Source: Eubacteriaceae bacterium
GTDB taxonomy: Bacteria > Bacillota > Clostridia > Lachnospirales > Lachnospiraceae
DNA: 56,180 nt
Direction: 5' to 3'
NCBI GenBank assembly: GCA_910575665.1
Contig: CAJTFB010000027.1
Coordinates: 1 to 56,180 of the forward strand
Shown here: piece by piece, positions 1 to 56,180 of the stretch
Layout of the letters: every line of letters begins with the position of its first letter
Position numbering within the stretch: position 1 is the stretch's first letter
Position numbers and translations under genes: made by a program
The notes under the pieces: generated by a model
Told to the model about the DNA's origin: nothing
Databases searched by the model: none
Seen by the model: only the letters and a program-made list of their open reading frames with translations

Positions 1-58
1 AGAGAGCAGCCACTTCATTGTCGCTGAGCATAATATGATATGTTTTAGGTCTTGCCAT
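1..58 (-). CDS. IS630-like transposase, N-terminal fragment (cut by window edge)
   Basis: The first 19 codons of a gene that runs off the left edge are visible, starting at the ATG read from 58 down to 56. The peptide begins MARPKTYHIMLSDNEVAAL, which resembles the N-terminus of the helix-turn-helix half of IS630-family transposases. A GGCGGTGA ribosome site lies about 8 bases upstream of the ATG. The rest of the element is outside the window, so intactness cannot be judged. The family call rests only on this short N-terminus. Confidence 0.6.
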   Translation of the reverse strand, partial: MARPKTYHIMLSDNEVAAL

Positions 59-63
59 AGGAA

Positions 64-100
64 TCACCGCCGTTTCTTTTATCATATCATGAAACGGTGA
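64..100 (-). promoter_or_regulatory. Hairpin masking the transposase ribosome site
   Basis: The arms GAAACGGTGA (91-100) and TCACCG-CC-GTTTC (64-76) are complementary apart from a two-base bulge. On the minus strand the second arm contains the Shine-Dalgarno sequence of the transposase that starts at 58. A transcript entering from outside would fold this arm and hide the ribosome site, as known for several insertion sequences. The fold is inferred, not tested. Confidence 0.45.
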
Positions 101-590
101 AAAATAAAAGAATTATTAAACTGAATATAAATGTGTCAGTACACTAGTTTGTTGAATTAGCTCTTTAGAAAACGAACACTGATATATTTTATTAAAATTT
201 ATACAAGACATTTACACCACTCCTGTTTATTAATCTGCAATATTATGGTTCTCAGTTTTCTATATAAAAAAGACATAGCTTCGCCATTTCCCTACTGTAT
301 ATTCAATAGGAAATCGGAAAAACTATGTCAAATTATCCTATATCAACTTGCCGAAACAAAGATTGACTCAAATAATTCTTTACATACTAAACAATTAAAT
401 ATGATTCTATACTTTATTATATTGATTTTATGATATATTAAAACACATTATTGTTCTATTTTATTATACCTTATATGGATAATTTTTCAGAAGCAAATCG
501 AAAAATATCGTTTCTTTTTTCAATTTATATTGGATGCTAAAAATAGTAGAACAAACTTACTTTTTAACAAATTCATCTAGAATAAAATAT
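101..590. other. AT-rich gene-free stretch
   Basis: I see no convincing gene here. An open frame at 245-433 (+) has no ribosome site and low-complexity, AT-driven content, so I leave it out. The only structure is the nested inverted repeat at 272-329. The stretch is probably flanking or decayed mobile-element DNA between the IS630-like element and the rny terminator. Confidence 0.5.
272..329. repeat. Nested inverted repeat (58 bp)
   Basis: The outer arms are GACATAG (272-278) and CTATGTC (323-329). The inner arms are ATTTCC (286-291) and GGAAAT (309-314). Together they could fold into one two-part stem. It is not next to a gene end and has no clear T-run, so it is more like a small mobile-element remnant or a structured RNA than a terminator. 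Confidence 0.4.
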
Positions 591-636
591 AACCGCTGTA
601 TTTAAGCAATTTTCATTGCGTTGCAACACAGCGGTT
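591..636 (-). terminator. Terminator after rny
   Basis: The perfect 9-bp arms AACCGCTGT (591-599) and ACAGCGGTT (628-636) enclose a loop with its own short GCAA/TTGC pairing. On the minus strand the stem is followed by ATATTTTATT. It starts about 26 bases after the rny stop. On the plus strand TTTT follows too, so it may act in both directions. Confidence 0.6.
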
Positions 637-661
637 TTCTTGGTTTTTAAACATTTATGCA

Positions 662-2233
662 CTATTTCGCATAATCCACAACTCTGGATTCACGAATCAC
701 ATTAACCTTGATCTGACCAGGATACTGAAGCTCAGACTCAATCTGTTTTGATATGTCTCTTGCTAACAGTACCATTGCATCATCATCAATCTGATCCGGA
801 ACTACAATAACTCGAACTTCTCTACCTGCCTGAATGGCAAAAGATTTGTCGACACCTTTAAAGCCGTTTGAAATATCCTCTAATTGTTTCAATCTGTTCG
901 TGTATGTTTCTAAGGTTTCTCTTCTCGCACCAGGACGAGCTGCAGATATTGCATCTGCTGCCTGAACAACACAGGCAATCAAACTCTCTGGTTCTACATC
1001 TCCGTGATGCGCCTCTACTGCATTGATCACTAATGCAGATTCTTTAAACTTGCGGCAAAGCTCCACACCCAACTGGATGTGGGAACCTTCCATATCATGG
1101 TCTACTGATTTTCCAATATCATGAAGCAGTCCCGCACGTTTTGCCATACGCACATCCGCCCCAAGTTCTCCCGCAAGAAGACCGGACAAGTGAGCAACCT
1201 CAATGGAATGCTTTAACGCATTCTGACCATAACTAGTTCTGAACTTCATTTTACCCAGAAGACGAATCAGTTCTGGATGTATTCCATGCACACCAACCTC
1301 AAGTGCTGCTGCTTCCCCTTCTTCACGAATCATTGTTTCAACTTCTTTTTTTGCTTTTTCCACCATTTCTTCGATTCTGGCAGGGTGAATTCTGCCATCC
1401 ACGATTAATTTTTCCAAAGCAATTCTGGCTATTTCACGACGAATTGGATCAAAGCCGGATAAAATAACTGCCTCCGGTGTATCATCAATGATTAGATCAA
1501 TACCGGTCAGATTCTCAAGTGTCCGGATATTCCTTCCTTCTCTACCGATAATCCTTCCCTTCATCTCATCACTTGGCAATGGAACCACTGATATCGTAGC
1601 TTCTGATACATGGTCCGCCGCACATTTCTGTATGGCGTTTACAATATACTCCTTCGCTTTCTTATCCGCATCATCCTTTGCCTGACGCTCCAATTCTTTT
1701 ACTAAAACTGCAGTCTCATGCTTCACGTCTTCTTCCACAGTTCGCAATAAATAATCTTTCGCCTGTTCGGAGGTGAGACCCGAAATCTTTTCCAACTCAC
1801 GCAAATGGCTCTGACGGAGTTCTTCTACTGTTTCTTTTTCTTTTTCAAATTCCGCCAATTTAGTGGTGAGCTTTGATTCCCGTTTCTCGAGTGCATCCAG
1901 TTTCTTGTCCAAAGTCTCTTCCTTACCCAACACCCGTTTTTCGTAGCGCTGGATCTCGGCTCTTCTCTCCTTGGTCTCACGATCAAGTTCATTCTTTGCC
2001 TTGAGATTTTCCTCCTTGGCTTCCAGAAGAGCTTCACGCTTTTTGGTTTCTGCCGTCTTTAATGCATCATCAATAATCTCTCTTGCTTTCTCTTCTGCAC
2101 TTCCTACCTTAGCTTCTCCAACTTTAATACGATAAGAAATAGCACATTTCCAGGCAACCAGTGCTGTTACTGCAATAAGAGCAAGGATTATGATGACTGC
2201 GCCGACCACAAAACCTACACTTAACTCTGGCAC
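662..2233 (-). CDS. rny: Ribonuclease Y
   Basis: This is a membrane-anchored endoribonuclease that starts mRNA decay in Firmicutes. The 523-residue length matches the family. It has an N-terminal membrane segment (about 7-28), a long charged coiled coil (about 45-150 and on), a KH RNA-binding domain with [10 protein letters not shown] at 227-236, and an HD phosphodiesterase domain with H371/D372 in LLHDIGKS. The start is GTG at 2233-2231, eight bases after AAGGAGG. The gene follows recX on the same strand but has its own TTGACA-N17-TAGAAT promoter, and it ends at the hairpin at 591-636. The ribosome site sits in a tiny hairpin, described separately. The identification is secure. Confidence 0.97.
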
Positions 2234-2246
2234 AGGAGCACCTCCT
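2234..2246 (-). promoter_or_regulatory. Mini-hairpin covering the rny ribosome site
   Basis: Directly before the GTG start the minus strand reads AGGAG-GTG-CTCCT, a perfect 5-bp stem with a 3-base loop, in which one arm is the Shine-Dalgarno sequence. It could damp translation of RNase Y. A stem this short is only marginally stable, so a regulatory role is a guess. Confidence 0.3.
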
Positions 2247-2283
2247 TAATTTAGTTTTCATTGCACATAAATACAACACTTCA

Positions 2284-2312
2284 ATTCTACACTTTTTATG
2301 ACTAATTGTCAA
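2284..2312 (-). promoter_or_regulatory. Promoter of rny
   Basis: The -35 box TTGACA (2312-2307, minus) is separated by 17 bases from the -10 box TAGAAT (2289-2284). This is close to the sigma-A consensus. The predicted start lies about 45 bases before the rny GTG codon, so rny can be expressed apart from SOS-induced recA-recX. Confidence 0.7.
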
Positions 2313-2323
2313 GTATAACGTCA

Positions 2324-2821
2324 TTATACTAGTTTTGAAAACACTTTCTTCACGGTATTCATCTCATATCCTTTTCGTCCGAGATATGCAAATATTTTTC
2401 CTTTTTCCTCATAAGAAAGGTCTCCTGGCTGCTTTCCTTTTAATCTCTTGAATATCAATAATTCGATCGCTTCCTCCTCACCCTGGTACTCTGTTTCCTC
2501 CATCACTTGCCGAACCAGTTCATCCGAAATTCCCTTTTCCGACAGCTTATAAAAAATCTCCCGGCGGCTCCGCTTCCCCTTCTGAAACATGAGATAATTT
2601 TCTACATATCTATGATCATTGATATAGCCAAAATACTCTACATATTGCATCGCCTCCAGCGAGGCCTGTTTGGAAAATCCTTCCCGGTCAAGACGGCTGG
2701 CAAGTTCTAATCTAGTCCGGTCTTTGTGAAGCAAAAGAGCCATGGCTTTGGATGCTGCTCTTTTGCATTCTTCGTCGGAAAAATTGAATGAAGGGTTGTC
2801 GTTCTCTTCCCATTTCTTCAT
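2324..2821 (-). CDS. recX: RecX family regulator of RecA
   Basis: RecX binds RecA filaments and limits recombinase activity. The 165-residue protein carries three-helix repeats typical of RecX: RTRLELASRLDREGFS near 35-50, the YVEYFGYINDHRYV stretch near 60-73, and a final repeat with YLGRKGYE near 145-152. It follows recA on the same strand, which is the common arrangement. The start ATG at 2821 is preceded by AAGGA. That ribosome site straddles the right edge of a duplicated copy of the recA 3' end (2832-2907), so the duplication has become part of the recX leader. Confidence 0.88.
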   Translation of the reverse strand: MKKWEENDNPSFNFSDEECKRAASKAMALLLHKDRTRLELASRLDREGFSKQASLEAMQYVEYFGYINDHRYVENYLMFQKGKRSRREIFYKLSEKGISDELVRQVMEETEYQGEEEAIELLIFKRLKGKQPGDLSYEEKGKIFAYLGRKGYEMNTVKKVFSKLV

Positions 2822-2831
2822 AAATAAATCC

Positions 2832-2907
2832 TTACTTCTCTTCCTTCGCTGAGGATTTTTTCTTTTTACTCTCTTTTTCCTCAGTTACTGCTTCTTCTTC
2901 TGGCTGT
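2832..2907. repeat. 76-bp direct repeat, copy 1 (displaced recA tail)
   Basis: This copy lies between the recA stop and recX and appears identical over 76 bases to 2936-3011, which encodes the last residues and stop codon of RecA. The two copies are 104 bp apart (start to start) with 28 unique bases between them. The copy is not translated as part of RecA because the upstream recA stop comes first. It looks like a tandem duplication that left a spare recA tail. Confidence 0.9.
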
Positions 2908-2935
2908 CATTCCTGCCTTTAATGAAGTAGTACTT

Positions 2936-3011
2936 TTACTTCTCTTCCTTCGCTGAGGATTTTTTCTTTTTACTCTCTTTTTCCTCAGTTACTGCTTCTT
3001 CTTCTGGCTGT
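2936..3011. repeat. 76-bp direct repeat, copy 2 (in-gene recA tail)
   Basis: This is the in-frame copy: on the minus strand it encodes the acidic and lysine-rich RecA C-terminal tail and the TAA stop. It matches 2832-2907 base for base by eye. Recombination between the copies would remove 104 bp without altering the RecA protein. Confidence 0.9.
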
Positions 3012-4006
3012 TCTACGTACCTGGCACGTACCAGGCGCTCTACCTCTTCAAATACTGCCGGATTATCCGCAAGATAGGTCTTGGCATTCTCCCGCCCCTG
3101 TCCAATCTTCTCTCCTTTGTAAGAGTACCATGCTCCGCTCTTCGCAATGATATCATTCTTTGTGGCAAGATCCAGAACATCGCCTTCTCTGGAAATTCCC
3201 TTTCCGAACATGATATCAAATTCTGCCTCCTGGAAAGGAGGTGCCACTTTATTTTTGACCACTTTTACGCGGACGTGGTTACCAATCATCTCACCACCCT
3301 GTTTCAATGTCTCCACTCTTCTGACATCAAGTCGCACCGAAGCATAAAATTTCAGGGCGCGGCCACCCGTGGTAGTCTCTGGGTTACCAAACATAACACC
3401 GATCTTCTCCCTGAGCTGGTTGATGAATATGACGATACAATTTGATTTGTTAATAACACTTGTAAGCTTTCTCAGCGCCTGACTCATCAGCCTTGCCTGA
3501 AGTCCTACATGACTGTCTCCCATGTCTCCGTCGATCTCTGCTTTCGGTACAAGAGCTGCTACTGAATCCACGATCACGATATCCACTGCTCCAGAGCGCA
3601 CCATCGTCTCAGTGATCTCCAGCGCCTGTTCACCGCAATCCGGCTGAGATATGTATAATTCATCGATGTCCACTCCGATATTCCGGGCATAGGTGGGATC
3701 CAGCGCATGCTCTGCGTCAATAAATCCCGCAATTCCTCCCCGTTTCTGCACTTCTGACACCATATGCAGAGCAACGGTGGTCTTACCACTGGATTCGGGA
3801 CCATAGACCTCTATGATCCTTCCCTTAGGAATACCGCCGACTCCCAGGGCGATATCCAGACTGAGAGAACCGGTAGGTACTACTTCAACGCCCATTCGCG
3901 ATGTGGTATCACCCAATTTCATCACTGAGCCTTTTCCATACTGTTTCTCTATCTGCGCAATCGCAGACTCCAATGCTTTTACTTTATTTTGATCTTTCTC
4001 CATCAT
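2936..4006 (-). CDS. recA: RecA recombinase
   Basis: RecA is the DNA strand-exchange ATPase and SOS co-protease. The protein of 356 residues has the Walker A motif GPESSGKTT at 69-77, the Walker B region [10 protein letters not shown], and the loop region [12 protein letters not shown]. The C-terminal tail is rich in E and K. A longer frame opens with TTG at 4021, but that codon overlaps the GGAGG ribosome site. The ATG at 4006 lies 8 bases after GGAGG and is the better start. A sigma-A promoter and a perfect GAAC-N4-GTTC LexA box lie just upstream, so SOS control is clear. The 3' end is duplicated downstream. Confidence 0.98.
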
Positions 4007-4053
4007 TTCAATATCCTCCAAAAATTATTAAAATATAATCGAACTTCATTTCG

Positions 4054-4065
4054 GAACATTTGTTC
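4054..4065. promoter_or_regulatory. LexA (SOS) operator of recA
   Basis: GAAC-ATTT-GTTC at 4054-4065 is a perfect inverted repeat matching the Firmicutes LexA box GAAC-N4-GTTC. It begins about 12 bases downstream of the recA -10 box, over the predicted start of transcription, where repressor binding would block initiation. Confidence 0.88.
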
Positions 4066-4076
4066 TGTATATAGAT

Positions 4077-4105
4077 ATACTACACCAATGTTGATAAACT
4101 GTCAA
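4077..4105 (-). promoter_or_regulatory. Promoter of recA
   Basis: TTGACA (4105-4100, minus) and TAGTAT (4082-4077) are separated by 17 bases. The spacing and -35 box are consensus, and the LexA box lies immediately downstream. Confidence 0.8.
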
Positions 4106-4190
4106 CTGTTTTTTCTATTGATTCAAGCTTGTTGAATAAATAATAATCGGGAACAAAATCTGAATATCGAGAGAACTTTCTTCAAAAAAG

Positions 4191-4230
4191 AAAAAAGCAT
4201 AGTACCAGTGTACCATGCCTTTTCTTTTTT
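4191..4230. terminator. Bidirectional terminator between the exporter operon and recA
   Basis: The arms GCATAGTAC (4197-4205) and GTACCATGC (4210-4218) form a 9-bp stem with one G-T wobble or mismatch and a 4-base loop. A-runs lie on one side and T-runs on the other, so it can end transcripts from both directions. It mainly serves the minus-strand exporter operon ending at 4243. Confidence 0.78.
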
Positions 4231-4242
4231 GTAAAGATTCTT

Positions 4243-5532
4243 TTATTCATAGCGCAGCGCTTCGATAGGATCCAGTTTTGCCGCCTTGTTTGCGGGATAA
4301 TAGCCGAAAAACAACCCGATGGTCATGGAAAATCCCACGGCAATAAGAATCGCCGCCACGGGAGCTGAAGCGGAATACCCCAACAGCGTTGCCGCCACTG
4401 CTCCCAGTCCAAATCCTAAAAGAATCCCAAGACACCCGCCTACCAGGCACAAGATCATCGATTCGATGATAAACTGGAGACGAATAAAGCTATTTTTTGC
4501 TCCCAGTGCCTTTCTGGTGCCGATTTCCCGAGTCCGTTCCGTAATGGATACCAGCATAATGTTCATTACGCCAATTCCCCCTACAAGCAGGGAGATTCCT
4601 GCAATAAACGCAATGACAGCTGATACCGTCTGAATCATGTCATTCATGGATTCTGTCATGGATTCCATTGTGGTGGCAGTGATCTCATAATCTTCGTTTG
4701 CTGCATAATATGGAAGAAAAAATATTTCCAGTTCCTGGGCAAAGGCCGAAACACTCGATAATCCCGCTGCTGTGACCACTGTAAAATGATCGTATCCGTC
4801 GTCTGCATGAATCTGTTCTTTTCCCGTAGTCAGAGGGACATAGGCTGTCGTGACCACCTCATCCTCCGAAGAGGAAGAAAAAGAACTGCTTTCTTCGTAT
4901 TTGTATATACCTACAATGTAATAGGAAGCATACACACCATCAATCTCCACGCTGATCTCTTTCCATAGAGCCTCTTCGTATTTACCATCAAATATATTTT
5001 CTACTACCTTGTCGGAGACCATGATTACCTTTTTGTTTCCCTCCAAATCTTCTTTTTTCATCTTTCTTCCCGCTAAAAGCGTAATATCGTTGCTGGCAAA
5101 ATAGTCCTCATTTATACCTGTAATGGATATATTCGCCGTGCTGTCTTCTTTTCTAACTGCACCCTCCGCCACCGATTCACTGATGGCAATGGCTTCGATC
5201 TGATCTGGAAATCGGGCAGTCAATGCCTCCAGCATCTCATCGGTAATCCGGTCCTCTTCCTCCACTGTACTGCTGCGACCGGAGACACCAAATCTCATTC
5301 CGTTCTGCCTAACCTCTTCCTCTTCATCGGATTGTTTCAGACCAACAGTTATATTGTTAGCACCCATTTCCTGAAAGGAGACAGAAATGGATGTAGTGAG
5401 AGAAGAACTCACCGTCATAATGGCGATTACAGATCCAATTCCGATAATAATTCCCAGCATGGTCAGAAACCCACGCATTTTATTAGCCCGCAGTGCCCCA
5501 AAGGCAAGCTTGATATTTTCAAGGATTAGCAT
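4243..5532 (-). CDS. MacB-like ABC exporter permease (FtsX family)
   Basis: This is the membrane subunit of a MacAB-type exporter. The 429-residue protein has the usual plan: one membrane segment near 20-42 followed by a large extracytoplasmic MacB_PCD domain (about 45-290), then three membrane segments forming the FtsX domain (about 300-425). The conserved stretches GIIIGIGSVIAIMT and ERTREIGTRKALGA are visible. Its ATG overlaps the stop of the ATPase gene by 7 bases, so translation is coupled. The extracytoplasmic part contains acidic and serine-rich runs such as SSSFSSSSEDE. The substrate cannot be told from sequence; antibiotics, peptides and lipids are all possible for this family. Confidence 0.9.
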   Translation of the reverse strand: MLILENIKLAFGALRANKMRGFLTMLGIIIGIGSVIAIMTVSSSLTTSISVSFQEMGANNITVGLKQSDEEEEVRQNGMRFGVSGRSSTVEEEDRITDEMLEALTARFPDQIEAIAISESVAEGAVRKEDSTANISITGINEDYFASNDITLLAGRKMKKEDLEGNKKVIMVSDKVVENIFDGKYEEALWKEISVEIDGVYASYYIVGIYKYEESSSFSSSSEDEVVTTAYVPLTTGKEQIHADDGYDHFTVVTAAGLSSVSAFAQELEIFFLPYYAANEDYEITATTMESMTESMNDMIQTVSAVIAFIAGISLLVGGIGVMNIMLVSITERTREIGTRKALGAKNSFIRLQFIIESMILCLVGGCLGILLGFGLGAVAATLLGYSASAPVAAILIAVGFSMTIGLFFGYYPANKAAKLDPIEALRYE

Positions 5533-6239
5533 GCAGCACCTCCTTTTCGTATTCCCGTCACTTCCCCATCCCGCAACGTAACAACACGGCCGGTCTCCTC
5601 TGCCAGTTCCGCGGAATGGGTGATCAGCACAATGGTTTTTCCCTGCTCCTTATGCAGTCGATGAAAGATATCCATGATCGTCCTGCCAGTTTGGGAATCC
5701 AGTGCACCCGTGGGCTCATCCGCAAGAAGGATCGCCGGATCATTGGCCATGGCGCGGGCGATCGCCACCCGCTGCTTCTGACCGCCGGACAATTCATCCG
5801 GCCTGTGCTGCATACGATCTTCCATACCTACCATAGATAGAAGCTCCTGTGCCCTGGCTGTCCGCTCTGCCTTTGGCACTCCGGCATACAGCATCGGAAG
5901 CTCTACATTGGACAATGCGGTTGTTCTCGCGATGAGATTGTAGGTCTGAAAAATAAAACCTATTTTCTGATTTCTAAGCTCCGAAAGCTTTTTGTCCTTT
6001 GCCAGACAGACATCCGTTCCTTCCAGATAATATTCCCCCTCGGTAGGCTGATCCAGGGCACCTATGATGTTCATCAGTGTCGATTTGCCAGATCCCGATT
6101 CTCCTACAATAGAGATAAACTCGCCCCTTTCCACACTTAAATCGATCTTATGTAAGATCTCAAGTTCATTTGGCTGACCGATATAAAACCGCTTTACAAT
6201 ATGTTTTAGATCGATCACTCGTTTCTTTTTATTTGACAT
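5526..6239 (-). CDS. MacB/LolD-type ABC transporter ATPase
   Basis: This is the energising subunit of the exporter. The 237-residue protein shows Walker A GESGSGKST at 46-54, a Q-loop in GFIFQTYNL, the signature LSGGQKQ near 143, and Walker B with ILLADEPTGALD. The frame is open further upstream to 6299, but the ATG at 6239 has a GGAGG site 7-8 bases ahead and gives the normal family length. That ATG overlaps the end of the adaptor gene by 11 bases. Together with the permease and the membrane-fusion protein it forms a three-gene operon. Confidence 0.93.
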   Translation of the reverse strand: MSNKKKRVIDLKHIVKRFYIGQPNELEILHKIDLSVERGEFISIVGESGSGKSTLMNIIGALDQPTEGEYYLEGTDVCLAKDKKLSELRNQKIGFIFQTYNLIARTTALSNVELPMLYAGVPKAERTARAQELLSMVGMEDRMQHRPDELSGGQKQRVAIARAMANDPAILLADEPTGALDSQTGRTIMDIFHRLHKEQGKTIVLITHSAELAEETGRVVTLRDGEVTGIRKGGAAC

Positions 6240-7794
6240 TTGCGCCTCCATTCTTGGCATTTCCCACACTTCCATTCCCGGCGCTTCCCATGCCTCCATT
6301 TCCGCGTCTTTCTTTCATCTGCTCTCTTCCCGCGCCATTCGGCGGTGTTCCAGGTGCTCCGCCGCCAAACATATCAAATCCATTTTCTTCGGGCTTATCA
6401 TCCCCATTGTCAGATACCATATCTGTCGATATTAGGATCTCCATTCCCTCCTTTAACTGATCTCCACTGATTTCCACGTAATAATCACTTTCCATTCCCT
6501 TTTCAACTGAAATCTCTGTGAAGGATTTTCCTTCCGCTGTATTCCCAGAGACATATACTACCGAAGATCCCTCTGCATTTTCGTGGATCGCATCATAGGG
6601 CACAGCGTACACATCCCTGACTTCTTCCAGAACAATACTGCATTTGGCTGTGAGTCCCATACGAAGCCTCTCGTCTTCTGTTTTGATATCAATATTTACC
6701 TCGTACCCGCTATTGGAGGATGACGCAGTGCTGCTCATCCCCGTTCCCCCTGCGGACTGGGACGTCGTCCCAGAGAAGGAACTGCTGCCCGTGGTAGGCG
6801 CCACAAAGCTGATCTCACCCTCGATCTCATCCTCGCCAGTCGCTTCTGTCAATACAGCCACCCTCTGGCCTTCCTCAACCTTGCTGATGTCATATTCGTC
6901 AACACTTGTAGAAATCACATAGGAGCTGTTGTCATCGATCTGGATCATATCACTACCATTGTAGACTTCTCCTTCTTCGATACCGATCGATGTCACGATT
7001 CCAGAGATGGGAGCTGTTACAGCACATTTTTCCAGTGTTGCAGATGCATCTTCCACCTGCTTTTCCGCTTCCCGGATACTCTTTTTATGATTGGATTGCG
7101 CTGTCTCTACGGCATTTTCTGCATTTTCCACGCTATTTTTATTTTGCTTCTCTTCGTTCTTCCGGGACTCTTTTGCCGATTCGTAAGCGCTCTCTGCCTG
7201 TTTAACTGTTTCCTCTGCCTTCACGAGCTGTTCCTGCAAGCGCTTCTTTGTCTCTGCATCTTTTTCTTCCGAAATTTGTTCATTCAATTTTGTAACCTGC
7301 TTTTTAGCGCTCCGAAGCTCTTTTTTGGACTCTGTTACCTTTGTGGCAGCTTCCTCTTTTCCCTCACTGTAAGATTCTTTCGCTTCTGACAGTTGTTTCC
7401 TGGCAGATGACAAGTTTCTTTCCGCCTCCTCCCTGGTATCACTCAGAGATTGCTCTGCCTCTGACAAGGCTTTCTTTAGATCACTCTCATCAAATTTTAC
7501 CAGGGTGTCTCCCTTTTGGACCGTATCTCCTGCCTTGACACATACCTTTTTTACCCGCACGCCATTTACTTCTGCCGACACAGTTCGGCTCTGGCTGCTG
7601 CCGATCGTTCCCGTGGCACTGATCGACTTTGTTAGATCCATTTTTTTCAGGGAGATACTGCTCTGCTCCTGAACCTGGTTCTCTGCCATGGCGCTGTTTC
7701 CTCCACGGGTTAGAAAAAACACCACAGCTGCTGCCACGACACAAACTGTCCCTCCGATCACGCATAATTTCCATTTCTTACCTTTCTTCTTCAC
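6229..7794 (-). CDS. HlyD/MacA-type membrane fusion protein of ABC exporter
   Basis: This adaptor subunit is predicted to sit outside the membrane and dock on the MacB-like permease. The 521 residues comprise an N-terminal membrane anchor (about 11-30), a lipoyl-like half (about 65-100), a long E/K/A-rich coiled coil (about 100-250), the second lipoyl half (GIVTSIGIEEGEV), and beta-barrel domains. The C-terminus is unusual: a glycine/asparagine-rich tail from about 465, with repeats such as GNGSVGNAKNGGANVK. The start is GTG at 7794 after AGGAGG. The gene is first in the operon, and a GGGG/CCCC palindrome lies upstream of it. In a Gram-positive cell no outer-membrane channel is expected. Confidence 0.87.
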   Translation of the reverse strand: MKKKGKKWKLCVIGGTVCVVAAAVVFFLTRGGNSAMAENQVQEQSSISLKKMDLTKSISATGTIGSSQSRTVSAEVNGVRVKKVCVKAGDTVQKGDTLVKFDESDLKKALSEAEQSLSDTREEAERNLSSARKQLSEAKESYSEGKEEAATKVTESKKELRSAKKQVTKLNEQISEEKDAETKKRLQEQLVKAEETVKQAESAYESAKESRKNEEKQNKNSVENAENAVETAQSNHKKSIREAEKQVEDASATLEKCAVTAPISGIVTSIGIEEGEVYNGSDMIQIDDNSSYVISTSVDEYDISKVEEGQRVAVLTEATGEDEIEGEISFVAPTTGSSSFSGTTSQSAGGTGMSSTASSSNSGYEVNIDIKTEDERLRMGLTAKCSIVLEEVRDVYAVPYDAIHENAEGSSVVYVSGNTAEGKSFTEISVEKGMESDYYVEISGDQLKEGMEILISTDMVSDNGDDKPEENGFDMFGGGAPGTPPNGAGREQMKERRGNGGMGSAGNGSVGNAKNGGANVK

Positions 7795-7842
7795 TGGCGA
7801 ACCTCCTCTATTTTATTTTTAATATTCTCAGATTAAGATGTT

Positions 7843-7866
7843 GGGGTCAAAAAGTATTTTGCCCCC
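7843..7866. promoter_or_regulatory. Palindrome upstream of the exporter operon
   Basis: GGGGTCAAAA and TTTTGCCCC form an inverted repeat with a single bulged T, centred near 7854. It lies about 50 bases upstream of the GTG start of the adaptor gene and has no T-run on the minus strand. It is a candidate operator or leader hairpin; no regulator gene is adjacent. Confidence 0.4.
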
Positions 7867-7901
7867 CGACGAATGCTACGATTGAATTTCTATATTTAGC
7901 A

Positions 7902-7936
7902 TAAAAAAAAAGTATGAACAGAAGATGTTCATACTT
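7902..7936 (-). terminator. Terminator overlapping the end of dusB
   Basis: On the minus strand AAGTATGAAC (7936-7927) pairs with GTTCATACTT (7919-7910) across a 7-base loop, followed by a run of eight T. The TGA stop of dusB lies inside the stem. Confidence 0.88.
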
Positions 7937-8924
7937 TGATATATGTGTGAAAGCTCTCCAGTAACCTCTCCAGGTCTTCCATCGTTTCAATCTCATTTAC
8001 CCTACGTCTCATGGAGGCAGAATGGGGATATCCGGAAGTGTACCAAGCAAAATGCGACCTCATCTCTCGCATGCCATAGAGCTCTCCCTTCCATTCCGTC
8101 TGCATCCTGGCATGACGCAAGATCATCTGTGCCAGCTCCGGTAGCTCTGGTCTGGAAAGTTCCTCGCCGGTCTCCAGATAATGGCGAATCTGCGGAAAAA
8201 TCCAGGGATTTCCCCGGGCTCCCCGCCCGATCATCAGCGCATCACAGCCTGTCTCCATAAACATCCCTTCCGCATCCTTGCCGGTAAAAATATCTCCGTT
8301 TCCGATCACCGGAATGGACACCGCTTCCTTCACCCGGCGGATGACACCCCAGTCCGCCCTTCCGCTATAATATTGCTCCCGCGTCCTTCCATGAACGGCA
8401 ACAGCTGACGCTCCTGCCGCCTCTGCCGCCTTCGCCAAATCCACCGCCTGTTCTTCCCCATCCAGAAATCCCTTACGGAATTTAACCGTCACCGGTTTAT
8501 GCACTGCTTTCACCGTCTCCCGGATGATTTTCTCCGCCAAAGGGATATTTTTTAATAGCGCAGAACCTTCCCCGTTATTGACGACTTTGGGTACCGGACA
8601 CCCCATATTGATATCCAGAATGTCAAAATTCCGTTCTTCGATCTTCGCTGCCATACTGCTGATGATCTGCGGATCCGATCCAAAGAGTTGCAGTGCCACC
8701 GGACGTTCTTCCTCCTTCACCTCGAGAAGAGCTTCCGTATTCTTACTATTATAATAGATTCCCTTGGCACTGACCATCTCCGTATAGATCAGGTCTGCTC
8801 CCTTTTCCTTACACAGCAAACGAAAAGGCAGGTCCGTCACCCCTGCCATCGGTGCCAGAATCAGCTTTCCGGGCACCATCACATCTCCGATCCTCCATGG
8901 CTCATCTGCTTTCATCCGGTTCAT
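7929..8924 (-). CDS. dusB: tRNA-dihydrouridine synthase
   Basis: This flavoenzyme reduces uridine to dihydrouridine in tRNA D-loops. The 331 residues contain the FMN-binding APMAGVTD at 24-31, the catalytic cysteine C109 in [10 protein letters not shown], and HGRTREQ and NGDIF motifs of the TIM barrel. The frame is open to 8966, but the ATG at 8924 follows a GGGAG site by 6 bases and gives the usual N-terminus. The gene overlaps the 3' end of coaX by about 23 bases, so the two are coupled. The stop codon is inside the terminator stem. The family paralogue (DusB type) is the usual assignment in Firmicutes. Confidence 0.93.
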
Positions 8925-9717
8925 CAGCACTCCCTTTCTTTTTCTCTGCCGCCTTTGTTTTTTCATAGATCAGGCGAGTTCCCTGAAGGGTAAGATTCGG
9001 ATCATAAATATCGATCAGCTCCGTCGCATCCGATATACTTCTTCCAAGTCCTCCTGTTGCCACAACTTTAATATTTTCTATGGCTGACTCTTCCTTCATT
9101 TTGCGGATAATATATTCCGTCTGACCAATAGTTCCATAGAGCAATCCTGCTTGCATACTGGTTATAGTATTTTTTGCAAGGATCGAATCCGGCTTTTTGA
9201 TCTCGATCTCCGGAAGCTGTGCAGCACTTGACCAGAGCGCTTTAGCACTGATCTTTATTCCCGGACAGGTAACACGGGCCGCAAACACACCTTCCCCCGT
9301 CACCAGGTCATAGGTGGTGGCTGTACCAAAATCAATAACGATCACCGGTCCTCCGTATAGTTCATAGGCGCCTACCGCATCCACGATGCGGTCCGCCCCG
9401 ATCTCACTCGGATTGGAAGCCGCGATATGAATCCCCGTTTTGGTGCCATTTCCTACAATATAGGGTGTGGTGTGAAAATATTTCTTGATCCCGCTTACCA
9501 GAGAGTACATAACTTTCGGAACTACAGAAGCAATGATCACATCCTGGATCTGAAATTCTTTGATCCCATGTCTCGCCAACGCCTCTCCGATGGCCTGTCC
9601 AAATTCATTGGAAGTTCTCGGAAGATTCGTCGTCAGACGAAAGGTAAAGCGAAGCTCTTCTTCCTCAAACACTCCAAAGGTAAGATTGGTATTCCCAATA
9701 TCTATCGCAAGTAACAT
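8902..9717 (-). CDS. coaX: Type III pantothenate kinase
   Basis: CoaX phosphorylates pantothenate in the first step of coenzyme A synthesis. The 271-residue protein shows the ASKHA phosphate motif [10 protein letters not shown] at 6-15, the [12 protein letters not shown] segment near 108-119, and DFGTATTYD near 130-138. It carries a charged C-terminal extension of about 15 residues rich in K and E, which overlaps dusB. It lies in a run with argF, citrate synthase and DUF6145. ATG start at 9717, with AGGA a few bases before. Confidence 0.95.
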
Positions 9718-9796
9718 TTATCCTGTCCATCCTCTTATTTCATATTTCTCCTCATTCGCCCACGCCTTTTGCGCCATAGAACGAAAAGCTCTTACC

Positions 9797-9822
9797 AAGT
9801 TTGGGCTTGGGCGCACAAACTT
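9797..9822. repeat. Inverted repeat between DUF6145 gene and coaX
   Basis: AAGTTTG (9797-9803) and CAAACTT (9816-9822) form a perfect 7-bp inverted repeat with a GC-rich loop. There is no strong T-run, so it is a weak attenuator or mRNA structure rather than a clear terminator. Confidence 0.35.
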
Positions 9823-9837
9823 GTTGAGTGAAACCTG

Positions 9838-10152
9838 TTACAAAAAGAAACTGCGGTAATATTCCTCCAGTCCCTCCAATAACTCTCCGTGTTCCTGGCG
9901 CAGCTGTTTGATCTTTAGATAACTTCCGATCTCGTCATAAGAGAAATCATTCTCCTTGGCTGTCGTAGACAGATACAACGTCCCATCCTCTTCAAATTCC
10001 ATAGTAAACACTCCGCCTACATCTGTAGTAAGCATAACACTCAAAATCTTTAATTCCTCTTTTACTCCTGTCGGAAGGGAATCATATCTGGGATTCAGAT
10101 AAAATTTCTGTTCGTATGCACTACAGGCACAGAGCACCTGTTTTTCATCCAT
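9838..10152 (-). CDS. DUF6145 family protein
   Basis: This small 104-residue protein has no known function. Its pattern (VLCACSAYEQKFYLNP near 6-21, LKILSVMLTTDVGGVFT near 34-50, YDEIGSYLKIKQL near 74-86) matches what I recall of DUF6145, common in Lachnospiraceae. It has no signal peptide or membrane segment, so it is probably cytoplasmic. Its ATG overlaps the last base of the citrate synthase stop (TAATG), so the two genes are translationally coupled. That coupling hints at a role tied to central metabolism, but nothing in the sequence shows it. Confidence 0.75.
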   Translation of the reverse strand: MDEKQVLCACSAYEQKFYLNPRYDSLPTGVKEELKILSVMLTTDVGGVFTMEFEEDGTLYLSTTAKENDFSYDEIGSYLKIKQLRQEHGELLEGLEEYYRSFFL

Positions 10153-11531
10153 TAGCCCTCTTTCCTTTCACTCATCGGCACATATGGTTTGTGAGGACAC
10201 ACCGCTTTGTATGCAGGACGTATGATCTTTCCGGCATTGACAAGCTCTTCCAGACGATGGGCACTCCAGCCCGCAATTCGCCCAATGGCAAAAATCGGAG
10301 TGTACAGCTCTGTCGGGAGCTCCAGCATACTATATACCAGTCCACTGTAAAAGTCTATATTAGCGCTGACTCCTTTGTAAATGTGACGCTCATTAGCAAT
10401 CACCTCCGGCGCCAGCCGCTCCACCTTTTCATAAAGAGCGTATTCTGCCATCATATTCTTTTCCTCGGAGAGTTTCCGCACAAAATGACGGAAGGTCTTC
10501 GCACGGGGATCTGAGATGGAATACACCGCATGCCCCATTCCATAGATCAATCCGGATTTATCAAAGGCCTGACGGTTCAACAGTGCTGTCAGGTACGTCC
10601 GGATCTCATTCTCATCCTCCCAGTCCTCTAAATTCTTTTTCATATCCTCAAACATCAGCGACACTTTTTTGTTGGCACCGCCATGACGGGGACCTTTCAG
10701 AGATCCCAGGGAAGCGGAAATCGCTGCATAAGTATCTGTTCCAGAAGAAGTCACCACATGATCCGTAAAGGTAGAGTTGTTTCCGCCGCCATGCTCTGCG
10801 TGAAGTACCAGGGCAATATCTAAGATCTTTGCCTCAAGAGGCGAAAATTGACTATCTGGACGGAGCATATGTAGAATATTTTCCGCTGTCGAATATTCTT
10901 TTTTGGGCGGGTGCAGGAAAAAGCTGCTTCCCTCATGAAAATAATTCGCCGCCTGATAACCATACACAGCAAACATTGGAAGAAGCGCCACCAATTCAAG
11001 ACACTGACGCAGCACGTTCTCTGTAGAAGTATCGTCTGCCTTTTCATCGTAAGAATAAAGAGTCAGGACACTTCTTCCCAGCGTATTCATCAGATCCGCA
11101 CTCGGCGCCTTCATTATGATATCCCTCACAAAGCTGGTAGGAAGACTTTTACGGTACTCCGCAAGCACATCTTTGAGGTCTTCGAGCTGGCTCTCTGTGG
11201 GCAAATCGCCAAACAGAAGCAGGTATACCACCTCTTCATAGCCAAACCTTTTTTCCTGAAGAAATCCTCCCACGATTTCTTCGATATCAATTCCTTGATA
11301 AAAAAGTTTTCCCTCACATGGCACCATCTCGTGGTCAACCACCGTATAAGAACGGATCTCTGAAACCTCCGTAAGTCCTGTTAGGACACCTTGGCCGTTC
11401 AAGTCTCTGAGTCCGCGTTTTACCTCATATTTATCAAATAAAGTAGAGTCAATCGTGCTGCTGGCTTCACAAACATCCGCCATTTTCTGTATCCAATCAT
11501 GTCTATATCCCAAATCAAGGTTGTTATCCAT
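10152..11531 (-). CDS. gltA: Citrate synthase
   Basis: This enzyme condenses acetyl-CoA and oxaloacetate to citrate. The 459-residue protein carries the active-site histidines H247 (HAEHGGGNNS), H283 (GPRHGGAN) and H334 (MGHAVYS), and the catalytic aspartate in NIDFYSG near 395. The N-terminus is about 60 residues longer than in compact bacterial enzymes. An AGGAGGG site precedes the ATG at 11531. It lies 30 bases after argF on the same strand and is coupled to the DUF6145 gene. In fermentative Clostridia it supplies 2-oxoglutarate and glutamate, consistent with its place next to arginine synthesis. Confidence 0.94.
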   Translation of the reverse strand: MDNNLDLGYRHDWIQKMADVCEASSTIDSTLFDKYEVKRGLRDLNGQGVLTGLTEVSEIRSYTVVDHEMVPCEGKLFYQGIDIEEIVGGFLQEKRFGYEEVVYLLLFGDLPTESQLEDLKDVLAEYRKSLPTSFVRDIIMKAPSADLMNTLGRSVLTLYSYDEKADDTSTENVLRQCLELVALLPMFAVYGYQAANYFHEGSSFFLHPPKKEYSTAENILHMLRPDSQFSPLEAKILDIALVLHAEHGGGNNSTFTDHVVTSSGTDTYAAISASLGSLKGPRHGGANKKVSLMFEDMKKNLEDWEDENEIRTYLTALLNRQAFDKSGLIYGMGHAVYSISDPRAKTFRHFVRKLSEEKNMMAEYALYEKVERLAPEVIANERHIYKGVSANIDFYSGLVYSMLELPTELYTPIFAIGRIAGWSAHRLEELVNAGKIIRPAYKAVCPHKPYVPMSERKEG

Positions 11532-11561
11532 ATTGGCCCTCCTTTTCCTTTATACATTTGC

Positions 11562-12548
11562 TTATTTTAAAGTTGCATACATCACTGCCTTTATCGTATG
11601 CATACGGTTTGCTGCCTCTTCGAATACCACATCTGCATACTTTTCAAATACCTCATCGGTCACTTCCATTTCCGTGAGGCCGTATTTATCATGAATCTCT
11701 TTCCCAATCTTCGTCTTTAAGTCGTGGAATGCCGGCAGACAGTGCATAAATACCGCTGTTTCCTTTGCATTTGCCATCACTTTTGCATTGATCTGATAAG
11801 GAGAAAGGGCATGGATCCTCTCCTCCCATACTTCATCTGGCTCTCCCATGGAAACCCACACATCCGTGTAGAGTACATCGGCATCCTTCGTTCCCTCCAT
11901 CACATCCTCTGTCAGTGTAATAGAAGCTCCACTTTCCTCTGCATATTTCTGACACTGAGCCACCAGATCGTCTCCTGGAAAATATTCCTTAGGCGCACAC
12001 GCCACAAAATCCATTCCCATTTTGGCACAGGCGATCATAAGTGAATTCCCCATATTATAACGAGCATCCCCCATGTAAACCAGCTTGATCCCCTTTAAGG
12101 TGCCAAATTGTTCCCGAATCGTCAAAAGATCCGCCAGCATCTGGGTGGGATGATACTCATTGGTCAGTCCATTCCATACGGGAACCCCGGCATATCGTGC
12201 CAGTTCTTCCACAATCTCCTGTCCGTATCCGCGATATTCTATCCCGTCAAACATTCTGCCAAGCACCCGTGCGGTATCCGCGATACTCTCTTTCTTCCCA
12301 ATCTGGGAACTCTGGGGATCCAGATAGGTTACTCCCATCCCCAGATCATGGGCCGCCACCTCAAAAGAACAGCGGGTTCTAGTACTGGTCTTTTCAAAAA
12401 TCAGGGCGATGTTTTTTCCCTCCAGTTCTCGGTGGGGGATGCCTTTGCGTTTTTTATCCTTTAATTCCTTTGACAGATCAAGAAAATATGTAATTTCCTC
12501 CGGTGTAAAATCTTTTAATGTTAAAAAATTTTTATCTTTTAAATTCAC
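11562..12548 (-). CDS. argF: Ornithine carbamoyltransferase
   Basis: ArgF makes citrulline from ornithine and carbamoyl phosphate. The 328-residue protein has the carbamoyl-phosphate motif STRTR at 55-59 (in [10 protein letters not shown]), the HPTQ motif in [12 protein letters not shown], and the ornithine-binding [10 protein letters not shown] near the C-terminus. The frame is open up to an ATG at 12632, but AAGGAGG lies inside that extension 8 bases before a GTG at 12548, and [14 protein letters not shown] is the family N-terminus, so GTG is chosen. A long leader with a hairpin lies upstream. It heads the run to citrate synthase, DUF6145, coaX and dusB. Confidence 0.94.
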
Positions 12549-12648
12549 AATTCTTCCTCCTTGTCCTAGCTCCATGGCGCCACGTTTAGTACGATGGATA
12601 TAAAGTTGTTTGATGTTAAACTTAGTATTCATTGTACTAGGATGTATG

Positions 12649-12695
12649 AAAGAGGGTTTTCATCTGTCCTCCCAGGACAAAAGAATTCCCTCTTT
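12649..12695. promoter_or_regulatory. Nested hairpin in the argF leader region
   Basis: The arms AAAGAGGG (12649-12656) and CCCTCTTT (12688-12695) enclose a second hairpin GTCCT-CCC-AGGAC (12666-12678). It lies between the SPFH gene stop and argF. On the minus strand only three T follow, so it is a weak terminator there. It may separate the SPFH gene from argF or act in the argF leader. I see no convincing ArgR box. Confidence 0.45.
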
Positions 12696-12730
12696 TTATC
12701 CATTCTATTTTAAGCAGTCGTGCTGAATCC

Positions 12731-13687
12731 TCAGCTCTCCTTTACGCTTTCTACTAATGATTTTGCAAGCCCTGCCACACCTTGGATCTCCGATGGAATA
12801 ATGATCTTCGTTGCCTTTCCATCAGCTGCCTTCTCAAAAGCTTCCAAGCTCTTGATCGTAAGAACGCCCTGGGAAGGTGATGCTTCATTCAGATAGCGAA
12901 TACCCTCGGCAGTCGCCTTCTGTACCGCCTCGATCGCCTGGGCGCGACCCTCTGCCTCACGTATCATAGCTTCCTTCTTCGCCTCTGCACGCAGAATGGC
13001 AGCTTCCTTCTCTGCCTCCGCTTCCAGGATCGCAGATTCTTTTTTACCCTCTGCCACAAGCACTGTAGACTTTTTCTCACCCCCTGCACGAAGGATGGAT
13101 TCACGTCTCTCACGCTCTGCCTTCATCTGTTTCTCCATGGAATCCTGAATCTCTCTCGGCGGAATGATATTTTTAAGCTCCACACGGTTTACCTTGATCC
13201 CCCATGGATCTGTCGCAATATCCAGGCTTGATCTCATGTGGGTGTTAATGGTCTCTCTCGATGTAAGTGTCTGGTCAAGCTCCAGATCTCCAATGATATT
13301 ACGAAGTGTGGTAGCCGTCAGGTTTTCAATCGCCATAATCGGATTTTCCACTCCATAGGTAAACAGCTTCGGATCTGTGATCTGGAAAAATACGACGGTG
13401 TCGATCTGCATCGTAACATTATCTTTTGTTATCACTGGCTGCGGTGCAAAATCCATCACCTGCTCTTTTAAGTTGACTTTCCTTGCCACGCGGTCCAAAA
13501 TAGGAAGTTTGAAATGTATTCCTACCGACCAAGTCCCCAGATATCCACCGAGACGCTCAATAATATACGCATGTGCCTGAGGCACGATATTGATACACGC
13601 TGCCAGTATGATCAACACGATCACTATCAGGACAATGGTAATCACTACACCTGCGTTAATTTCAAATCCTGCTCCTGAATCTCCCAT
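12731..13687 (-). CDS. SPFH/stomatin-like membrane protein (QmcA family)
   Basis: SPFH proteins form ring-like scaffolds in membrane microdomains. The 318 residues start with a single membrane segment (about 14-36), followed by the SPFH domain (GGYLGTWSVGIHFKLPILDR onward, about 45-190), then an alanine/glutamate-rich coiled coil with repeated AEGKKESAILEAEAEKE-type units (about 195-260), and a C-terminal IIIPSE segment. ATG at 13687 is preferred over GTG at 13696 because AGGTG lies 6 bases ahead. It follows an NfeD-type gene on the same strand, a conserved pairing in which NfeD assists SPFH assembly. Confidence 0.9.
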   Translation of the reverse strand: MGDSGAGFEINAGVVITIVLIVIVLIILAACINIVPQAHAYIIERLGGYLGTWSVGIHFKLPILDRVARKVNLKEQVMDFAPQPVITKDNVTMQIDTVVFFQITDPKLFTYGVENPIMAIENLTATTLRNIIGDLELDQTLTSRETINTHMRSSLDIATDPWGIKVNRVELKNIIPPREIQDSMEKQMKAERERRESILRAGGEKKSTVLVAEGKKESAILEAEAEKEAAILRAEAKKEAMIREAEGRAQAIEAVQKATAEGIRYLNEASPSQGVLTIKSLEAFEKAADGKATKIIIPSEIQGVAGLAKSLVESVKES

Positions 13688-13752
13688 AATTTTCACCTGT
13701 TCCTTTCCTAAACCATATATGTATCTATGGTTTAATTACGCCTGTGGCGCAT

Positions 13753-14175
13753 TTACTTCACAATTAACTTTACACCCTGGACAGATACTACTATAACTCT
13801 TTTTCCTTCTTCGATCACACTTCCGTCCTCGCTTCTGGCTGTCCAGTCCATACCATTTAACGTTACTTCTCCTGTCGCCATCTCATTGTTAATCTGTTTG
13901 GAAACAACCGCTGTTTTGCCGACAACTTCCTCGATATTGGTCTTTTCCTTTTCCCTATTCAGATACCTGACAGCAAAAGGCCGGCATAACACCATGGCAA
14001 TCACAGATAACAGGGTAAAGACACCCAGCTGTCCCCATATTCCGTATCCCAATCCGGAAACTACTGCCGCACCGATGGCGCCAATTCCAAACCAGATCGT
14101 CGTCAGCCCAAGGGTAGCGACCTCTATAATGATCATGACAGCGAGAATGATCAGCCACACAATACTGGCACTCAT
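13753..14175 (-). CDS. NfeD-like membrane protein
   Basis: This is the short form of NfeD, partner of the neighbouring SPFH protein. The 140-residue protein has membrane segments in the first 80 residues (VWLIILAVMIIIEVATLGL, then GLGYGIWGQLGVFTLLSV) and a C-terminal OB-fold-like beta domain (VVGKTAVVSKQINN to GVKLIVK). The frame is open to 14247, but the ATG at 14175 lies 8 bases after AGGAGG. The ClpP-like protease domain of long NfeD proteins is absent, as usual for the short form. Confidence 0.88.
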   Translation of the reverse strand: MSASIVWLIILAVMIIIEVATLGLTTIWFGIGAIGAAVVSGLGYGIWGQLGVFTLLSVIAMVLCRPFAVRYLNREKEKTNIEEVVGKTAVVSKQINNEMATGEVTLNGMDWTARSEDGSVIEEGKRVIVVSVQGVKLIVK

Positions 14176-14218
14176 ATTCATTGCCTCCTTTTTAATGAAA
14201 TAAAAAGATACCCCTCTT

Positions 14219-14247
14219 ATTTTACTATATTTTTTTCTTTTGCGCAA
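14219..14247 (-). promoter_or_regulatory. Promoter of the NfeD-SPFH pair
   Basis: TTGCGC (14247-14242, minus) and TAAAAT (14224-14219) are 17 bases apart and lie upstream of the NfeD ATG at 14175, in the short gap after the methyltransferase gene. Confidence 0.55.
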
Positions 14248-14256
14248 TTATTATTT

Positions 14257-15042
14257 TTACTGTCCTCTCTGCCGATGGATCTCATACATTAAAAGGGCTG
14301 CTGAAACCGCAGCATTTAAAGATTCCAACTGTCCCTCCATGGGAATCTTCACTCCCACATCGGCTTTTTCCGCGGTCTCTAAACAGAGCCCCCTGGCCTC
14401 ATTTCCAATCAATAAGCCCGTCTTACCACGGTAATCGGCATGGGTATAGTCCAATTCGGTATCCAGCCTTGCAGCAACCATCTGGAATCCCTGACACTTT
14501 AAATTTTCTACTTCTGTAGACATATTCTCTGTTACATAATAGGGCATCCGATACAATGCACCCATGGTAGAGCGTACCACTTTCGGATTAAACAGATCCA
14601 CGCATCCTTTGGACAATAGTACCCCTCTCATACCGGCCCCCTCCGCCGTTCTCATAATAGTTCCTAGATTTCCCGGGTCCTGGATATCTTCCAGACATAC
14701 CAACGCCGCTCCTTCCTCTGCCAGAATCTTTTCCCGATCATATTCTGGCATGCGGATCACAGCAAGGACTCCCTGAGGGGAAGCGGTATCGGATAATTGC
14801 CGAAAAACAGCGTCAGACACCCATTCTATATTCTCTTTTCCTATTGTATGGGATAACTTTGAAAAATATTCTTCTTCTGCGGACTCTGCCACATACATGG
14901 TCTGAACCAGTCCGTGAAGCAGCCCTTCCTCTGCCATTTTGAATCCTTCCGCAATAAAGACCCTTTCCTGCCTGCGGAACCGGGAACTTTTCTTTAATTT
15001 TCCGATTCGCTTGACCTGGGCATTGTTCATACTTTCAATCAT
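14257..15042 (-). CDS. TrmH/SpoU-family RNA 2'-O-methyltransferase
   Basis: This SPOUT enzyme is predicted to methylate a ribose 2'-OH in rRNA or tRNA using S-adenosylmethionine. The 261 residues include an N-terminal substrate-binding domain (RRQERVFIAEGFKMAEEGL near 23-41) and the SPOUT knot with motif 1 (QDPGNLGTIMRTAEGAG near 119-135), motif 2 (LIGNEARGL) and motif 3 (IPMEGQLESLNAAVSAALL). It follows the TetM-like/NYN gene by 38 bases on the same strand. In B. subtilis the related yacO (rlmB) sits beside yacP (rae1), so the pairing of this family with a NYN nuclease domain is preserved here. The substrate is unknown. Confidence 0.9.
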   Translation of the reverse strand: MIESMNNAQVKRIGKLKKSSRFRRQERVFIAEGFKMAEEGLLHGLVQTMYVAESAEEEYFSKLSHTIGKENIEWVSDAVFRQLSDTASPQGVLAVIRMPEYDREKILAEEGAALVCLEDIQDPGNLGTIMRTAEGAGMRGVLLSKGCVDLFNPKVVRSTMGALYRMPYYVTENMSTEVENLKCQGFQMVAARLDTELDYTHADYRGKTGLLIGNEARGLCLETAEKADVGVKIPMEGQLESLNAAVSAALLMYEIHRQRGQ

Positions 15043-15080
15043 TCGATCTCTCTTCCTTCAATATTTGTTAGATGTACGCA

Positions 15081-17687
15081 CTAGCTCGACGGCTGATTTA
15101 CCAAGCTTGCCCTCTGGACCTCCTCCCAGAAAGTGGCAGCCGACATTCTCGTGGCACCATGCCCCAGAATGATGATCTGTTCCATGCCGTCAGAGGTCGC
15201 CACCCGCACCCGGTGTTTCCCGGCGATGCGCTTTGTCGTCTTTTCAATATACATGTCCGCCGTTTCCGCTTCCTTGGTATAGACGATACTGATATTATGA
15301 AACTGCTCCACACTGCCAGGATTTCCTTTTACCTTATAGGCATCAAATACAAGGATCAGATGACAGCCAGTATATCCCTGGTAATTACACATGATATCCA
15401 TCAGTTTCATCCTCGCGGCGTCCATGCTGACACCAGAGAGCTCTTTCAGGTCGTCCCAGGCAAAAATAATATTATAACCGTCCACCAGCACATATTCCTC
15501 CACTGGCTTCCGTTCACGAATCTTCACCCTCTGTTTCTCTTCCTTTGCCCGAATCACCTTTGATGCGGTATTGGCTGCCTTGGGCTTCACCGCGCCATAG
15601 GTTCTCTCGAAGATCGCCTGGAGTTCTTTTTCCTCGGCATAAAAATCCCTGGAAGCCGTTGAACGATTTCTCTCTGCCCCATTCTTCGAATCCCTCTGGT
15701 GATTTTCGTCATCCCGCCTCTTCCCAGAGGCTAATACGCTCTCCAGATGCATATGCTCCGGTACTTCATTCCATTTGACCACATATCCAGACCCATGAGC
15801 ACAAAACACAGAGTCCGGGGTATTTTCCACATCAGCCTCCGCATCGTACCCGATCTTTTCCCTGACTTCCGACTCATTGTGGCAGGGCTGATAACCGGCT
15901 GTCATACAGCTCAAATGACCCCGTCCCTTTGTATATGAGGCAAATTCTACCGGATAATCCTTCATGGCTGCCACCGGGCAGATTCCGGTAAGAACCGACA
16001 TGCCTGCCTGCTCCGGCTGCACCTCAAACTCTCCGCTCATTCGCTTTATATCCGTCATGGCGCGTCCGACATTTTCTGTCGGCAGCTCCAACCGAAACTC
16101 ATAGCAGGGCTCTAAAAGAACACTCTTTGCCTGCATCAGTCCCTGACGCACAGCCCGGTACGTCGCCTGTCGGAAATCACCGCCCTCTGTGTGCTTGAGG
16201 TGGGCACGGCCTGCCATCAGCGTAATCCTGATATCCGTGATGGGCGATCCGGTCAGTACCCCGGCAAATTTTTTTTCTTTCAGATGGGTCATCACCAGTC
16301 GCTGCCAGTTCAGGTCCAGCTTGTCCTCGCTGCATTCCGTCCCGACCACAATTCCGCTTCCCGGTGGCAGCGGTTCCATCAAAAGATGCACCTCTGCATA
16401 ATGACGCAGCGGCTCGAAATGTCCTACCCCCTCCACTACATCTTGTATGGTCTCTTTATAAAGAATATTTCCCTCACCAAACTCTACCTCCATCCCAAAA
16501 CGTTCTACCAGAATTTCTTTCAAAACCTCCAGTTGCACCTCTCCCATAGGCTGAATAAACATCTGGTGCAAGTTCTCATCCCAGGAAAGATGAAGTTTGG
16601 GATCTTCTTCCTCTAACTGGCGAAGCTTCCCTGCTGCCGCCGTCATATCCGTTCCCTCTGGAAACAAAATGGAATAACGAAGTACTGGTTCCAACTGTTC
16701 CCCGTTAAAGTCCAGTTCGGTTCCAAGCCCCTGACCCGGATACGTATGATTTAAACCGGTCACCACACAAATATCTCCTGCGCTTACTTCATCGGCGGTC
16801 TCGTATTTTTCTCCAGAATAGAGCCGGATCTGGTTTACTTTCTCACCCTCTCCCAGTACCTCCTTCACCCGGAGCTTTCCCCCTGTGATCTTTAAGTGGG
16901 TAAGTCGACTACCCTGGGCATCCCTGGATATCTTAAAAACCCTGGCGCCAAAGTCCTCTTTGTTGTCCACACATGTAGTATATTTATGGATTGTATCCAG
17001 CAGTTCTTCCGTCCCCTCCAGCCGCAGCGCCGATCCAAAGCAGCAGGGAAAAAGCTTTCTCTGTGAGACCAGGGGACACAGTTCTTCCGGGAGCTCCAGC
17101 ATTCCTTGCTCCAGATATTTCTCCAATAGCGCCTCATCACATACAGCCGCTTCTTCCATAAATTCCTCAGAGGCTGTATCTGTAAAATCAACACAACTGG
17201 ATGAAAGCTTCTGCTTCAGCTCCTCCATCATCTGCTGCCTGTCTGTTCCAGGAAGATCCATTTTATTTACAAACAAAAAAACAGGGATCTGATAATGCTC
17301 CAACAGCTTCCACAGCGTCTCTGTGTGCCCCTGGACACCATCAGTTCCACTGATCACCAGCACCGCATAATCCAGTACCTGCAGTGTCCTCTCCATCTCT
17401 GCGGAAAAGTCCACATGTCCAGGCGTATCCAGAAGGGTGATCTCCGTATCTCTCCAGACCATCCTTGCCTGTTTGGAAAAAATCGTGATACCCCTCTGCC
17501 GCTCATGAACATCTGTATCCAGAAAGGTATCCTGATGATCTACCCGGCCGGCTTTTCGTATCGCACCGCAGGCATAGAGCATCGCCTCTGACAAGGTAGT
17601 CTTTCCCGCATCCACGTGAGCCAGAAGGGCGATACTGACTCTTTTTGAAGTTTTTTTGTTCCATCTATTTTTAGACGTATCTTCCAT
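15081..17687 (-). CDS. TetM-like translational GTPase fused to a NYN (Rae1/YacP-like) nuclease domain
   Basis: The N-terminal 660 residues are an EF-G-like ribosomal protection GTPase: G1 HVDAGKTT 24-31, G2 RGITI 65-69, G3 DTPGH 87-91, G4 NKMD 141-144, followed by domains II-V with the TetM-like GGDFR, LLEPCYEF, YTKGRG and GYQP features. A charged linker (about 660-729) leads to a NYN/PIN-like domain (730-860) with acidic residues D736 (VDGYNI), D782 (VFDAY), D811 and D833 (ATSDG). TetM itself is about 640 residues, so this is a fusion, not a plain resistance gene. In B. subtilis the stand-alone Rae1 cuts mRNA in the ribosomal A site; a factor that enters the same site fits that job. ATG start at 17687 after AGGAAGGGA. 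A trmH-type gene follows. Confidence 0.88.
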   Translation of the reverse strand: MEDTSKNRWNKKTSKRVSIALLAHVDAGKTTLSEAMLYACGAIRKAGRVDHQDTFLDTDVHERQRGITIFSKQARMVWRDTEITLLDTPGHVDFSAEMERTLQVLDYAVLVISGTDGVQGHTETLWKLLEHYQIPVFLFVNKMDLPGTDRQQMMEELKQKLSSSCVDFTDTASEEFMEEAAVCDEALLEKYLEQGMLELPEELCPLVSQRKLFPCCFGSALRLEGTEELLDTIHKYTTCVDNKEDFGARVFKISRDAQGSRLTHLKITGGKLRVKEVLGEGEKVNQIRLYSGEKYETADEVSAGDICVVTGLNHTYPGQGLGTELDFNGEQLEPVLRYSILFPEGTDMTAAAGKLRQLEEEDPKLHLSWDENLHQMFIQPMGEVQLEVLKEILVERFGMEVEFGEGNILYKETIQDVVEGVGHFEPLRHYAEVHLLMEPLPPGSGIVVGTECSEDKLDLNWQRLVMTHLKEKKFAGVLTGSPITDIRITLMAGRAHLKHTEGGDFRQATYRAVRQGLMQAKSVLLEPCYEFRLELPTENVGRAMTDIKRMSGEFEVQPEQAGMSVLTGICPVAAMKDYPVEFASYTKGRGHLSCMTAGYQPCHNESEVREKIGYDAEADVENTPDSVFCAHGSGYVVKWNEVPEHMHLESVLASGKRRDDENHQRDSKNGAERNRSTASRDFYAEEKELQAIFERTYGAVKPKAANTASKVIRAKEEKQRVKIRERKPVEEYVLVDGYNIIFAWDDLKELSGVSMDAARMKLMDIMCNYQGYTGCHLILVFDAYKVKGNPGSVEQFHNISIVYTKEAETADMYIEKTTKRIAGKHRVRVATSDGMEQIIILGHGATRMSAATFWEEVQRASLVNQPSS

Positions 17688-17741
17688 AGAAAATATCCCT
17701 TCCTGTGTTTTATACTACAAGAACTATAATAATATCATATA

Positions 17742-18416
17742 TTATTGTAGATTGTTAAACTTTTCGTATAATGACCCTTCGTCTATGTCATAGTAAAAAT
17801 CTACATGAATATGATCCGCTTTGCAAATGGAAATCATATAGTTCCTGTTCTCAAATGTCTCGAAACAACATGACAATTTATCATCAAAAACGTCAAATGA
17901 ATTTAATGGAATTGACAAACCTTTTCCTGCCCACTTGACATATGCTTCCTTTTTGGTCCAGACTTCATAAAAACGCCTTGATGCGTTTTCATTGTCATTT
18001 TCTATATAGATCTTTTCTTTTTGACAAAAAAAACGGCTTACAATTCCGCCTTCATATTCCCTGATTTTCTCAACATCGACCCCGACTGGATTTCTTGATA
18101 CTGCCACTGCAATAGCATTTCTTGTATGTGATATGTTATAATGAAAATCAGGTATTCCAGCAAGGAATGGTTTCCCATATTCATTCATCTCAAATCTCAA
18201 TTTAGAATTATGAACATCTAAATAATTGCAAGCAAGATAGCGTACCAATAAATCAGATACAACACTTAGCTTTTTATCGAGATAAAAATGATACTTCCAT
18301 ATTCTTTCTCTTTTCTCTGTAGATAATAATTGTAACAAATGTTCATAGGTTAAAAATGGGATTTTCTCATCTAATTCAACAAAGTACACTTTATCTTCCA
18401 TCTGTTTCTGTTGCAT
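17742..18416 (-). CDS. 4'-phosphopantetheinyl transferase, Sfp type
   Basis: This enzyme moves the phosphopantetheine arm of CoA onto carrier proteins. The 224-residue protein has the two family signatures: GVDVEKIRE with D114 and E116 (Mg2+ ligands) and WTKKEAYVKW at 153-162 with E157. The N-terminal half (KPFLAGIPDFHYNISHTRN) contains the usual KP and SH motifs. It is more AT-rich than its neighbours. The downstream region up to 17687 contains an AT-only inverted repeat and a CTACAA/TTGTAG pair that may end transcription. No polyketide or peptide synthase is in the window; the carrier partner is unknown. Confidence 0.92.
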   Translation of the reverse strand: MQQKQMEDKVYFVELDEKIPFLTYEHLLQLLSTEKRERIWKYHFYLDKKLSVVSDLLVRYLACNYLDVHNSKLRFEMNEYGKPFLAGIPDFHYNISHTRNAIAVAVSRNPVGVDVEKIREYEGGIVSRFFCQKEKIYIENDNENASRRFYEVWTKKEAYVKWAGKGLSIPLNSFDVFDDKLSCCFETFENRNYMISICKADHIHVDFYYDIDEGSLYEKFNNLQ

Positions 18417-18467
18417 ATATTCATATCCTCATACTCGTATAATAACCTTCCTCAAAACCTCTTCCAT

Positions 18468-19280
18468 CTATCTCACGTCTGACACTTTTCTGCTCTCTTT
18501 CATTACATTGATATACATGGCAGATTTCCGGGTCACCATTCTCGGACACATCCGGGATAACAAGTTCGCCGCTTTGGTCTGCCATCCATAATAAACCAAC
18601 GCTTTCCCTTTCATCATCCCCACATATCCGGCACGGGCTACGGACGCCGCATCGGATACATGTAGCATTTTAAACATTCTGGAATCCTGAAGACCAGCAT
18701 TTTTCTCAAACCCAGTAGCCACCGGTCCAGGACAAAGCGCCGTCACAGTGACATGATAAGGTTTGAGTTCCTCCGAAAGCGCTTCCGAAAAGGAACGCAC
18801 AAAACTCTTAGACGCATAATACACAGACATATAAGGACCGGCACAAAAAGATGCCAGCGAAGATACATTTAGGATCTTTCCTTTCCTATTTTTACGCATA
18901 TCCTCTCCAAATAAATGTGTCAAATTCATCAAGGCTGTGATATTCACATCGATCATATTTTTATGTCGCTGCCATCTTGTGTCAAAAAAACAATTATGAT
19001 CACCGAACCCCACATTATTTACCAGGATCTGCACCCGCCAGCCCTGGGACTTCACATAGCGGTATATCTTTTCTGGCGCCCGATCTTCTGCCAGATCAGC
19101 GGAAATAACCTCCACATCTACCCCATATGCAGACTCCAGTGCCCATTGAATTTTTTTCAGTCGTCCTTCATTTCTTGCCACTAAAATTAGAGAACTACCT
19201 CTCGCTGCAAAAATCTTTGCAAATTCCAGTCCAATACCACCGGTTGCACCGGTAATCAATGTATAAGCTGCCATTACCAT
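18468..19280 (-). CDS. Short-chain dehydrogenase/reductase
   Basis: This is a classical SDR of 270 residues. The nucleotide-binding motif TGATGGIG lies near 10-17, NNVG near 90, and the catalytic S/Y/K set in NVSSLASF and YYASK near 140-160, with CPGPVATGF after it. Substrate is not predictable; the C-terminal extension with KAANLLSRMCPR resembles SDR proteins annotated as YqjQ/DltE-like. The ATG at 19280 follows an AAGGGG site. An open extension to 19319 lacks a better site. It is transcribed in the same direction as the phosphopantetheinyl transferase, with about 50 bases between them. Confidence 0.87.
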   Translation of the reverse strand: MVMAAYTLITGATGGIGLEFAKIFAARGSSLILVARNEGRLKKIQWALESAYGVDVEVISADLAEDRAPEKIYRYVKSQGWRVQILVNNVGFGDHNCFFDTRWQRHKNMIDVNITALMNLTHLFGEDMRKNRKGKILNVSSLASFCAGPYMSVYYASKSFVRSFSEALSEELKPYHVTVTALCPGPVATGFEKNAGLQDSRMFKMLHVSDAASVARAGYVGMMKGKALVYYGWQTKAANLLSRMCPRMVTRKSAMYINVMKESRKVSDVR

Positions 19281-19477
19281 ATAACCCCTTTCTCCATAAA
19301 AGCCAGGAACACATCCCACGTATCTTTAATTTTAAAATTTATTGTAGCATATGTATCCATGAGTGTAAAGCCATACCTTTTTGACAAGCACTTCCGGCTT
19401 CGCGCGTTATATATTAATAACAAAAGATAAATTCTTGACATATTTCACAGAAGAAGGATAAAGGAGTATGACATACA

Positions 19478-20362
19478 ATGAAAAAAGAAGTGAAATGGGA
19501 TGAACGGTTTAATATTGGAGTAGATAATATAGATAAAGCACATCAGAAACTTTTTTCCATTGTGCGAAAGCTTATTTATCTCAATCAAGAAGAAAAAAAA
19601 GGAAAATGGGCATGCGCAGAGGGGATCAAGTTTTTTAAATATTACGCGGACAAACATTTTGCCGAAGAAGAAGCATATATGATCTCCATCCACTACCCTG
19701 GATATGAGCTGCACAAACATCTGCACGATGATCTGCGCAATAAAACACTACCTGCCCTCGAAAGGGATTTAGTGATGTCAGACTATTCACCGGAATCTAT
19801 CCGGCATTTCCTCGGTATCTGCCTCGGATGGCTGAGCGGTCACATTCTGATCGAAGACCGTGCCATAACAGGGACAATTTTAGCCAAGTGGAAAAAAGAA
19901 CGGTCTGCATCCGATGTCCAGATATTGGAAGCTGCTGTCGCTGACACGATAGAGACTATTTTCAAACGACAAACTAACATTGTCAGTGAGCATTACAGCG
20001 GAGAAGATTTCGGAACATGCCTGATCTTCCGACAGACGTATCATCGACGTGAAAAAAAGCAATTACAGGTTTTTTTCATACTGGAAGAGTGCCTGATTTT
20101 ACAAACTGTAGGCGCTATGCTCGGCATGCACTTAAATAAAGTCGATAAAATGGTCAGCGACGCCGGAAAGGAACTTTCACAGCAGGTAATACAAAGGATC
20201 GGCCTAAATTTCCAAACCTCCGGGCAATATAAACCAGTTGGCAGCCATATCATAACAAGGGAACAGTTGAAGCGGGAATTTAATGCTGCATATCCAGATT
20301 ACGGCCTGCTGTTGGACACAGGAAGCGGTTATTTTGCTTTCTGTATTAAAACGGAAGAATAG
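19478..20362 (+). CDS. Bacteriohemerythrin with C-terminal CheX-like domain
   Basis: The N-terminal domain (1-140) is a bacteriohemerythrin with the full set of di-iron ligands: H22, H60, E64, H79, H83, H122 and D127. It should bind oxygen or nitric oxide. The second half (about 150-294) contains VGAMLGMHLNKVDKMVSDAG and later GYGLLLDTGSGYFAFCIK-like elements resembling CheX/CheC phosphatase folds, but this is a weak visual match. A hemerythrin joined to a chemotaxis phosphatase fold would suggest oxygen-dependent motility control; a chemoreceptor gene is present at 49009-50550. ATG start after AAAGGAG. Confidence 0.8.
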   Translation: MKKEVKWDERFNIGVDNIDKAHQKLFSIVRKLIYLNQEEKKGKWACAEGIKFFKYYADKHFAEEEAYMISIHYPGYELHKHLHDDLRNKTLPALERDLVMSDYSPESIRHFLGICLGWLSGHILIEDRAITGTILAKWKKERSASDVQILEAAVADTIETIFKRQTNIVSEHYSGEDFGTCLIFRQTYHRREKKQLQVFFILEECLILQTVGAMLGMHLNKVDKMVSDAGKELSQQVIQRIGLNFQTSGQYKPVGSHIITREQLKREFNAAYPDYGLLLDTGSGYFAFCIKTEE

Positions 20363-20378
20363 ACAAGATTGCAACGTC

Positions 20379-20412
20379 GAGCTAGCACAGTGGTGCAAAT
20401 TGGGGCTAACTC
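20379..20412. terminator. Possible terminator between convergent genes
   Basis: GAGCTAGC (20379-20386) pairs with GCTAACTC (20405-20412), with one mismatch, between the hemerythrin stop and the convergent AI-2E gene, whose stop lies inside the right arm. There is no T-run, so termination strength is doubtful. Confidence 0.35.
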
Positions 20413-21527
20413 GTCCTCTTATCCACATCCTCTTTCAGCAGCCGGTATACCGCAGAGGCGAGTGGTACAAAGAGCAGCATGCCGCTGACTCCCATCACAC
20501 TTCCTCCCACTGTAACCGCCGCCAGCACCCAGATTCCCGGCAGCCCTATGGACGCCCCGACTACCCTGGGATAGATCAACTGCCCTTCCAACTGTTGCAG
20601 GATCACCAGAAAGATCACAAACACAACAGCTTGAACCGGGGACTCTGTGGCAATCATTAAAAATCCCACCGCCCCACCAATATAAGCTCCCGCCACCGGA
20701 ATCAATGCTGTAAAACCGATCAACGCCCCGATCATGCCAGCATAGGGCATACGAAGCACCAGCAGTCCGATGGCACACAAACTGCCCAAGATCACCGCTT
20801 CCAGACACTGTCCTACGATAAAACTATGAAAACTTTCATTGAGTACTCCAAGAAAATACTGAATTTTTTCATAAATAGCCGTTTTTAGATAGGCTTTCGC
20901 TGTTCGTTTGATCTGAGACAATATTTTCTTCTTTCCTGCCAGCAGATATACAGAAAATATTATGCTCATTATAATATTAAAGGTAGTGGAAAATGTCGCT
21001 GTAACCACACTCCCCACCAGTCCCATCGCTCCTCCCAGACTGCCTGCCATCCAGTCTGCTGCCTTTGTTACGATGCTCTGCCAATCAATACTCCCATTGG
21101 CAGTCATGGTACCAAACTCTTTTACAAACCAGCTCATTTCCTGATTGTTCTGCAGCATACCTGATACCTGATCCATCAATGGAGGGATCTTAGCAATAAG
21201 TACCTTCACGCAATTGGTAAGTTCTGGAACAATCAGGCCTATAATTAAAGCGATAATTCCAATTAGACACAAATATGAAACCAGAATACATACAACTCTT
21301 CTGCTCTTGTTTAAAAACCGATTCTGGGTATTGGGGAAATAAATACGCTCAAAAACACTCATCAATATGTTCACTGCATAAGCCACCACAAAACCAAGAA
21401 TCAGTGGCGATGCCGCGTGAAAAGCAAGCCCAATCCCCCCTGCGATCACAGACCAGTAATGGATAAATAAATAGATCGCAACAATCGTAATTCCCGTTCT
21501 GATACATGTGCGAGTGTCCAATTTCAT
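20406..21527 (-). CDS. AI-2E family transporter
   Basis: This is a polytopic membrane protein of the AI-2E/PerM/YtvI family, 373 residues with about eight membrane segments. Visible family features are the early paired helices (GITIVAIYLFIHYW, SPLILGFVVAYAVNILM), the long central region with VKEFGTMT, and the C-terminal GALIGFTALIPVAGAYIGG and LIYPRVVGASIGLPGIWVL stretches. Substrates differ across the family, including Na+/H+ exchange and signalling molecules, so transport of autoinducer-2 should not be assumed. ATG at 21527 follows GGAGGGG. An upstream extension to 21590 is open but has no ribosome site. Confidence 0.88.
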   Translation of the reverse strand: MKLDTRTCIRTGITIVAIYLFIHYWSVIAGGIGLAFHAASPLILGFVVAYAVNILMSVFERIYFPNTQNRFLNKSRRVVCILVSYLCLIGIIALIIGLIVPELTNCVKVLIAKIPPLMDQVSGMLQNNQEMSWFVKEFGTMTANGSIDWQSIVTKAADWMAGSLGGAMGLVGSVVTATFSTTFNIIMSIIFSVYLLAGKKKILSQIKRTAKAYLKTAIYEKIQYFLGVLNESFHSFIVGQCLEAVILGSLCAIGLLVLRMPYAGMIGALIGFTALIPVAGAYIGGAVGFLMIATESPVQAVVFVIFLVILQQLEGQLIYPRVVGASIGLPGIWVLAAVTVGGSVMGVSGMLLFVPLASAVYRLLKEDVDKRTS

Positions 21528-21596
21528 CCTACCCCTCCATTCCCAAAAAATTGCTTTCAATTCCCATGGTTTTAGATCTTTAACATGCACAATGTA

Positions 21597-22631
21597 CTAA
21601 TTTGCCAGGTATTTTTTCATAACATCCGATAATTTCTGGGTACTCAAAGGCTTTGCAATATGCATATCCATTCCTGCCTGAATCGAAGCACGGATATCCT
21701 CGGTAAAAATATATGCCGTCATTGCCACGATCGGTATTACTTTGGCATCTCTTCTCTCCATGGCACGAATTTTTTTCGCTGCCTCATTCCCATCCATAAC
21801 AGGCATTTGAACGTCCATGAAAACAAGGTCATAATAATCTTCCCAGGAATTCTGGAATTTTCTGACTGCCTCTTCACCGTTTACTGCTTTGTCAATCTCC
21901 ACTCCCATACTCTTTAAAATCTGACATGCTGTCTCCATATTGATGGCATTATCTTCCACAATCAGAACTCGTTTATTCTTGTATCTGTCCTCTAGTCTCT
22001 GCCCTTGCTGCTCTTCTTCTCTCTGAATACAAGACACAGGTTCCTCAAATACAGATTTCGTTTCTTGTTCCTGATTCAATTTCTCCACACTGGATAAAAC
22101 CAGGTCTGGATCTTTTCGGCGCACATCATCCAACGTATTTACAGATGCCAACAGTGCATTGGATAATTCATGTTCCACCGTGGCATCGGTCAAAGTCAAC
22201 AAATAGCTGCCGTCATCACGGGGTACGATCTTTAAATATCCCCAACGGTTCTGCTTTTTGCGCATATCAATGATCTCACACTCTTTCTGGGCTGATAGGA
22301 TAATATTTCCTTCAAGAAAATCCCTCATAAAATTTTTTTCTTCGGAAACAATAATAAGCTTCTCAAAAAGATAATGAATGTCCTGATATATATGCTCTTT
22401 ACGGATCCCCAGCATCCAGCTCACGCTATCTGTTACAAACATTACTTTTTTTTCCATGGGTGAATATACGAGCATAACCATATCTATATTATTTGAAATT
22501 TGATTAATGAGTTCTTTCCCCCACTGCTTCGCCTTTTTTTTGTCCCTCAGCAGCAGCCATCCCATGACAATGATCCCTAAAAGCAGTCCAATGATCCCGC
22601 ACCCAAAAAGTTCCCATAAATTTCCTCTCAT
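21597..22631 (-). CDS. Membrane-anchored PAS-receiver protein without kinase domain
   Basis: The 344 residues show one N-terminal membrane segment (about 8-28), a PAS-like region (about 40-150), a linker rich in Q and E (about 175-218), and a C-terminal receiver domain (220-342) with phospho-acceptor D273 in FMDVQMPVMDG, the acidic pair E226/D227, and K-containing AKPLS near 328. The phospho-histidine and ATPase domains of hybrid sensor kinases are missing, so this looks like a hybrid kinase that lost its catalytic core, or a dedicated phosphate sink or scaffold. No partner kinase is adjacent. ATG start at 22631 follows GGGAGG. Confidence 0.83.
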   Translation of the reverse strand: MRGNLWELFGCGIIGLLLGIIVMGWLLLRDKKKAKQWGKELINQISNNIDMVMLVYSPMEKKVMFVTDSVSWMLGIRKEHIYQDIHYLFEKLIIVSEEKNFMRDFLEGNIILSAQKECEIIDMRKKQNRWGYLKIVPRDDGSYLLTLTDATVEHELSNALLASVNTLDDVRRKDPDLVLSSVEKLNQEQETKSVFEEPVSCIQREEEQQGQRLEDRYKNKRVLIVEDNAINMETACQILKSMGVEIDKAVNGEEAVRKFQNSWEDYYDLVFMDVQMPVMDGNEAAKKIRAMERRDAKVIPIVAMTAYIFTEDIRASIQAGMDMHIAKPLSTQKLSDVMKKYLAN

Positions 22632-22706
22632 AGTACCTCCCTAACATTGATCATCCTGTGGTTGACAAAATACTCCGTTTTGCCTAGTTAGATAGTGATA
22701 CGTTTT

Positions 22707-22735
22707 ATTATAACACGCTTTTGATATGATATCCA
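22707..22735 (-). promoter_or_regulatory. Promoter of the PAS-receiver gene
   Basis: TATAAT (22712-22707, minus) is a consensus -10 box. TGGATA (22735-22730) lies 17 bases upstream as a 4/6 match to the -35 box. The predicted leader is about 70 bases. Confidence 0.5.
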
Positions 22736-22750
22736 GTCCTTTCCTAATAC

Positions 22751-22883
22751 AACTTTTTCTTTTATAAAAAAGAAAAGGGCTGTGGGTTAATACTGATTTT
22801 TAACCCCCTTAACCAGAAAGGAGAGTGCGACTCATTCCGAGTACACTCTCCCTGTTTTAGAGCTCTCATTTCCCGACAGCCCC
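22751..22883 (-). terminator. Long composite terminator after uppP, containing structured repeat copy A
   Basis: On the minus strand GGGCTGTCGGG (22882-22872) can pair with CCCACAGCCC (22786-22777), followed by TTTTCTTTTTT. Between the arms lie a GGAGAGTG/CACTCTCC stem (22820-22827 and 22844-22851) with an inner ACTC/GAGT extension, and the palindrome GAGCTC. The 64-base part 22820-22883 recurs at 51798-51861. Confidence 0.65.
22820..22883 (-). repeat. 64-bp structured repeat, copy A
   Basis: It aligns without gaps to 51798-51861 with 57 of 64 positions equal by my count. The 8-bp stem arms and the 31 bases after them are preserved almost perfectly; six of the seven differences fall in the stem's loop. 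Both copies lie 30-50 bases after the stop codon of a minus-strand gene and in the same orientation relative to it. It may be a mobile 3'-end element or an RNA class. Confidence 0.85.
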
Positions 22884-22912
22884 TTGGTGTATTTTTGTTT
22901 TTTTGTTTTTCA

Positions 22913-23767
22913 TTATATGACAGCGGCACCGCTGATGGCAAAATAAGCAAATACGATGATTCCCAGTACGATTCTATAGTACCCAAAGCATTTGAAATCA
23001 TGGCGGCGAATATATCCCATCAAGAATTTAATCACAAAGAGGGATACGATAAATGCCACCAGCATTCCTATCAAAAGGGTAGTCACTGCCATCGGTCCGT
23101 AGCTCAGACCATCGGAAATACTCTTTACGATTTTCAGAAGGCTGGCTCCAAACATGACCGGGATGGCCAAATAAAAGGTAAATTCTGCTGCCACTCCCCT
23201 AGATACCCCGATGATCAGCGCACCGATTATGGTGGCGCCGGAGCGGGAAGTTCCTGGTATGATCGCTGCTAAAAGCTGGAAAATACCAATAATCAGAGCG
23301 GTCTGGTAGGTCAGTTCCTGTACAGAGGTAATGATGGGACGCCTGCCTTTGTTCCAGCTTTCCACCAGGATAAACAGAACGCCATAGATGATCAGTGCCC
23401 CCGCCACAACGATCTGATTATAAAACATCTCATTGATCACATCATCAAAAAGAACACCAATGATTGCCGCCGGTATGGTCGCCACAAGAATCTTAAACCA
23501 CATCTGCATAATATCCATCTTCACCACAGGTTCATTTTTTTTCGGCCGCAGATTAAATGGAAATATTTTCTTCCAGAACAAAAGGACCACCGCCATAATC
23601 GCTCCCAGCTGAACTACCACCAAAAACATCTCCGTGAATTTTTCATCTGAAAAAGTCAAAAACTGGTTTACCAGAATCATATGTCCAGTACTGCTCACAG
23701 GAAGCCATTCTGTTATTCCCTCTACGATCCCCAGGATCACAGACACCAGTATATCAAAAATTTTCAT
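22913..23767 (-). CDS. uppP: Undecaprenyl-diphosphatase
   Basis: UppP (BacA) recycles undecaprenyl diphosphate, the lipid carrier for peptidoglycan, at the outer face of the membrane, and gives bacitracin tolerance. The 284-residue protein has the diagnostic motifs GIVEGITEWLPVSSTGHM near 12-29 and PGTSRSGATI near 170, plus about eight membrane segments. The frame is open 60 codons further, but the ATG at 23767 has AGGGGG ahead and gives the family N-terminus. The promoter TTGTTT-N17-TAGAAT lies upstream, back to back with the lipid operon promoter. Confidence 0.96.
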   Translation of the reverse strand: MKIFDILVSVILGIVEGITEWLPVSSTGHMILVNQFLTFSDEKFTEMFLVVVQLGAIMAVVLLFWKKIFPFNLRPKKNEPVVKMDIMQMWFKILVATIPAAIIGVLFDDVINEMFYNQIVVAGALIIYGVLFILVESWNKGRRPIITSVQELTYQTALIIGIFQLLAAIIPGTSRSGATIIGALIIGVSRGVAAEFTFYLAIPVMFGASLLKIVKSISDGLSYGPMAVTTLLIGMLVAFIVSLFVIKFLMGYIRRHDFKCFGYYRIVLGIIVFAYFAISGAAVI

Positions 23768-23855
23768 GTAAAAGTTCCCCCTTGTTCTCTCTATTATGTA
23801 TTGGTTTGATTCCCATATTCCGGCGATATTCAAACCTGCTTTGACATCAGCAACT

Positions 23856-23884
23856 ATTCTATCATAATTCCTCTTCCAAAACAA
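23856..23884 (-). promoter_or_regulatory. Promoter of uppP
   Basis: TTGTTT (23884-23879, minus) and TAGAAT (23861-23856) are 17 bases apart. The leader is about 85 bases. Confidence 0.45.
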
Positions 23885-23901
23885 GATATCTGCATTATTT
23901 A

Positions 23902-23930
23902 TTGCAAAAAAACAATTAGTATAGTAAAAT
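23902..23930 (+). promoter_or_regulatory. Promoter of the phospholipid operon
   Basis: TTGCAA (23902-23907) and TAAAAT (23925-23930) are 17 bases apart, about 48 bases before the PAP2 gene start. It is divergent from and close to the uppP promoter, so one factor could affect both. Confidence 0.5.
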
Positions 23931-23978
23931 GGTTGTGTATTTTGCAAAACAAAAGATATCTAGGGGGAATATTTCATA

Positions 23979-24683
23979 ATGAACAAACTGATTCAAAAAA
24001 TCATTCCGCTTTATGGTATATTGCCGCTGTTATGCGCTTTCGGTCTAAACATGATCGTGTACAGTGGTGCTATGAGTATATGTGCCGGCTGGAAACATTA
24101 TGACCTTACAACTTCCTTAGACCGGATGGTTCCGCTGGTACCCTGGTGGATGTATATTTATTTTGGTTGTTATCTGTTCTGGGTGGTAAATTATATTATG
24201 GTGGCACGGATCCACAAGGATGATCCATCCAAATTTTACCGTTTTGTCACCACGGATATGATGTCTCGTGTGGTATGCGGCCTTTTCTTTTTCCTTATGC
24301 CGACGACAAATGTCCGGCCGGAGGTGGTGGGCACTACCTTTGCCGACGATCTGCTGCGCTTTCTGTACCAGATCGACCAGCCGGCCAATCTATTCCCATC
24401 CATTCACTGCCTGGTGAGCTGGATGTGTTATATCGGCATTCGTGGAAACAAAAAAGTACCCAGATGGTATCAGATTTTTTCCTGTATCTTCGCTCTGCTG
24501 GTGGTGATCTCTACCCAGACCACCAAACAGCACTATATCGCAGATGCCGTGGGGGGACTACTCATCGCAGAGATTTTGTTCGCCCTGAACAAACGCATAA
24601 ATGCCTACCAGTATGTACAGCGTTTTTTTGATCGCATCCATTTGAAAATAGGTTTTATAAGCAAGGAGAAGACCATTGAATAA
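23979..24683 (+). CDS. PAP2-family membrane phosphatase
   Basis: This 234-residue polytopic protein has PAP2 signature pieces: an arginine-containing first motif region (TTNVRPEVVG), FPSIHCLVSW near 140-149 with the catalytic histidine, and STQTTKQHYIADAVGG near 175-190 with the second histidine and aspartate. Six membrane segments are predictable. Being first in an operon with a flippase-like protein, PssA and Psd, it may act on phosphatidate, phosphatidylglycerol phosphate or a glycolipid, or as a phosphotransferase; the sequence does not decide. ATG after AGGGGG. Its stop overlaps the next gene by 8 bases. Confidence 0.86.
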   Translation: MNKLIQKIIPLYGILPLLCAFGLNMIVYSGAMSICAGWKHYDLTTSLDRMVPLVPWWMYIYFGCYLFWVVNYIMVARIHKDDPSKFYRFVTTDMMSRVVCGLFFFLMPTTNVRPEVVGTTFADDLLRFLYQIDQPANLFPSIHCLVSWMCYIGIRGNKKVPRWYQIFSCIFALLVVISTQTTKQHYIADAVGGLLIAEILFALNKRINAYQYVQRFFDRIHLKIGFISKEKTIE

Positions 24684-25728
24684 GCTAAAAAAAAATGTGC
24701 TGAATATCGCCTTTTTGGTTTTACTTCTGGCACTTACTTTCTGGCTCATTTTTCGCGATGAAGACCTGGATCCTGTCCTGTCTACACTGAAAAGCGTGCC
24801 AGTCCTATATATTATCGCGGGACTTATTCTCGTCGTTCTTTATGTATGCGGAGAATCCGTTATCATCAAATATTTACTTTCTGCCGTGAAGATTAAAGCT
24901 CCGCTCATCAACTGCATACGATATTCTTTTGTGGGATTCTTTTTCAGCTGCATCACACCCTCTGCCACCGGCGGACAGCCCGCGCAGATCTTTTATATGA
25001 AGCGGCAGAAGATCGATATCCCAACAGCCACCATCATACTTATGCTGGTGACTATTGAATACAAATTCGTTCTGGTCTTTATCGGACTGCTTTTGGCAGT
25101 TTTCGGTCAGGGGCTGATTCAGTCCATAACGGTAGAAGCCCAGTTTTATCTCTATCTTGGCCTGGGATTAAATATTTTCTGTGTTACCTTTATGAGCCTG
25201 CTGGTATTCCTGCCAGACAGCGCGCGTTTTCTGATCACGAAGGGATTTGTATTTCTTCAGAAGCTTCATCTTATGAAAAATAAGAACAACCGTATGGAGC
25301 GGCTGCAGACATCGATGGATCACTATAAAAGAGCTTCTGTTTTTCTTCGGGAAAACAAGCTGGTCATCTTTCATACCACAGTGATCACTTTCGTTCAACG
25401 TATACTTTTATTTTTCGTGACATACGTTGTATATAGAAGTTTTGGACTAAATGGATATTCTGCTATAACCGTAACGCTGCTGCAAGCGGCGATCTCCATC
25501 TCCGTGGATATGCTTCCCCTTCCCGGAGGCATGGGAATCAGCGAGCGGCTGTTTTTACAGATTTTTACACCCATATTTGGAACTACTGCACTTACCCTTT
25601 CCGGCATGCTGATGAGCCGTGGAATCAGCTATTATATGCTGATCATCATCAGCGGGATCGTAACGTGCATCACACATATGACAGTCAGGGGAGAAGCCCC
25701 TGATCAATTGGAGGAGGAGAAAAAATGA
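24676..25728 (+). CDS. Lysylphosphatidylglycerol synthase/flippase-like membrane protein (UPF0104)
   Basis: The 350-residue protein corresponds to the membrane flippase half of MprF-like proteins, with about eight membrane segments and the signature pieces SATGGQPAQ near 96-104 and LPLPGGMGISE near 283-293. The aminoacyl-transferase domain of MprF is absent. It is thought to move lipids between leaflets. The start is TTG at 24676 with AAGGAG 8 bases ahead, overlapping the PAP2 stop; its TGA overlaps the pssA ATG (ATGA). The tight coupling with phosphatidylserine and phosphatidylethanolamine synthesis suggests it handles those lipids or a head-group derivative. Confidence 0.87.
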   Translation: MNKLKKNVLNIAFLVLLLALTFWLIFRDEDLDPVLSTLKSVPVLYIIAGLILVVLYVCGESVIIKYLLSAVKIKAPLINCIRYSFVGFFFSCITPSATGGQPAQIFYMKRQKIDIPTATIILMLVTIEYKFVLVFIGLLLAVFGQGLIQSITVEAQFYLYLGLGLNIFCVTFMSLLVFLPDSARFLITKGFVFLQKLHLMKNKNNRMERLQTSMDHYKRASVFLRENKLVIFHTTVITFVQRILLFFVTYVVYRSFGLNGYSAITVTLLQAAISISVDMLPLPGGMGISERLFLQIFTPIFGTTALTLSGMLMSRGISYYMLIIISGIVTCITHMTVRGEAPDQLEEEKK

Positions 25729-26348
25729 TAGGCGTTTACAATTACTCGGTGATACTGACGTATCTCGGGGTCGGTCTTTCCATCTTCGGAATGACCCAGG
25801 CACTCACCGGCAATTACGATATTGCTATACTTTGTCTTGCCCTTGCTGGTGCCTGCGATACCTTTGATGGAAAAGTTGCAAGAAGCATGAAAAACAGAAC
25901 AAAAGAACAAATCATATTTGGAGTACAGATTGATTCCCTGTGTGATGCCATCTGTTTCGGCGTCACTCCTGCGGTTATCGCCTATTCCATGGGTATGAAT
26001 AACCTTTTTGGAATTGCTGTAGAGATCGTCTTTGTTCTCTGCGGAGTCATCCGGCTTGCCTACTTTAATGTCTTAGAAGAGCTTAAGCACGAGGAACCAG
26101 AAAAGGAGGACCGCAAATGTTATCACGGTCTCCCCATCACTTCTATTGCCATTTTGTTCCCGATCCTGTATATGTTCCGCCCACTGGTCTCGGAGCAGCT
26201 GTTTTTGACGGCTCTTCCCTTCGCCATGCTCGCTATCGCATTTTTATATATACTGGATTTTAAGCTGAAAAAACCTTCCAATGCCATGGTAGCATTTATC
26301 CTTGTATTTATGGGGATTGTGGTTTTGAAAATTTTGCACGTATTCTAA
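25725..26348 (+). CDS. pssA: CDP-diacylglycerol-serine O-phosphatidyltransferase
   Basis: PssA makes phosphatidylserine from CDP-diacylglycerol and serine. The 207-residue protein has the CDP-alcohol phosphotransferase motif D45-x2-D48-G-x2-A-R53-x12-G66-x3-D70-x3-D74 and about six membrane segments. The spacing between R53 and G66 is longer than the textbook eight residues, because of an insertion NRTKEQ, which is seen in the PssA branch. It overlaps the upstream gene by ATGA and lies 30 bases before psd, whose product would decarboxylate its product. Confidence 0.92.
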   Translation: MIGVYNYSVILTYLGVGLSIFGMTQALTGNYDIAILCLALAGACDTFDGKVARSMKNRTKEQIIFGVQIDSLCDAICFGVTPAVIAYSMGMNNLFGIAVEIVFVLCGVIRLAYFNVLEELKHEEPEKEDRKCYHGLPITSIAILFPILYMFRPLVSEQLFLTALPFAMLAIAFLYILDFKLKKPSNAMVAFILVFMGIVVLKILHVF

Positions 26349-26378
26349 AATATTCTAACAATAAGACAGGAACAGATT

Positions 26379-27251
26379 ATGAAATATATTGATATAAATG
26401 GAAATAAAAAACACGCTGATTCCGGCCAGGACAAGCTGTTGAAACTGCTGTATACGACGCGGATCGGGCGCATGCTCCTCCGTCCTCTCGTCACCCCTGC
26501 CTTCTCAAAGCTGGCAGGTGCTTTGTTGAATACCAGCTTCTCCTGCCGCCTGATCAAGCCCTTTGTCAGATCCAATGCCATCGACATGAGCGATTATGAA
26601 GAGACATGTTACCGCAGTTACAATGATTTTTTCACAAGAAAGATAAAAAAGGGAGCGAGGGAGATCTCCGGCGGCAGCCCCGATCTTATCAGTCCCTGTG
26701 ACTGCTACGCCAGCGCCTATGAGATATCCGAAGACCGGATCCTGACTGTAAAAAATGCAGAATATACTGTTTCCTCCCTGCTCCACAGCAAAAGACTGGC
26801 GGCGCGTTACCAGGGAGGATATGCCCTGATCCTGCGTCTCACCGTAAGTGATTACCACCGTTATGCCTATGCCGCTACCGGACGTCAGTCCAAAAATTAT
26901 CGAATTCCTGGTGTCTTTCACACGGTAAATCCCATCGCCGGAGAGCACTTTCCCATCTATAAGGAAAATAGCCGGGAATATACGGTCATTCACTCTTCCC
27001 ATCTGGGAGATATTGTACAGATGGAGGTCGGCGCACTGATGGTAGGAAAGATCGTAAATCACAGAGAATCCTGCTTCGTCCTTCGGGGTGAGGAAAAGGG
27101 ATATTTTGAATTTGGCGGTTCTACCATCGTCTTGCTTCTTGAAAAAGATGCGGTAACTCTCCGAGAGGACCTTTTAGTAAACACACTCTCTGGTTACGAA
27201 ACTCAGCTGCGTCTCGGAAACATCATTGGTAAATCAAATCAGTGGAATTAG
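26379..27251 (+). CDS. psd: Phosphatidylserine decarboxylase proenzyme
   Basis: Psd converts phosphatidylserine to phosphatidylethanolamine and needs self-cleavage to form a pyruvoyl group. The 290-residue protein has the cleavage motif GGST at 246-249, where S248 would become the pyruvoyl residue (LGST or GGST is usual), the SPCDC segment near 105-109 and SDYHRYAY near 157-164 with the catalytic histidine. It is the last gene of the operon and a strong terminator follows. Its presence implies phosphatidylethanolamine in the membrane. Confidence 0.95.
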   Translation: MKYIDINGNKKHADSGQDKLLKLLYTTRIGRMLLRPLVTPAFSKLAGALLNTSFSCRLIKPFVRSNAIDMSDYEETCYRSYNDFFTRKIKKGAREISGGSPDLISPCDCYASAYEISEDRILTVKNAEYTVSSLLHSKRLAARYQGGYALILRLTVSDYHRYAYAATGRQSKNYRIPGVFHTVNPIAGEHFPIYKENSREYTVIHSSHLGDIVQMEVGALMVGKIVNHRESCFVLRGEEKGYFEFGGSTIVLLLEKDAVTLREDLLVNTLSGYETQLRLGNIIGKSNQWN

Positions 27252-27260
27252 GATTTCTCA

Positions 27261-27298
27261 GATATCAGTGTGATTATTCACACTGGTATCTCTTTTTT
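27261..27298 (+). terminator. Terminator of the phospholipid operon
   Basis: GATATCAGTGTGA (27261-27273) pairs with TCACACTGGTATC (27278-27290), with one wobble pair, followed by TCTTTTTT. The right arm overlaps the 3' end of the convergent small gene. Confidence 0.85.
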
Positions 27299-27558
27299 AG
27301 TAAATACACAATATACTCCACCTCAGTGGTATAATTGCTGGGCTTACTCAGCAAAAATTCCGCCTCCACTCCCAATACCTCTGCGATCTTAGCGATTTCA
27401 TCTGTATGTATATCCATCAAACTTTCAGGATTTATCTCCTGCCTCCACCTGCTATGTATCTCCTCTGAAACTTTCTCCGGAGAAATCCCATGAATCTTAC
27501 ACAAATACAAAATTCGGTTGCTCAAAGCAGTTAAAAATTGCTCATTCCGCTCTGTCAT
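27274..27558 (-). CDS. Small HTH-like protein
   Basis: This 94-residue protein has a likely XRE-type helix-turn-helix: ALSNRILYLCKIHGISPEKVSEEIH near 11-35, then HTDEIAKIAEVLGVEAEFLL near 51-70, which matches the usual spacing of the domain with an insert between the second and third helix. ATG at 27558 has GGAGGA 5 bases ahead. It is convergent with the phospholipid operon. Role and targets are unknown. Confidence 0.65.
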   Translation of the reverse strand: MTERNEQFLTALSNRILYLCKIHGISPEKVSEEIHSRWRQEINPESLMDIHTDEIAKIAEVLGVEAEFLLSKPSNYTTEVEYIVYLLKKRYQCE

Positions 27559-27646
27559 TCCATTCCTCCATACTATTCATAAAATGTTTGTTCTTTATAT
27601 ACAGTATAGAAAAACTTTGTTGCAATTCTACGTCAGACCATTCTAT

Positions 27647-27931
27647 TTAGCATATAAACCATCTGTTTGTGCCAAGATACTCCCCCTCATACTGGATATT
27701 GATCTGATATCTGCCAGCAGGCAACCCATCAACGGGAACCGCCACATTATAAATCATTTTAGCAAAGACCTCACTCACTTGATGGGTATTTGTGAAATCT
27801 TTCTCCCACACCATATCCTGACTCACCAGAAAAACCTTCTCTACTTTATGATCCTGTGCCTGTACAAGTATAAGATCGTCAACTACTGATATCTGAATCT
27901 CTTTGGATCGCATCTGCTTCCACTCTACCAT
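27647..27931 (-). CDS. Uncharacterised small protein coupled to the arylsulfotransferase
   Basis: I do not recognise this 94-residue protein. It has no signal peptide and no membrane segment. The predicted pattern is mainly beta strands (EIQISVVDDLILVQ, GRYQINIQYEGEYLGTNRWF), resembling a small Ig-like or C-terminal beta domain. Its ATG overlaps the stop of the arylsulfotransferase gene by 7 bases, so it should be translated with it. It could be a partner or a split-off C-terminal domain of that enzyme; I tested the frameshift idea by eye and found no clear family match across the junction. Confidence 0.6.
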   Translation of the reverse strand: MVEWKQMRSKEIQISVVDDLILVQAQDHKVEKVFLVSQDMVWEKDFTNTHQVSEVFAKMIYNVAVPVDGLPAGRYQINIQYEGEYLGTNRWFIC

Positions 27932-29271
27932 CCATAGGACTCCTGCCTGCCGTCATAATATCTGCTCTTTCGTTTTGTGGTACAGTGATTATCAAAAATC
28001 AGCACAGACATCGTTTCTTTTTGCTGGTCCCTATGCAAAATTTCCACGGCATGCTGTTGAAAAAAATAGTGGAAATCCTCTCCCTCCGGCTTCAACATCT
28101 TACTCTCTAATTCTGTCCCCTCATACATATCCTGTGGCGCCGCCACCCATAAGATCTCATTGGCCGCCAGATCTAATTTGGCGATGGTATGAAGGTTTCG
28201 CAATGATATCAACACATGATCCCTGTCACAACAAGACAGCGCATTCAGATGAGCCCAGTCCTTGCGTTTCAGATATTTCTGGGGAAAGAACTGACCCAGA
28301 TCCCATTTTTCCAGGATTTCTCCCCTGGCTGTATCATAACAGATGATCTCATCTTCCATCCTGAAACGGAGTGAACTGGCGGCTGCCAGAACTTCCCTGC
28401 CCCACTCTGACTCTGTCCCTGGACGCGGCGTCAGACAATGATGGATCCCCCCGCTCACATGAAATACTTCGTACACCCTGCCCATAAAATCCATTTCATA
28501 CATTACATTGGAATGGGGATTTATATACGTGGGGGAATTTATTTTCCGTTCGGGATACATAAAACGCCCATGATCTAATAAGTAGACTCCATACTGCCTG
28601 GGCAGGCGTGCCAGATACCATCTCACCGCACCGTCCCGGTCAAAGGCATAGGTATATCCTTTGATCCCGCCAGTCACCATCATAAGCTCATGCTTCCGTC
28701 CTCTCATCTTCTGATCCGGACTGACAATATTTTGTAGTCGGTTGGGTAACGTGTTGGTAACAATAGTCAAGCTTCTATGTTCCATTCGCTTCATTTCCTC
28801 GGAATACAGCGTTACATCAACTACATTTCTGCCCGCGGCATATAATCCCAAAACCGGAATCATATGCCGCCTGGAAAACGTCTTTGTACGATAGGAAAAA
28901 TTCCTTTCCTCTGTTCTTCCCCGCACAATATATTCAACCATACATGTTTCATCGGTTTCAAAAACAAGCATACTGCTAAGAGGCACCATACCATAAGGAT
29001 TTTGGATGATCAGCATATTTTCAAAGGTAAAATGAAATGTATTTAAAAGCCATTCCATCGTCCTTTCCTGTTTCCAGCTATGCCATGACAAATTTTTCTT
29101 TGTTGATGCATTTGTTTTTTTAATCACAACATCCATATCCAAAGGTATTTTTCCATGAAATTTTCTTAACCATGCTCCATTACGGCATGTATCCTGTTTC
29201 CACTTCTTTTTTACCACAATTTTAGCTGTATCTGATATAATTGATAAAAAATGAAGAATGTTATTTTCCAT
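27925..29271 (-). CDS. Arylsulfate sulfotransferase (ASST-like)
   Basis: ASST enzymes move sulfate between phenolic compounds without PAPS. The 448-residue protein has an Arylsulfotran_N-like beta domain (about 85-120, with NPYGMVPLSSMLVF) and a propeller carrying residues that align with the active site of the E. coli enzyme: H341 and N343 in DWAHLN, R358 in ISLRN, and H407 in QQHAVEIL, plus an earlier HH at 277-278. It has no visible signal peptide and is shorter at its C-terminus than the E. coli protein. ATG at 29271 is 6 bases after AGGAGG, so the open extension to 29289 is rejected. The substrate could be a phenolic gut metabolite. Confidence 0.8.
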   Translation of the reverse strand: MENNILHFLSIISDTAKIVVKKKWKQDTCRNGAWLRKFHGKIPLDMDVVIKKTNASTKKNLSWHSWKQERTMEWLLNTFHFTFENMLIIQNPYGMVPLSSMLVFETDETCMVEYIVRGRTEERNFSYRTKTFSRRHMIPVLGLYAAGRNVVDVTLYSEEMKRMEHRSLTIVTNTLPNRLQNIVSPDQKMRGRKHELMMVTGGIKGYTYAFDRDGAVRWYLARLPRQYGVYLLDHGRFMYPERKINSPTYINPHSNVMYEMDFMGRVYEVFHVSGGIHHCLTPRPGTESEWGREVLAAASSLRFRMEDEIICYDTARGEILEKWDLGQFFPQKYLKRKDWAHLNALSCCDRDHVLISLRNLHTIAKLDLAANEILWVAAPQDMYEGTELESKMLKPEGEDFHYFFQQHAVEILHRDQQKETMSVLIFDNHCTTKRKSRYYDGRQESYGW

Positions 29272-29509
29272 TTGTTTCCTCCTACGCATAAATATTCTCT
29301 ATTAAGATAATTTATTATTTTTATAGAGATTATTTCATTCTTTTGTGTCATCTTTGTTACAAAGAAGGTATAAAATGGTGTCCAATACGATATAGTCTTT
29401 GATAACAGCTAATACATTTCTCTTTAGAGATATGCCATCATATATATAAATATAATCTTGTATGGCTTAATTTGGTATACTGTTATAGATGTAAGAAAGG
29501 AGTTAGATC

Positions 29510-29821
29510 ATGACTGTCGGCGAAAAGATAACATATTTTAGAAATATGAAACACTATTCTGTGAATAAACTGGCAAATCTGGCTGGTATTTCACAAAGCT
29601 ATCTGCGGGATATAGAACTTCTAAATAAAAATCCTACGGTTGAAATCCTAACTTATATTTGTGATGCTCTGGAAATTTCGCTGGAAACCTTTTTCTCAGA
29701 AACAGAATCTCCAGATCCTTTTGATGATGCTCTATATGAAAAAATTTCTTTACTGACTCCCAGTCAAAAAGTTTCTCTGACTCATTTTCTGGACGCTATG
29801 ATAAATCAGGAAAAAAAATAG
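29510..29821 (+). CDS. XRE-family transcriptional regulator
   Basis: This 103-residue regulator has a clear helix-turn-helix in the first 65 residues (VGEKITYFRNMKHYSVNKLA, SQSYLRDIELLNKNPTVEIL, ICDALEISLETFF) and a short C-terminal helix region. It is divergent from the arylsulfotransferase gene, with 238 bases between them containing a CTTTGTTACAAAG palindrome (29349-29361) near the arylsulfotransferase side, so it may control that gene. AGAAAGGAG precedes the ATG. A TTGTAT-N17-TGTTAT promoter is possible but weak. Confidence 0.85.
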   Translation: MTVGEKITYFRNMKHYSVNKLANLAGISQSYLRDIELLNKNPTVEILTYICDALEISLETFFSETESPDPFDDALYEKISLLTPSQKVSLTHFLDAMINQEKK

Positions 29822-29876
29822 CCCGACGGCAACGTCGAACTGGCTCAGCGTCAATTTTCCTGTTTCACCTTAAACT

Positions 29877-29932
29877 AACAAAACCTGCTTGTAACCAGCT
29901 AAAATTTTCTGGGCACAGACAGGTTTTTTGTT
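29877..29932 (+). terminator. Terminator between the XRE gene and nth
   Basis: AACAAAACCTG (29877-29887) pairs with CAGGTTTTTTGTT (29920-29932), the T-run being partly inside the right arm. It lies between convergent genes and can serve both. Confidence 0.7.
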
Positions 29933-29965
29933 ATTTACTATTAGGTAATTATTTTATGGCGCCCC

Positions 29966-30595
29966 TTACAGCACCTTCTTACACACATCACTCAGACAGC
30001 ACTTCTCACAATATGCCTTTCTAGCGGTGCATACCTCCCTGCCGTGATGGACAAGGCGATGGCAGAAATCACTGCCCTTTTCTCCAGGAATGATCTTCCA
30101 CAACTCCATTTCCACTTTTTTGGGATCTTTGATACCATCTATCAGCCCCATCCGGTTGGTCAGCCGGATACAATGGGTATCTGTGACGATGGCTGGCTTG
30201 CCAAACACATCGCCCATAATCAGATTCGCACTCTTCCGACCTACTCCTGGCAGTTTTAACAGAGCTTCAAAATCCTCTGGCACTTTACCACCGTACTGCT
30301 CCACCAGCACATTCATACATTTGTGGATGTCTCTGGCCTTGCTTGGCCCCAGGCCGCAGGGCTTTACAATGTTCTCAATCTCTTTTACATCCGCTGCCGC
30401 CAGTGCTTCCGGTGACGGATATTGTTCATACAGATCCTTCACGACGATATTTACCCTGGCATCCGTGCACTGGGCAGCCAATCTGACGCTGACCAAAAGC
30501 TTCCAGGCCTCATCGTAATCCAATGTGCAGTCTGCCAGAGGATACTCCTCCGCCAGCCTCTCTATGATCTCATTTGCTCTTTGTTTTTTTGTCAT
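29966..30595 (-). CDS. nth: Endonuclease III
   Basis: This is a DNA glycosylase and AP lyase for oxidised pyrimidines. The 209-residue protein has the helix-hairpin-helix LPGVGRKSA at 115-123 with catalytic K121, D139 in VTDTHC, and a [4Fe-4S] cluster set C189-x6-C196-x2-C199-x5-C205. All expected residues are present and the length is typical. ATG at 30595 with AAGGAA upstream. It stands alone in a minus-strand unit. Confidence 0.97.
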   Translation of the reverse strand: MTKKQRANEIIERLAEEYPLADCTLDYDEAWKLLVSVRLAAQCTDARVNIVVKDLYEQYPSPEALAAADVKEIENIVKPCGLGPSKARDIHKCMNVLVEQYGGKVPEDFEALLKLPGVGRKSANLIMGDVFGKPAIVTDTHCIRLTNRMGLIDGIKDPKKVEMELWKIIPGEKGSDFCHRLVHHGREVCTARKAYCEKCCLSDVCKKVL

Positions 30596-30702
30596 AGGTT
30601 ATTTCCTTCCCTTCCTTATTCCAAGCTCAATGTCGCCACCAAGCAAATCCCCCCATGCATCAGAAATAATACCACGCATCTCCACAAAAAGCAAACACTT
30701 TA

Positions 30703-30732
30703 TTGACTTTCCCCCGTCTCTTAGAGTATAAT
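30703..30732 (+). promoter_or_regulatory. Promoter of the SprA-like gene
   Basis: TTGACT (30703-30708) and TATAAT (30727-30732) are 18 bases apart. Transcription would start near 30740, just before the hairpin at 30746-30781. Confidence 0.75.
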
Positions 30733-30745
30733 TTTTATATATAAA

Positions 30746-30781
30746 ATGGTATCCGTTAGCGCCACCATGCTAATGTACCAT
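30746..30781 (+). promoter_or_regulatory. 5'-leader hairpin before the SprA-like gene
   Basis: ATGGTA (30746-30751) pairs with TACCAT (30776-30781), and inside it GTTAGC pairs with GCTAAT (one wobble). The hairpin would occupy nearly the whole 5' end of the mRNA and ends 3 bases before the GGAGG site. It may protect the transcript or regulate translation. Confidence 0.5.
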
Positions 30782-30798
30782 TGGAAGGAGGTTTTTAC

Positions 30799-31311
30799 AT
30801 GAGTTTATCTATCTCTGCAGCAGGAGGCTATAACACCTTTTATCCTGTGTACAATTCCACACCGGTTTCCCCTGTCAGCCAGAGTCCGGCCGTCAGAAGA
30901 GGATCTGAAGTTCCGGAAGAAGCCAAACAGGGACAAAAGGTTGGAAAGGGTGAGTGCCAGACCTGTAAAAACCGCAAATACGTAGACGGTTCAAATGAAA
31001 ACAATGTATCTTTTAAGACGCCTGGTCACATCGATCCAGGGACATCTGCCGCAAAAGTCATGGCTCATGAACGGGAACATGTTTCCAATGCAGTAGCAGA
31101 AGGAAGCAAAGAAAACAAACAGCTTGTCTCTGTGTCGGTTTCACTACAGACCTCTGTCTGTCCAGAATGCGGGCGGGTGTATGTGTCTGGTGGAAAAACC
31201 CACACTGCCATAAGAACCAGCAGCCCTGAGCCATCCAATCCCTACGATAAGATTCAGCGGGATATGATGCGAAATATGCTGGCAGGAAGAAATTTTGATA
31301 AAAGTGCATAA
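30799..31311 (+). CDS. SprA-related putative metalloprotease
   Basis: This 170-residue protein resembles the SprA-related family of putative metalloproteases. It carries HEREH at 90-94 (a HExxH zinc motif), and two CxxC pairs, C53/C56 and C121/C124, which suggest a structural zinc site. The first 50 residues are low-complexity and rich in S, P and V, with no membrane segment or typical signal peptide. ATG at 30799 has GGAGG 8-12 bases ahead. A consensus promoter and a leader hairpin lie upstream. Proteolysis is unproven; there is no extended third ligand motif that I can place with certainty. Confidence 0.7.
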   Translation: MSLSISAAGGYNTFYPVYNSTPVSPVSQSPAVRRGSEVPEEAKQGQKVGKGECQTCKNRKYVDGSNENNVSFKTPGHIDPGTSAAKVMAHEREHVSNAVAEGSKENKQLVSVSVSLQTSVCPECGRVYVSGGKTHTAIRTSSPEPSNPYDKIQRDMMRNMLAGRNFDKSA

Positions 31312-31340
31312 CTGAAACTAAAAATGGAGGAAAACAAATC

Positions 31341-32711
31341 ATGTCTAAGGAAATTCCTTACAAAATTTATCTTGAAGAAAAAGAGATGCCATCACAGTGG
31401 TACAATGTACGTGCCGATATGAACAACAAGCCGGCGCCAATTCTCAATCCGGGAACCTTAAAACCTATTACTTTGGAAGAACTCACACCTATTTTCTGTG
31501 AGGAGCTTGCCAGACAGGAATTGGATGATACCACAGCATATATAGAGATTCCGGAGGAGATCCGGAATTTTTATAAAATGTATCGCCCCTCTCCGCTTAC
31601 CAGGGCATATTGTCTGGAAAAAGCGTTGGATACACCGGCTCACATTTACTATAAATTTGAGGGAAATAATACATCTGGAAGTCATAAACTAAACTCCGCC
31701 ATTGCCCAGGCGTATTACGCTAAAAAAGAAGGGCTAAAGGGTGTCACCACAGAAACCGGCGCTGGTCAGTGGGGAACCGCTCTATCTATGGCATGTTCCT
31801 ATTTTGACCTGGACTGCCAGGTATATATGGTGAAGGTTTCCTATGAGCAGAAACCATTCCGCCGCGAAGTCATGAGAACTTATGGCGCAAAGGTTACTCC
31901 TTCTCCTTCTATGAACACCAACATCGGACGCAAGATCAATGAGGAATTTCCTGGCACCACCGGAAGCCTTGGCTGTGCCATCTCCGAGGCCGTGGAAGCT
32001 GCCACTTCCCAGGAAGGCTACCGCTATGTACTCGGTTCCGTACTTTCCCAGGTGCTCCTTCATCAGTCCATCATCGGACTCGAAACAAAGACTGCCCTGG
32101 ATAAATATGATATCAAAGCAGATATGATTATTGGCTGTGCTGGAGGAGGCTCCAATCTCGGCGGGCTCATCTCTCCTTTTGCGGGTGAAATACTGCGAGG
32201 CGAAGCAGATTACAAGATCATTGCCGTAGAACCTGCCTCCTGTCCCAGCATGACCCGTGGTTCCTATGCTTACGATTTCTGTGACACTGGAAAGGTATGT
32301 CCATTGGCAAAAATGTATACCCTGGGAAGCGGTTTCATCCCATCAGCAAATCATGCCGGCGGACTCCGCTACCATGGTATGAGTTCTGTTGTTTCCCAGC
32401 TCTATGACGACGGCTTGATCGAAGCAAGAAGCGTAGGACAGACCGAAGTATTCCAGGCAGCACAACAGTTCGCCAGGGTAGAAGGCATTCTGCCTGCACC
32501 GGAGAGCAGTCATGCCATCCGTGTAGCCATCGACGAAGCTTTAAAATGCAAAGAGACCGGAGAAGAAAAAAATATCGTATTTGGACTGACAGGAACCGGT
32601 TATTTTGACATGGTTGCCTATGGAAAATACAACGATGGTGATATGTCTGATTATATTCCTACCGACGAAGAAATCGCTAAAAGCCTTGCAAATCTGCCAA
32701 AGGTAAACTAA
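31341..32711 (+). CDS. trpB: TrpB2-type tryptophan synthase beta-like protein
   Basis: This PLP enzyme is of the TrpB2 (long) branch of tryptophan synthase beta subunits. The 456-residue protein has the PLP lysine K116 in SGSHKLNSA, the ETGAGQWG motif near 138-145, and the phosphate loop GCAGGGSNLGG near 264-274. No trpA or other trp genes are nearby, as is common for TrpB2, which can make tryptophan from indole and serine on its own and may salvage indole. ATG start after GGAGG. The SanA-like gene follows after one base. Confidence 0.9.
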   Translation: MSKEIPYKIYLEEKEMPSQWYNVRADMNNKPAPILNPGTLKPITLEELTPIFCEELARQELDDTTAYIEIPEEIRNFYKMYRPSPLTRAYCLEKALDTPAHIYYKFEGNNTSGSHKLNSAIAQAYYAKKEGLKGVTTETGAGQWGTALSMACSYFDLDCQVYMVKVSYEQKPFRREVMRTYGAKVTPSPSMNTNIGRKINEEFPGTTGSLGCAISEAVEAATSQEGYRYVLGSVLSQVLLHQSIIGLETKTALDKYDIKADMIIGCAGGGSNLGGLISPFAGEILRGEADYKIIAVEPASCPSMTRGSYAYDFCDTGKVCPLAKMYTLGSGFIPSANHAGGLRYHGMSSVVSQLYDDGLIEARSVGQTEVFQAAQQFARVEGILPAPESSHAIRVAIDEALKCKETGEEKNIVFGLTGTGYFDMVAYGKYNDGDMSDYIPTDEEIAKSLANLPKVN

Positions 32712-32712
32712 T

Positions 32713-33441
32713 ATGAAAGAACTACAAAGGAAGGATACGCATTTACCAAAATGGATGAAAAGAACCCTTCTAATATTTGTTTTTGCTGGTATTGCGGGAC
32801 TTTTCCTTATCGCTGGCCTCAATTTCTGGGTAATAGGTAGTGCCAGCAGCTTGATCTATGACATATCAGCGGAGGGAGAATCCTACAAGGGAGAAAATCC
32901 TTACAATTTTTCAGAAAACCATGACTGTATCATCGTTCTTGGCGCCGGTCTTCGGGATGGTAAGCCATCTCCTATGTTAAAAGACCGGCTGGAAAAGGGA
33001 ATCTCACTCTACCAGGCAGGAGCAGCTCCTAAACTTCTTATGAGTGGAGATCACGGAAGTACCGGCTATAACGAAGTACAGGTGATGAAACAGTATGCCA
33101 TAGATGCCGGCGTTCCCTCGGAAGACGTCTTTATGGATCACGCTGGATTTTCCACATACGAGAGCATGATTCGGGCCAGAGATATATTTGGAGTAACCTC
33201 TCCCATCGTTGTCACTCAAAAATATCATCTCTACCGGGCGGTATATATAGGAAACAGCCTGGGTATCCCATGTCTTGGAGTGGCTACGGATGATTTCGCT
33301 TATGGCGGCCAGTTTTACCGGTCCCTGAGAGAATGCCTTGCCAGGTGCAAAGATGTCCTGACCACTCATCTGGGCACACCACCGACCTATAGGGGTGAAC
33401 AGATCCCCATAAGTGGTAATGGCGATATTACAAACGATTAG
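32713..33441 (+). CDS. SanA/YdcF-like (DUF218) membrane protein
   Basis: This 242-residue protein has one N-terminal membrane segment (about 17-40) and a DUF218 domain outside (IIVLGAGLRDGKPSPMLKDR near 73-92, LLMSGDHGSTGYNEVQVM near 108-125, DHAGFSTYESMIRAR, TQKYHLYRAVYI). SanA proteins affect envelope permeability and vancomycin sensitivity in enteric bacteria; the biochemical function is unknown. It begins one base after the trpB stop, with AAGG as a weak ribosome site, so it likely depends on coupling. A terminator follows. Confidence 0.83.
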   Translation: MKELQRKDTHLPKWMKRTLLIFVFAGIAGLFLIAGLNFWVIGSASSLIYDISAEGESYKGENPYNFSENHDCIIVLGAGLRDGKPSPMLKDRLEKGISLYQAGAAPKLLMSGDHGSTGYNEVQVMKQYAIDAGVPSEDVFMDHAGFSTYESMIRARDIFGVTSPIVVTQKYHLYRAVYIGNSLGIPCLGVATDDFAYGGQFYRSLRECLARCKDVLTTHLGTPPTYRGEQIPISGNGDITND

Positions 33442-33462
33442 CCTAACGGCACAAATTTAACT

Positions 33463-33502
33463 TAAAAGGTGACATATCACGAAGTGATATGTCGCTTTTC
33501 TT
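33463..33502 (+). terminator. Terminator after the SanA-like gene
   Basis: GACATATCA (33471-33479) and TGATATGTC (33485-33493) form a perfect 9-bp stem with a 5-base loop, followed by GCTTTTCTT. Flanking A and T bases extend the pairing. It ends the SprA-trpB-sanA unit before the restriction-modification genes. Confidence 0.8.
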
Positions 33503-33545
33503 AATGGTTTTCCCACATTGGATCTTTATGGAGATGAAGGTAAAT

Positions 33546-35033
33546 ATGTTAGATTACATTATTGAACGAACAAATAAATATATTGACAGCATGCCTAAAA
33601 AAGAGCGCAAGAAGTATGGTCAGTTTTTTACAAGTAAAGAAACAGCACGCTTTATGGCAGGTTTATATACGATCCCTGAAAATTTGTCCAAAGTTCGCAT
33701 TTTGGATGCGGGTGCAGGCTCAGGCATATTGTCCTGTGCACTTTTAGAACGATTAGAGCAGATTGATTCTGTTCAGACGGTAGAGTTGACTTGTTATGAG
33801 AATGATAACAAAATTATAGATTTGCTAAAGGAAAATTTGCAAGCCTGTCAGAGAAATTTTAAAAAGAAAATTCAGATAGAAATTATTACGGATAATTATA
33901 TTACAAGCCAGTATTTGGATTTTAATCATATGATAGGAGCTAACTCCAATCCTCAAAAATTTGATTTTGTAATTGGTAATCCTCCGTATAAGAAGATATC
34001 CAAAGATGCGCCAGAGGCAACTGCAATGCCGCAAGTTTGTTATGGTGCCCCCAATTTATATTTTATTTTTGCAGCAATGGCATTGTATAATCTTACTGAT
34101 GATGGGGAAATGGTTTATATTATACCTCGTTCATGGACGTCGGGGGCGTATTTTAAGCGCTTTAGGCAGTATTTTCTGACAGAGGGCAAATTAGAACATA
34201 TTCATTTATTTGTAAGCAGGAATAAGGTATTTGATAAAGAGGATGTCTTACAGGAAACAATTATCATAAAAGTAGAAAAAACAGATAAAACACCGGAAAA
34301 AGTTATGATTACTTCTTCGCAGTCAAATAACGATTTTGATAATATGACTTCTTTGACAGTGCCATATAGCCTTGTAGTGTCAGGGAACGATTATTATGTG
34401 TATTTGGTAACGAATGAAAAAGAAGTTTGTGTATTAGAACGATTACATAAGTTTGATAAAACATTGCCGGATATCGGATTGAAGATGAAAACAGGATTGA
34501 CAGTTGATTTCCGCAATCGTGAGATACTTCGTGATGCAGCAGAAGAAGGTGCAATTCCTCTTTTTTATTCGCAGCATATCAAACATGGGGAAGTGAAGTT
34601 TCCCATTCAAAAAGAACATGAGTATGTTGTAACTGACCAAAAAGGATTAATGCAGGAAAATCGGAATTATTTGTTTGTGAAGCGTTTTACTGCGAAAGAA
34701 GAGCGACGCAGACTGCAGTGTGGAGTATATTTATCGAAGAAATATCCTCAATATAAGAAAATCAGTACACAAAATAAAATTAATTTTATTGACGGATTAA
34801 TAACAGAAATGTCGGAGTGCCTTGTATATGGATTGTATGTAATTTTCAATTCTACTCTTTATGACGAATATTGTAGAATTTTGAATGGTTCAACTCAAGT
34901 TAATTCGACAGAAATTAATGCAATGCCTGTGCCGGATTTAGAAAGTATACAGGAAATGGGAAGAAAATTGATGAACAGTAAAGATATGTCCGAGAATAAT
35001 TGCAATGTGATATTGGAGGGATACTGTGGATAA
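33546..35033 (+). CDS. N6-adenine DNA methyltransferase of a type II R-M system
   Basis: This 495-residue methyltransferase has motif X/N-terminal YGQFFTSKETARFM (24-37), the AdoMet motif DAGAGSG at 54-60, and the catalytic NPPY at 145-148. It should methylate adenine in the site cut by the downstream enzyme. An open frame to 33489 runs back into the terminator hairpin, so ATG at 33546 with AAGG before it is preferred. The gene is clearly more AT-rich than its neighbours and is preceded by a terminator, which suggests gain by transfer. It overlaps the endonuclease gene by 8 bases. Confidence 0.9.
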   Translation: MLDYIIERTNKYIDSMPKKERKKYGQFFTSKETARFMAGLYTIPENLSKVRILDAGAGSGILSCALLERLEQIDSVQTVELTCYENDNKIIDLLKENLQACQRNFKKKIQIEIITDNYITSQYLDFNHMIGANSNPQKFDFVIGNPPYKKISKDAPEATAMPQVCYGAPNLYFIFAAMALYNLTDDGEMVYIIPRSWTSGAYFKRFRQYFLTEGKLEHIHLFVSRNKVFDKEDVLQETIIIKVEKTDKTPEKVMITSSQSNNDFDNMTSLTVPYSLVVSGNDYYVYLVTNEKEVCVLERLHKFDKTLPDIGLKMKTGLTVDFRNREILRDAAEEGAIPLFYSQHIKHGEVKFPIQKEHEYVVTDQKGLMQENRNYLFVKRFTAKEERRRLQCGVYLSKKYPQYKKISTQNKINFIDGLITEMSECLVYGLYVIFNSTLYDEYCRILNGSTQVNSTEINAMPVPDLESIQEMGRKLMNSKDMSENNCNVILEGYCG

Positions 35034-35760
35034 AATTAACGAAGCAAGAGAAATTCTGAAAGTGCTTGGAATGCCTAAAGCGCAGCAGGCGGATATTTGT
35101 TGTTATACACTATTGGCAATGGCGGGACTTAAGCAGGAAACAGCATGGGCAGATGCAGAAAATGAATGGATTCGCATTCATGATATTATTCAACCAAAGT
35201 GGCAGGAATCTTTAAATCGTTTTTTGGTGTATCATGAAAAACTGATAGATATTTATGCTTCAAAAAAGAAAATGACAATGATGCCGGTATCTATAAATGG
35301 AGCAGATTTCCTTTTTTCTACAGGCAAACACAATGAACTGCAAAAGGCTATTATTGAGGAATTTGCGCCTCGATTTGCACCTGATTCAGAATGTCTCTAT
35401 GTTGGTGATACAATAGAGAAAGATTTGGTGAAAAATGTTGATAAACTGACAGAATTAGGATTTGAAATAACCTTGCATGACAAGATGCCGGATGTGGTGT
35501 TATACAGAGAAGAGAAGAACTGGATATATTTCGTAGAATCAGTGACTTCTGTAGGACCGATGGATTCCAAAAGAATATTGGAATTAACAGAGATGACAGA
35601 AAATGTAACAGCAGGGAAAATTTTTGTGACCGCATTTCTTGATTTTAAGACATACAAAAGATTTTCGGAAACACTGGCATGGGAAACAGAAGTCTGGATT
35701 GCAGAGATGCCGGAGCATATGATACATTTGAATGGAGATAAGTTTTTGGGACCAAGATAG
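35026..35760 (+). CDS. BsuBI/PstI-family type II restriction endonuclease
   Basis: The 244-residue protein matches the BsuBI/PstI restriction endonuclease family: an N-terminal helical part (1-80) and a catalytic C-terminal half with PDVVLYREEKNWIYFVESVT near 160-179, a PD-(D/E)xK-like core, followed by GKIFVTAFLDFKTYKRF. Known members cut CTGCAG, so that site is inferred. It is shorter than BsuBI and PstI (316 and 326 residues). The start is GTG at 35026 with GGAGGG ahead, overlapping the methyltransferase stop. The order methyltransferase then endonuclease lets protection build up first. Confidence 0.85.
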   Translation: MDKINEAREILKVLGMPKAQQADICCYTLLAMAGLKQETAWADAENEWIRIHDIIQPKWQESLNRFLVYHEKLIDIYASKKKMTMMPVSINGADFLFSTGKHNELQKAIIEEFAPRFAPDSECLYVGDTIEKDLVKNVDKLTELGFEITLHDKMPDVVLYREEKNWIYFVESVTSVGPMDSKRILELTEMTENVTAGKIFVTAFLDFKTYKRFSETLAWETEVWIAEMPEHMIHLNGDKFLGPR

Positions 35761-35779
35761 GTATTGAAGGTCTACAACC

Positions 35780-35808
35780 AAAAAACTTGTTTATAGCAAG
35801 TTTTTTTA
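35780..35808 (+). terminator. Terminator after the restriction endonuclease gene
   Basis: AAAAAACTTG and CAAGTTTTTTT form a stem with loop TTTATAG, and the right arm runs into a T-run. It stops plus-strand transcription just before the oppositely oriented tRNA cluster. Confidence 0.8.
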
Positions 35809-35830
35809 TTTTCCTTCCAAATTAAAACAG

Positions 35831-35858
35831 AAAAAACTCCGAACAATCGGAGTTTTTT
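35831..35858 (-). terminator. Terminator of the tRNA cluster
   Basis: AAAAAACTCCG (35831-35841) and CGGAGTTTTTT (35848-35858) form a perfect 11-bp stem with a 6-base loop. On the minus strand it comes 2 bases after tRNA-Leu and ends in a T-run. Confidence 0.88.
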
Positions 35859-35860
35859 AA

Positions 35861-35946
35861 TGCTGGTAACCGGAATCGAACCGGTACGGGTGTCACCACC
35901 CACAGGATTTTAAGTCCTGGGCGTCTGCCAGTTCCGCCACACCAGC
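35861..35946 (-). tRNA. tRNA-Leu (anticodon TAA)
   Basis: The 86-base cloverleaf has the long variable arm of a class II tRNA, acceptor GCTGGTG pairing with TACCAGC, the T-arm GGTTCGATTCC, and anticodon loop CTTAAAA giving TAA. The CCA end is not encoded. It is last of four tRNA genes before the terminator. Confidence 0.95.
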
Positions 35947-35987
35947 ATATTATAATTATTTCACAAGATAAACTTTTATCTTGCAAG

Positions 35988-36061
35988 CGACCCAGGAGGG
36001 ACTCGAACCCTTGACCTCTGCCGTGACAGGGCAGCGCTCTAACCAACTGAGCTACTGGGCC
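35988..36061 (-). tRNA. tRNA-Asp (anticodon GTC)
   Basis: The cloverleaf starts GGCCCAG, has the D-arm AGCTCAGTTGGTTAGAGC, anticodon loop CTGTCAC and T-loop GGTTCGAGTCC. Discriminator base is G, as expected for tRNA-Asp. Confidence 0.95.
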
Positions 36062-36069
36062 AGATCAAA

Positions 36070-36143
36070 TGGACCCTCGGGGACTCGAACCCCGGACCGT
36101 CCGGTTATGAGCCGGATGCTCTAACCAACTGAGCTAAAGGTCC
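36070..36143 (-). tRNA. tRNA with CAT anticodon, probably tRNA-Ile2 (or elongator Met)
   Basis: The 74-base cloverleaf starts GGACCTTTAGCTCAG and has anticodon loop CTCATAA. The acceptor stem and body resemble Firmicutes tRNA-Ile2, whose CAT is modified to lysidine by TilS to read AUA, more than elongator tRNA-Met. The first base pair is G-C, so it is not initiator tRNA. Confidence 0.85.
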
Positions 36144-36209
36144 AAACTTATATTGTTTGGAAATACAAAACGATTGATATTACTTTTGACCCTATTCTAT
36201 AGGCATCTA

Positions 36210-36281
36210 TGACTCCTACGGGAATCGAACCCGTGTTACCGCCGTGAAAGGGCGATGTCTTAACCGCTTGACCAAGGAGCC
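36210..36281 (-). tRNA. tRNA-Glu (anticodon TTC)
   Basis: The 72-base cloverleaf starts GGCTCCTTGGTCAAG, has anticodon loop CTTTCAC giving TTC, and T-loop GGTTCGATTCC. It is the first gene of the cluster and the promoter lies 46 bases upstream. Confidence 0.95.
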
Positions 36282-36327
36282 AGATCTCACTGTAAGTCCT
36301 AGACATAAATGCCTAGCAACAAGAAAT

Positions 36328-36356
36328 ATGTTATCACATTTTTCTACATTTTGCAA
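36328..36356 (-). promoter_or_regulatory. Promoter of the tRNA cluster
   Basis: TTGCAA (36356-36351, minus) and TAACAT (36333-36328) are 17 bases apart and lie upstream of tRNA-Glu. The spacer region is AT-rich. Confidence 0.6.
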
Positions 36357-36391
36357 GAGTTTTTTATCCAAAATTTGCTCAATCAACAGAG

Positions 36392-37438
36392 CTAATATTT
36401 TCTCTCTCCTAGTATGCGACTTAAATTCATAGAAGAGTCAAAATACTGTTCTTGGACATACTCTACTTTTTCCACCTCTTCTCCCGCCTCTAACCTTCTG
36501 ATAATATTAGAGACGAATGGCCCTAACATCGGATTGCACTCAAAATCTGCATGTATTCTTCCCTCCTGCATATATTGAAGTGCTGTGCGAACCGCATCAA
36601 AAGAAATAATAATGATATCACCCTTGGGACCGCAAGTCCTTCCCGCAGTTTCAATCGCCTCCACCGCGCCAAAGGTCATATTATCATTCTCGCTGATGAC
36701 CACATCAATGTCCTTATACTTCTGCAAAAAACCTTCCATCACTTCCTGACCTTTTGCCTGGGTGAATTCACCACTCTGGCAGTCCAGCATTTTCCATTTC
36801 TTGTGAGAAGAGAGCACTTCCTGAAAACCTTCCGTGCGTCCCAGCTGTGCAGAGGATCTTGGAGTACCCTGGAGCGTAACGATGCGGATCTTTTCCTTTG
36901 CCCGCCCCTGACGCTTCAAATAGTCCTCAAGCCATTTTCCGGCAAGACGCCCTTCCTCTTTAAAGTCACTTCCTACCCAGCAGGTGTATAAGTCACTGTC
37001 CGCCTCCAGCTGGCGGTCTACCAAAATAACAGGAATATTGGCATCCTTAGCTTCCTGCAACACCGTATCCCATCCTGTCTCCACAATGGGATCCAATACG
37101 ATGTAATCCACCTCCTGCAAAATAAAATTACGCACAGCCTTCAACTGATTTTCCTGTTTCTGCTGAGCGTCCTCATACAGAAGATAGTAGCCGTTCTCGG
37201 TAGTAAAAACAGAACGAAAAGATTCGGTACTCGCATTTCGCCAGTCTGATTCAGCGCCAATCTGGGAGAAACCAACTACGATATAGTCTTTTCCGTCCTG
37301 GGGCATATCCTCATAAGGTGCCTCTTGATCCGAAGTATTTTCCGAACCCTCTCTGGCTTCATAGCCAAAAAACATAAGGCCTGCCCCAGCGGAAATCAGC
37401 AGAATCATTATGATAAGACCTGCATATCTCTTTATCAT
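36392..37438 (-). CDS. Membrane-anchored periplasmic-binding-type sugar protein
   Basis: This 348-residue protein belongs to the type I sugar-binding family (Peripla_BP_4), as does the transporter's own binding protein at 41260-42300. Features include VVGFSQIGAESDWRNASTES near 54-73, VDRQLEADSDLY near 139-150, and SENDNMTFGAVEAIE near 248-262. Unlike the other copy it has no lipobox cysteine: residues 6-25 form a membrane segment without a clear cleavage site, so it is probably anchored. It is the last gene of the transporter operon. In Clostridium a similar anchored protein (XylFII) partners a LytS kinase to sense xylose, so a sensing role is plausible. A second binding protein for transport is the alternative. 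Confidence 0.82.
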   Translation of the reverse strand: MIKRYAGLIIMILLISAGAGLMFFGYEAREGSENTSDQEAPYEDMPQDGKDYIVVGFSQIGAESDWRNASTESFRSVFTTENGYYLLYEDAQQKQENQLKAVRNFILQEVDYIVLDPIVETGWDTVLQEAKDANIPVILVDRQLEADSDLYTCWVGSDFKEEGRLAGKWLEDYLKRQGRAKEKIRIVTLQGTPRSSAQLGRTEGFQEVLSSHKKWKMLDCQSGEFTQAKGQEVMEGFLQKYKDIDVVISENDNMTFGAVEAIETAGRTCGPKGDIIIISFDAVRTALQYMQEGRIHADFECNPMLGPFVSNIIRRLEAGEEVEKVEYVQEQYFDSSMNLSRILGERKY

Positions 37439-37485
37439 AAGTTTTCTCTCCCTTCCTGGCTACTATTCATTTACTTTTAAAGTTA

Positions 37486-38538
37486 TTATCCTTTGCTTTT
37501 TTTCTTACGTACTATAACAAGACTCTGGATCACAAGGAATAAACAAAGCATTGCCGCTCTCGTAATTCCTATCCACCACGCCTCATCAAGTCCGGCAGAA
37601 GCGACAATATTCTGTATGGTTCCCAGAGACATAACACCGAATAACGTACCGACGATATTTCCTACGCCACCTGTCAGCATCGTACCTCCTATGATCGAGG
37701 AAGCGATGGCATCCATCTCAGCGCCCACCGCATGGGTTGCAGAACCAGATCCAACGTGGAGGAAATAGATGTATCCACCGATTCCTGCCAGCAGACCACA
37801 CATCAGATGTGCGATAAACTTTGTCCTCTTTACGTTGATACCTAACATCAATGCACTCTGTTTATTTCCTCCTACTGCGTAGAAAGATCTTCCGAGTTTC
37901 GTCCATCTTAATACACAGAACAGAGCGATCACAATAAGAAGTGCAACAACCACACCAATCTCTACATAGGCATCCACATACACACCTATTCTATTGGTAG
38001 ATCCCAATCCTGGAATCTTAACTCGTGTCATTTTCAACTCGTTAAAACCTTCATGGGCTACGTTAAATGGTTTCGTATTTACGATCGTGGTCATACCTCG
38101 GGCAAAGAACATTCCCGCCAGCGTAACGATAAAGGGCTGGATATCCAGATAAGCCACTAAAAATCCCTGAAAAATACCAAATGCAAGTCCGATTCCCAGG
38201 GCAATCAACAGAGAAACCACCAGATTCCCACCATGGAAATCCAAATACACCGCACAGCACATACTTACCAGTGCGGTCACACCTCCTACGGAGATATCAA
38301 TACTACCATTGATCATAACGAGAGTTAACCCGCAGGCTAATACAATCAGAGCTGCCTGGGAATTCAAAATATTGAAGAATGACTGAGGTTTTAAAAATCC
38401 TTCTCCCTGGAATAGAATAGCGCCGATATACATTAAGAAGAACGCTACGATTGTAATCGTAAGGAGCAGATTCGTATCCGAAAGATTCCTCACTTTATCA
38501 CGAAAACTTCCGGATACCGCTGTTTTATTTTGTGACAT
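37486..38538 (-). CDS. YjfF-like furanose ABC transporter permease
   Basis: This 350-residue inner-membrane permease of the ribose/galactofuranose family has the conserved GLTLVMINGSIDISVGGV near 73-90, LAGMFFARGMT near 140-150 and the EAA-type GLLAGIGGY and VGAEMDAIASSIIGGTMLTGGVG regions. The string resembles E. coli YjfF closely by memory. ATG at 38538 lies 9 bases after AGGAGG; the longer open start is rejected. It begins one base after the first permease stop, so the two are coupled. Confidence 0.9.
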   Translation of the reverse strand: MSQNKTAVSGSFRDKVRNLSDTNLLLTITIVAFFLMYIGAILFQGEGFLKPQSFFNILNSQAALIVLACGLTLVMINGSIDISVGGVTALVSMCCAVYLDFHGGNLVVSLLIALGIGLAFGIFQGFLVAYLDIQPFIVTLAGMFFARGMTTIVNTKPFNVAHEGFNELKMTRVKIPGLGSTNRIGVYVDAYVEIGVVVALLIVIALFCVLRWTKLGRSFYAVGGNKQSALMLGINVKRTKFIAHLMCGLLAGIGGYIYFLHVGSGSATHAVGAEMDAIASSIIGGTMLTGGVGNIVGTLFGVMSLGTIQNIVASAGLDEAWWIGITRAAMLCLFLVIQSLVIVRKKKSKG

Positions 38539-38539
38539 A

Positions 38540-39631
38540 CTATGCAACCTCCTTCTTCATCAACTTTTTCGTAAGCCCGGAAAACCATTCCTTAACCGAC
38601 GGCGCACTGATAACAACCAGAATGATGATCACAACTGCCTTATAAGCCGGAAGCGCATCGGACTGGACATTGAATCTGTATAACGTCGTTATCAGGAACT
38701 GGATTACATAAGCACCGATAATAGAGGCCACCATATTGAATTTTCCGCCGCTCAGGGCATTTCCTCCCAGCGCAACTGCAAGGATCGCATCCATTTCAAT
38801 ATCTTTTGCGATGACCGAGTAGTTGATCGTAGAGAAACGGCTTACCTTGATCAGACCAACAACAGCCACACATACCCCAAGGATCACAAATGACATTACC
38901 TTGATAAAAGCAGGATTCAGACCATTCAAACGGGAGGAACTCTCATTGATACCTACAGCCTCCGTATACAGTCTAAGGTTTGTAAATTTTAATAAAAGGG
39001 CAATTATGACCACACAGATGACCATAATAAAGAAGGGGGTAGGTATCGGTATCCCAGGAATATATGTACCATAATACGCAAAAGATGGCTCATTGATCAC
39101 TGGGAGCTCATTGTTGTTGATCCATGCCGCGATAGAACGTCCCGCTGTATACAGGATCAGCGTCGCGATCATCGGTTGTATCTTAAAGAAGGCAACCAAT
39201 ATACCATTAAATGCTCCAAAAAGCATTGCCACAACCACACATACAAGAAAAGCTACGATAACCGGTGAGTGAAGAGTTTCTGGATAAGTCTCCCCTCCAG
39301 AGATCACACGGAGTATCACACTACCTGCGATGGCAACAGCAGCGCCAACGCTAATATCCTGTCCGCCGGAAGCAGCAGTCACAAGTGTCATACCAATGGC
39401 AAGGATCGCAAGCTCAGAACCATTGTCCAATATTGTGATCAGCGGGCCATTCAACACATTATTCCCGGCACTGTTTTTCTCTAACAAAATCTGAAAAAAC
39501 GTAGGATCTGCAACCAGGTTAAATATGATCAAAATAAACAGAGCTGCCAATGGAATAAAACACTGGTTCTTAACGATCCTCATTAATATGCTGGTATTAT
39601 TTTGTTTCTTTGCTACACTATTCATCGTCAT
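38540..39631 (-). CDS. YtfT-like furanose ABC transporter permease
   Basis: This 363-residue permease pairs with the one at 37486-38538 as a heterodimer. It has SELAILAIGMTLVTAASGGQDISVG near the first third, the CAVVGLIKVSRFSTINYSVIAKDIEMDAILAVALGGNALSGGK region, and about nine membrane segments. The frame opens at 39646 with TTG, but that stretch contains the GGAGG site; ATG at 39631 is taken. It overlaps the ATPase gene by 14 bases. Confidence 0.9.
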   Translation of the reverse strand: MTMNSVAKKQNNTSILMRIVKNQCFIPLAALFILIIFNLVADPTFFQILLEKNSAGNNVLNGPLITILDNGSELAILAIGMTLVTAASGGQDISVGAAVAIAGSVILRVISGGETYPETLHSPVIVAFLVCVVVAMLFGAFNGILVAFFKIQPMIATLILYTAGRSIAAWINNNELPVINEPSFAYYGTYIPGIPIPTPFFIMVICVVIIALLLKFTNLRLYTEAVGINESSSRLNGLNPAFIKVMSFVILGVCVAVVGLIKVSRFSTINYSVIAKDIEMDAILAVALGGNALSGGKFNMVASIIGAYVIQFLITTLYRFNVQSDALPAYKAVVIIILVVISAPSVKEWFSGLTKKLMKKEVA

Positions 39632-41141
39632 TCTCACCTCCGGCAATCGTACTCATTACTTTATTCTGATTCAAGTCATCTCCCGAGAGCTGACCCACCA
39701 TCTTACGGTCCCTCATAACGACAAGACGGGAACAGGTACGAAGCATTTCGTCCATCTCAGAAGAAATGAATGTCACACTCATACCCTCTGAAGCCAGCTT
39801 TAGCACCAATTTCTGAATATCCACCTTAGTACCTACATCAATACCACGGGTTGGCTCATCCAGGATCAGATACTCTGGATGTGTAAACAACCAGCGGGCA
39901 ACAATAACTTTCTGCTGGTTTCCACCAGAAAGAGATTTGATCGGAGTATCCGCAGAAGCTGTTTTAATACTCAAAAGCTTGATGTACTCGTCTGCAATCT
40001 TATTCGCTTCCGCCTTGGAAAATGGCCTAAAAAATCCCCTCAGTACCTGCTGTGCAAGAATAATATTATCTCTCACCGACAGGTCTCCTACGATACCATC
40101 CACCTTACGGTCTTCTGGCAGGTATGCAATACCATTTTTCATAGCATCCAATGGTTTGGATATCTTCACATCTTTGCCTTTCATCTTAACCTTACCGCCA
40201 AGAATCCGGTCTGCACCAAAGATCGCCCGGACACATTCGCTTCTACCTGAGCCCAGCAGACCAGTAAAGCCATTTACCTCTCCTTTATCAATATGGAAAT
40301 CAAATGGTTTAATCCCCGCATCACTTACCAGACCTTTTGCCTCCAGCACTGGTACAGCGCCCTCTTCTCTTTCATAAGCCTGCTGTTCACCCTTGATATC
40401 AGACATATCATCCAGTTCTTTTCCAAGCATCTTGGACACCAGTTGAACACGCGGAAGATCTTTGATCTCATACTCGCCAACCAGCTGGCCGTCACGCATA
40501 ACAGTAATCCGGTCACATACTTCATACACCTGATCCAGGAAATGTGTAACAAAAATGATTCCTACACCTTTTGCTCTAAGATTACGCATTAACGTAAAGA
40601 GTTTCTCAACCTCCTGCTCATCCAAAGAAGAAGTCGGCTCATCCAAGATCAACACCTTACAATCCATGTCTACGGCACGGGCAATGGCAATCATCTGCTG
40701 AACTGCAATGGAACAGGTCTCCAGCTGCTGGGTTGCCTTTGCAGGAATCTCCAGGGATTTCAGGATTTTTTCAGTATCCGCATTCATTTTTCTCCAGTTC
40801 TGTCCAATGCCCTTTGTTCTTCCGATGAACATATTTTCTGCCACTGACAGATTCGGACAAAGAGTAATCTCCTGATACACAGTACTTATGCCCAGATTCT
40901 GCGCATCCTGAGGCGAATGGATCGCCACCGCTTTTTCTTTACCATCAAGGAATATATTTCCCTCATCTTTTGTGTAAACTCCTGTCAGAACCTTGATCAA
41001 TGTGGATTTTCCAGCACCGTTTTCCCCCATTAAAGCATGAATCTCACCCTTTCGCAGAGTGAAATCTACTGCCTGCAGGGCGCGTACACCTGGAAAACTT
41101 TTGTGGATATTCCTCATTTTCAGCACAACATTATCATTCAT
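39618..41141 (-). CDS. YtfR-like sugar ABC transporter ATPase (two nucleotide-binding domains)
   Basis: This 507-residue protein carries two fused ATPase domains, as in RbsA, XylG and YtfR. The first has Walker A GENGAGKST at 39-47 and Walker B with LILDEPTSSLD. The second has a degenerate Walker A (GLLGSGRSE), signature LSGGNQQKVIVARWL and LILDEPTRGIDVGTK. The frame is open to GTG at 41153, but that codon overlaps the GGAGG site, so ATG at 41141 is used. A stable hairpin separates this gene from the binding-protein gene upstream. Confidence 0.93.
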   Translation of the reverse strand: MNDNVVLKMRNIHKSFPGVRALQAVDFTLRKGEIHALMGENGAGKSTLIKVLTGVYTKDEGNIFLDGKEKAVAIHSPQDAQNLGISTVYQEITLCPNLSVAENMFIGRTKGIGQNWRKMNADTEKILKSLEIPAKATQQLETCSIAVQQMIAIARAVDMDCKVLILDEPTSSLDEQEVEKLFTLMRNLRAKGVGIIFVTHFLDQVYEVCDRITVMRDGQLVGEYEIKDLPRVQLVSKMLGKELDDMSDIKGEQQAYEREEGAVPVLEAKGLVSDAGIKPFDFHIDKGEVNGFTGLLGSGRSECVRAIFGADRILGGKVKMKGKDVKISKPLDAMKNGIAYLPEDRKVDGIVGDLSVRDNIILAQQVLRGFFRPFSKAEANKIADEYIKLLSIKTASADTPIKSLSGGNQQKVIVARWLFTHPEYLILDEPTRGIDVGTKVDIQKLVLKLASEGMSVTFISSEMDEMLRTCSRLVVMRDRKMVGQLSGDDLNQNKVMSTIAGGENDDE

Positions 41142-41174
41142 CTTCAGGTTCACCTCCCAAATTTGTCATTTTAA

Positions 41175-41222
41175 TAAAGAAAGTGCGGTGCAGAGATAAT
41201 TTCCTGCTGCACTGCACTTCCT
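41175..41222 (-). terminator. Intergenic hairpin between binding-protein and ATPase genes
   Basis: On the minus strand GAAGTGCAGTGCAG (41220-41207) pairs with CTGCACCGCACTTTC (41193-41179), a stem of about 14 bp, followed by TTTATTAAAAT. Such hairpins after the first gene of sugar transporter operons give excess binding protein by partial termination or by stabilising the upstream mRNA. Confidence 0.65.
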
Positions 41223-41259
41223 TAATAATTATTATTTTTTACTTGTATCACCTGACTAA

Positions 41260-42300
41260 TCAGCCACCAATACCATACTTCTCAATATCTTCGTCTGTAA
41301 TTTCATTTGCATCGAAGCCTTTTTCATCAAGAATGATAGTTTTCTCAGTAAGAGTTTTGCCAGCCTCAAGTTTCTTGATAACATCATCGATGTACTGAGC
41401 CTGGAATGGATTACACTGTCCATCGTAGTTCCAGTTCTTTTCTTTCAGCTCTTTCAGAGCCCATTTATTACAGTCAAAGCCCATGATTACGACATCTTTG
41501 CCAACACCATGAGAGATATTAGCTTTGTCAAGAGCAGCTACAGCACCCTTAGCCATATCGTCGTTCTCAGCGTAGATTACGTTAAATTCCTTTTTAGAGT
41601 CGATTACAGACTGAACAATCTGCTGTGCTTTCTCTGCGTTCCACTCAGCTGTCTGCTGTGTAACCAGGTTCCACTTGTCAGTCTCAACTGCTTTATCCAG
41701 GGCACCGGAACGTCCTACCTGTGCTGCAGTTCCCATCTCTCCCTGAAGATGAATGATATTGTACTCTTTCAGTTTCTGGTCTCTCAGCCAGTTAACAGCG
41801 GTCTCACCTTCTTTTTCCATATCGGATACGATAGAAGCTACATAGAGATCGTCTTTTGCGTCAATAGTACGGTCAAAAAGAATCACCTGTACGCCTTCTG
41901 TTTTTGCATCCTGTAAAACAGAATCCCAACCAGCTTTGTTTGCTGCGGAAAGAAGGATGTAATTTACGCCGTCCTGGATAAACTTCTGTGCTGCTGCGAT
42001 CTGCTCGTCGTTCTTATTGCTGTAGAAGAAAGAAGCATCGTATCCATTCTCCTTCGTGAACTTAGCCTTCAGATCCTTGTTGTTAGCAGTACGATAGCCA
42101 GACTCATTTGAATCGTTGTTGATGATACCAACTTTAATGAGTTCTCCGCCGCTGCTTGTGCTGCTGTCTCCCTCATTGCTGCTACTGCTGCTGCCGGAAT
42201 TATCATCGCTCTGAGTAGTTCCTGCATCATTTCCTCCACAGCCTACCAGTGATAAGCCGAGGCACACTACGAGTAACAAAGAAAGAATTTTCTTTTTCAT
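41260..42300 (-). CDS. Sugar ABC transporter substrate-binding lipoprotein (YtfQ-like)
   Basis: This is the extracellular receptor of the transporter. The 346-residue protein has a lipoprotein signal with lipobox LVGC and C21 as the lipid site, followed by a low-complexity linker rich in S, G and D (about 22-55), then the type I binding fold (VGIINNDSNESGYRTANNKD near 57-76, VILFDRTIDAKDDLYV, YAENDDMAKGAVAALDKA, MGFDCNKWALKELKEK). The nearest known group binds galactofuranose or related furanoses; with GH43 and CE1 genes near, arabinose is a likely ligand. Its own promoter and leader hairpin precede it. ATG after GGAGG. Confidence 0.9.
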   Translation of the reverse strand: MKKKILSLLLVVCLGLSLVGCGGNDAGTTQSDDNSGSSSSSNEGDSSTSSGGELIKVGIINNDSNESGYRTANNKDLKAKFTKENGYDASFFYSNKNDEQIAAAQKFIQDGVNYILLSAANKAGWDSVLQDAKTEGVQVILFDRTIDAKDDLYVASIVSDMEKEGETAVNWLRDQKLKEYNIIHLQGEMGTAAQVGRSGALDKAVETDKWNLVTQQTAEWNAEKAQQIVQSVIDSKKEFNVIYAENDDMAKGAVAALDKANISHGVGKDVVIMGFDCNKWALKELKEKNWNYDGQCNPFQAQYIDDVIKKLEAGKTLTEKTIILDEKGFDANEITDEDIEKYGIGG

Positions 42301-42343
42301 ACAAAAACCTCCAGTTTTTTCTGCATTTCTGCATTATTTTTTT

Positions 42344-42372
42344 GTAGGAGACAGTTTTTTTAAACTGTCTAC
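42344..42372 (-). promoter_or_regulatory. Leader hairpin before the binding-protein gene
   Basis: GACAGTTT (42350-42357) and AAACTGTC (42362-42369) form a perfect 8-bp stem with a 4-base loop, extended by GTA/TAC outside a small bulge. It lies near the predicted 5' end of the transcript from the promoter at 42395-42423 and has no T-run on the minus strand. It may protect the mRNA or be an operator. Confidence 0.45.
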
Positions 42373-42394
42373 CCCATTACTTGATGTTAATATC

Positions 42395-42423
42395 ATAACA
42401 CATGTTTAGGTAAATTTCCACAA
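42395..42423 (-). promoter_or_regulatory. Promoter of the sugar transporter operon
   Basis: TTGTGG (42423-42418, minus) and TGTTAT (42400-42395) are 17 bases apart, in the gap between the kinase gene and the binding-protein gene. The weak boxes fit a promoter that needs the YesN-like activator. Confidence 0.45.
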
Positions 42424-42448
42424 AAATTCAGTTTTTTTTTTTACGATT

Positions 42449-43909
42449 TTAGTTGAATATTTTACGACCCTTCGGTATCACGGCCATTACCTCGGTTCCT
42501 TCTCCATATACACTCTCAATTTTTAAGCCGTATTCCTCACCATAATTTAACTTCAGCCTCTGGTTCACGTTAACCAGACCAAAACCCGAAGAATCTCCTC
42601 CCCGCTCGGTCTGTCCCTGGCTGATCCGTGTGCGCACATGACTGAGCTTATCTGGCTTCATGCCAATTCCATCATCCCGGACATAAAACAGGATCTGATC
42701 CTCTTCTTCTCTGGCAATCACATAAATATGACCCACACCTCTCTTATTTTTTATGCCATGATACAAAGCATTCTCAACCAGAGGCTGAAGGGTTAATTTT
42801 AGAATCGGATACTGCCATATTCTCCTGGGAATATCTATCTCATACTCTAAGATATCACGATAACGGAATTTCTGGATCTGCAGATAACTGCGTATGTGTG
42901 TCTCCTCCTCATGAAGAGTGATATAAACCCGGCCTTTGCTCAACGTAGTACGAAAAAAATCTGACAGCGCCGAAACCATCTGCACCACCTGTTCATTCTT
43001 TCCAGCCTCCGCCAGCCAGATGATACTATCCAGTGTGTTATATAAAAAGTGCGGATTGATCTGTGCCTGCAGAACTTTTAACTCCGTCTGGCGCAGCGTG
43101 ATCTGTTCCAGACGAATGTGTTCTACCAGCTGTCCAATCTTCTCTACCATCTGATTAAAACTGGCATTGAGCACAGCCAGTTCGTCGCCGCTGTCCTCCT
43201 GGGCCCGGACATCAAAATCACCACTTCCCGCCAGTTTGGTAACAGCGGATAATCTGCGGATAGGTTCTGTGATACTGATCATGATCTTCCGGCTGAACAT
43301 AACCACTCCAAAAAGAATCGCAGTAAATACAAATATACTTGTGCGGAGTGCAGTCCGTACATCTGTACGGATGCCTTCCCGGAGTCCATCCAGCTTGCTC
43401 GTCTCAAAATAGATATATTCCTGGATCCTTTCCTGAATCAGCTCCGTCAATACGCGGATATTCAGATCCAGACGCTCCATATTTTTATCATAAGCGCCAC
43501 TGACCAGCACATCTTCCTCGATCTCCTTGATTCGGTCATCCAGCGTATTCAGACACTTCAAGATTCCACTAATTTGACTCTTGGCATACTCAGAATCTGC
43601 GTGGCGGTATAGAGTCCAAAAATCCTGACGTGCCTTTTGGATCATAATATGGGGAGGTTCTGTCCCTGTGATCCCCTCTACACGCCCCCGGTTCACCACG
43701 ATTATGTACATAGTATAGTCCATCTTTTCTTTGAAATTTATACTATAGGCATTTGCCACACTAAAATTGTCCGCCACATCATCGTACCGGTTGGAAAAAC
43801 GGTTGATCAGAAACAGCAGATAAAGAATCATCACGATAAGCGGAATCAAACACACAAGTGAAAGCATGTAAAGCCGCTTCTGCAGTAGGGAACCCCTTTT
43901 TTTGCCCAC
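42449..43909 (-). CDS. LytS/YesM-type sensor histidine kinase
   Basis: This 486-residue sensor kinase has membrane segments at about 15-37 and 191-206 flanking an extracytoplasmic helical domain, a HAMP domain (about 207-260), the His_kinase domain with phospho-acceptor H287 in QINPHFLYNTLD, and a C-terminal ATPase domain with LVENALYHG and DDGIGMK. It is coupled with the YesN-like regulator just upstream (55-base gap) and precedes the transporter. The start is GTG at 43909, 5 bases after AGGAGG. It likely senses a sugar, directly or through a binding protein. Confidence 0.92.
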   Translation of the reverse strand: MGKKRGSLLQKRLYMLSLVCLIPLIVMILYLLFLINRFSNRYDDVADNFSVANAYSINFKEKMDYTMYIIVVNRGRVEGITGTEPPHIMIQKARQDFWTLYRHADSEYAKSQISGILKCLNTLDDRIKEIEEDVLVSGAYDKNMERLDLNIRVLTELIQERIQEYIYFETSKLDGLREGIRTDVRTALRTSIFVFTAILFGVVMFSRKIMISITEPIRRLSAVTKLAGSGDFDVRAQEDSGDELAVLNASFNQMVEKIGQLVEHIRLEQITLRQTELKVLQAQINPHFLYNTLDSIIWLAEAGKNEQVVQMVSALSDFFRTTLSKGRVYITLHEEETHIRSYLQIQKFRYRDILEYEIDIPRRIWQYPILKLTLQPLVENALYHGIKNKRGVGHIYVIAREEEDQILFYVRDDGIGMKPDKLSHVRTRISQGQTERGGDSSGFGLVNVNQRLKLNYGEEYGLKIESVYGEGTEVMAVIPKGRKIFN

Positions 43910-43964
43910 GATTACCTCCTTTTTTCAAACAATTACACCGCCAGAATAACTCCACAGCCATATA

Positions 43965-45119
43965 TTAGGCCCGCTGGCGATATTCCTTTGGCGTGCAGTC
44001 CTGGTTCTTTTTAAACAGATAACTAAAGTAGTGTGCGTCTTTATACCCCACAGCATAGGCAATCTCTGCGGACTTCAAAGAGGATGTACGCAGCAGCTCT
44101 TTTGCCTTTTCCATGCGCACAGAGGTCAGGTATTCAACAAATGTCTTTCCCATCTCCTGACTGAAAATACTGCTGAAATGATTGGGGCTCAGATTTACGC
44201 TGGCTGCCACCGAATTCAGAGAAATATTTACATCATCGTAGTGCTGTTGAATATAACTTTTCGCCTCTTCTAAAAGCGAGTGATATTTTTTCCGGGAAAC
44301 GGCTTCCCGCAAATCAATGGCTGTCGTCAGAACTTTTTTCAGATACTCCTTATTAGATTCCACCGAAGAAAGTACCTTATTGATATCCCTGATCTCTCCA
44401 CAGTGTTTTGCCAGTTCACCATTTTCATAGCCCAGTCCCTCCAGCATGGATACCGCTGTAAAATACATATCTGTGGTTACGTACTGTCGGAACAGGAGAG
44501 ACTGAATGTTGTTTATGCCAAAACTGGAAAAATAATCATCTATAAAATCAGACACTTCGCTTTTTAAACCGGTTTTCAAAAATCTCTCTGCAACCCGCCG
44601 GTCCAGCTTCCCCACTTCCAGAATTCCCAGCTCTGCCTCCTGTCTCGCAGAGGAATGCTGCACCGCCGCTCCCTCTTCTTTCACCTGGTTGTTTATACCG
44701 AAATCCTGCTCTTTTCCTGTTTTTAATTCCAGTTGTGATCCCCGTTCTGACCGAATCAGCTGAGCCACTCTCTTGACCGCCTCAAGAAGCTTGTTTCCAT
44801 CAATAGGTTTCAGCAGATATTCGGTAATTCCAATACGAATCCCCTCTCTGGCGTATTCAAATTCATCGTAGCCGCTTAAAACAATAATCTTTATGTCAGG
44901 CATTTCTTGTTTCACCCGCCGGCTCAGTTCCAATCCATCCATAAATGGCATCCGAATATCTGTGATCAATATATCCGGTTTGGAATCCTGGATCAAAGGG
45001 TATGCCAGCTCACCATCACTTGCCTCGCCGACAAACTCAAACCCTTCCTTCTCCCAGTCGATATTATTCCGAATCCCCTCACGCATAATAATTTCATCTT
45101 CCACCAGGAATACTTTCAT
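43965..45119 (-). CDS. YesN-type response regulator with AraC DNA-binding domain
   Basis: The 384-residue regulator has an N-terminal receiver domain with D54 in ITDIRMPFMDG as phospho-acceptor and K in LLKPID, a central helical region (about 125-275), and a C-terminal AraC-type double helix-turn-helix (VNISLNSVAASVNLSPNHFSSIF, LLRTSSLKSAEIAYAVGYKDAHYFSYLFKK). It should activate the transporter genes downstream. ATG at 45119 lies 8 bases after AGGAGG; the GTG at 45128 overlaps that site. It is the first gene of the two-component/transporter unit. Confidence 0.93.
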   Translation of the reverse strand: MKVFLVEDEIIMREGIRNNIDWEKEGFEFVGEASDGELAYPLIQDSKPDILITDIRMPFMDGLELSRRVKQEMPDIKIIVLSGYDEFEYAREGIRIGITEYLLKPIDGNKLLEAVKRVAQLIRSERGSQLELKTGKEQDFGINNQVKEEGAAVQHSSARQEAELGILEVGKLDRRVAERFLKTGLKSEVSDFIDDYFSSFGINNIQSLLFRQYVTTDMYFTAVSMLEGLGYENGELAKHCGEIRDINKVLSSVESNKEYLKKVLTTAIDLREAVSRKKYHSLLEEAKSYIQQHYDDVNISLNSVAASVNLSPNHFSSIFSQEMGKTFVEYLTSVRMEKAKELLRTSSLKSAEIAYAVGYKDAHYFSYLFKKNQDCTPKEYRQRA

Positions 45120-45210
45120 CCTGCGCACCTCCTACATGGTCCCGTATAAACTTCTCCTTCTATTTTATCGTTTTGGCACATCCTTGTCAATAAACTCTAG
45201 GACTCCCGCA

Positions 45211-45250
45211 AATCAAAAGCGGCGCCAGAATTGATTTCCTGACACCGCTG
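45211..45250 (-). terminator. Terminator after the GH43 gene
   Basis: On the minus strand AGCGGTG (45249-45243) pairs with CGCCGCT (45225-45219), followed by TTTTGATTT, a few bases after the GH43 stop codon. Confidence 0.6.
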
Positions 45251-45257
45251 CCAACTA

Positions 45258-48020
45258 TCATTTTTTTATAACTGCTGCTTTAGATAGTCCTTTTCCTTTA
45301 AATAACTTCTTATAAAATTTAAGTTTTTTCCCCGGCACCTTTATCACTGCCTTCTTATAGATATTTTTAAAAGCAGATGAACCGATCTTCTTCACCTGAG
45401 ATGACTTCAAGTGAACCGTTTTTAACTTCCTGCAACCTTGGAATGCCTTCGTTCCAATCCTGGTAACAGACGTACCAATCGTAACGCGTTTCAGGTTTTT
45501 GTTGTTAAGGCATGCCTTTGAGGCTATACTGGTCACCTTTAGCTTTTGCCCAGAGCAGGACACCTCTGTCGGGATACTAATTTTAGAATTTGTCTTTTTT
45601 ATTGGTTTAATAAACTCTGCAGTCTTACTTCCCGTTACTTTATACCGCATGCCGCCAGCTTCAAATAAAGATCCTGTCTTTAACTTGTTTTTCGTACCAT
45701 CTGTGGTTGGCACCATGTTTGTATCCTGGGTATTCTGACTGTTATTTCCCTCTGTATTCTGACTATTATCAACACCGGGCTGCGGTTCCGGCACACTCTG
45801 TTTCTTCTCCACAACAACGGTCATCATAACACTTTTATTTTCTGGAAGAATCTCAGCCTCTTCCTCCAAATCCAAAACAGGTTCTCCATCCGCGCCAAAA
45901 TGAACGATGCGCAGGAACGTATCTCTCTGGAAAGCACCTCCGTCTCCCGGTCTGGCGTGGAACATGTTGATTAGGTTTCCATCCTCATCTGTCACATAGG
46001 AATTGTGCCCTGGACCATGATAGATATCCTGTCCCCTGGAAGACAAACCAGTCAATATCGGATAATTTGTCTTTTTCCAGGAAGCCGCGTCCAAAAAATC
46101 CACCTCCTCCGATAATTCAATCTGAGTCATTCCTACACAATAGGTCTCATCCGTGGCGCCTCCAGAATAGGTAAGATATAATTTATCTTTTGTCATAATA
46201 ACAAAAGATCCTTCGTTTACAAATGTATGATTTCTCTCCCAGCTGTATTCGCAGGGTACGATCATGACCGGCTTACTGATCAGGCGCCCTGGGTCCTCTG
46301 CCGTCGTCTCACCGATCCACAGGTCCGCAGTCCCGCCATTTTTCCCGAAATTTCTCTGTGACCAGACCACATAATGTCTGTCATTGTAGGAAAAATGCGT
46401 CATATCAAGAGTAATGCCACCATACATCGTATTTAACACTTTCCCGTTATGATCCAGATAGCGGCTGGGAGCTTCCCAGTCGTCATAATTTATCGGGTCC
46501 CCACCTGTACGCAGTTTCATGATAACGCTCTGTACATCCCATCCTGTGCCAATATTGGAAGCAAAGAACATGTACAATTCACCATCGATCTCATGCAGCT
46601 CAGGAGCCCAGTGTTTATCTTTTGAAACAATATTTCCCTCCGCTCCTTTTGCCTCATCATACACCAGATGATCCTCCGCCTCATTCAGTCCTGCCACTGT
46701 ATCGGATTCCCGCATGTATAAATTCACATTTCCGCTTCCTTGTTCGTTGGTAGCGATAAAATAATATTTCCCGTTGAATTTTATCACGTTGGGGTCCGCT
46801 CTTCCCGCAATATAAGGATAATTGCCTGCCTCTGAAATCCGGTCGGAAAGCTGTCGTATCGTTCCTCTAACTTCATAAGTTCCTTCTTTATAAAAGTCAA
46901 CCTTAGCAAGATCGCTCTCGTCCCATGTCACACTCTTTTCTGCCTCAGACCCATCCGAATAGTGCGCCTTCACCTTCACCCCGGATAAGTCTACCGCCTT
47001 ACCAGGCTCAGTCTGGACATTTGCACTTTCCACTGCCGTATTCACAATAGGTTTTAATTTGTCCTCGATCCTTTTTGCTTCTTCCGGTGTAACTGGAATC
47101 ACATTGCCTTCAATGGCATAGGTTATCCCTGAATCCACAACCTCTTTTTTGATGGGCGCAGCCTCTTCTTTTTCCTGAATCGTCACAAAATCTGCCGTCT
47201 GGTTCACATATCCAGTCCCCGTCTCCCCGCAGGTCCATGTAATATAGTAGGTATCGGAAACCTTGTCGTACACACATGCTGGATCCTGGACAGAATCTTC
47301 CTCACTTAATGTAATAAGCCCCTTTTCTTCATAAGAAATAAGGTCATTTGAAGTAAAAAACAGAACTTTTCCCTTCTGGTCGCTGGCTTCTCCCCCCTCA
47401 TCCATGCGAAGGGCAAGAACGCCAAAACTTCCATCCTTCCTTCGGAAAATATAAGGCTGTTTCAGCACCTTGGTCTTTTCCCCCTCATTTTTAGCAAACA
47501 GCACCCCCGTATTGTGGTTTAGAGCTTCAAAAGTCTTTCCATCCCCGCTATATCCTAGATGAAGACTGTCTGTCACAGCTGATTGATACATGCCATGAAC
47601 CTTTCCATTTCTCTTGATCGAGTCATCTTCTTCCCTGGTATATCCTAAGACATATCCAGAACCCTTGGGAAGCACCTGCACAGAAAAGTTCTTTTTCTTT
47701 GTGCTGTTATCTGCCAATGTGATTTCCGCTTCTAGATTTACCTCTGTGATGCTCTGCTCTGGAGCTGCGATCTTTCCCGTGGAAACATCTATGATCTCCT
47801 GATCCGCTGTCCAGCGGATCTTCGCATCCCCCAGCTGCATGGGAAGGATATCCCGCTCCGACATATAATAAGGTAACAATAGCTGCTCAAATGCAGCTTC
47901 CGCTGACACTCCCACACTCTGGGCTGCCTTCATATGTAACGGAAACATTCCACTGGCCAAAGCAAATAGTAAGAGATAAGCCATGATCTGTTTCATTTTT
48001 TTTGACACTTTTGCTCTCAT
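45258..48020 (-). CDS. Secreted GH43 glycoside hydrolase with Ig-like domain and BspA-type leucine-rich repeats
   Basis: This 920-residue secreted enzyme probably releases arabinose from plant polysaccharides. Order of parts: signal peptide (1-33), an N-terminal beta-propeller-like region (about 115-290), a bacterial Ig-like domain (about 338-390), the GH43 five-bladed propeller (about 396-715) with candidate base D409 in RADPN, D539 in LDMTHF and acid E603 in NEGSF, a linker of N/Q/T repeats (740-780), and BspA-type LRR units (about 785-920) with repeated KVTSIASKAF-like elements. No LPxTG anchor is present; the LRR part may bind cell wall or substrate. ATG at 48020 follows GGGGTGG; the longer open frame to 48290 overlaps the divergent AraC gene and is rejected. 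Confidence 0.88.
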   Translation of the reverse strand: MRAKVSKKMKQIMAYLLLFALASGMFPLHMKAAQSVGVSAEAAFEQLLLPYYMSERDILPMQLGDAKIRWTADQEIIDVSTGKIAAPEQSITEVNLEAEITLADNSTKKKNFSVQVLPKGSGYVLGYTREEDDSIKRNGKVHGMYQSAVTDSLHLGYSGDGKTFEALNHNTGVLFAKNEGEKTKVLKQPYIFRRKDGSFGVLALRMDEGGEASDQKGKVLFFTSNDLISYEEKGLITLSEEDSVQDPACVYDKVSDTYYITWTCGETGTGYVNQTADFVTIQEKEEAAPIKKEVVDSGITYAIEGNVIPVTPEEAKRIEDKLKPIVNTAVESANVQTEPGKAVDLSGVKVKAHYSDGSEAEKSVTWDESDLAKVDFYKEGTYEVRGTIRQLSDRISEAGNYPYIAGRADPNVIKFNGKYYFIATNEQGSGNVNLYMRESDTVAGLNEAEDHLVYDEAKGAEGNIVSKDKHWAPELHEIDGELYMFFASNIGTGWDVQSVIMKLRTGGDPINYDDWEAPSRYLDHNGKVLNTMYGGITLDMTHFSYNDRHYVVWSQRNFGKNGGTADLWIGETTAEDPGRLISKPVMIVPCEYSWERNHTFVNEGSFVIMTKDKLYLTYSGGATDETYCVGMTQIELSEEVDFLDAASWKKTNYPILTGLSSRGQDIYHGPGHNSYVTDEDGNLINMFHARPGDGGAFQRDTFLRIVHFGADGEPVLDLEEEAEILPENKSVMMTVVVEKKQSVPEPQPGVDNSQNTEGNNSQNTQDTNMVPTTDGTKNKLKTGSLFEAGGMRYKVTGSKTAEFIKPIKKTNSKISIPTEVSCSGQKLKVTSIASKACLNNKNLKRVTIGTSVTRIGTKAFQGCRKLKTVHLKSSQVKKIGSSAFKNIYKKAVIKVPGKKLKFYKKLFKGKGLSKAAVIKK

Positions 48021-48087
48021 TTTACCACCCCTTTTCATCATTCTACTTCTGTAGTTATTCCTTTCATGATCCAGAATCCTTTTCTTC

Positions 48088-48116
48088 ATTATAAACGATT
48101 GAAAATTGACATGCCA
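48088..48116 (-). promoter_or_regulatory. Probable promoter of the GH43 gene
   Basis: TATAAT (48093-48088, minus) is a consensus -10 box. TGGCAT (48116-48111) at 17 bases is a poor -35 box, which fits dependence on an activator such as the divergent AraC protein. Confidence 0.45.
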
Positions 48117-48139
48117 TGATATATAATAAAATATAATTT

Positions 48140-48155
48140 GATATATTGTTATATC
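48140..48155. promoter_or_regulatory. Palindromic operator candidate between GH43 and araC-type genes
   Basis: GATATA-TTGT-TATATC is a perfect 16-base palindrome about 24 bases upstream of the GH43 -35 box and about 30 bases before the AraC-type start. The position fits both activation of GH43 and self-control of the regulator. Confidence 0.4.
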
Positions 48156-48185
48156 TGACCAATATGATGCAAAGGAGGCCCTGCC

Positions 48186-48953
48186 GTGATTGATATTATA
48201 TATGTACAGTATAATACAACCCATGAAAACAATTTTGTCTATTATGAGGATGACCAGACACGGGACTGGTGGCTTCTGCTTATGACACATACCCCGGCTT
48301 TTTTTATCATAGAGGATAAAAAATATATCATGCCTCCGAAAAGCGCTATATTATATCCACCCTATGTGCCACTTCACTACGGCGGCCACGAAAGTTATTT
48401 TAAAAATGACTGGATCCGTTTTTATACCGACGAAAAATTTATCTGTGATGGAAAAGTCCCCACCTGTATCCCTTTTGAGATCAAGGAATTTAGCTTTATC
48501 CATCATTTATTTAAGCAGCTTGCCTCGGAAAATTTTTACTATAATAAATACAAAACCAAAACCATCCTCACCCTGTTTGAGCTAATGTTTTCCAAACTTG
48601 AGGAATCCCTTTCCTTCCGGTCGGAAAACACACAAATCAAAAATCTGCTGTCCCTGCGCCTGAATATAAAAAATGATCCAGGTTTTGACTGGACCATTCC
48701 TTATATGGCAGATTCTCTTCATATGAGCACAGGATACTTACATACCCTGTACCGGGACACCTTTGGTATCACCTGCATGGATGATGTAATCCAGATGCGT
48801 CTGGATTTGGCAAAAGATTATTTACAACACAGCTCTGTCTTAATTCAGACCATCGCCCAAAACTGTGGTTATAAGAACGTTGAGCACTTCAGCCGCCAGT
48901 TCAAAAAGCACACTGGCATGTCACCCAGAGCATATCGAAAAAGTTTTTCTTAA
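48186..48953 (+). CDS. AraC-family transcriptional regulator
   Basis: This 255-residue protein has an N-terminal cupin-like ligand domain (about 1-100, with LLLMTHTPAFFIIEDKKY and PPKSAILYPPYVPLHYGG) and a C-terminal AraC double helix-turn-helix (WTIPYMADSLHMSTGYLHTLY, VLIQTIAQNCGYKNVEHFSRQFKKHTGMSP). It is divergent from GH43 and probably controls it in response to a sugar. The start is GTG at 48186, 7 bases after AGGAGG. Confidence 0.92.
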   Translation: MIDIIYVQYNTTHENNFVYYEDDQTRDWWLLLMTHTPAFFIIEDKKYIMPPKSAILYPPYVPLHYGGHESYFKNDWIRFYTDEKFICDGKVPTCIPFEIKEFSFIHHLFKQLASENFYYNKYKTKTILTLFELMFSKLEESLSFRSENTQIKNLLSLRLNIKNDPGFDWTIPYMADSLHMSTGYLHTLYRDTFGITCMDDVIQMRLDLAKDYLQHSSVLIQTIAQNCGYKNVEHFSRQFKKHTGMSPRAYRKSFS

Positions 48954-49008
48954 GCTGGTGCAGAAGACAACAGAATTCAAATGGGTTCATCGAATCAGTA
49001 TGATTGGG

Positions 49009-50550
49009 CTATTTCTGCGCTAACAGATCATTGATCTGCTCCGCCATCTGATTCAATACCGCAACCTGTTCCGTCATCTCCACAATATCCTTTGAATTAG
49101 TTTCTACCATTTCATTAATACTACAAAACTCTGTATTTTCCTGTTTGATGCTTTCTGCAATATGTTCATTGATCTCCACAGTGTTTCTGATTACATCTGA
49201 CTGCTGATTGTGGGCTTCGCCCATGGAATCAATATTCTCTATGGATGTATGCAGAACATCAATCATATCCCGAACTCCGGCAAAAACTTCATTGAAATAC
49301 TCGTTCTGCTTCTCTAACTTATCCGCATTTTCCTCTACATACATTTTCATATCCGATACATTTTGCTGTACATTTGCGATTACTTTTGCCACCTGCTCTA
49401 ATGATTCTTTTGTATTATTTGCCAACTGCCCAACCTGGGTTGCAACAACAGCGAAACCCTTTCCCGCTTCACCGGCTCTTGCCGCCTCGATAGAAGCATT
49501 TAACGCCAGAAGATTCGTAGAGGAAGAAATTTCACCAATGATATTCAGCGTGACTCCTATTTCCTCAACAGCTTCTGATAATTTTATGGCAACATGGTTC
49601 GTACTGTTCATGGACTCTGAAACTTCTGCGTTGATCTCTTTCAGGGAATGGAGACGCTGCTCATTGACTCTTGACTTCTCCAGCAATTCTCTGGAACTAT
49701 TCTCTACCTCTGTGACGTGTCTGCTCACAAGAGTCTCCCACTGCTGAAGTTCATTCAGATTTACAATGCTCTCTTCACTTTTTCCCCGCAATGCCGTATT
49801 GTTCGAAAGCAGTTGTTCACTCGTCGCGGACAATTCTTCCGAGGATGAACTTTCATTCAATGTTATTGTCTGCAATACATCAACGGCTTTCACTAACTGC
49901 TCCGACAGACCAGAAACAGAATGTAACATATTCTGAACCCGTTCATTATTTTTTTCCATTTCATCCTTTTTCGCATTTACCAGAAAACACTGGGCAAGCC
50001 ATGTAAGCAGCCATATAAATAACAACGACAGCACGACACAAACACAGCGGTTAACTACATTGGGCACAAACAGTGCATCTTTTGCCGGAAGTAATGTATC
50101 TGCCCGCAAAATCCAGGAGACGATCAGGGAAAGTGCGATCTCTGCACTTGTAACGGCAACCATTCTGCTGTCTAAAAACAGCGCCGTCGCCACGGTAAAC
50201 AAAAATGCAAACGCCCAAAATTCGGTGGATGGGATCATATAAAGGATAAAATTAAACTGGGTAAACATAATAATAACAAGATATATTTTACATTGCTTTA
50301 GCTTCTGGGGAATTACTATTTTCCCATCGTATCCGGTCTTAACGAAAAAAATCCCGATGGCAAGATATAACAAACACGTAATGTCAAAAATAATCAGCAT
50401 CGGCCAGTTTACTGTGGGGAATAAACCGATGATTTTTTCAAGGGTATACAATATCCCTGCTGCCTGGCACGCCCCAGGCACTGTCAAAAGAACAATCGTA
50501 TAAACTTTATTAATATAAACATCCAAAGCTGTCAATCTTTTTGTCTCCAT
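49009..50550 (-). CDS. Methyl-accepting chemotaxis-type receptor with polytopic membrane domain
   Basis: The 513-residue receptor begins with about six membrane segments (residues 15-195) without a large external domain, then a coiled-coil signalling region whose tip [20 protein letters not shown] and [17 protein letters not shown] match the conserved MCP hairpin. There is no HAMP domain between membrane and signalling parts. It may sense a membrane property or a small ligand within the bilayer. No other chemotaxis genes are near. ATG at 50550 with AGGAGG 9 bases ahead. It lies 21 bases after the KAS III-like gene on the same strand and could be cotranscribed with it. Confidence 0.87.
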
Positions 50551-50571
50551 TCATCCTAACCTCCTGTTATT

Positions 50572-51567
50572 CTAAAATTGATATAATTGCACGATAATGG
50601 CAAAGCCCGCACCTATGGTACAAAATATAATTTTATTACCCTTTTTAGCATATGTATCCCACATACGATTCAAACACAAAATCGGACAAGTATTCCCTGT
50701 ATACCCGTATTCCTTGCCCACAAAGTGATATTTACCTTCTTCAACTCCTAAGATCTGCAAAGTCTTCATATTATAATCATCACTCAACTGGGAGAAAACA
50801 TAATAGTCAATATCCTCCGCTTTCAGAGAATTACGTTCCAATACTACCTGGATCTGCTTTGCCCAATACTCTGGTAAAAAATCCATGGAAAAGGGAGTCC
50901 ATTCCAATCTCTTTTCATTTGGCTGAACGGATTTCAGCGGAACTTTGGACATTCCACATTTTGGATACGTGACATATTGGTGATATCCCGCATCGATATA
51001 CACTTCTGTATCGATAAATCCCCTTTTCTCCTCTTCATCCTCTGCTGATACCACAACGCAAGCTGCGGCATCTGCAAAATTCGCATAAACCACCGTATCT
51101 GACCATAAGGTGATGGGGGATATACAAAAGCAACCGATCACCAACGCCTTTTTGATATCACTATGTAGCATATATTTGTGCACGATATCAAGTCCTTGTA
51201 TCATTCCCGTACAATTGGAGTTGATATCAAATGCAACCTTTACATTTTTCAGTTTTTCTCCATATAATCCCACCAACTTCAAGGCATTAGAAGGTGATAC
51301 ATATTCTGGCGTGTCGGAACAAAATAATAGCATCTCTATTTGTTCTAAATCTACGTTGTTTTTCTCTGCGCAATTATTTATGGCATTTTGGGACATCGAA
51401 ATTGCATTTTCCCCCTCAGAAATAAAATATCGTTTCCTTCTTCCCAGATGTTCCATCAGATTGTGGGCACTCAGCCCCATTGCCTCAAAGTGTTCATCCA
51501 ATTCGCTGTTATAAACCTTGTTATCTGGAATATACGCTCCTGTCCCCTGCATGATCACATTTCTCAT
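50572..51567 (-). CDS. KAS III (FabH)-like condensing enzyme lacking the catalytic histidine
   Basis: This 331-residue protein has the thiolase fold of 3-oxoacyl-ACP synthase III. The nucleophile C119 is present in DINSNCTGM, and N292 is present in GYTGNTCP. The histidine normally in an HQAN motif is replaced: the region reads VFSQLSDDYN, with S259 at the expected position. Loss of this residue is known in KAS III-like proteins that transfer acyl groups without decarboxylative condensation. The gene stands apart from other fatty-acid genes. Two perfect Spo0A boxes lie upstream. ATG follows AAAGGAG. The chemoreceptor gene follows. Confidence 0.82.
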   Translation of the reverse strand: MRNVIMQGTGAYIPDNKVYNSELDEHFEAMGLSAHNLMEHLGRRKRYFISEGENAISMSQNAINNCAEKNNVDLEQIEMLLFCSDTPEYVSPSNALKLVGLYGEKLKNVKVAFDINSNCTGMIQGLDIVHKYMLHSDIKKALVIGCFCISPITLWSDTVVYANFADAAACVVVSAEDEEEKRGFIDTEVYIDAGYHQYVTYPKCGMSKVPLKSVQPNEKRLEWTPFSMDFLPEYWAKQIQVVLERNSLKAEDIDYYVFSQLSDDYNMKTLQILGVEEGKYHFVGKEYGYTGNTCPILCLNRMWDTYAKKGNKIIFCTIGAGFAIIVQLYQF

Positions 51568-51670
51568 ATGGCCTCTCTCCTTTGGCGTTCACTCGTGTAT
51601 CTTTTCCTTTCATCTTCCATTTTTTCTTTTTTGTAATTTTTCTTCATTATATTATATTTTTTAAATAAAG

Positions 51671-51699
51671 TATATATTGGAGACGTTTTTTACCTTGAA
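51671..51699 (-). promoter_or_regulatory. Promoter of the KAS III-like gene
   Basis: TTCAAG (51699-51694, minus) and TATATA (51676-51671) are 17 bases apart, about 100 bases before the ATG. The weak -35 box is consistent with activation by Spo0A bound just upstream. Confidence 0.45.
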
Positions 51700-51713
51700 A
51701 AAATATCGCATTT

Positions 51714-51730
51714 TTCGACATTTTTCGACA
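51714..51730 (-). promoter_or_regulatory. Two tandem Spo0A boxes
   Basis: TGTCGAA occurs twice on the minus strand (51730-51724 and 51720-51714), spaced exactly 10 bases, one helical turn. Both match the 0A box TGNCGAA. They lie about 50-65 bases upstream of the predicted start for the KAS III-like gene, a position used for activation by Spo0A. Confidence 0.6.
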
Positions 51731-51797
51731 CTGGTAAGATAGCAACTCTAGTCTTCTTATTCCATAATCAATAATTACCTTTTTTTACATAAGACAA

Positions 51798-51861
51798 GGA
51801 GAGTGTCCCTTATTTTGAGTACACTCTCCCTGTTTTAGAGCTCTCATTTCCCAACAGCCCC
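51798..51861 (-). repeat. 64-bp structured repeat, copy B
   Basis: This is the second copy of the element at 22820-22883 (57 of 64 positions equal). GGAGAGTG (51798-51805) and CACTCTCC (51822-51829) form the conserved stem. It begins about 46 bases after the esterase stop on the minus strand. The long GGGCTGT partner arm seen at copy A is absent here, so the outer stem of copy A is not part of the repeat. The rest of 51568-51907 holds the promoter and Spo0A boxes. Confidence 0.85.
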
Positions 51862-51907
51862 ATCTTGATTTTTTACACAGCACTTAGGAGGTAGTTCGCG
51901 TCTCTAT

Positions 51908-53830
<1,923 letters not shown>

Positions 53831-53924
53831 CTATGTTACTTCTCCATAACATTCTGTGAATAAAATAAAATCTTGACTTCCCGGATAAACCACCTCTCTT
53901 CTTTTTAAGTGCTGCATTAATTTC

Positions 53925-53953
53925 ATAATAACGGATAAATTGGAAAATGTAAA
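53925..53953 (-). promoter_or_regulatory. Promoter of the CE1 esterase gene
   Basis: TTTACA (53953-53948, minus) and TATTAT (53930-53925) are 17 bases apart, leaving a leader of about 120 bases. Confidence 0.5.
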
Positions 53954-54023
53954 CAAAATTTGTATATAATTATTAACCTATTTTTTCATTTTGACCTCCT
54001 GTTATATGAATCATTAATCTTCG

Positions 54024-54746
54024 TCATTTTTTTAATTGATGCATAAAAGATTTTATCATGATTGAGCCAAGATCTAACACATCCTTACACCCTCTCAAGT
54101 AAATATAGCGATTCACAGTATCAACCTTCTTTATGTAAGACATATTTACGATAGTACCTCGGTTACATTTTACAAAATCTTCACAATCCAGCTCTTTGAG
54201 TATAGCATTACAAGATTTATACGGAATAGAAAAATAATCATCAATGGTTGTTATATATAATTTGTGGTCTTTGCTTTGGATATAAATGATTTCTCTAATA
54301 GGGACCATTTGCAACAACCCATCCACATGAAAAATAATATTCTGGTTCCGCTTGCCCGGAGTTTGAAATTTCATGGCCTCCCGAATCGTATCTATCACCT
54401 TTTCTCTATCAAAAGGCTTCTCAATAAATCGATAACAATGAACCGAAGAATACATACACATTTTAGGATCGTATAAAGAAGTAAGAATAACAATCGGTGT
54501 AAAGGTATATTTTTCAATCGTTCTTATATTTTGTGCAAAATCTGCACCAGACTGGTCTCCCGTAATTTCCGGATGAAGAATAATATCCAAAAGAAACAGG
54601 TCAATGGTTTTCTTCATGGCAACTGCATATGCCTTCTCTTCTTCTGCAAAAGCATAAATCATCGCACTCGAATCTACTTCTTTTACCATCTGAATCAAAG
54701 CCAATCTTGTTTGCTTTTTATCTTCTAATATAAGGATTTCCTTCAC
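54024..54746 (-). CDS. AgrA-like LytTR response regulator
   Basis: This 240-residue regulator has a receiver domain (1-125) with phospho-acceptor D54 in LFLLDIIL and K110 in EKPFD, and a LytTR DNA-binding domain (about 135-238) with VPIREIIYIQSKDHKLYI and FVKCNRGTIVNMSYI. It is divergent from agrB with 170 bases between, the usual place for AgrA to act. The start is uncertain: GTG at 54746 lies 9 bases after AAGGAA and is preferred over GTG at 54755, which abuts the ribosome site. Confidence 0.9.
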   Translation of the reverse strand: MKEILILEDKKQTRLALIQMVKEVDSSAMIYAFAEEEKAYAVAMKKTIDLFLLDIILHPEITGDQSGADFAQNIRTIEKYTFTPIVILTSLYDPKMCMYSSVHCYRFIEKPFDREKVIDTIREAMKFQTPGKRNQNIIFHVDGLLQMVPIREIIYIQSKDHKLYITTIDDYFSIPYKSCNAILKELDCEDFVKCNRGTIVNMSYIKKVDTVNRYIYLRGCKDVLDLGSIMIKSFMHQLKK

Positions 54747-54792
54747 TTCGAACACTTCCTTTAATATATAACTAAATGATGTATTTTAACAA

Positions 54793-54851
54793 TTGAACTC
54801 CTTTAAAGTAACAGAGTTTGGCAAATATTTTGCTTTTATTGCGACAAACTC
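54793..54851. promoter_or_regulatory. Three related half-sites in the agrA-agrB divergent region
   Basis: TTGAACTCC (54793-54801), the reverse of CCAAACTCT (54813-54821) and ACAAACTCC (54844-54852) share an AACTC core; GAGTTTG (54814-54820) and CAAACTC (54845-54851) are a perfect inverted pair. A TTGCGA-N16-TAATAT promoter for agrBD (54839-54866) overlaps the last one. They are candidate binding sites for the LytTR regulator, though the strict AgrA consensus is not matched. Confidence 0.4.
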
Positions 54852-54919
54852 CCACTTAATTAATATATCCTTTTTTACCGTTCTTTTTTTGATAGAATCT
54901 TTGCTGGAGGTATGGAACG

Positions 54920-55471
54920 ATGATGAAAGATTATTTACAAGCCAATTTTGGCTACACGGATTATCAGATTGAACAAATTCGTTATACTTTATTAAGTATA
55001 CTGTCAGAAATAAGCAAACTTTTTATTATGGGCTTGTTTTTTGCGAAAACACATCATATCTCCCAGTATTTCGTCGCTATCATCGTATTGCTCATACTCA
55101 GAACCTGTACAGGAGGATTACATTTGAAGCACTATCTCAGCTGCCTACTTGTGTCATTTCTCATTTTTTACCTTGGGATATGCCAGCTTTCTAATATCGC
55201 ACTGCCAAGACAAGTATACTTTATATTGCTCTTAGTCTGTGTAATTATCAACTATCTTTATGCCCCTGTCGTCTCCATCTACCGCCCCATACCTAATGGT
55301 ATTCGGATCAAGAAGTCCAAACGTCAGGCATTTGCCATGATCACATTGTATGCCGTGATCATGTTTATTGTACCAAGCAACCAGTATATCATCACTGGTT
55401 TTTGGATAATTCAGCTGCAAACGTTACAACTTATTGCGGCAAAAATACAAAAAAGGAGGTGTAATTCATGA
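54920..55471 (+). CDS. agrB: AgrB-like accessory gene regulator membrane protease
   Basis: AgrB cuts the AgrD peptide at its C-terminal side and helps form the ring. The 183-residue protein has four to six membrane segments and the catalytic pair H68 and C75 in RTCTGGLHLKHYLSCL, matching the GGxHxxxxxxxC pattern of the family. ATG at 54920 has GGAGGT 10 bases ahead; an earlier ATG at 54911 is out of frame and stops after three codons. Its TGA overlaps the agrD ATG (ATGA). Codon use is AT-rich. Confidence 0.93.
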   Translation: MMKDYLQANFGYTDYQIEQIRYTLLSILSEISKLFIMGLFFAKTHHISQYFVAIIVLLILRTCTGGLHLKHYLSCLLVSFLIFYLGICQLSNIALPRQVYFILLLVCVIINYLYAPVVSIYRPIPNGIRIKKSKRQAFAMITLYAVIMFIVPSNQYIITGFWIIQLQTLQLIAAKIQKRRCNS

Positions 55472-55605
55472 AACAAATTGCAAAGTCCTGGTTATTTAAA
55501 GCATGCAATCTATGTATCGTCTTCGGAGGATTCCTTCATTGGACGAAAATGAGCTTGCTTTTATTCGGTGAACTAAAATATCCAGAAGAACCAAAAGAAA
55601 AATAA
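55468..55605 (+). CDS. agrD: AgrD-like cyclic lactone autoinducer precursor
   Basis: This 45-residue gene overlaps agrB and has AAAAGGAGG upstream. The peptide has an N-terminal amphipathic leader (MKQIAKSWLFKACNL), a core, and a charged C-terminal recognition part GELKYPEE (34-41) that aligns with the DEVEVPKE of S. aureus AgrD (E, P and E at matching positions). The ring position, five residues before the cut, is S29 in SLLLF (29-33), not cysteine. The predicted signal is thus a serine lactone, as known for Staphylococcus intermedius. C13 and C16 lie in the leader. A 12-base palindrome AGTGGCGCCACT (55615-55626) follows, between agrD and the convergent kinase fragment. Confidence 0.85.
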   Translation: MKQIAKSWLFKACNLCIVFGGFLHWTKMSLLLFGELKYPEEPKEK

Positions 55606-55633
55606 TTTCACTTTAGTGGCGCCACTTCCAACT

Positions 55634-56080
55634 TTATTCTGTGATATGAATCATAAATACAATACGAGTATTTTCATTTTTCTCAAAATAAATATTAAGT
55701 TCACAATCGTGCTCTTTTAGCATGTCAACCAATTTCGCCAAACCAGTTCCTCGACCTTTCCCTTTTGTTGAATAACCAGGCTGAGTAAACTTAACAAACT
55801 CTTGTCTCGAAATAATTTCCGAATCATTTTTCACTACAATATATATTGAATTTGCTGCTTCATTAACCTTTACATAAATCCCCTTTGAATCCTGGTTCGA
55901 AACTGCTTCTATGGCGTTATCCAATAATATACCCAGAATCTCTACGATTTTATATTGTGGAATACGACATATCATCTTATCAATTTTTACATCAAACTCG
56001 ATGCTGCATCTTTTTCTCTCTGCCTCCATAAATTTGGAATAAAGAAAGCCGATAATAATAGGTGAACTGATATGCTCCCC
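55634..56080 (-). pseudogene. agrC: AgrC-like sensor kinase, 5'-truncated by an insertion sequence
   Basis: Only the C-terminal ATPase part of an AgrC/GHKL kinase remains: SSPIIIGFLYSKFMEAE, then the N box GILLDNAIEAV and the G box GRGTGLAKLV. The frame stays open upstream past the internal ATG at 56029 until a stop at 56081-56083, and the kinase-like sequence ends about 56066, where the end of an IS3-like element begins. The membrane sensor domain and the phospho-acceptor histidine are missing from this piece; they may lie beyond the element. The gene is convergent with agrBD. As it stands it cannot sense the peptide. Confidence 0.82.
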
Positions 56081-56131
56081 TTATAGTAGACAGACAAAAT
56101 AATAAAACTGTCGCTGTAAGGAGGAGCATAT
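56070..56131. mobile_element. Left end of an IS3-like element with ribosome-site-masking hairpin
   Basis: ATATGCTCC (56070-56078) and GGAGCATAT (56123-56131) are perfect 9-bp inverted arms around an AT-rich loop containing TAGTAGACAGAC. The right arm includes the ribosome site of the transposase that starts at 56135. External transcripts crossing the left end would fold and hide that site. The exact host/element junction is between about 56066 and 56072. Confidence 0.6.
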
Positions 56132-56134
56132 TTC

Positions 56135-56180
56135 ATGGGACAACATTCAAAATACTCTTTTGAGATGAAACTGGCTGCTG
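56135..56180 (+). CDS. IS3-family transposase orfA, N-terminal fragment (cut by window edge)
   Basis: The frame begins at ATG 56135 and encodes MGQHSKYSFEMKLAA before the window ends. This fits the helix-turn-helix N-terminus of IS3-type OrfA proteins. GGAGGAG lies about 8 bases upstream. The element interrupts the agrC-like kinase gene. Confidence 0.65.
   Translation, partial: MGQHSKYSFEMKLAA

Follow-up and report, generated by a model that had tools for sequence, protein, structure and literature searches.

A core Tet-like translational GTPase of Lachnospiraceae fused to a putative Rae1 nuclease domain

In a 56,180-nucleotide stretch of a Eubacteriaceae bacterium genome (contig CAJTFB010000027.1, family Lachnospiraceae; hereafter the window) we identified a gene that, on balance, we read as this lineage's Rae1, an A-site mRNA nuclease, fused to the C-terminus of an apparently non-resistance translational GTPase. 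This reading draws on intact GTPase motifs, retained Rae1 active-site residues, a core distribution with nearly always a single match per genome and the lack of yacP beside rlmB, and from these sequence features a ribosome-linked nuclease role for the fusion is plausible. The fusion architecture has been known since 2015; what is new here is its distribution, the empty yacP place, a clade signature and a linker motif.

The reading frame of the fused gene is uninterrupted, its ATG is preceded by AGGAAGGG, a good Shine-Dalgarno-like sequence, and it encodes EF-G/Tet-type domains I to V, a linker and an NYN_YacP domain (Table 1). A domain search recovered the Pfam series from GTP_EFTU to EFG_C over residues 16-605 and NYN_YacP over residues 733-860 (E = 4.6e-47), the latter scoring 160.5 bits for PF05991 and thus passing the curated cut-off of 24.6. 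The first-pass annotation, made from the letters alone, had described a full EF-G/TetM-like GTPase with all G motifs, and this is borne out by the domain series and by the motif counts among 81 aligned fusions: DTPGH and NKxD are found in all 81, RGIT in 80 and the G1 pattern in 77. These 81 rows hold 80 distinct proteins (L073 and L108 are duplicates), with one further pair at 99.7% identity, and leave out fused loci whose frames are broken or cut (L140, L143, L144, L146, L149, L150, L152, L153 and L155). In another alignment (A1), all 46 proteins match both the NYN and the G domain, so the fusion is neither a chance reading frame nor a local assembly artefact. Both domains and the linker motif are under purifying selection. 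Compared with four near relatives (of five close relatives aligned), the GTPase has a dN/dS of 0.095-0.12, the NYN domain one of 0.07-0.095 and the 20 codons of the linker motif one of 0-0.13, with one pair lacking any synonymous change in the motif.

Table 1. Features of the fused gene and its downstream neighbour (positions in the window; residues are those of the fused protein)
Feature	Coordinates	Strand	Remarks
Fused gene: EF-G/Tet-like translational GTPase and Rae1/YacP-type NYN domain	15081..17687	-	868 aa
G domain, residues 16-237	16977..17642	-	Pfam GTP_EFTU 5e-54; AHVDAGKTT, RGIT, DTPGH, NKMD
Domain II, residues 246-314	16746..16952	-	Pfam EF-G_D2
Domain III, residues 333-404	16476..16691	-	Pfam EFG_III
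Domain IV, residues 407-521	16125..16469	-	Pfam EFG_IV
Domain IV tip loop, residues 493-506	16170..16211	-	GRAHLKHTEGGDFR; clade signature replacing the Tet YSPVST loop
Domain V, residues 523-605	15873..16121	-	Pfam EFG_C
Clade-specific extension, residues 606-655	15723..15872	-	GYD..D..N...SVFC.HG.G..V.W..V...MH
Variable charged linker, residues 656-729	15501..15722	-	Low pLDDT
Conserved linker motif, residues 688-698	15594..15626	-	ELQAIFERTYG; overlaps predicted helix 679-697
NYN_YacP (Rae1) domain, residues 730-861	15105..15500	-	D736, D782, D811, D833
SpoU/TrmH-type methyltransferase	14257..15042	-	38 nt past the stop of the fused gene

The NYN part can be aligned with B. subtilis YacP, for which crystal structures exist (5MQ8/5MQ9, E about 1e-25). 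Like B. subtilis Rae1/YacP, it belongs to the NYN family, has the aligned aspartates and their surrounding motifs, and is usually present once per genome. The four acidic residues singled out in the first-pass annotation are rightly placed: counted from the alignment, D736, D782, D811 and D833 correspond to Rae1 D7, D53, D81 and D104, and none of the four varies among the 81 aligned fusions (80 distinct) or among the 30 standalone YacP proteins compared. The fusions also retain most of the positions at which standalone Rae1 is conserved. Unlike Rae1, the domain stands behind a translational GTPase, is not encoded beside rlmB, and in the window has a short C-terminus: it ends near Rae1 residue 139, with a Pfam match that extends to position 130 of 166, whereas other fusions reach 165-166 of 166 in PF05991. 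R166P is described as a loss-of-function change in B. subtilis Rae1 in the available portions of PMC6613710 / PMC10100781. Several positions that hardly vary among standalone YacP proteins are less conserved in the fusions, namely A845 (45/81), R847 (46/81) and E808 (66/81), as well as E at 852 (39/81), where the window protein has T, and L at 853 (54/81). Conceivably, docking that once depended on the missing Rae1 C-terminus and on the relaxed positions 845, 847, 852 and 853 is now provided by the GTPase.

An AlphaFold2 model of the fused protein (mean pLDDT 80.1, pTM 0.63) aligns over residues 8-615 with EF-G structures and has the EF-G fold there; the structure alignment bears on these residues only, with no NYN match listed. 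The majority of 10-residue blocks in domains I-V have pLDDT 76-95, with dips to 57-74 near residues 11-20, 51-70, 91-100 and 491-500. The NYN blocks lie at 78-91, except 781-790 (63), 831-850 (55, 70) and the final eight residues (59), and D782 and D833 fall inside two of these low stretches.

The linker (residues 656-728 in the window) varies between 57 and 115 aa across fusions, with a median of 68. A relaxed pattern, ELxxIFxRTYG, written after the linkers had been inspected, occurs in 64 of 81 linkers as against 5 of 16,200 shuffles, and a variant, EIDQIINxTFYANQGKK, is found in many of the 17 linkers missing the motif. Against the same four relatives, dN/dS is 0.25-1.05 for residues 656-680 and 0.07-0.18 for residues 701-729.

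The fusion is a core gene in the window's family, nearly always with a single match per genome. PF05991 was detected in 137 of 150 family genomes (133 with a single match), in 124 of them within a fusion-length frame (806-1,095 aa), although several of these fusion-length rows have stop codons within the profile match (e.g. G023, G079). Five more genomes look, from their GTPase pieces, like cut or frame-broken fusions (G033, G078, G081, G115 and G119), and eight have a standalone or ambiguous PF05991 (G005, G017, G022, G043, G048, G054, G082 and G137). The 13 family genomes without PF05991 are all without the GTPase as well at E<=1e-30. The fusion is the sole PF05991 match of the window genome, where a domain IV search found EF-G and the fusion only. 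PF05991 is present in 219 of 398 genomes drawn from the phylum, 37 of the 398 having the GTPase (E<=1e-80), and in 250 of 393 drawn from the class, 173 of the 393 having the GTPase. In the class, each of the 126 genomes whose GTPase match lies below 1e-206 also has the NYN domain; this cut-off was picked after the list had been seen, and the strongest match without NYN is at 3.7e-200 (G814). The fusion is present across many families, and its named relatives are mostly from Lachnospiraceae, Ruminococcus, Oscillospiraceae and other Clostridia. Among matches to phage, the two long ones are unannotated fecal records (MT835563.1 is marked UNVERIFIED) and probably bacterial DNA.

A single origin of the fusion is weakly favoured in the GTPase tree (28 fused proteins, 66/92). 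It is not rejected in the NYN tree (26 fused proteins, p-AU 0.396), where the fused NYN domains form no clean clade and standalone Lachnospiraceae YacP proteins lie beside them.

Three of the four standalone loci inspected in the family (L098, L099 and L100) have the gene order cysS-mrnC-rlmB-yacP-sigH, with one extra ORF between yacP and sigH in L098; beyond the yacO-rae1 pair, we take this to be the B. subtilis order. NCBIfam bears out the names RlmB, SigH and CysS; mrnC was named by eye. The fourth locus (L097, in G048) departs from the rlmB-yacP-sigH order, and its standalone YacP, 62% identical to the window NYN domain, may be a later fission. RlmB loci were covered in 30 of the 32 genomes searched, and yacP lies beside rlmB in none of these 30 fusion genomes within the 3.6-3.8 kb examined around RlmB; sigH is located at -56 to 295 nt of rlmB in 22 of them, the other eight being without sigH in the stretch. 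In the window genome, rlmB/yacO (240.7 bits) is on another contig, 45 nt from sigH, with no yacP between. On the simplest reading of these gene orders, these bacteria now carry their single Rae1 on the GTPase, in place of a separate yacP.

The SpoU/TrmH-type gene downstream of the fusion was considered as yacO/RlmB and rejected. Its product has an MRM3-like substrate-binding domain and scores 142.7 bits, below the RlmB cut-off of 160.15, and the true RlmB is on another contig. Of the 80 loci surveyed, 78 have an ORF downstream, and in 4 of these the gene adjoins the fusion; all 4 belong to close kin, whose copies of the gene are 87.6-95.4% identical. The first-pass annotation had seen in this neighbour an echo of the yacO-yacP pairing, a suggestion we withdraw: the gene is another paralogue and, because the adjacency is limited to four loci of close kin, it says nothing on function. 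Within up to four ORFs on each side, no conserved gene neighbourhood of the fusion was seen beyond close kin.

The domain IV tip HxKHT.GGDFR is common to the fused proteins and to unfused members of the same clade (HxKHTEGGDFR; the HTEGGDF clade). HTxGG is found at the tip in 79 of 81 fusions, the exceptions being L093 (changed) and the divergent L081; the divergent fusion in G149 is without the tip signature. The unfused GTPases of the clade, with about 640-700 aa and 40-51% identity, are not confined to Clostridia but are present in other classes of the phylum too. Those of Clostridia and Bacilli carry, like the fusion, the tip signature and the C-terminal extension, but they stop at about 640-690 aa and have no NYN domain. 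The extension is present in the unfused homologues shown and absent from Tet(M/O/Q) and EF-G. One unfused clade member is on a plasmid and annotated as TetM/TetW family (L275).

Family genomes without the fusion have both separate genes in six cases (one, G082, with a broken GTPase), YacP alone in two, the GTPase alone in none and neither in 13 (Fisher 5e-4, kinship ignored). In the class, YacP is detected in 18 of 24 genomes with an unfused GTPase and in 97 of 234 others (p = 0.002, kinship ignored), an association that is partly hand-classified and comes mostly from one family. The class table subtracts genomes judged by hand as fused or broken (G510, G130, G896, G417, G687, G821, G727, G861 and G714; G727 and G861 solely from their family), leaves matches between 1e-80 and 1e-140 uncounted, and omits G804 (2.8e-149, frame not listed). 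For 14 of the 18 genomes the GTPase frames are listed, and G641, G754, G816 and G915 rest on standalone YacP frames. The unfused GTPase and YacP do not strictly occur together, given strong GTPase matches without YacP in six genomes of the class survey (G569, G571, G594, G607, G707 and G814) and two of the phylum survey (G461 and G506). Conversely, among the 250 class genomes with YacP, 89 are without a GTPase match at 1e-80, so Rae1 elsewhere is independent of the GTPase, and the dependence is not strict either way. G483 and several weaker GTPase matches without YacP are of unsettled kind.

Fusions of the same architecture, a Tet-like GTPase with a YacP-like NYN RNase domain, were described in Tet proteins of ten Clostridiales species by Atkinson 2015, which, in its available portion, suggests a new antibiotic-resistance mechanism (PMC4342817). 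Placing the fusion under Tet, as a ribosomal protection protein that confers tetracycline resistance and has gained the nuclease as a further means of resistance, agrees with the best-scoring solved relatives of the window protein (TetO/TetM), with the EF-G-like domains I-V that it shares with Tet(M)/Tet(O) at 31-32% identity, and with its best NCBIfam match, tet_protect. We nevertheless find this explanation improbable. The tet_protect score, 406.5 bits, falls short of the cut-off at 775, which the Tet(O) and Tet(M) controls pass at 847 and 880. The HTxGG tip stands in place of the YSPVST of Tet(M/O/S/Q), which is carried by four Tet controls and which we take to be the residues of the Tet domain IV loop. 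A role in displacing the drug is ascribed to the domain IV loops of Tet proteins in general in the available part of Atkinson 2015 (PMC4342817). In a 62-row tree built without Otr(A) and other Tet classes, the four Tet proteins (M/O/S/Q) split off at support 100/99. Tet(M/O) are also 639 aa long without an NYN domain, and they differ in C-terminal end and in distribution, the fusion being a core gene with nearly always one match per genome. Finally, a true Tet M/W-type gene is found in 25 of 150 family genomes, all 25 of which also have a fusion-length frame; these genes would bring little benefit were the fusion fully protective, while low-level protection is compatible with them. The view in the first-pass annotation that this is no ordinary tetracycline resistance protein is sustained by the tip, the failed tet_protect cut-off, the core distribution and the 25 genomes with true Tet genes. 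EF-G shares the fold and the GTPase motifs, but the EF-G of the same genome is only about 26% identical, with a different tip and no NYN domain. Compared with the ten species and the resistance role in the accessible text of Atkinson 2015 (PMC4342817), the fusion here is core in its family, lies outside Tet(M/O/S/Q) and appears to stand in for Rae1. The Tet-NYN fusion is unmentioned in the available portions of PMC11780869, PMC6613710, PMC10100781 and PMC1780047; Condon 2018 on Rae1 may treat it.

The two halves could also act separately, the GTPase having its own role in translation and the NYN domain being a passenger, kept as Rae1 and fused for stoichiometry only. Unfused GTPases do exist, some in genomes without YacP, many YacP genomes are without the GTPase, and the linker is long and weakly constrained in its first half. 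This arrangement is nonetheless unlikely in view of the NYN domain in every class genome with a GTPase match below 1e-206, the persistence of the fusion in many families, the conserved linker motif and the constrained second half of the linker. We give little credence to a nuclease of rRNA/tRNA maturation or ribosome assembly steered by the GTPase. NYN domains have been proposed to mature rRNA/tRNA (cited in the available part of PMC4342817) and standalone YacP genes adjoin rlmB, but characterised Rae1 destabilises mRNAs in a translation-dependent manner, according to the accessible text of PMC6613710 and PMC10100781. The Rae1 aspartates and motif residues retained in the fusion also speak against a maturation role.

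TetM/EF-G-type factors occupy the ribosomal A site, the same site that is proposed for Rae1. As presented in the available portions of PMC6613710 and PMC10100781, Rae1 is a ribosomal A-site endoribonuclease, and stalling may help its access. If the fusion is the Rae1 of this lineage, its GTP-bound form would dock in the fashion of EF-G/TetM on ribosomes with an empty or stalled A site, and the HTEGGDF tip would sit in the decoding centre, probing the A site. GTP hydrolysis, triggered by the ribosome, would free domain IV from the A site; the tethered NYN domain would then replace it and cleave the mRNA within the A-site codon, the action proposed for Rae1 of B. subtilis. With the message destroyed, the ribosome could be rescued. 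The linker motif may be a docking or gating element in this sequence of events. Because both modules would hardly fit the A site together, we propose delivery followed by a swap or, alternatively, action of the NYN domain on a neighbouring ribosome, and this is the least certain step of the mechanism.

It is quite possible, and we put it forward tentatively, that the HTEGGDF clade represents unrecognised housekeeping translational GTPases under Tet annotations, which absorbed Rae1 in many Clostridia to become a GTP-gated A-site nuclease. If true, common gut bacteria would possess a translational GTPase with a ribosome-triggered nuclease as part of the same protein, and how Rae1 gets to the A site would become testable, by asking whether GTP hydrolysis licenses cleavage. 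A set of core genes that homology currently places with tetracycline-resistance proteins would then move to ribosome quality control.

Features of the window and loci of relatives are collected in the table. The divergent fusion of genome G149 has no Pfam match to EFG_IV and does not carry the HTEGGDF tip signature, and the same genome encodes a true Tet gene (locus L172) besides it.

Relatives of the fusion are also encoded in the fecal phage records MT835563.1 and MT835514.1 (58% and 52% identity, respectively). Both records are unannotated, the former is flagged UNVERIFIED, and they are probably bacterial scaffolds. For the GTPase-only frame on the Treponema-labelled contig, misbinning, truncation or transfer could each be the explanation. 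The unfused GTPase of Ligilactobacillus salivarius, which lies close to an ISL3-family transposase, is annotated as a TetM/TetW-family resistance protein; it scores 384 against the tet_protect cut-off of 775.

The standalone YacP of genome G048 shares 62% identity with the NYN domain of the window and may be a fission product of the fusion. The motif within the linker is a possible docking element.

Features of the window and of the loci of relatives
Feature	Location	Remarks
Linker motif ELQAIFERTYG	window 15594-15626	short, conserved; rest of linker variable
Divergent fusion, 928 aa	L081 6674-9460 (genome G149)	NYN domain present
Standalone YacP	L097 8234-8752 (genome G048)	not beside rlmB
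Unfused HTxGGDF-clade GTPase	L275 2998-4917	Ligilactobacillus salivarius megaplasmid
GTPase-only relative, 632 aa	L144 7986-9884	54% identity; contig labelled Treponema MAG
Four clustered tRNA genes (Leu, Asp, Met, Glu)	window 35860-36282	minus strand
1010-aa protein	window 45258-48290	GH43, Big_4 and BspA-type LRR domains
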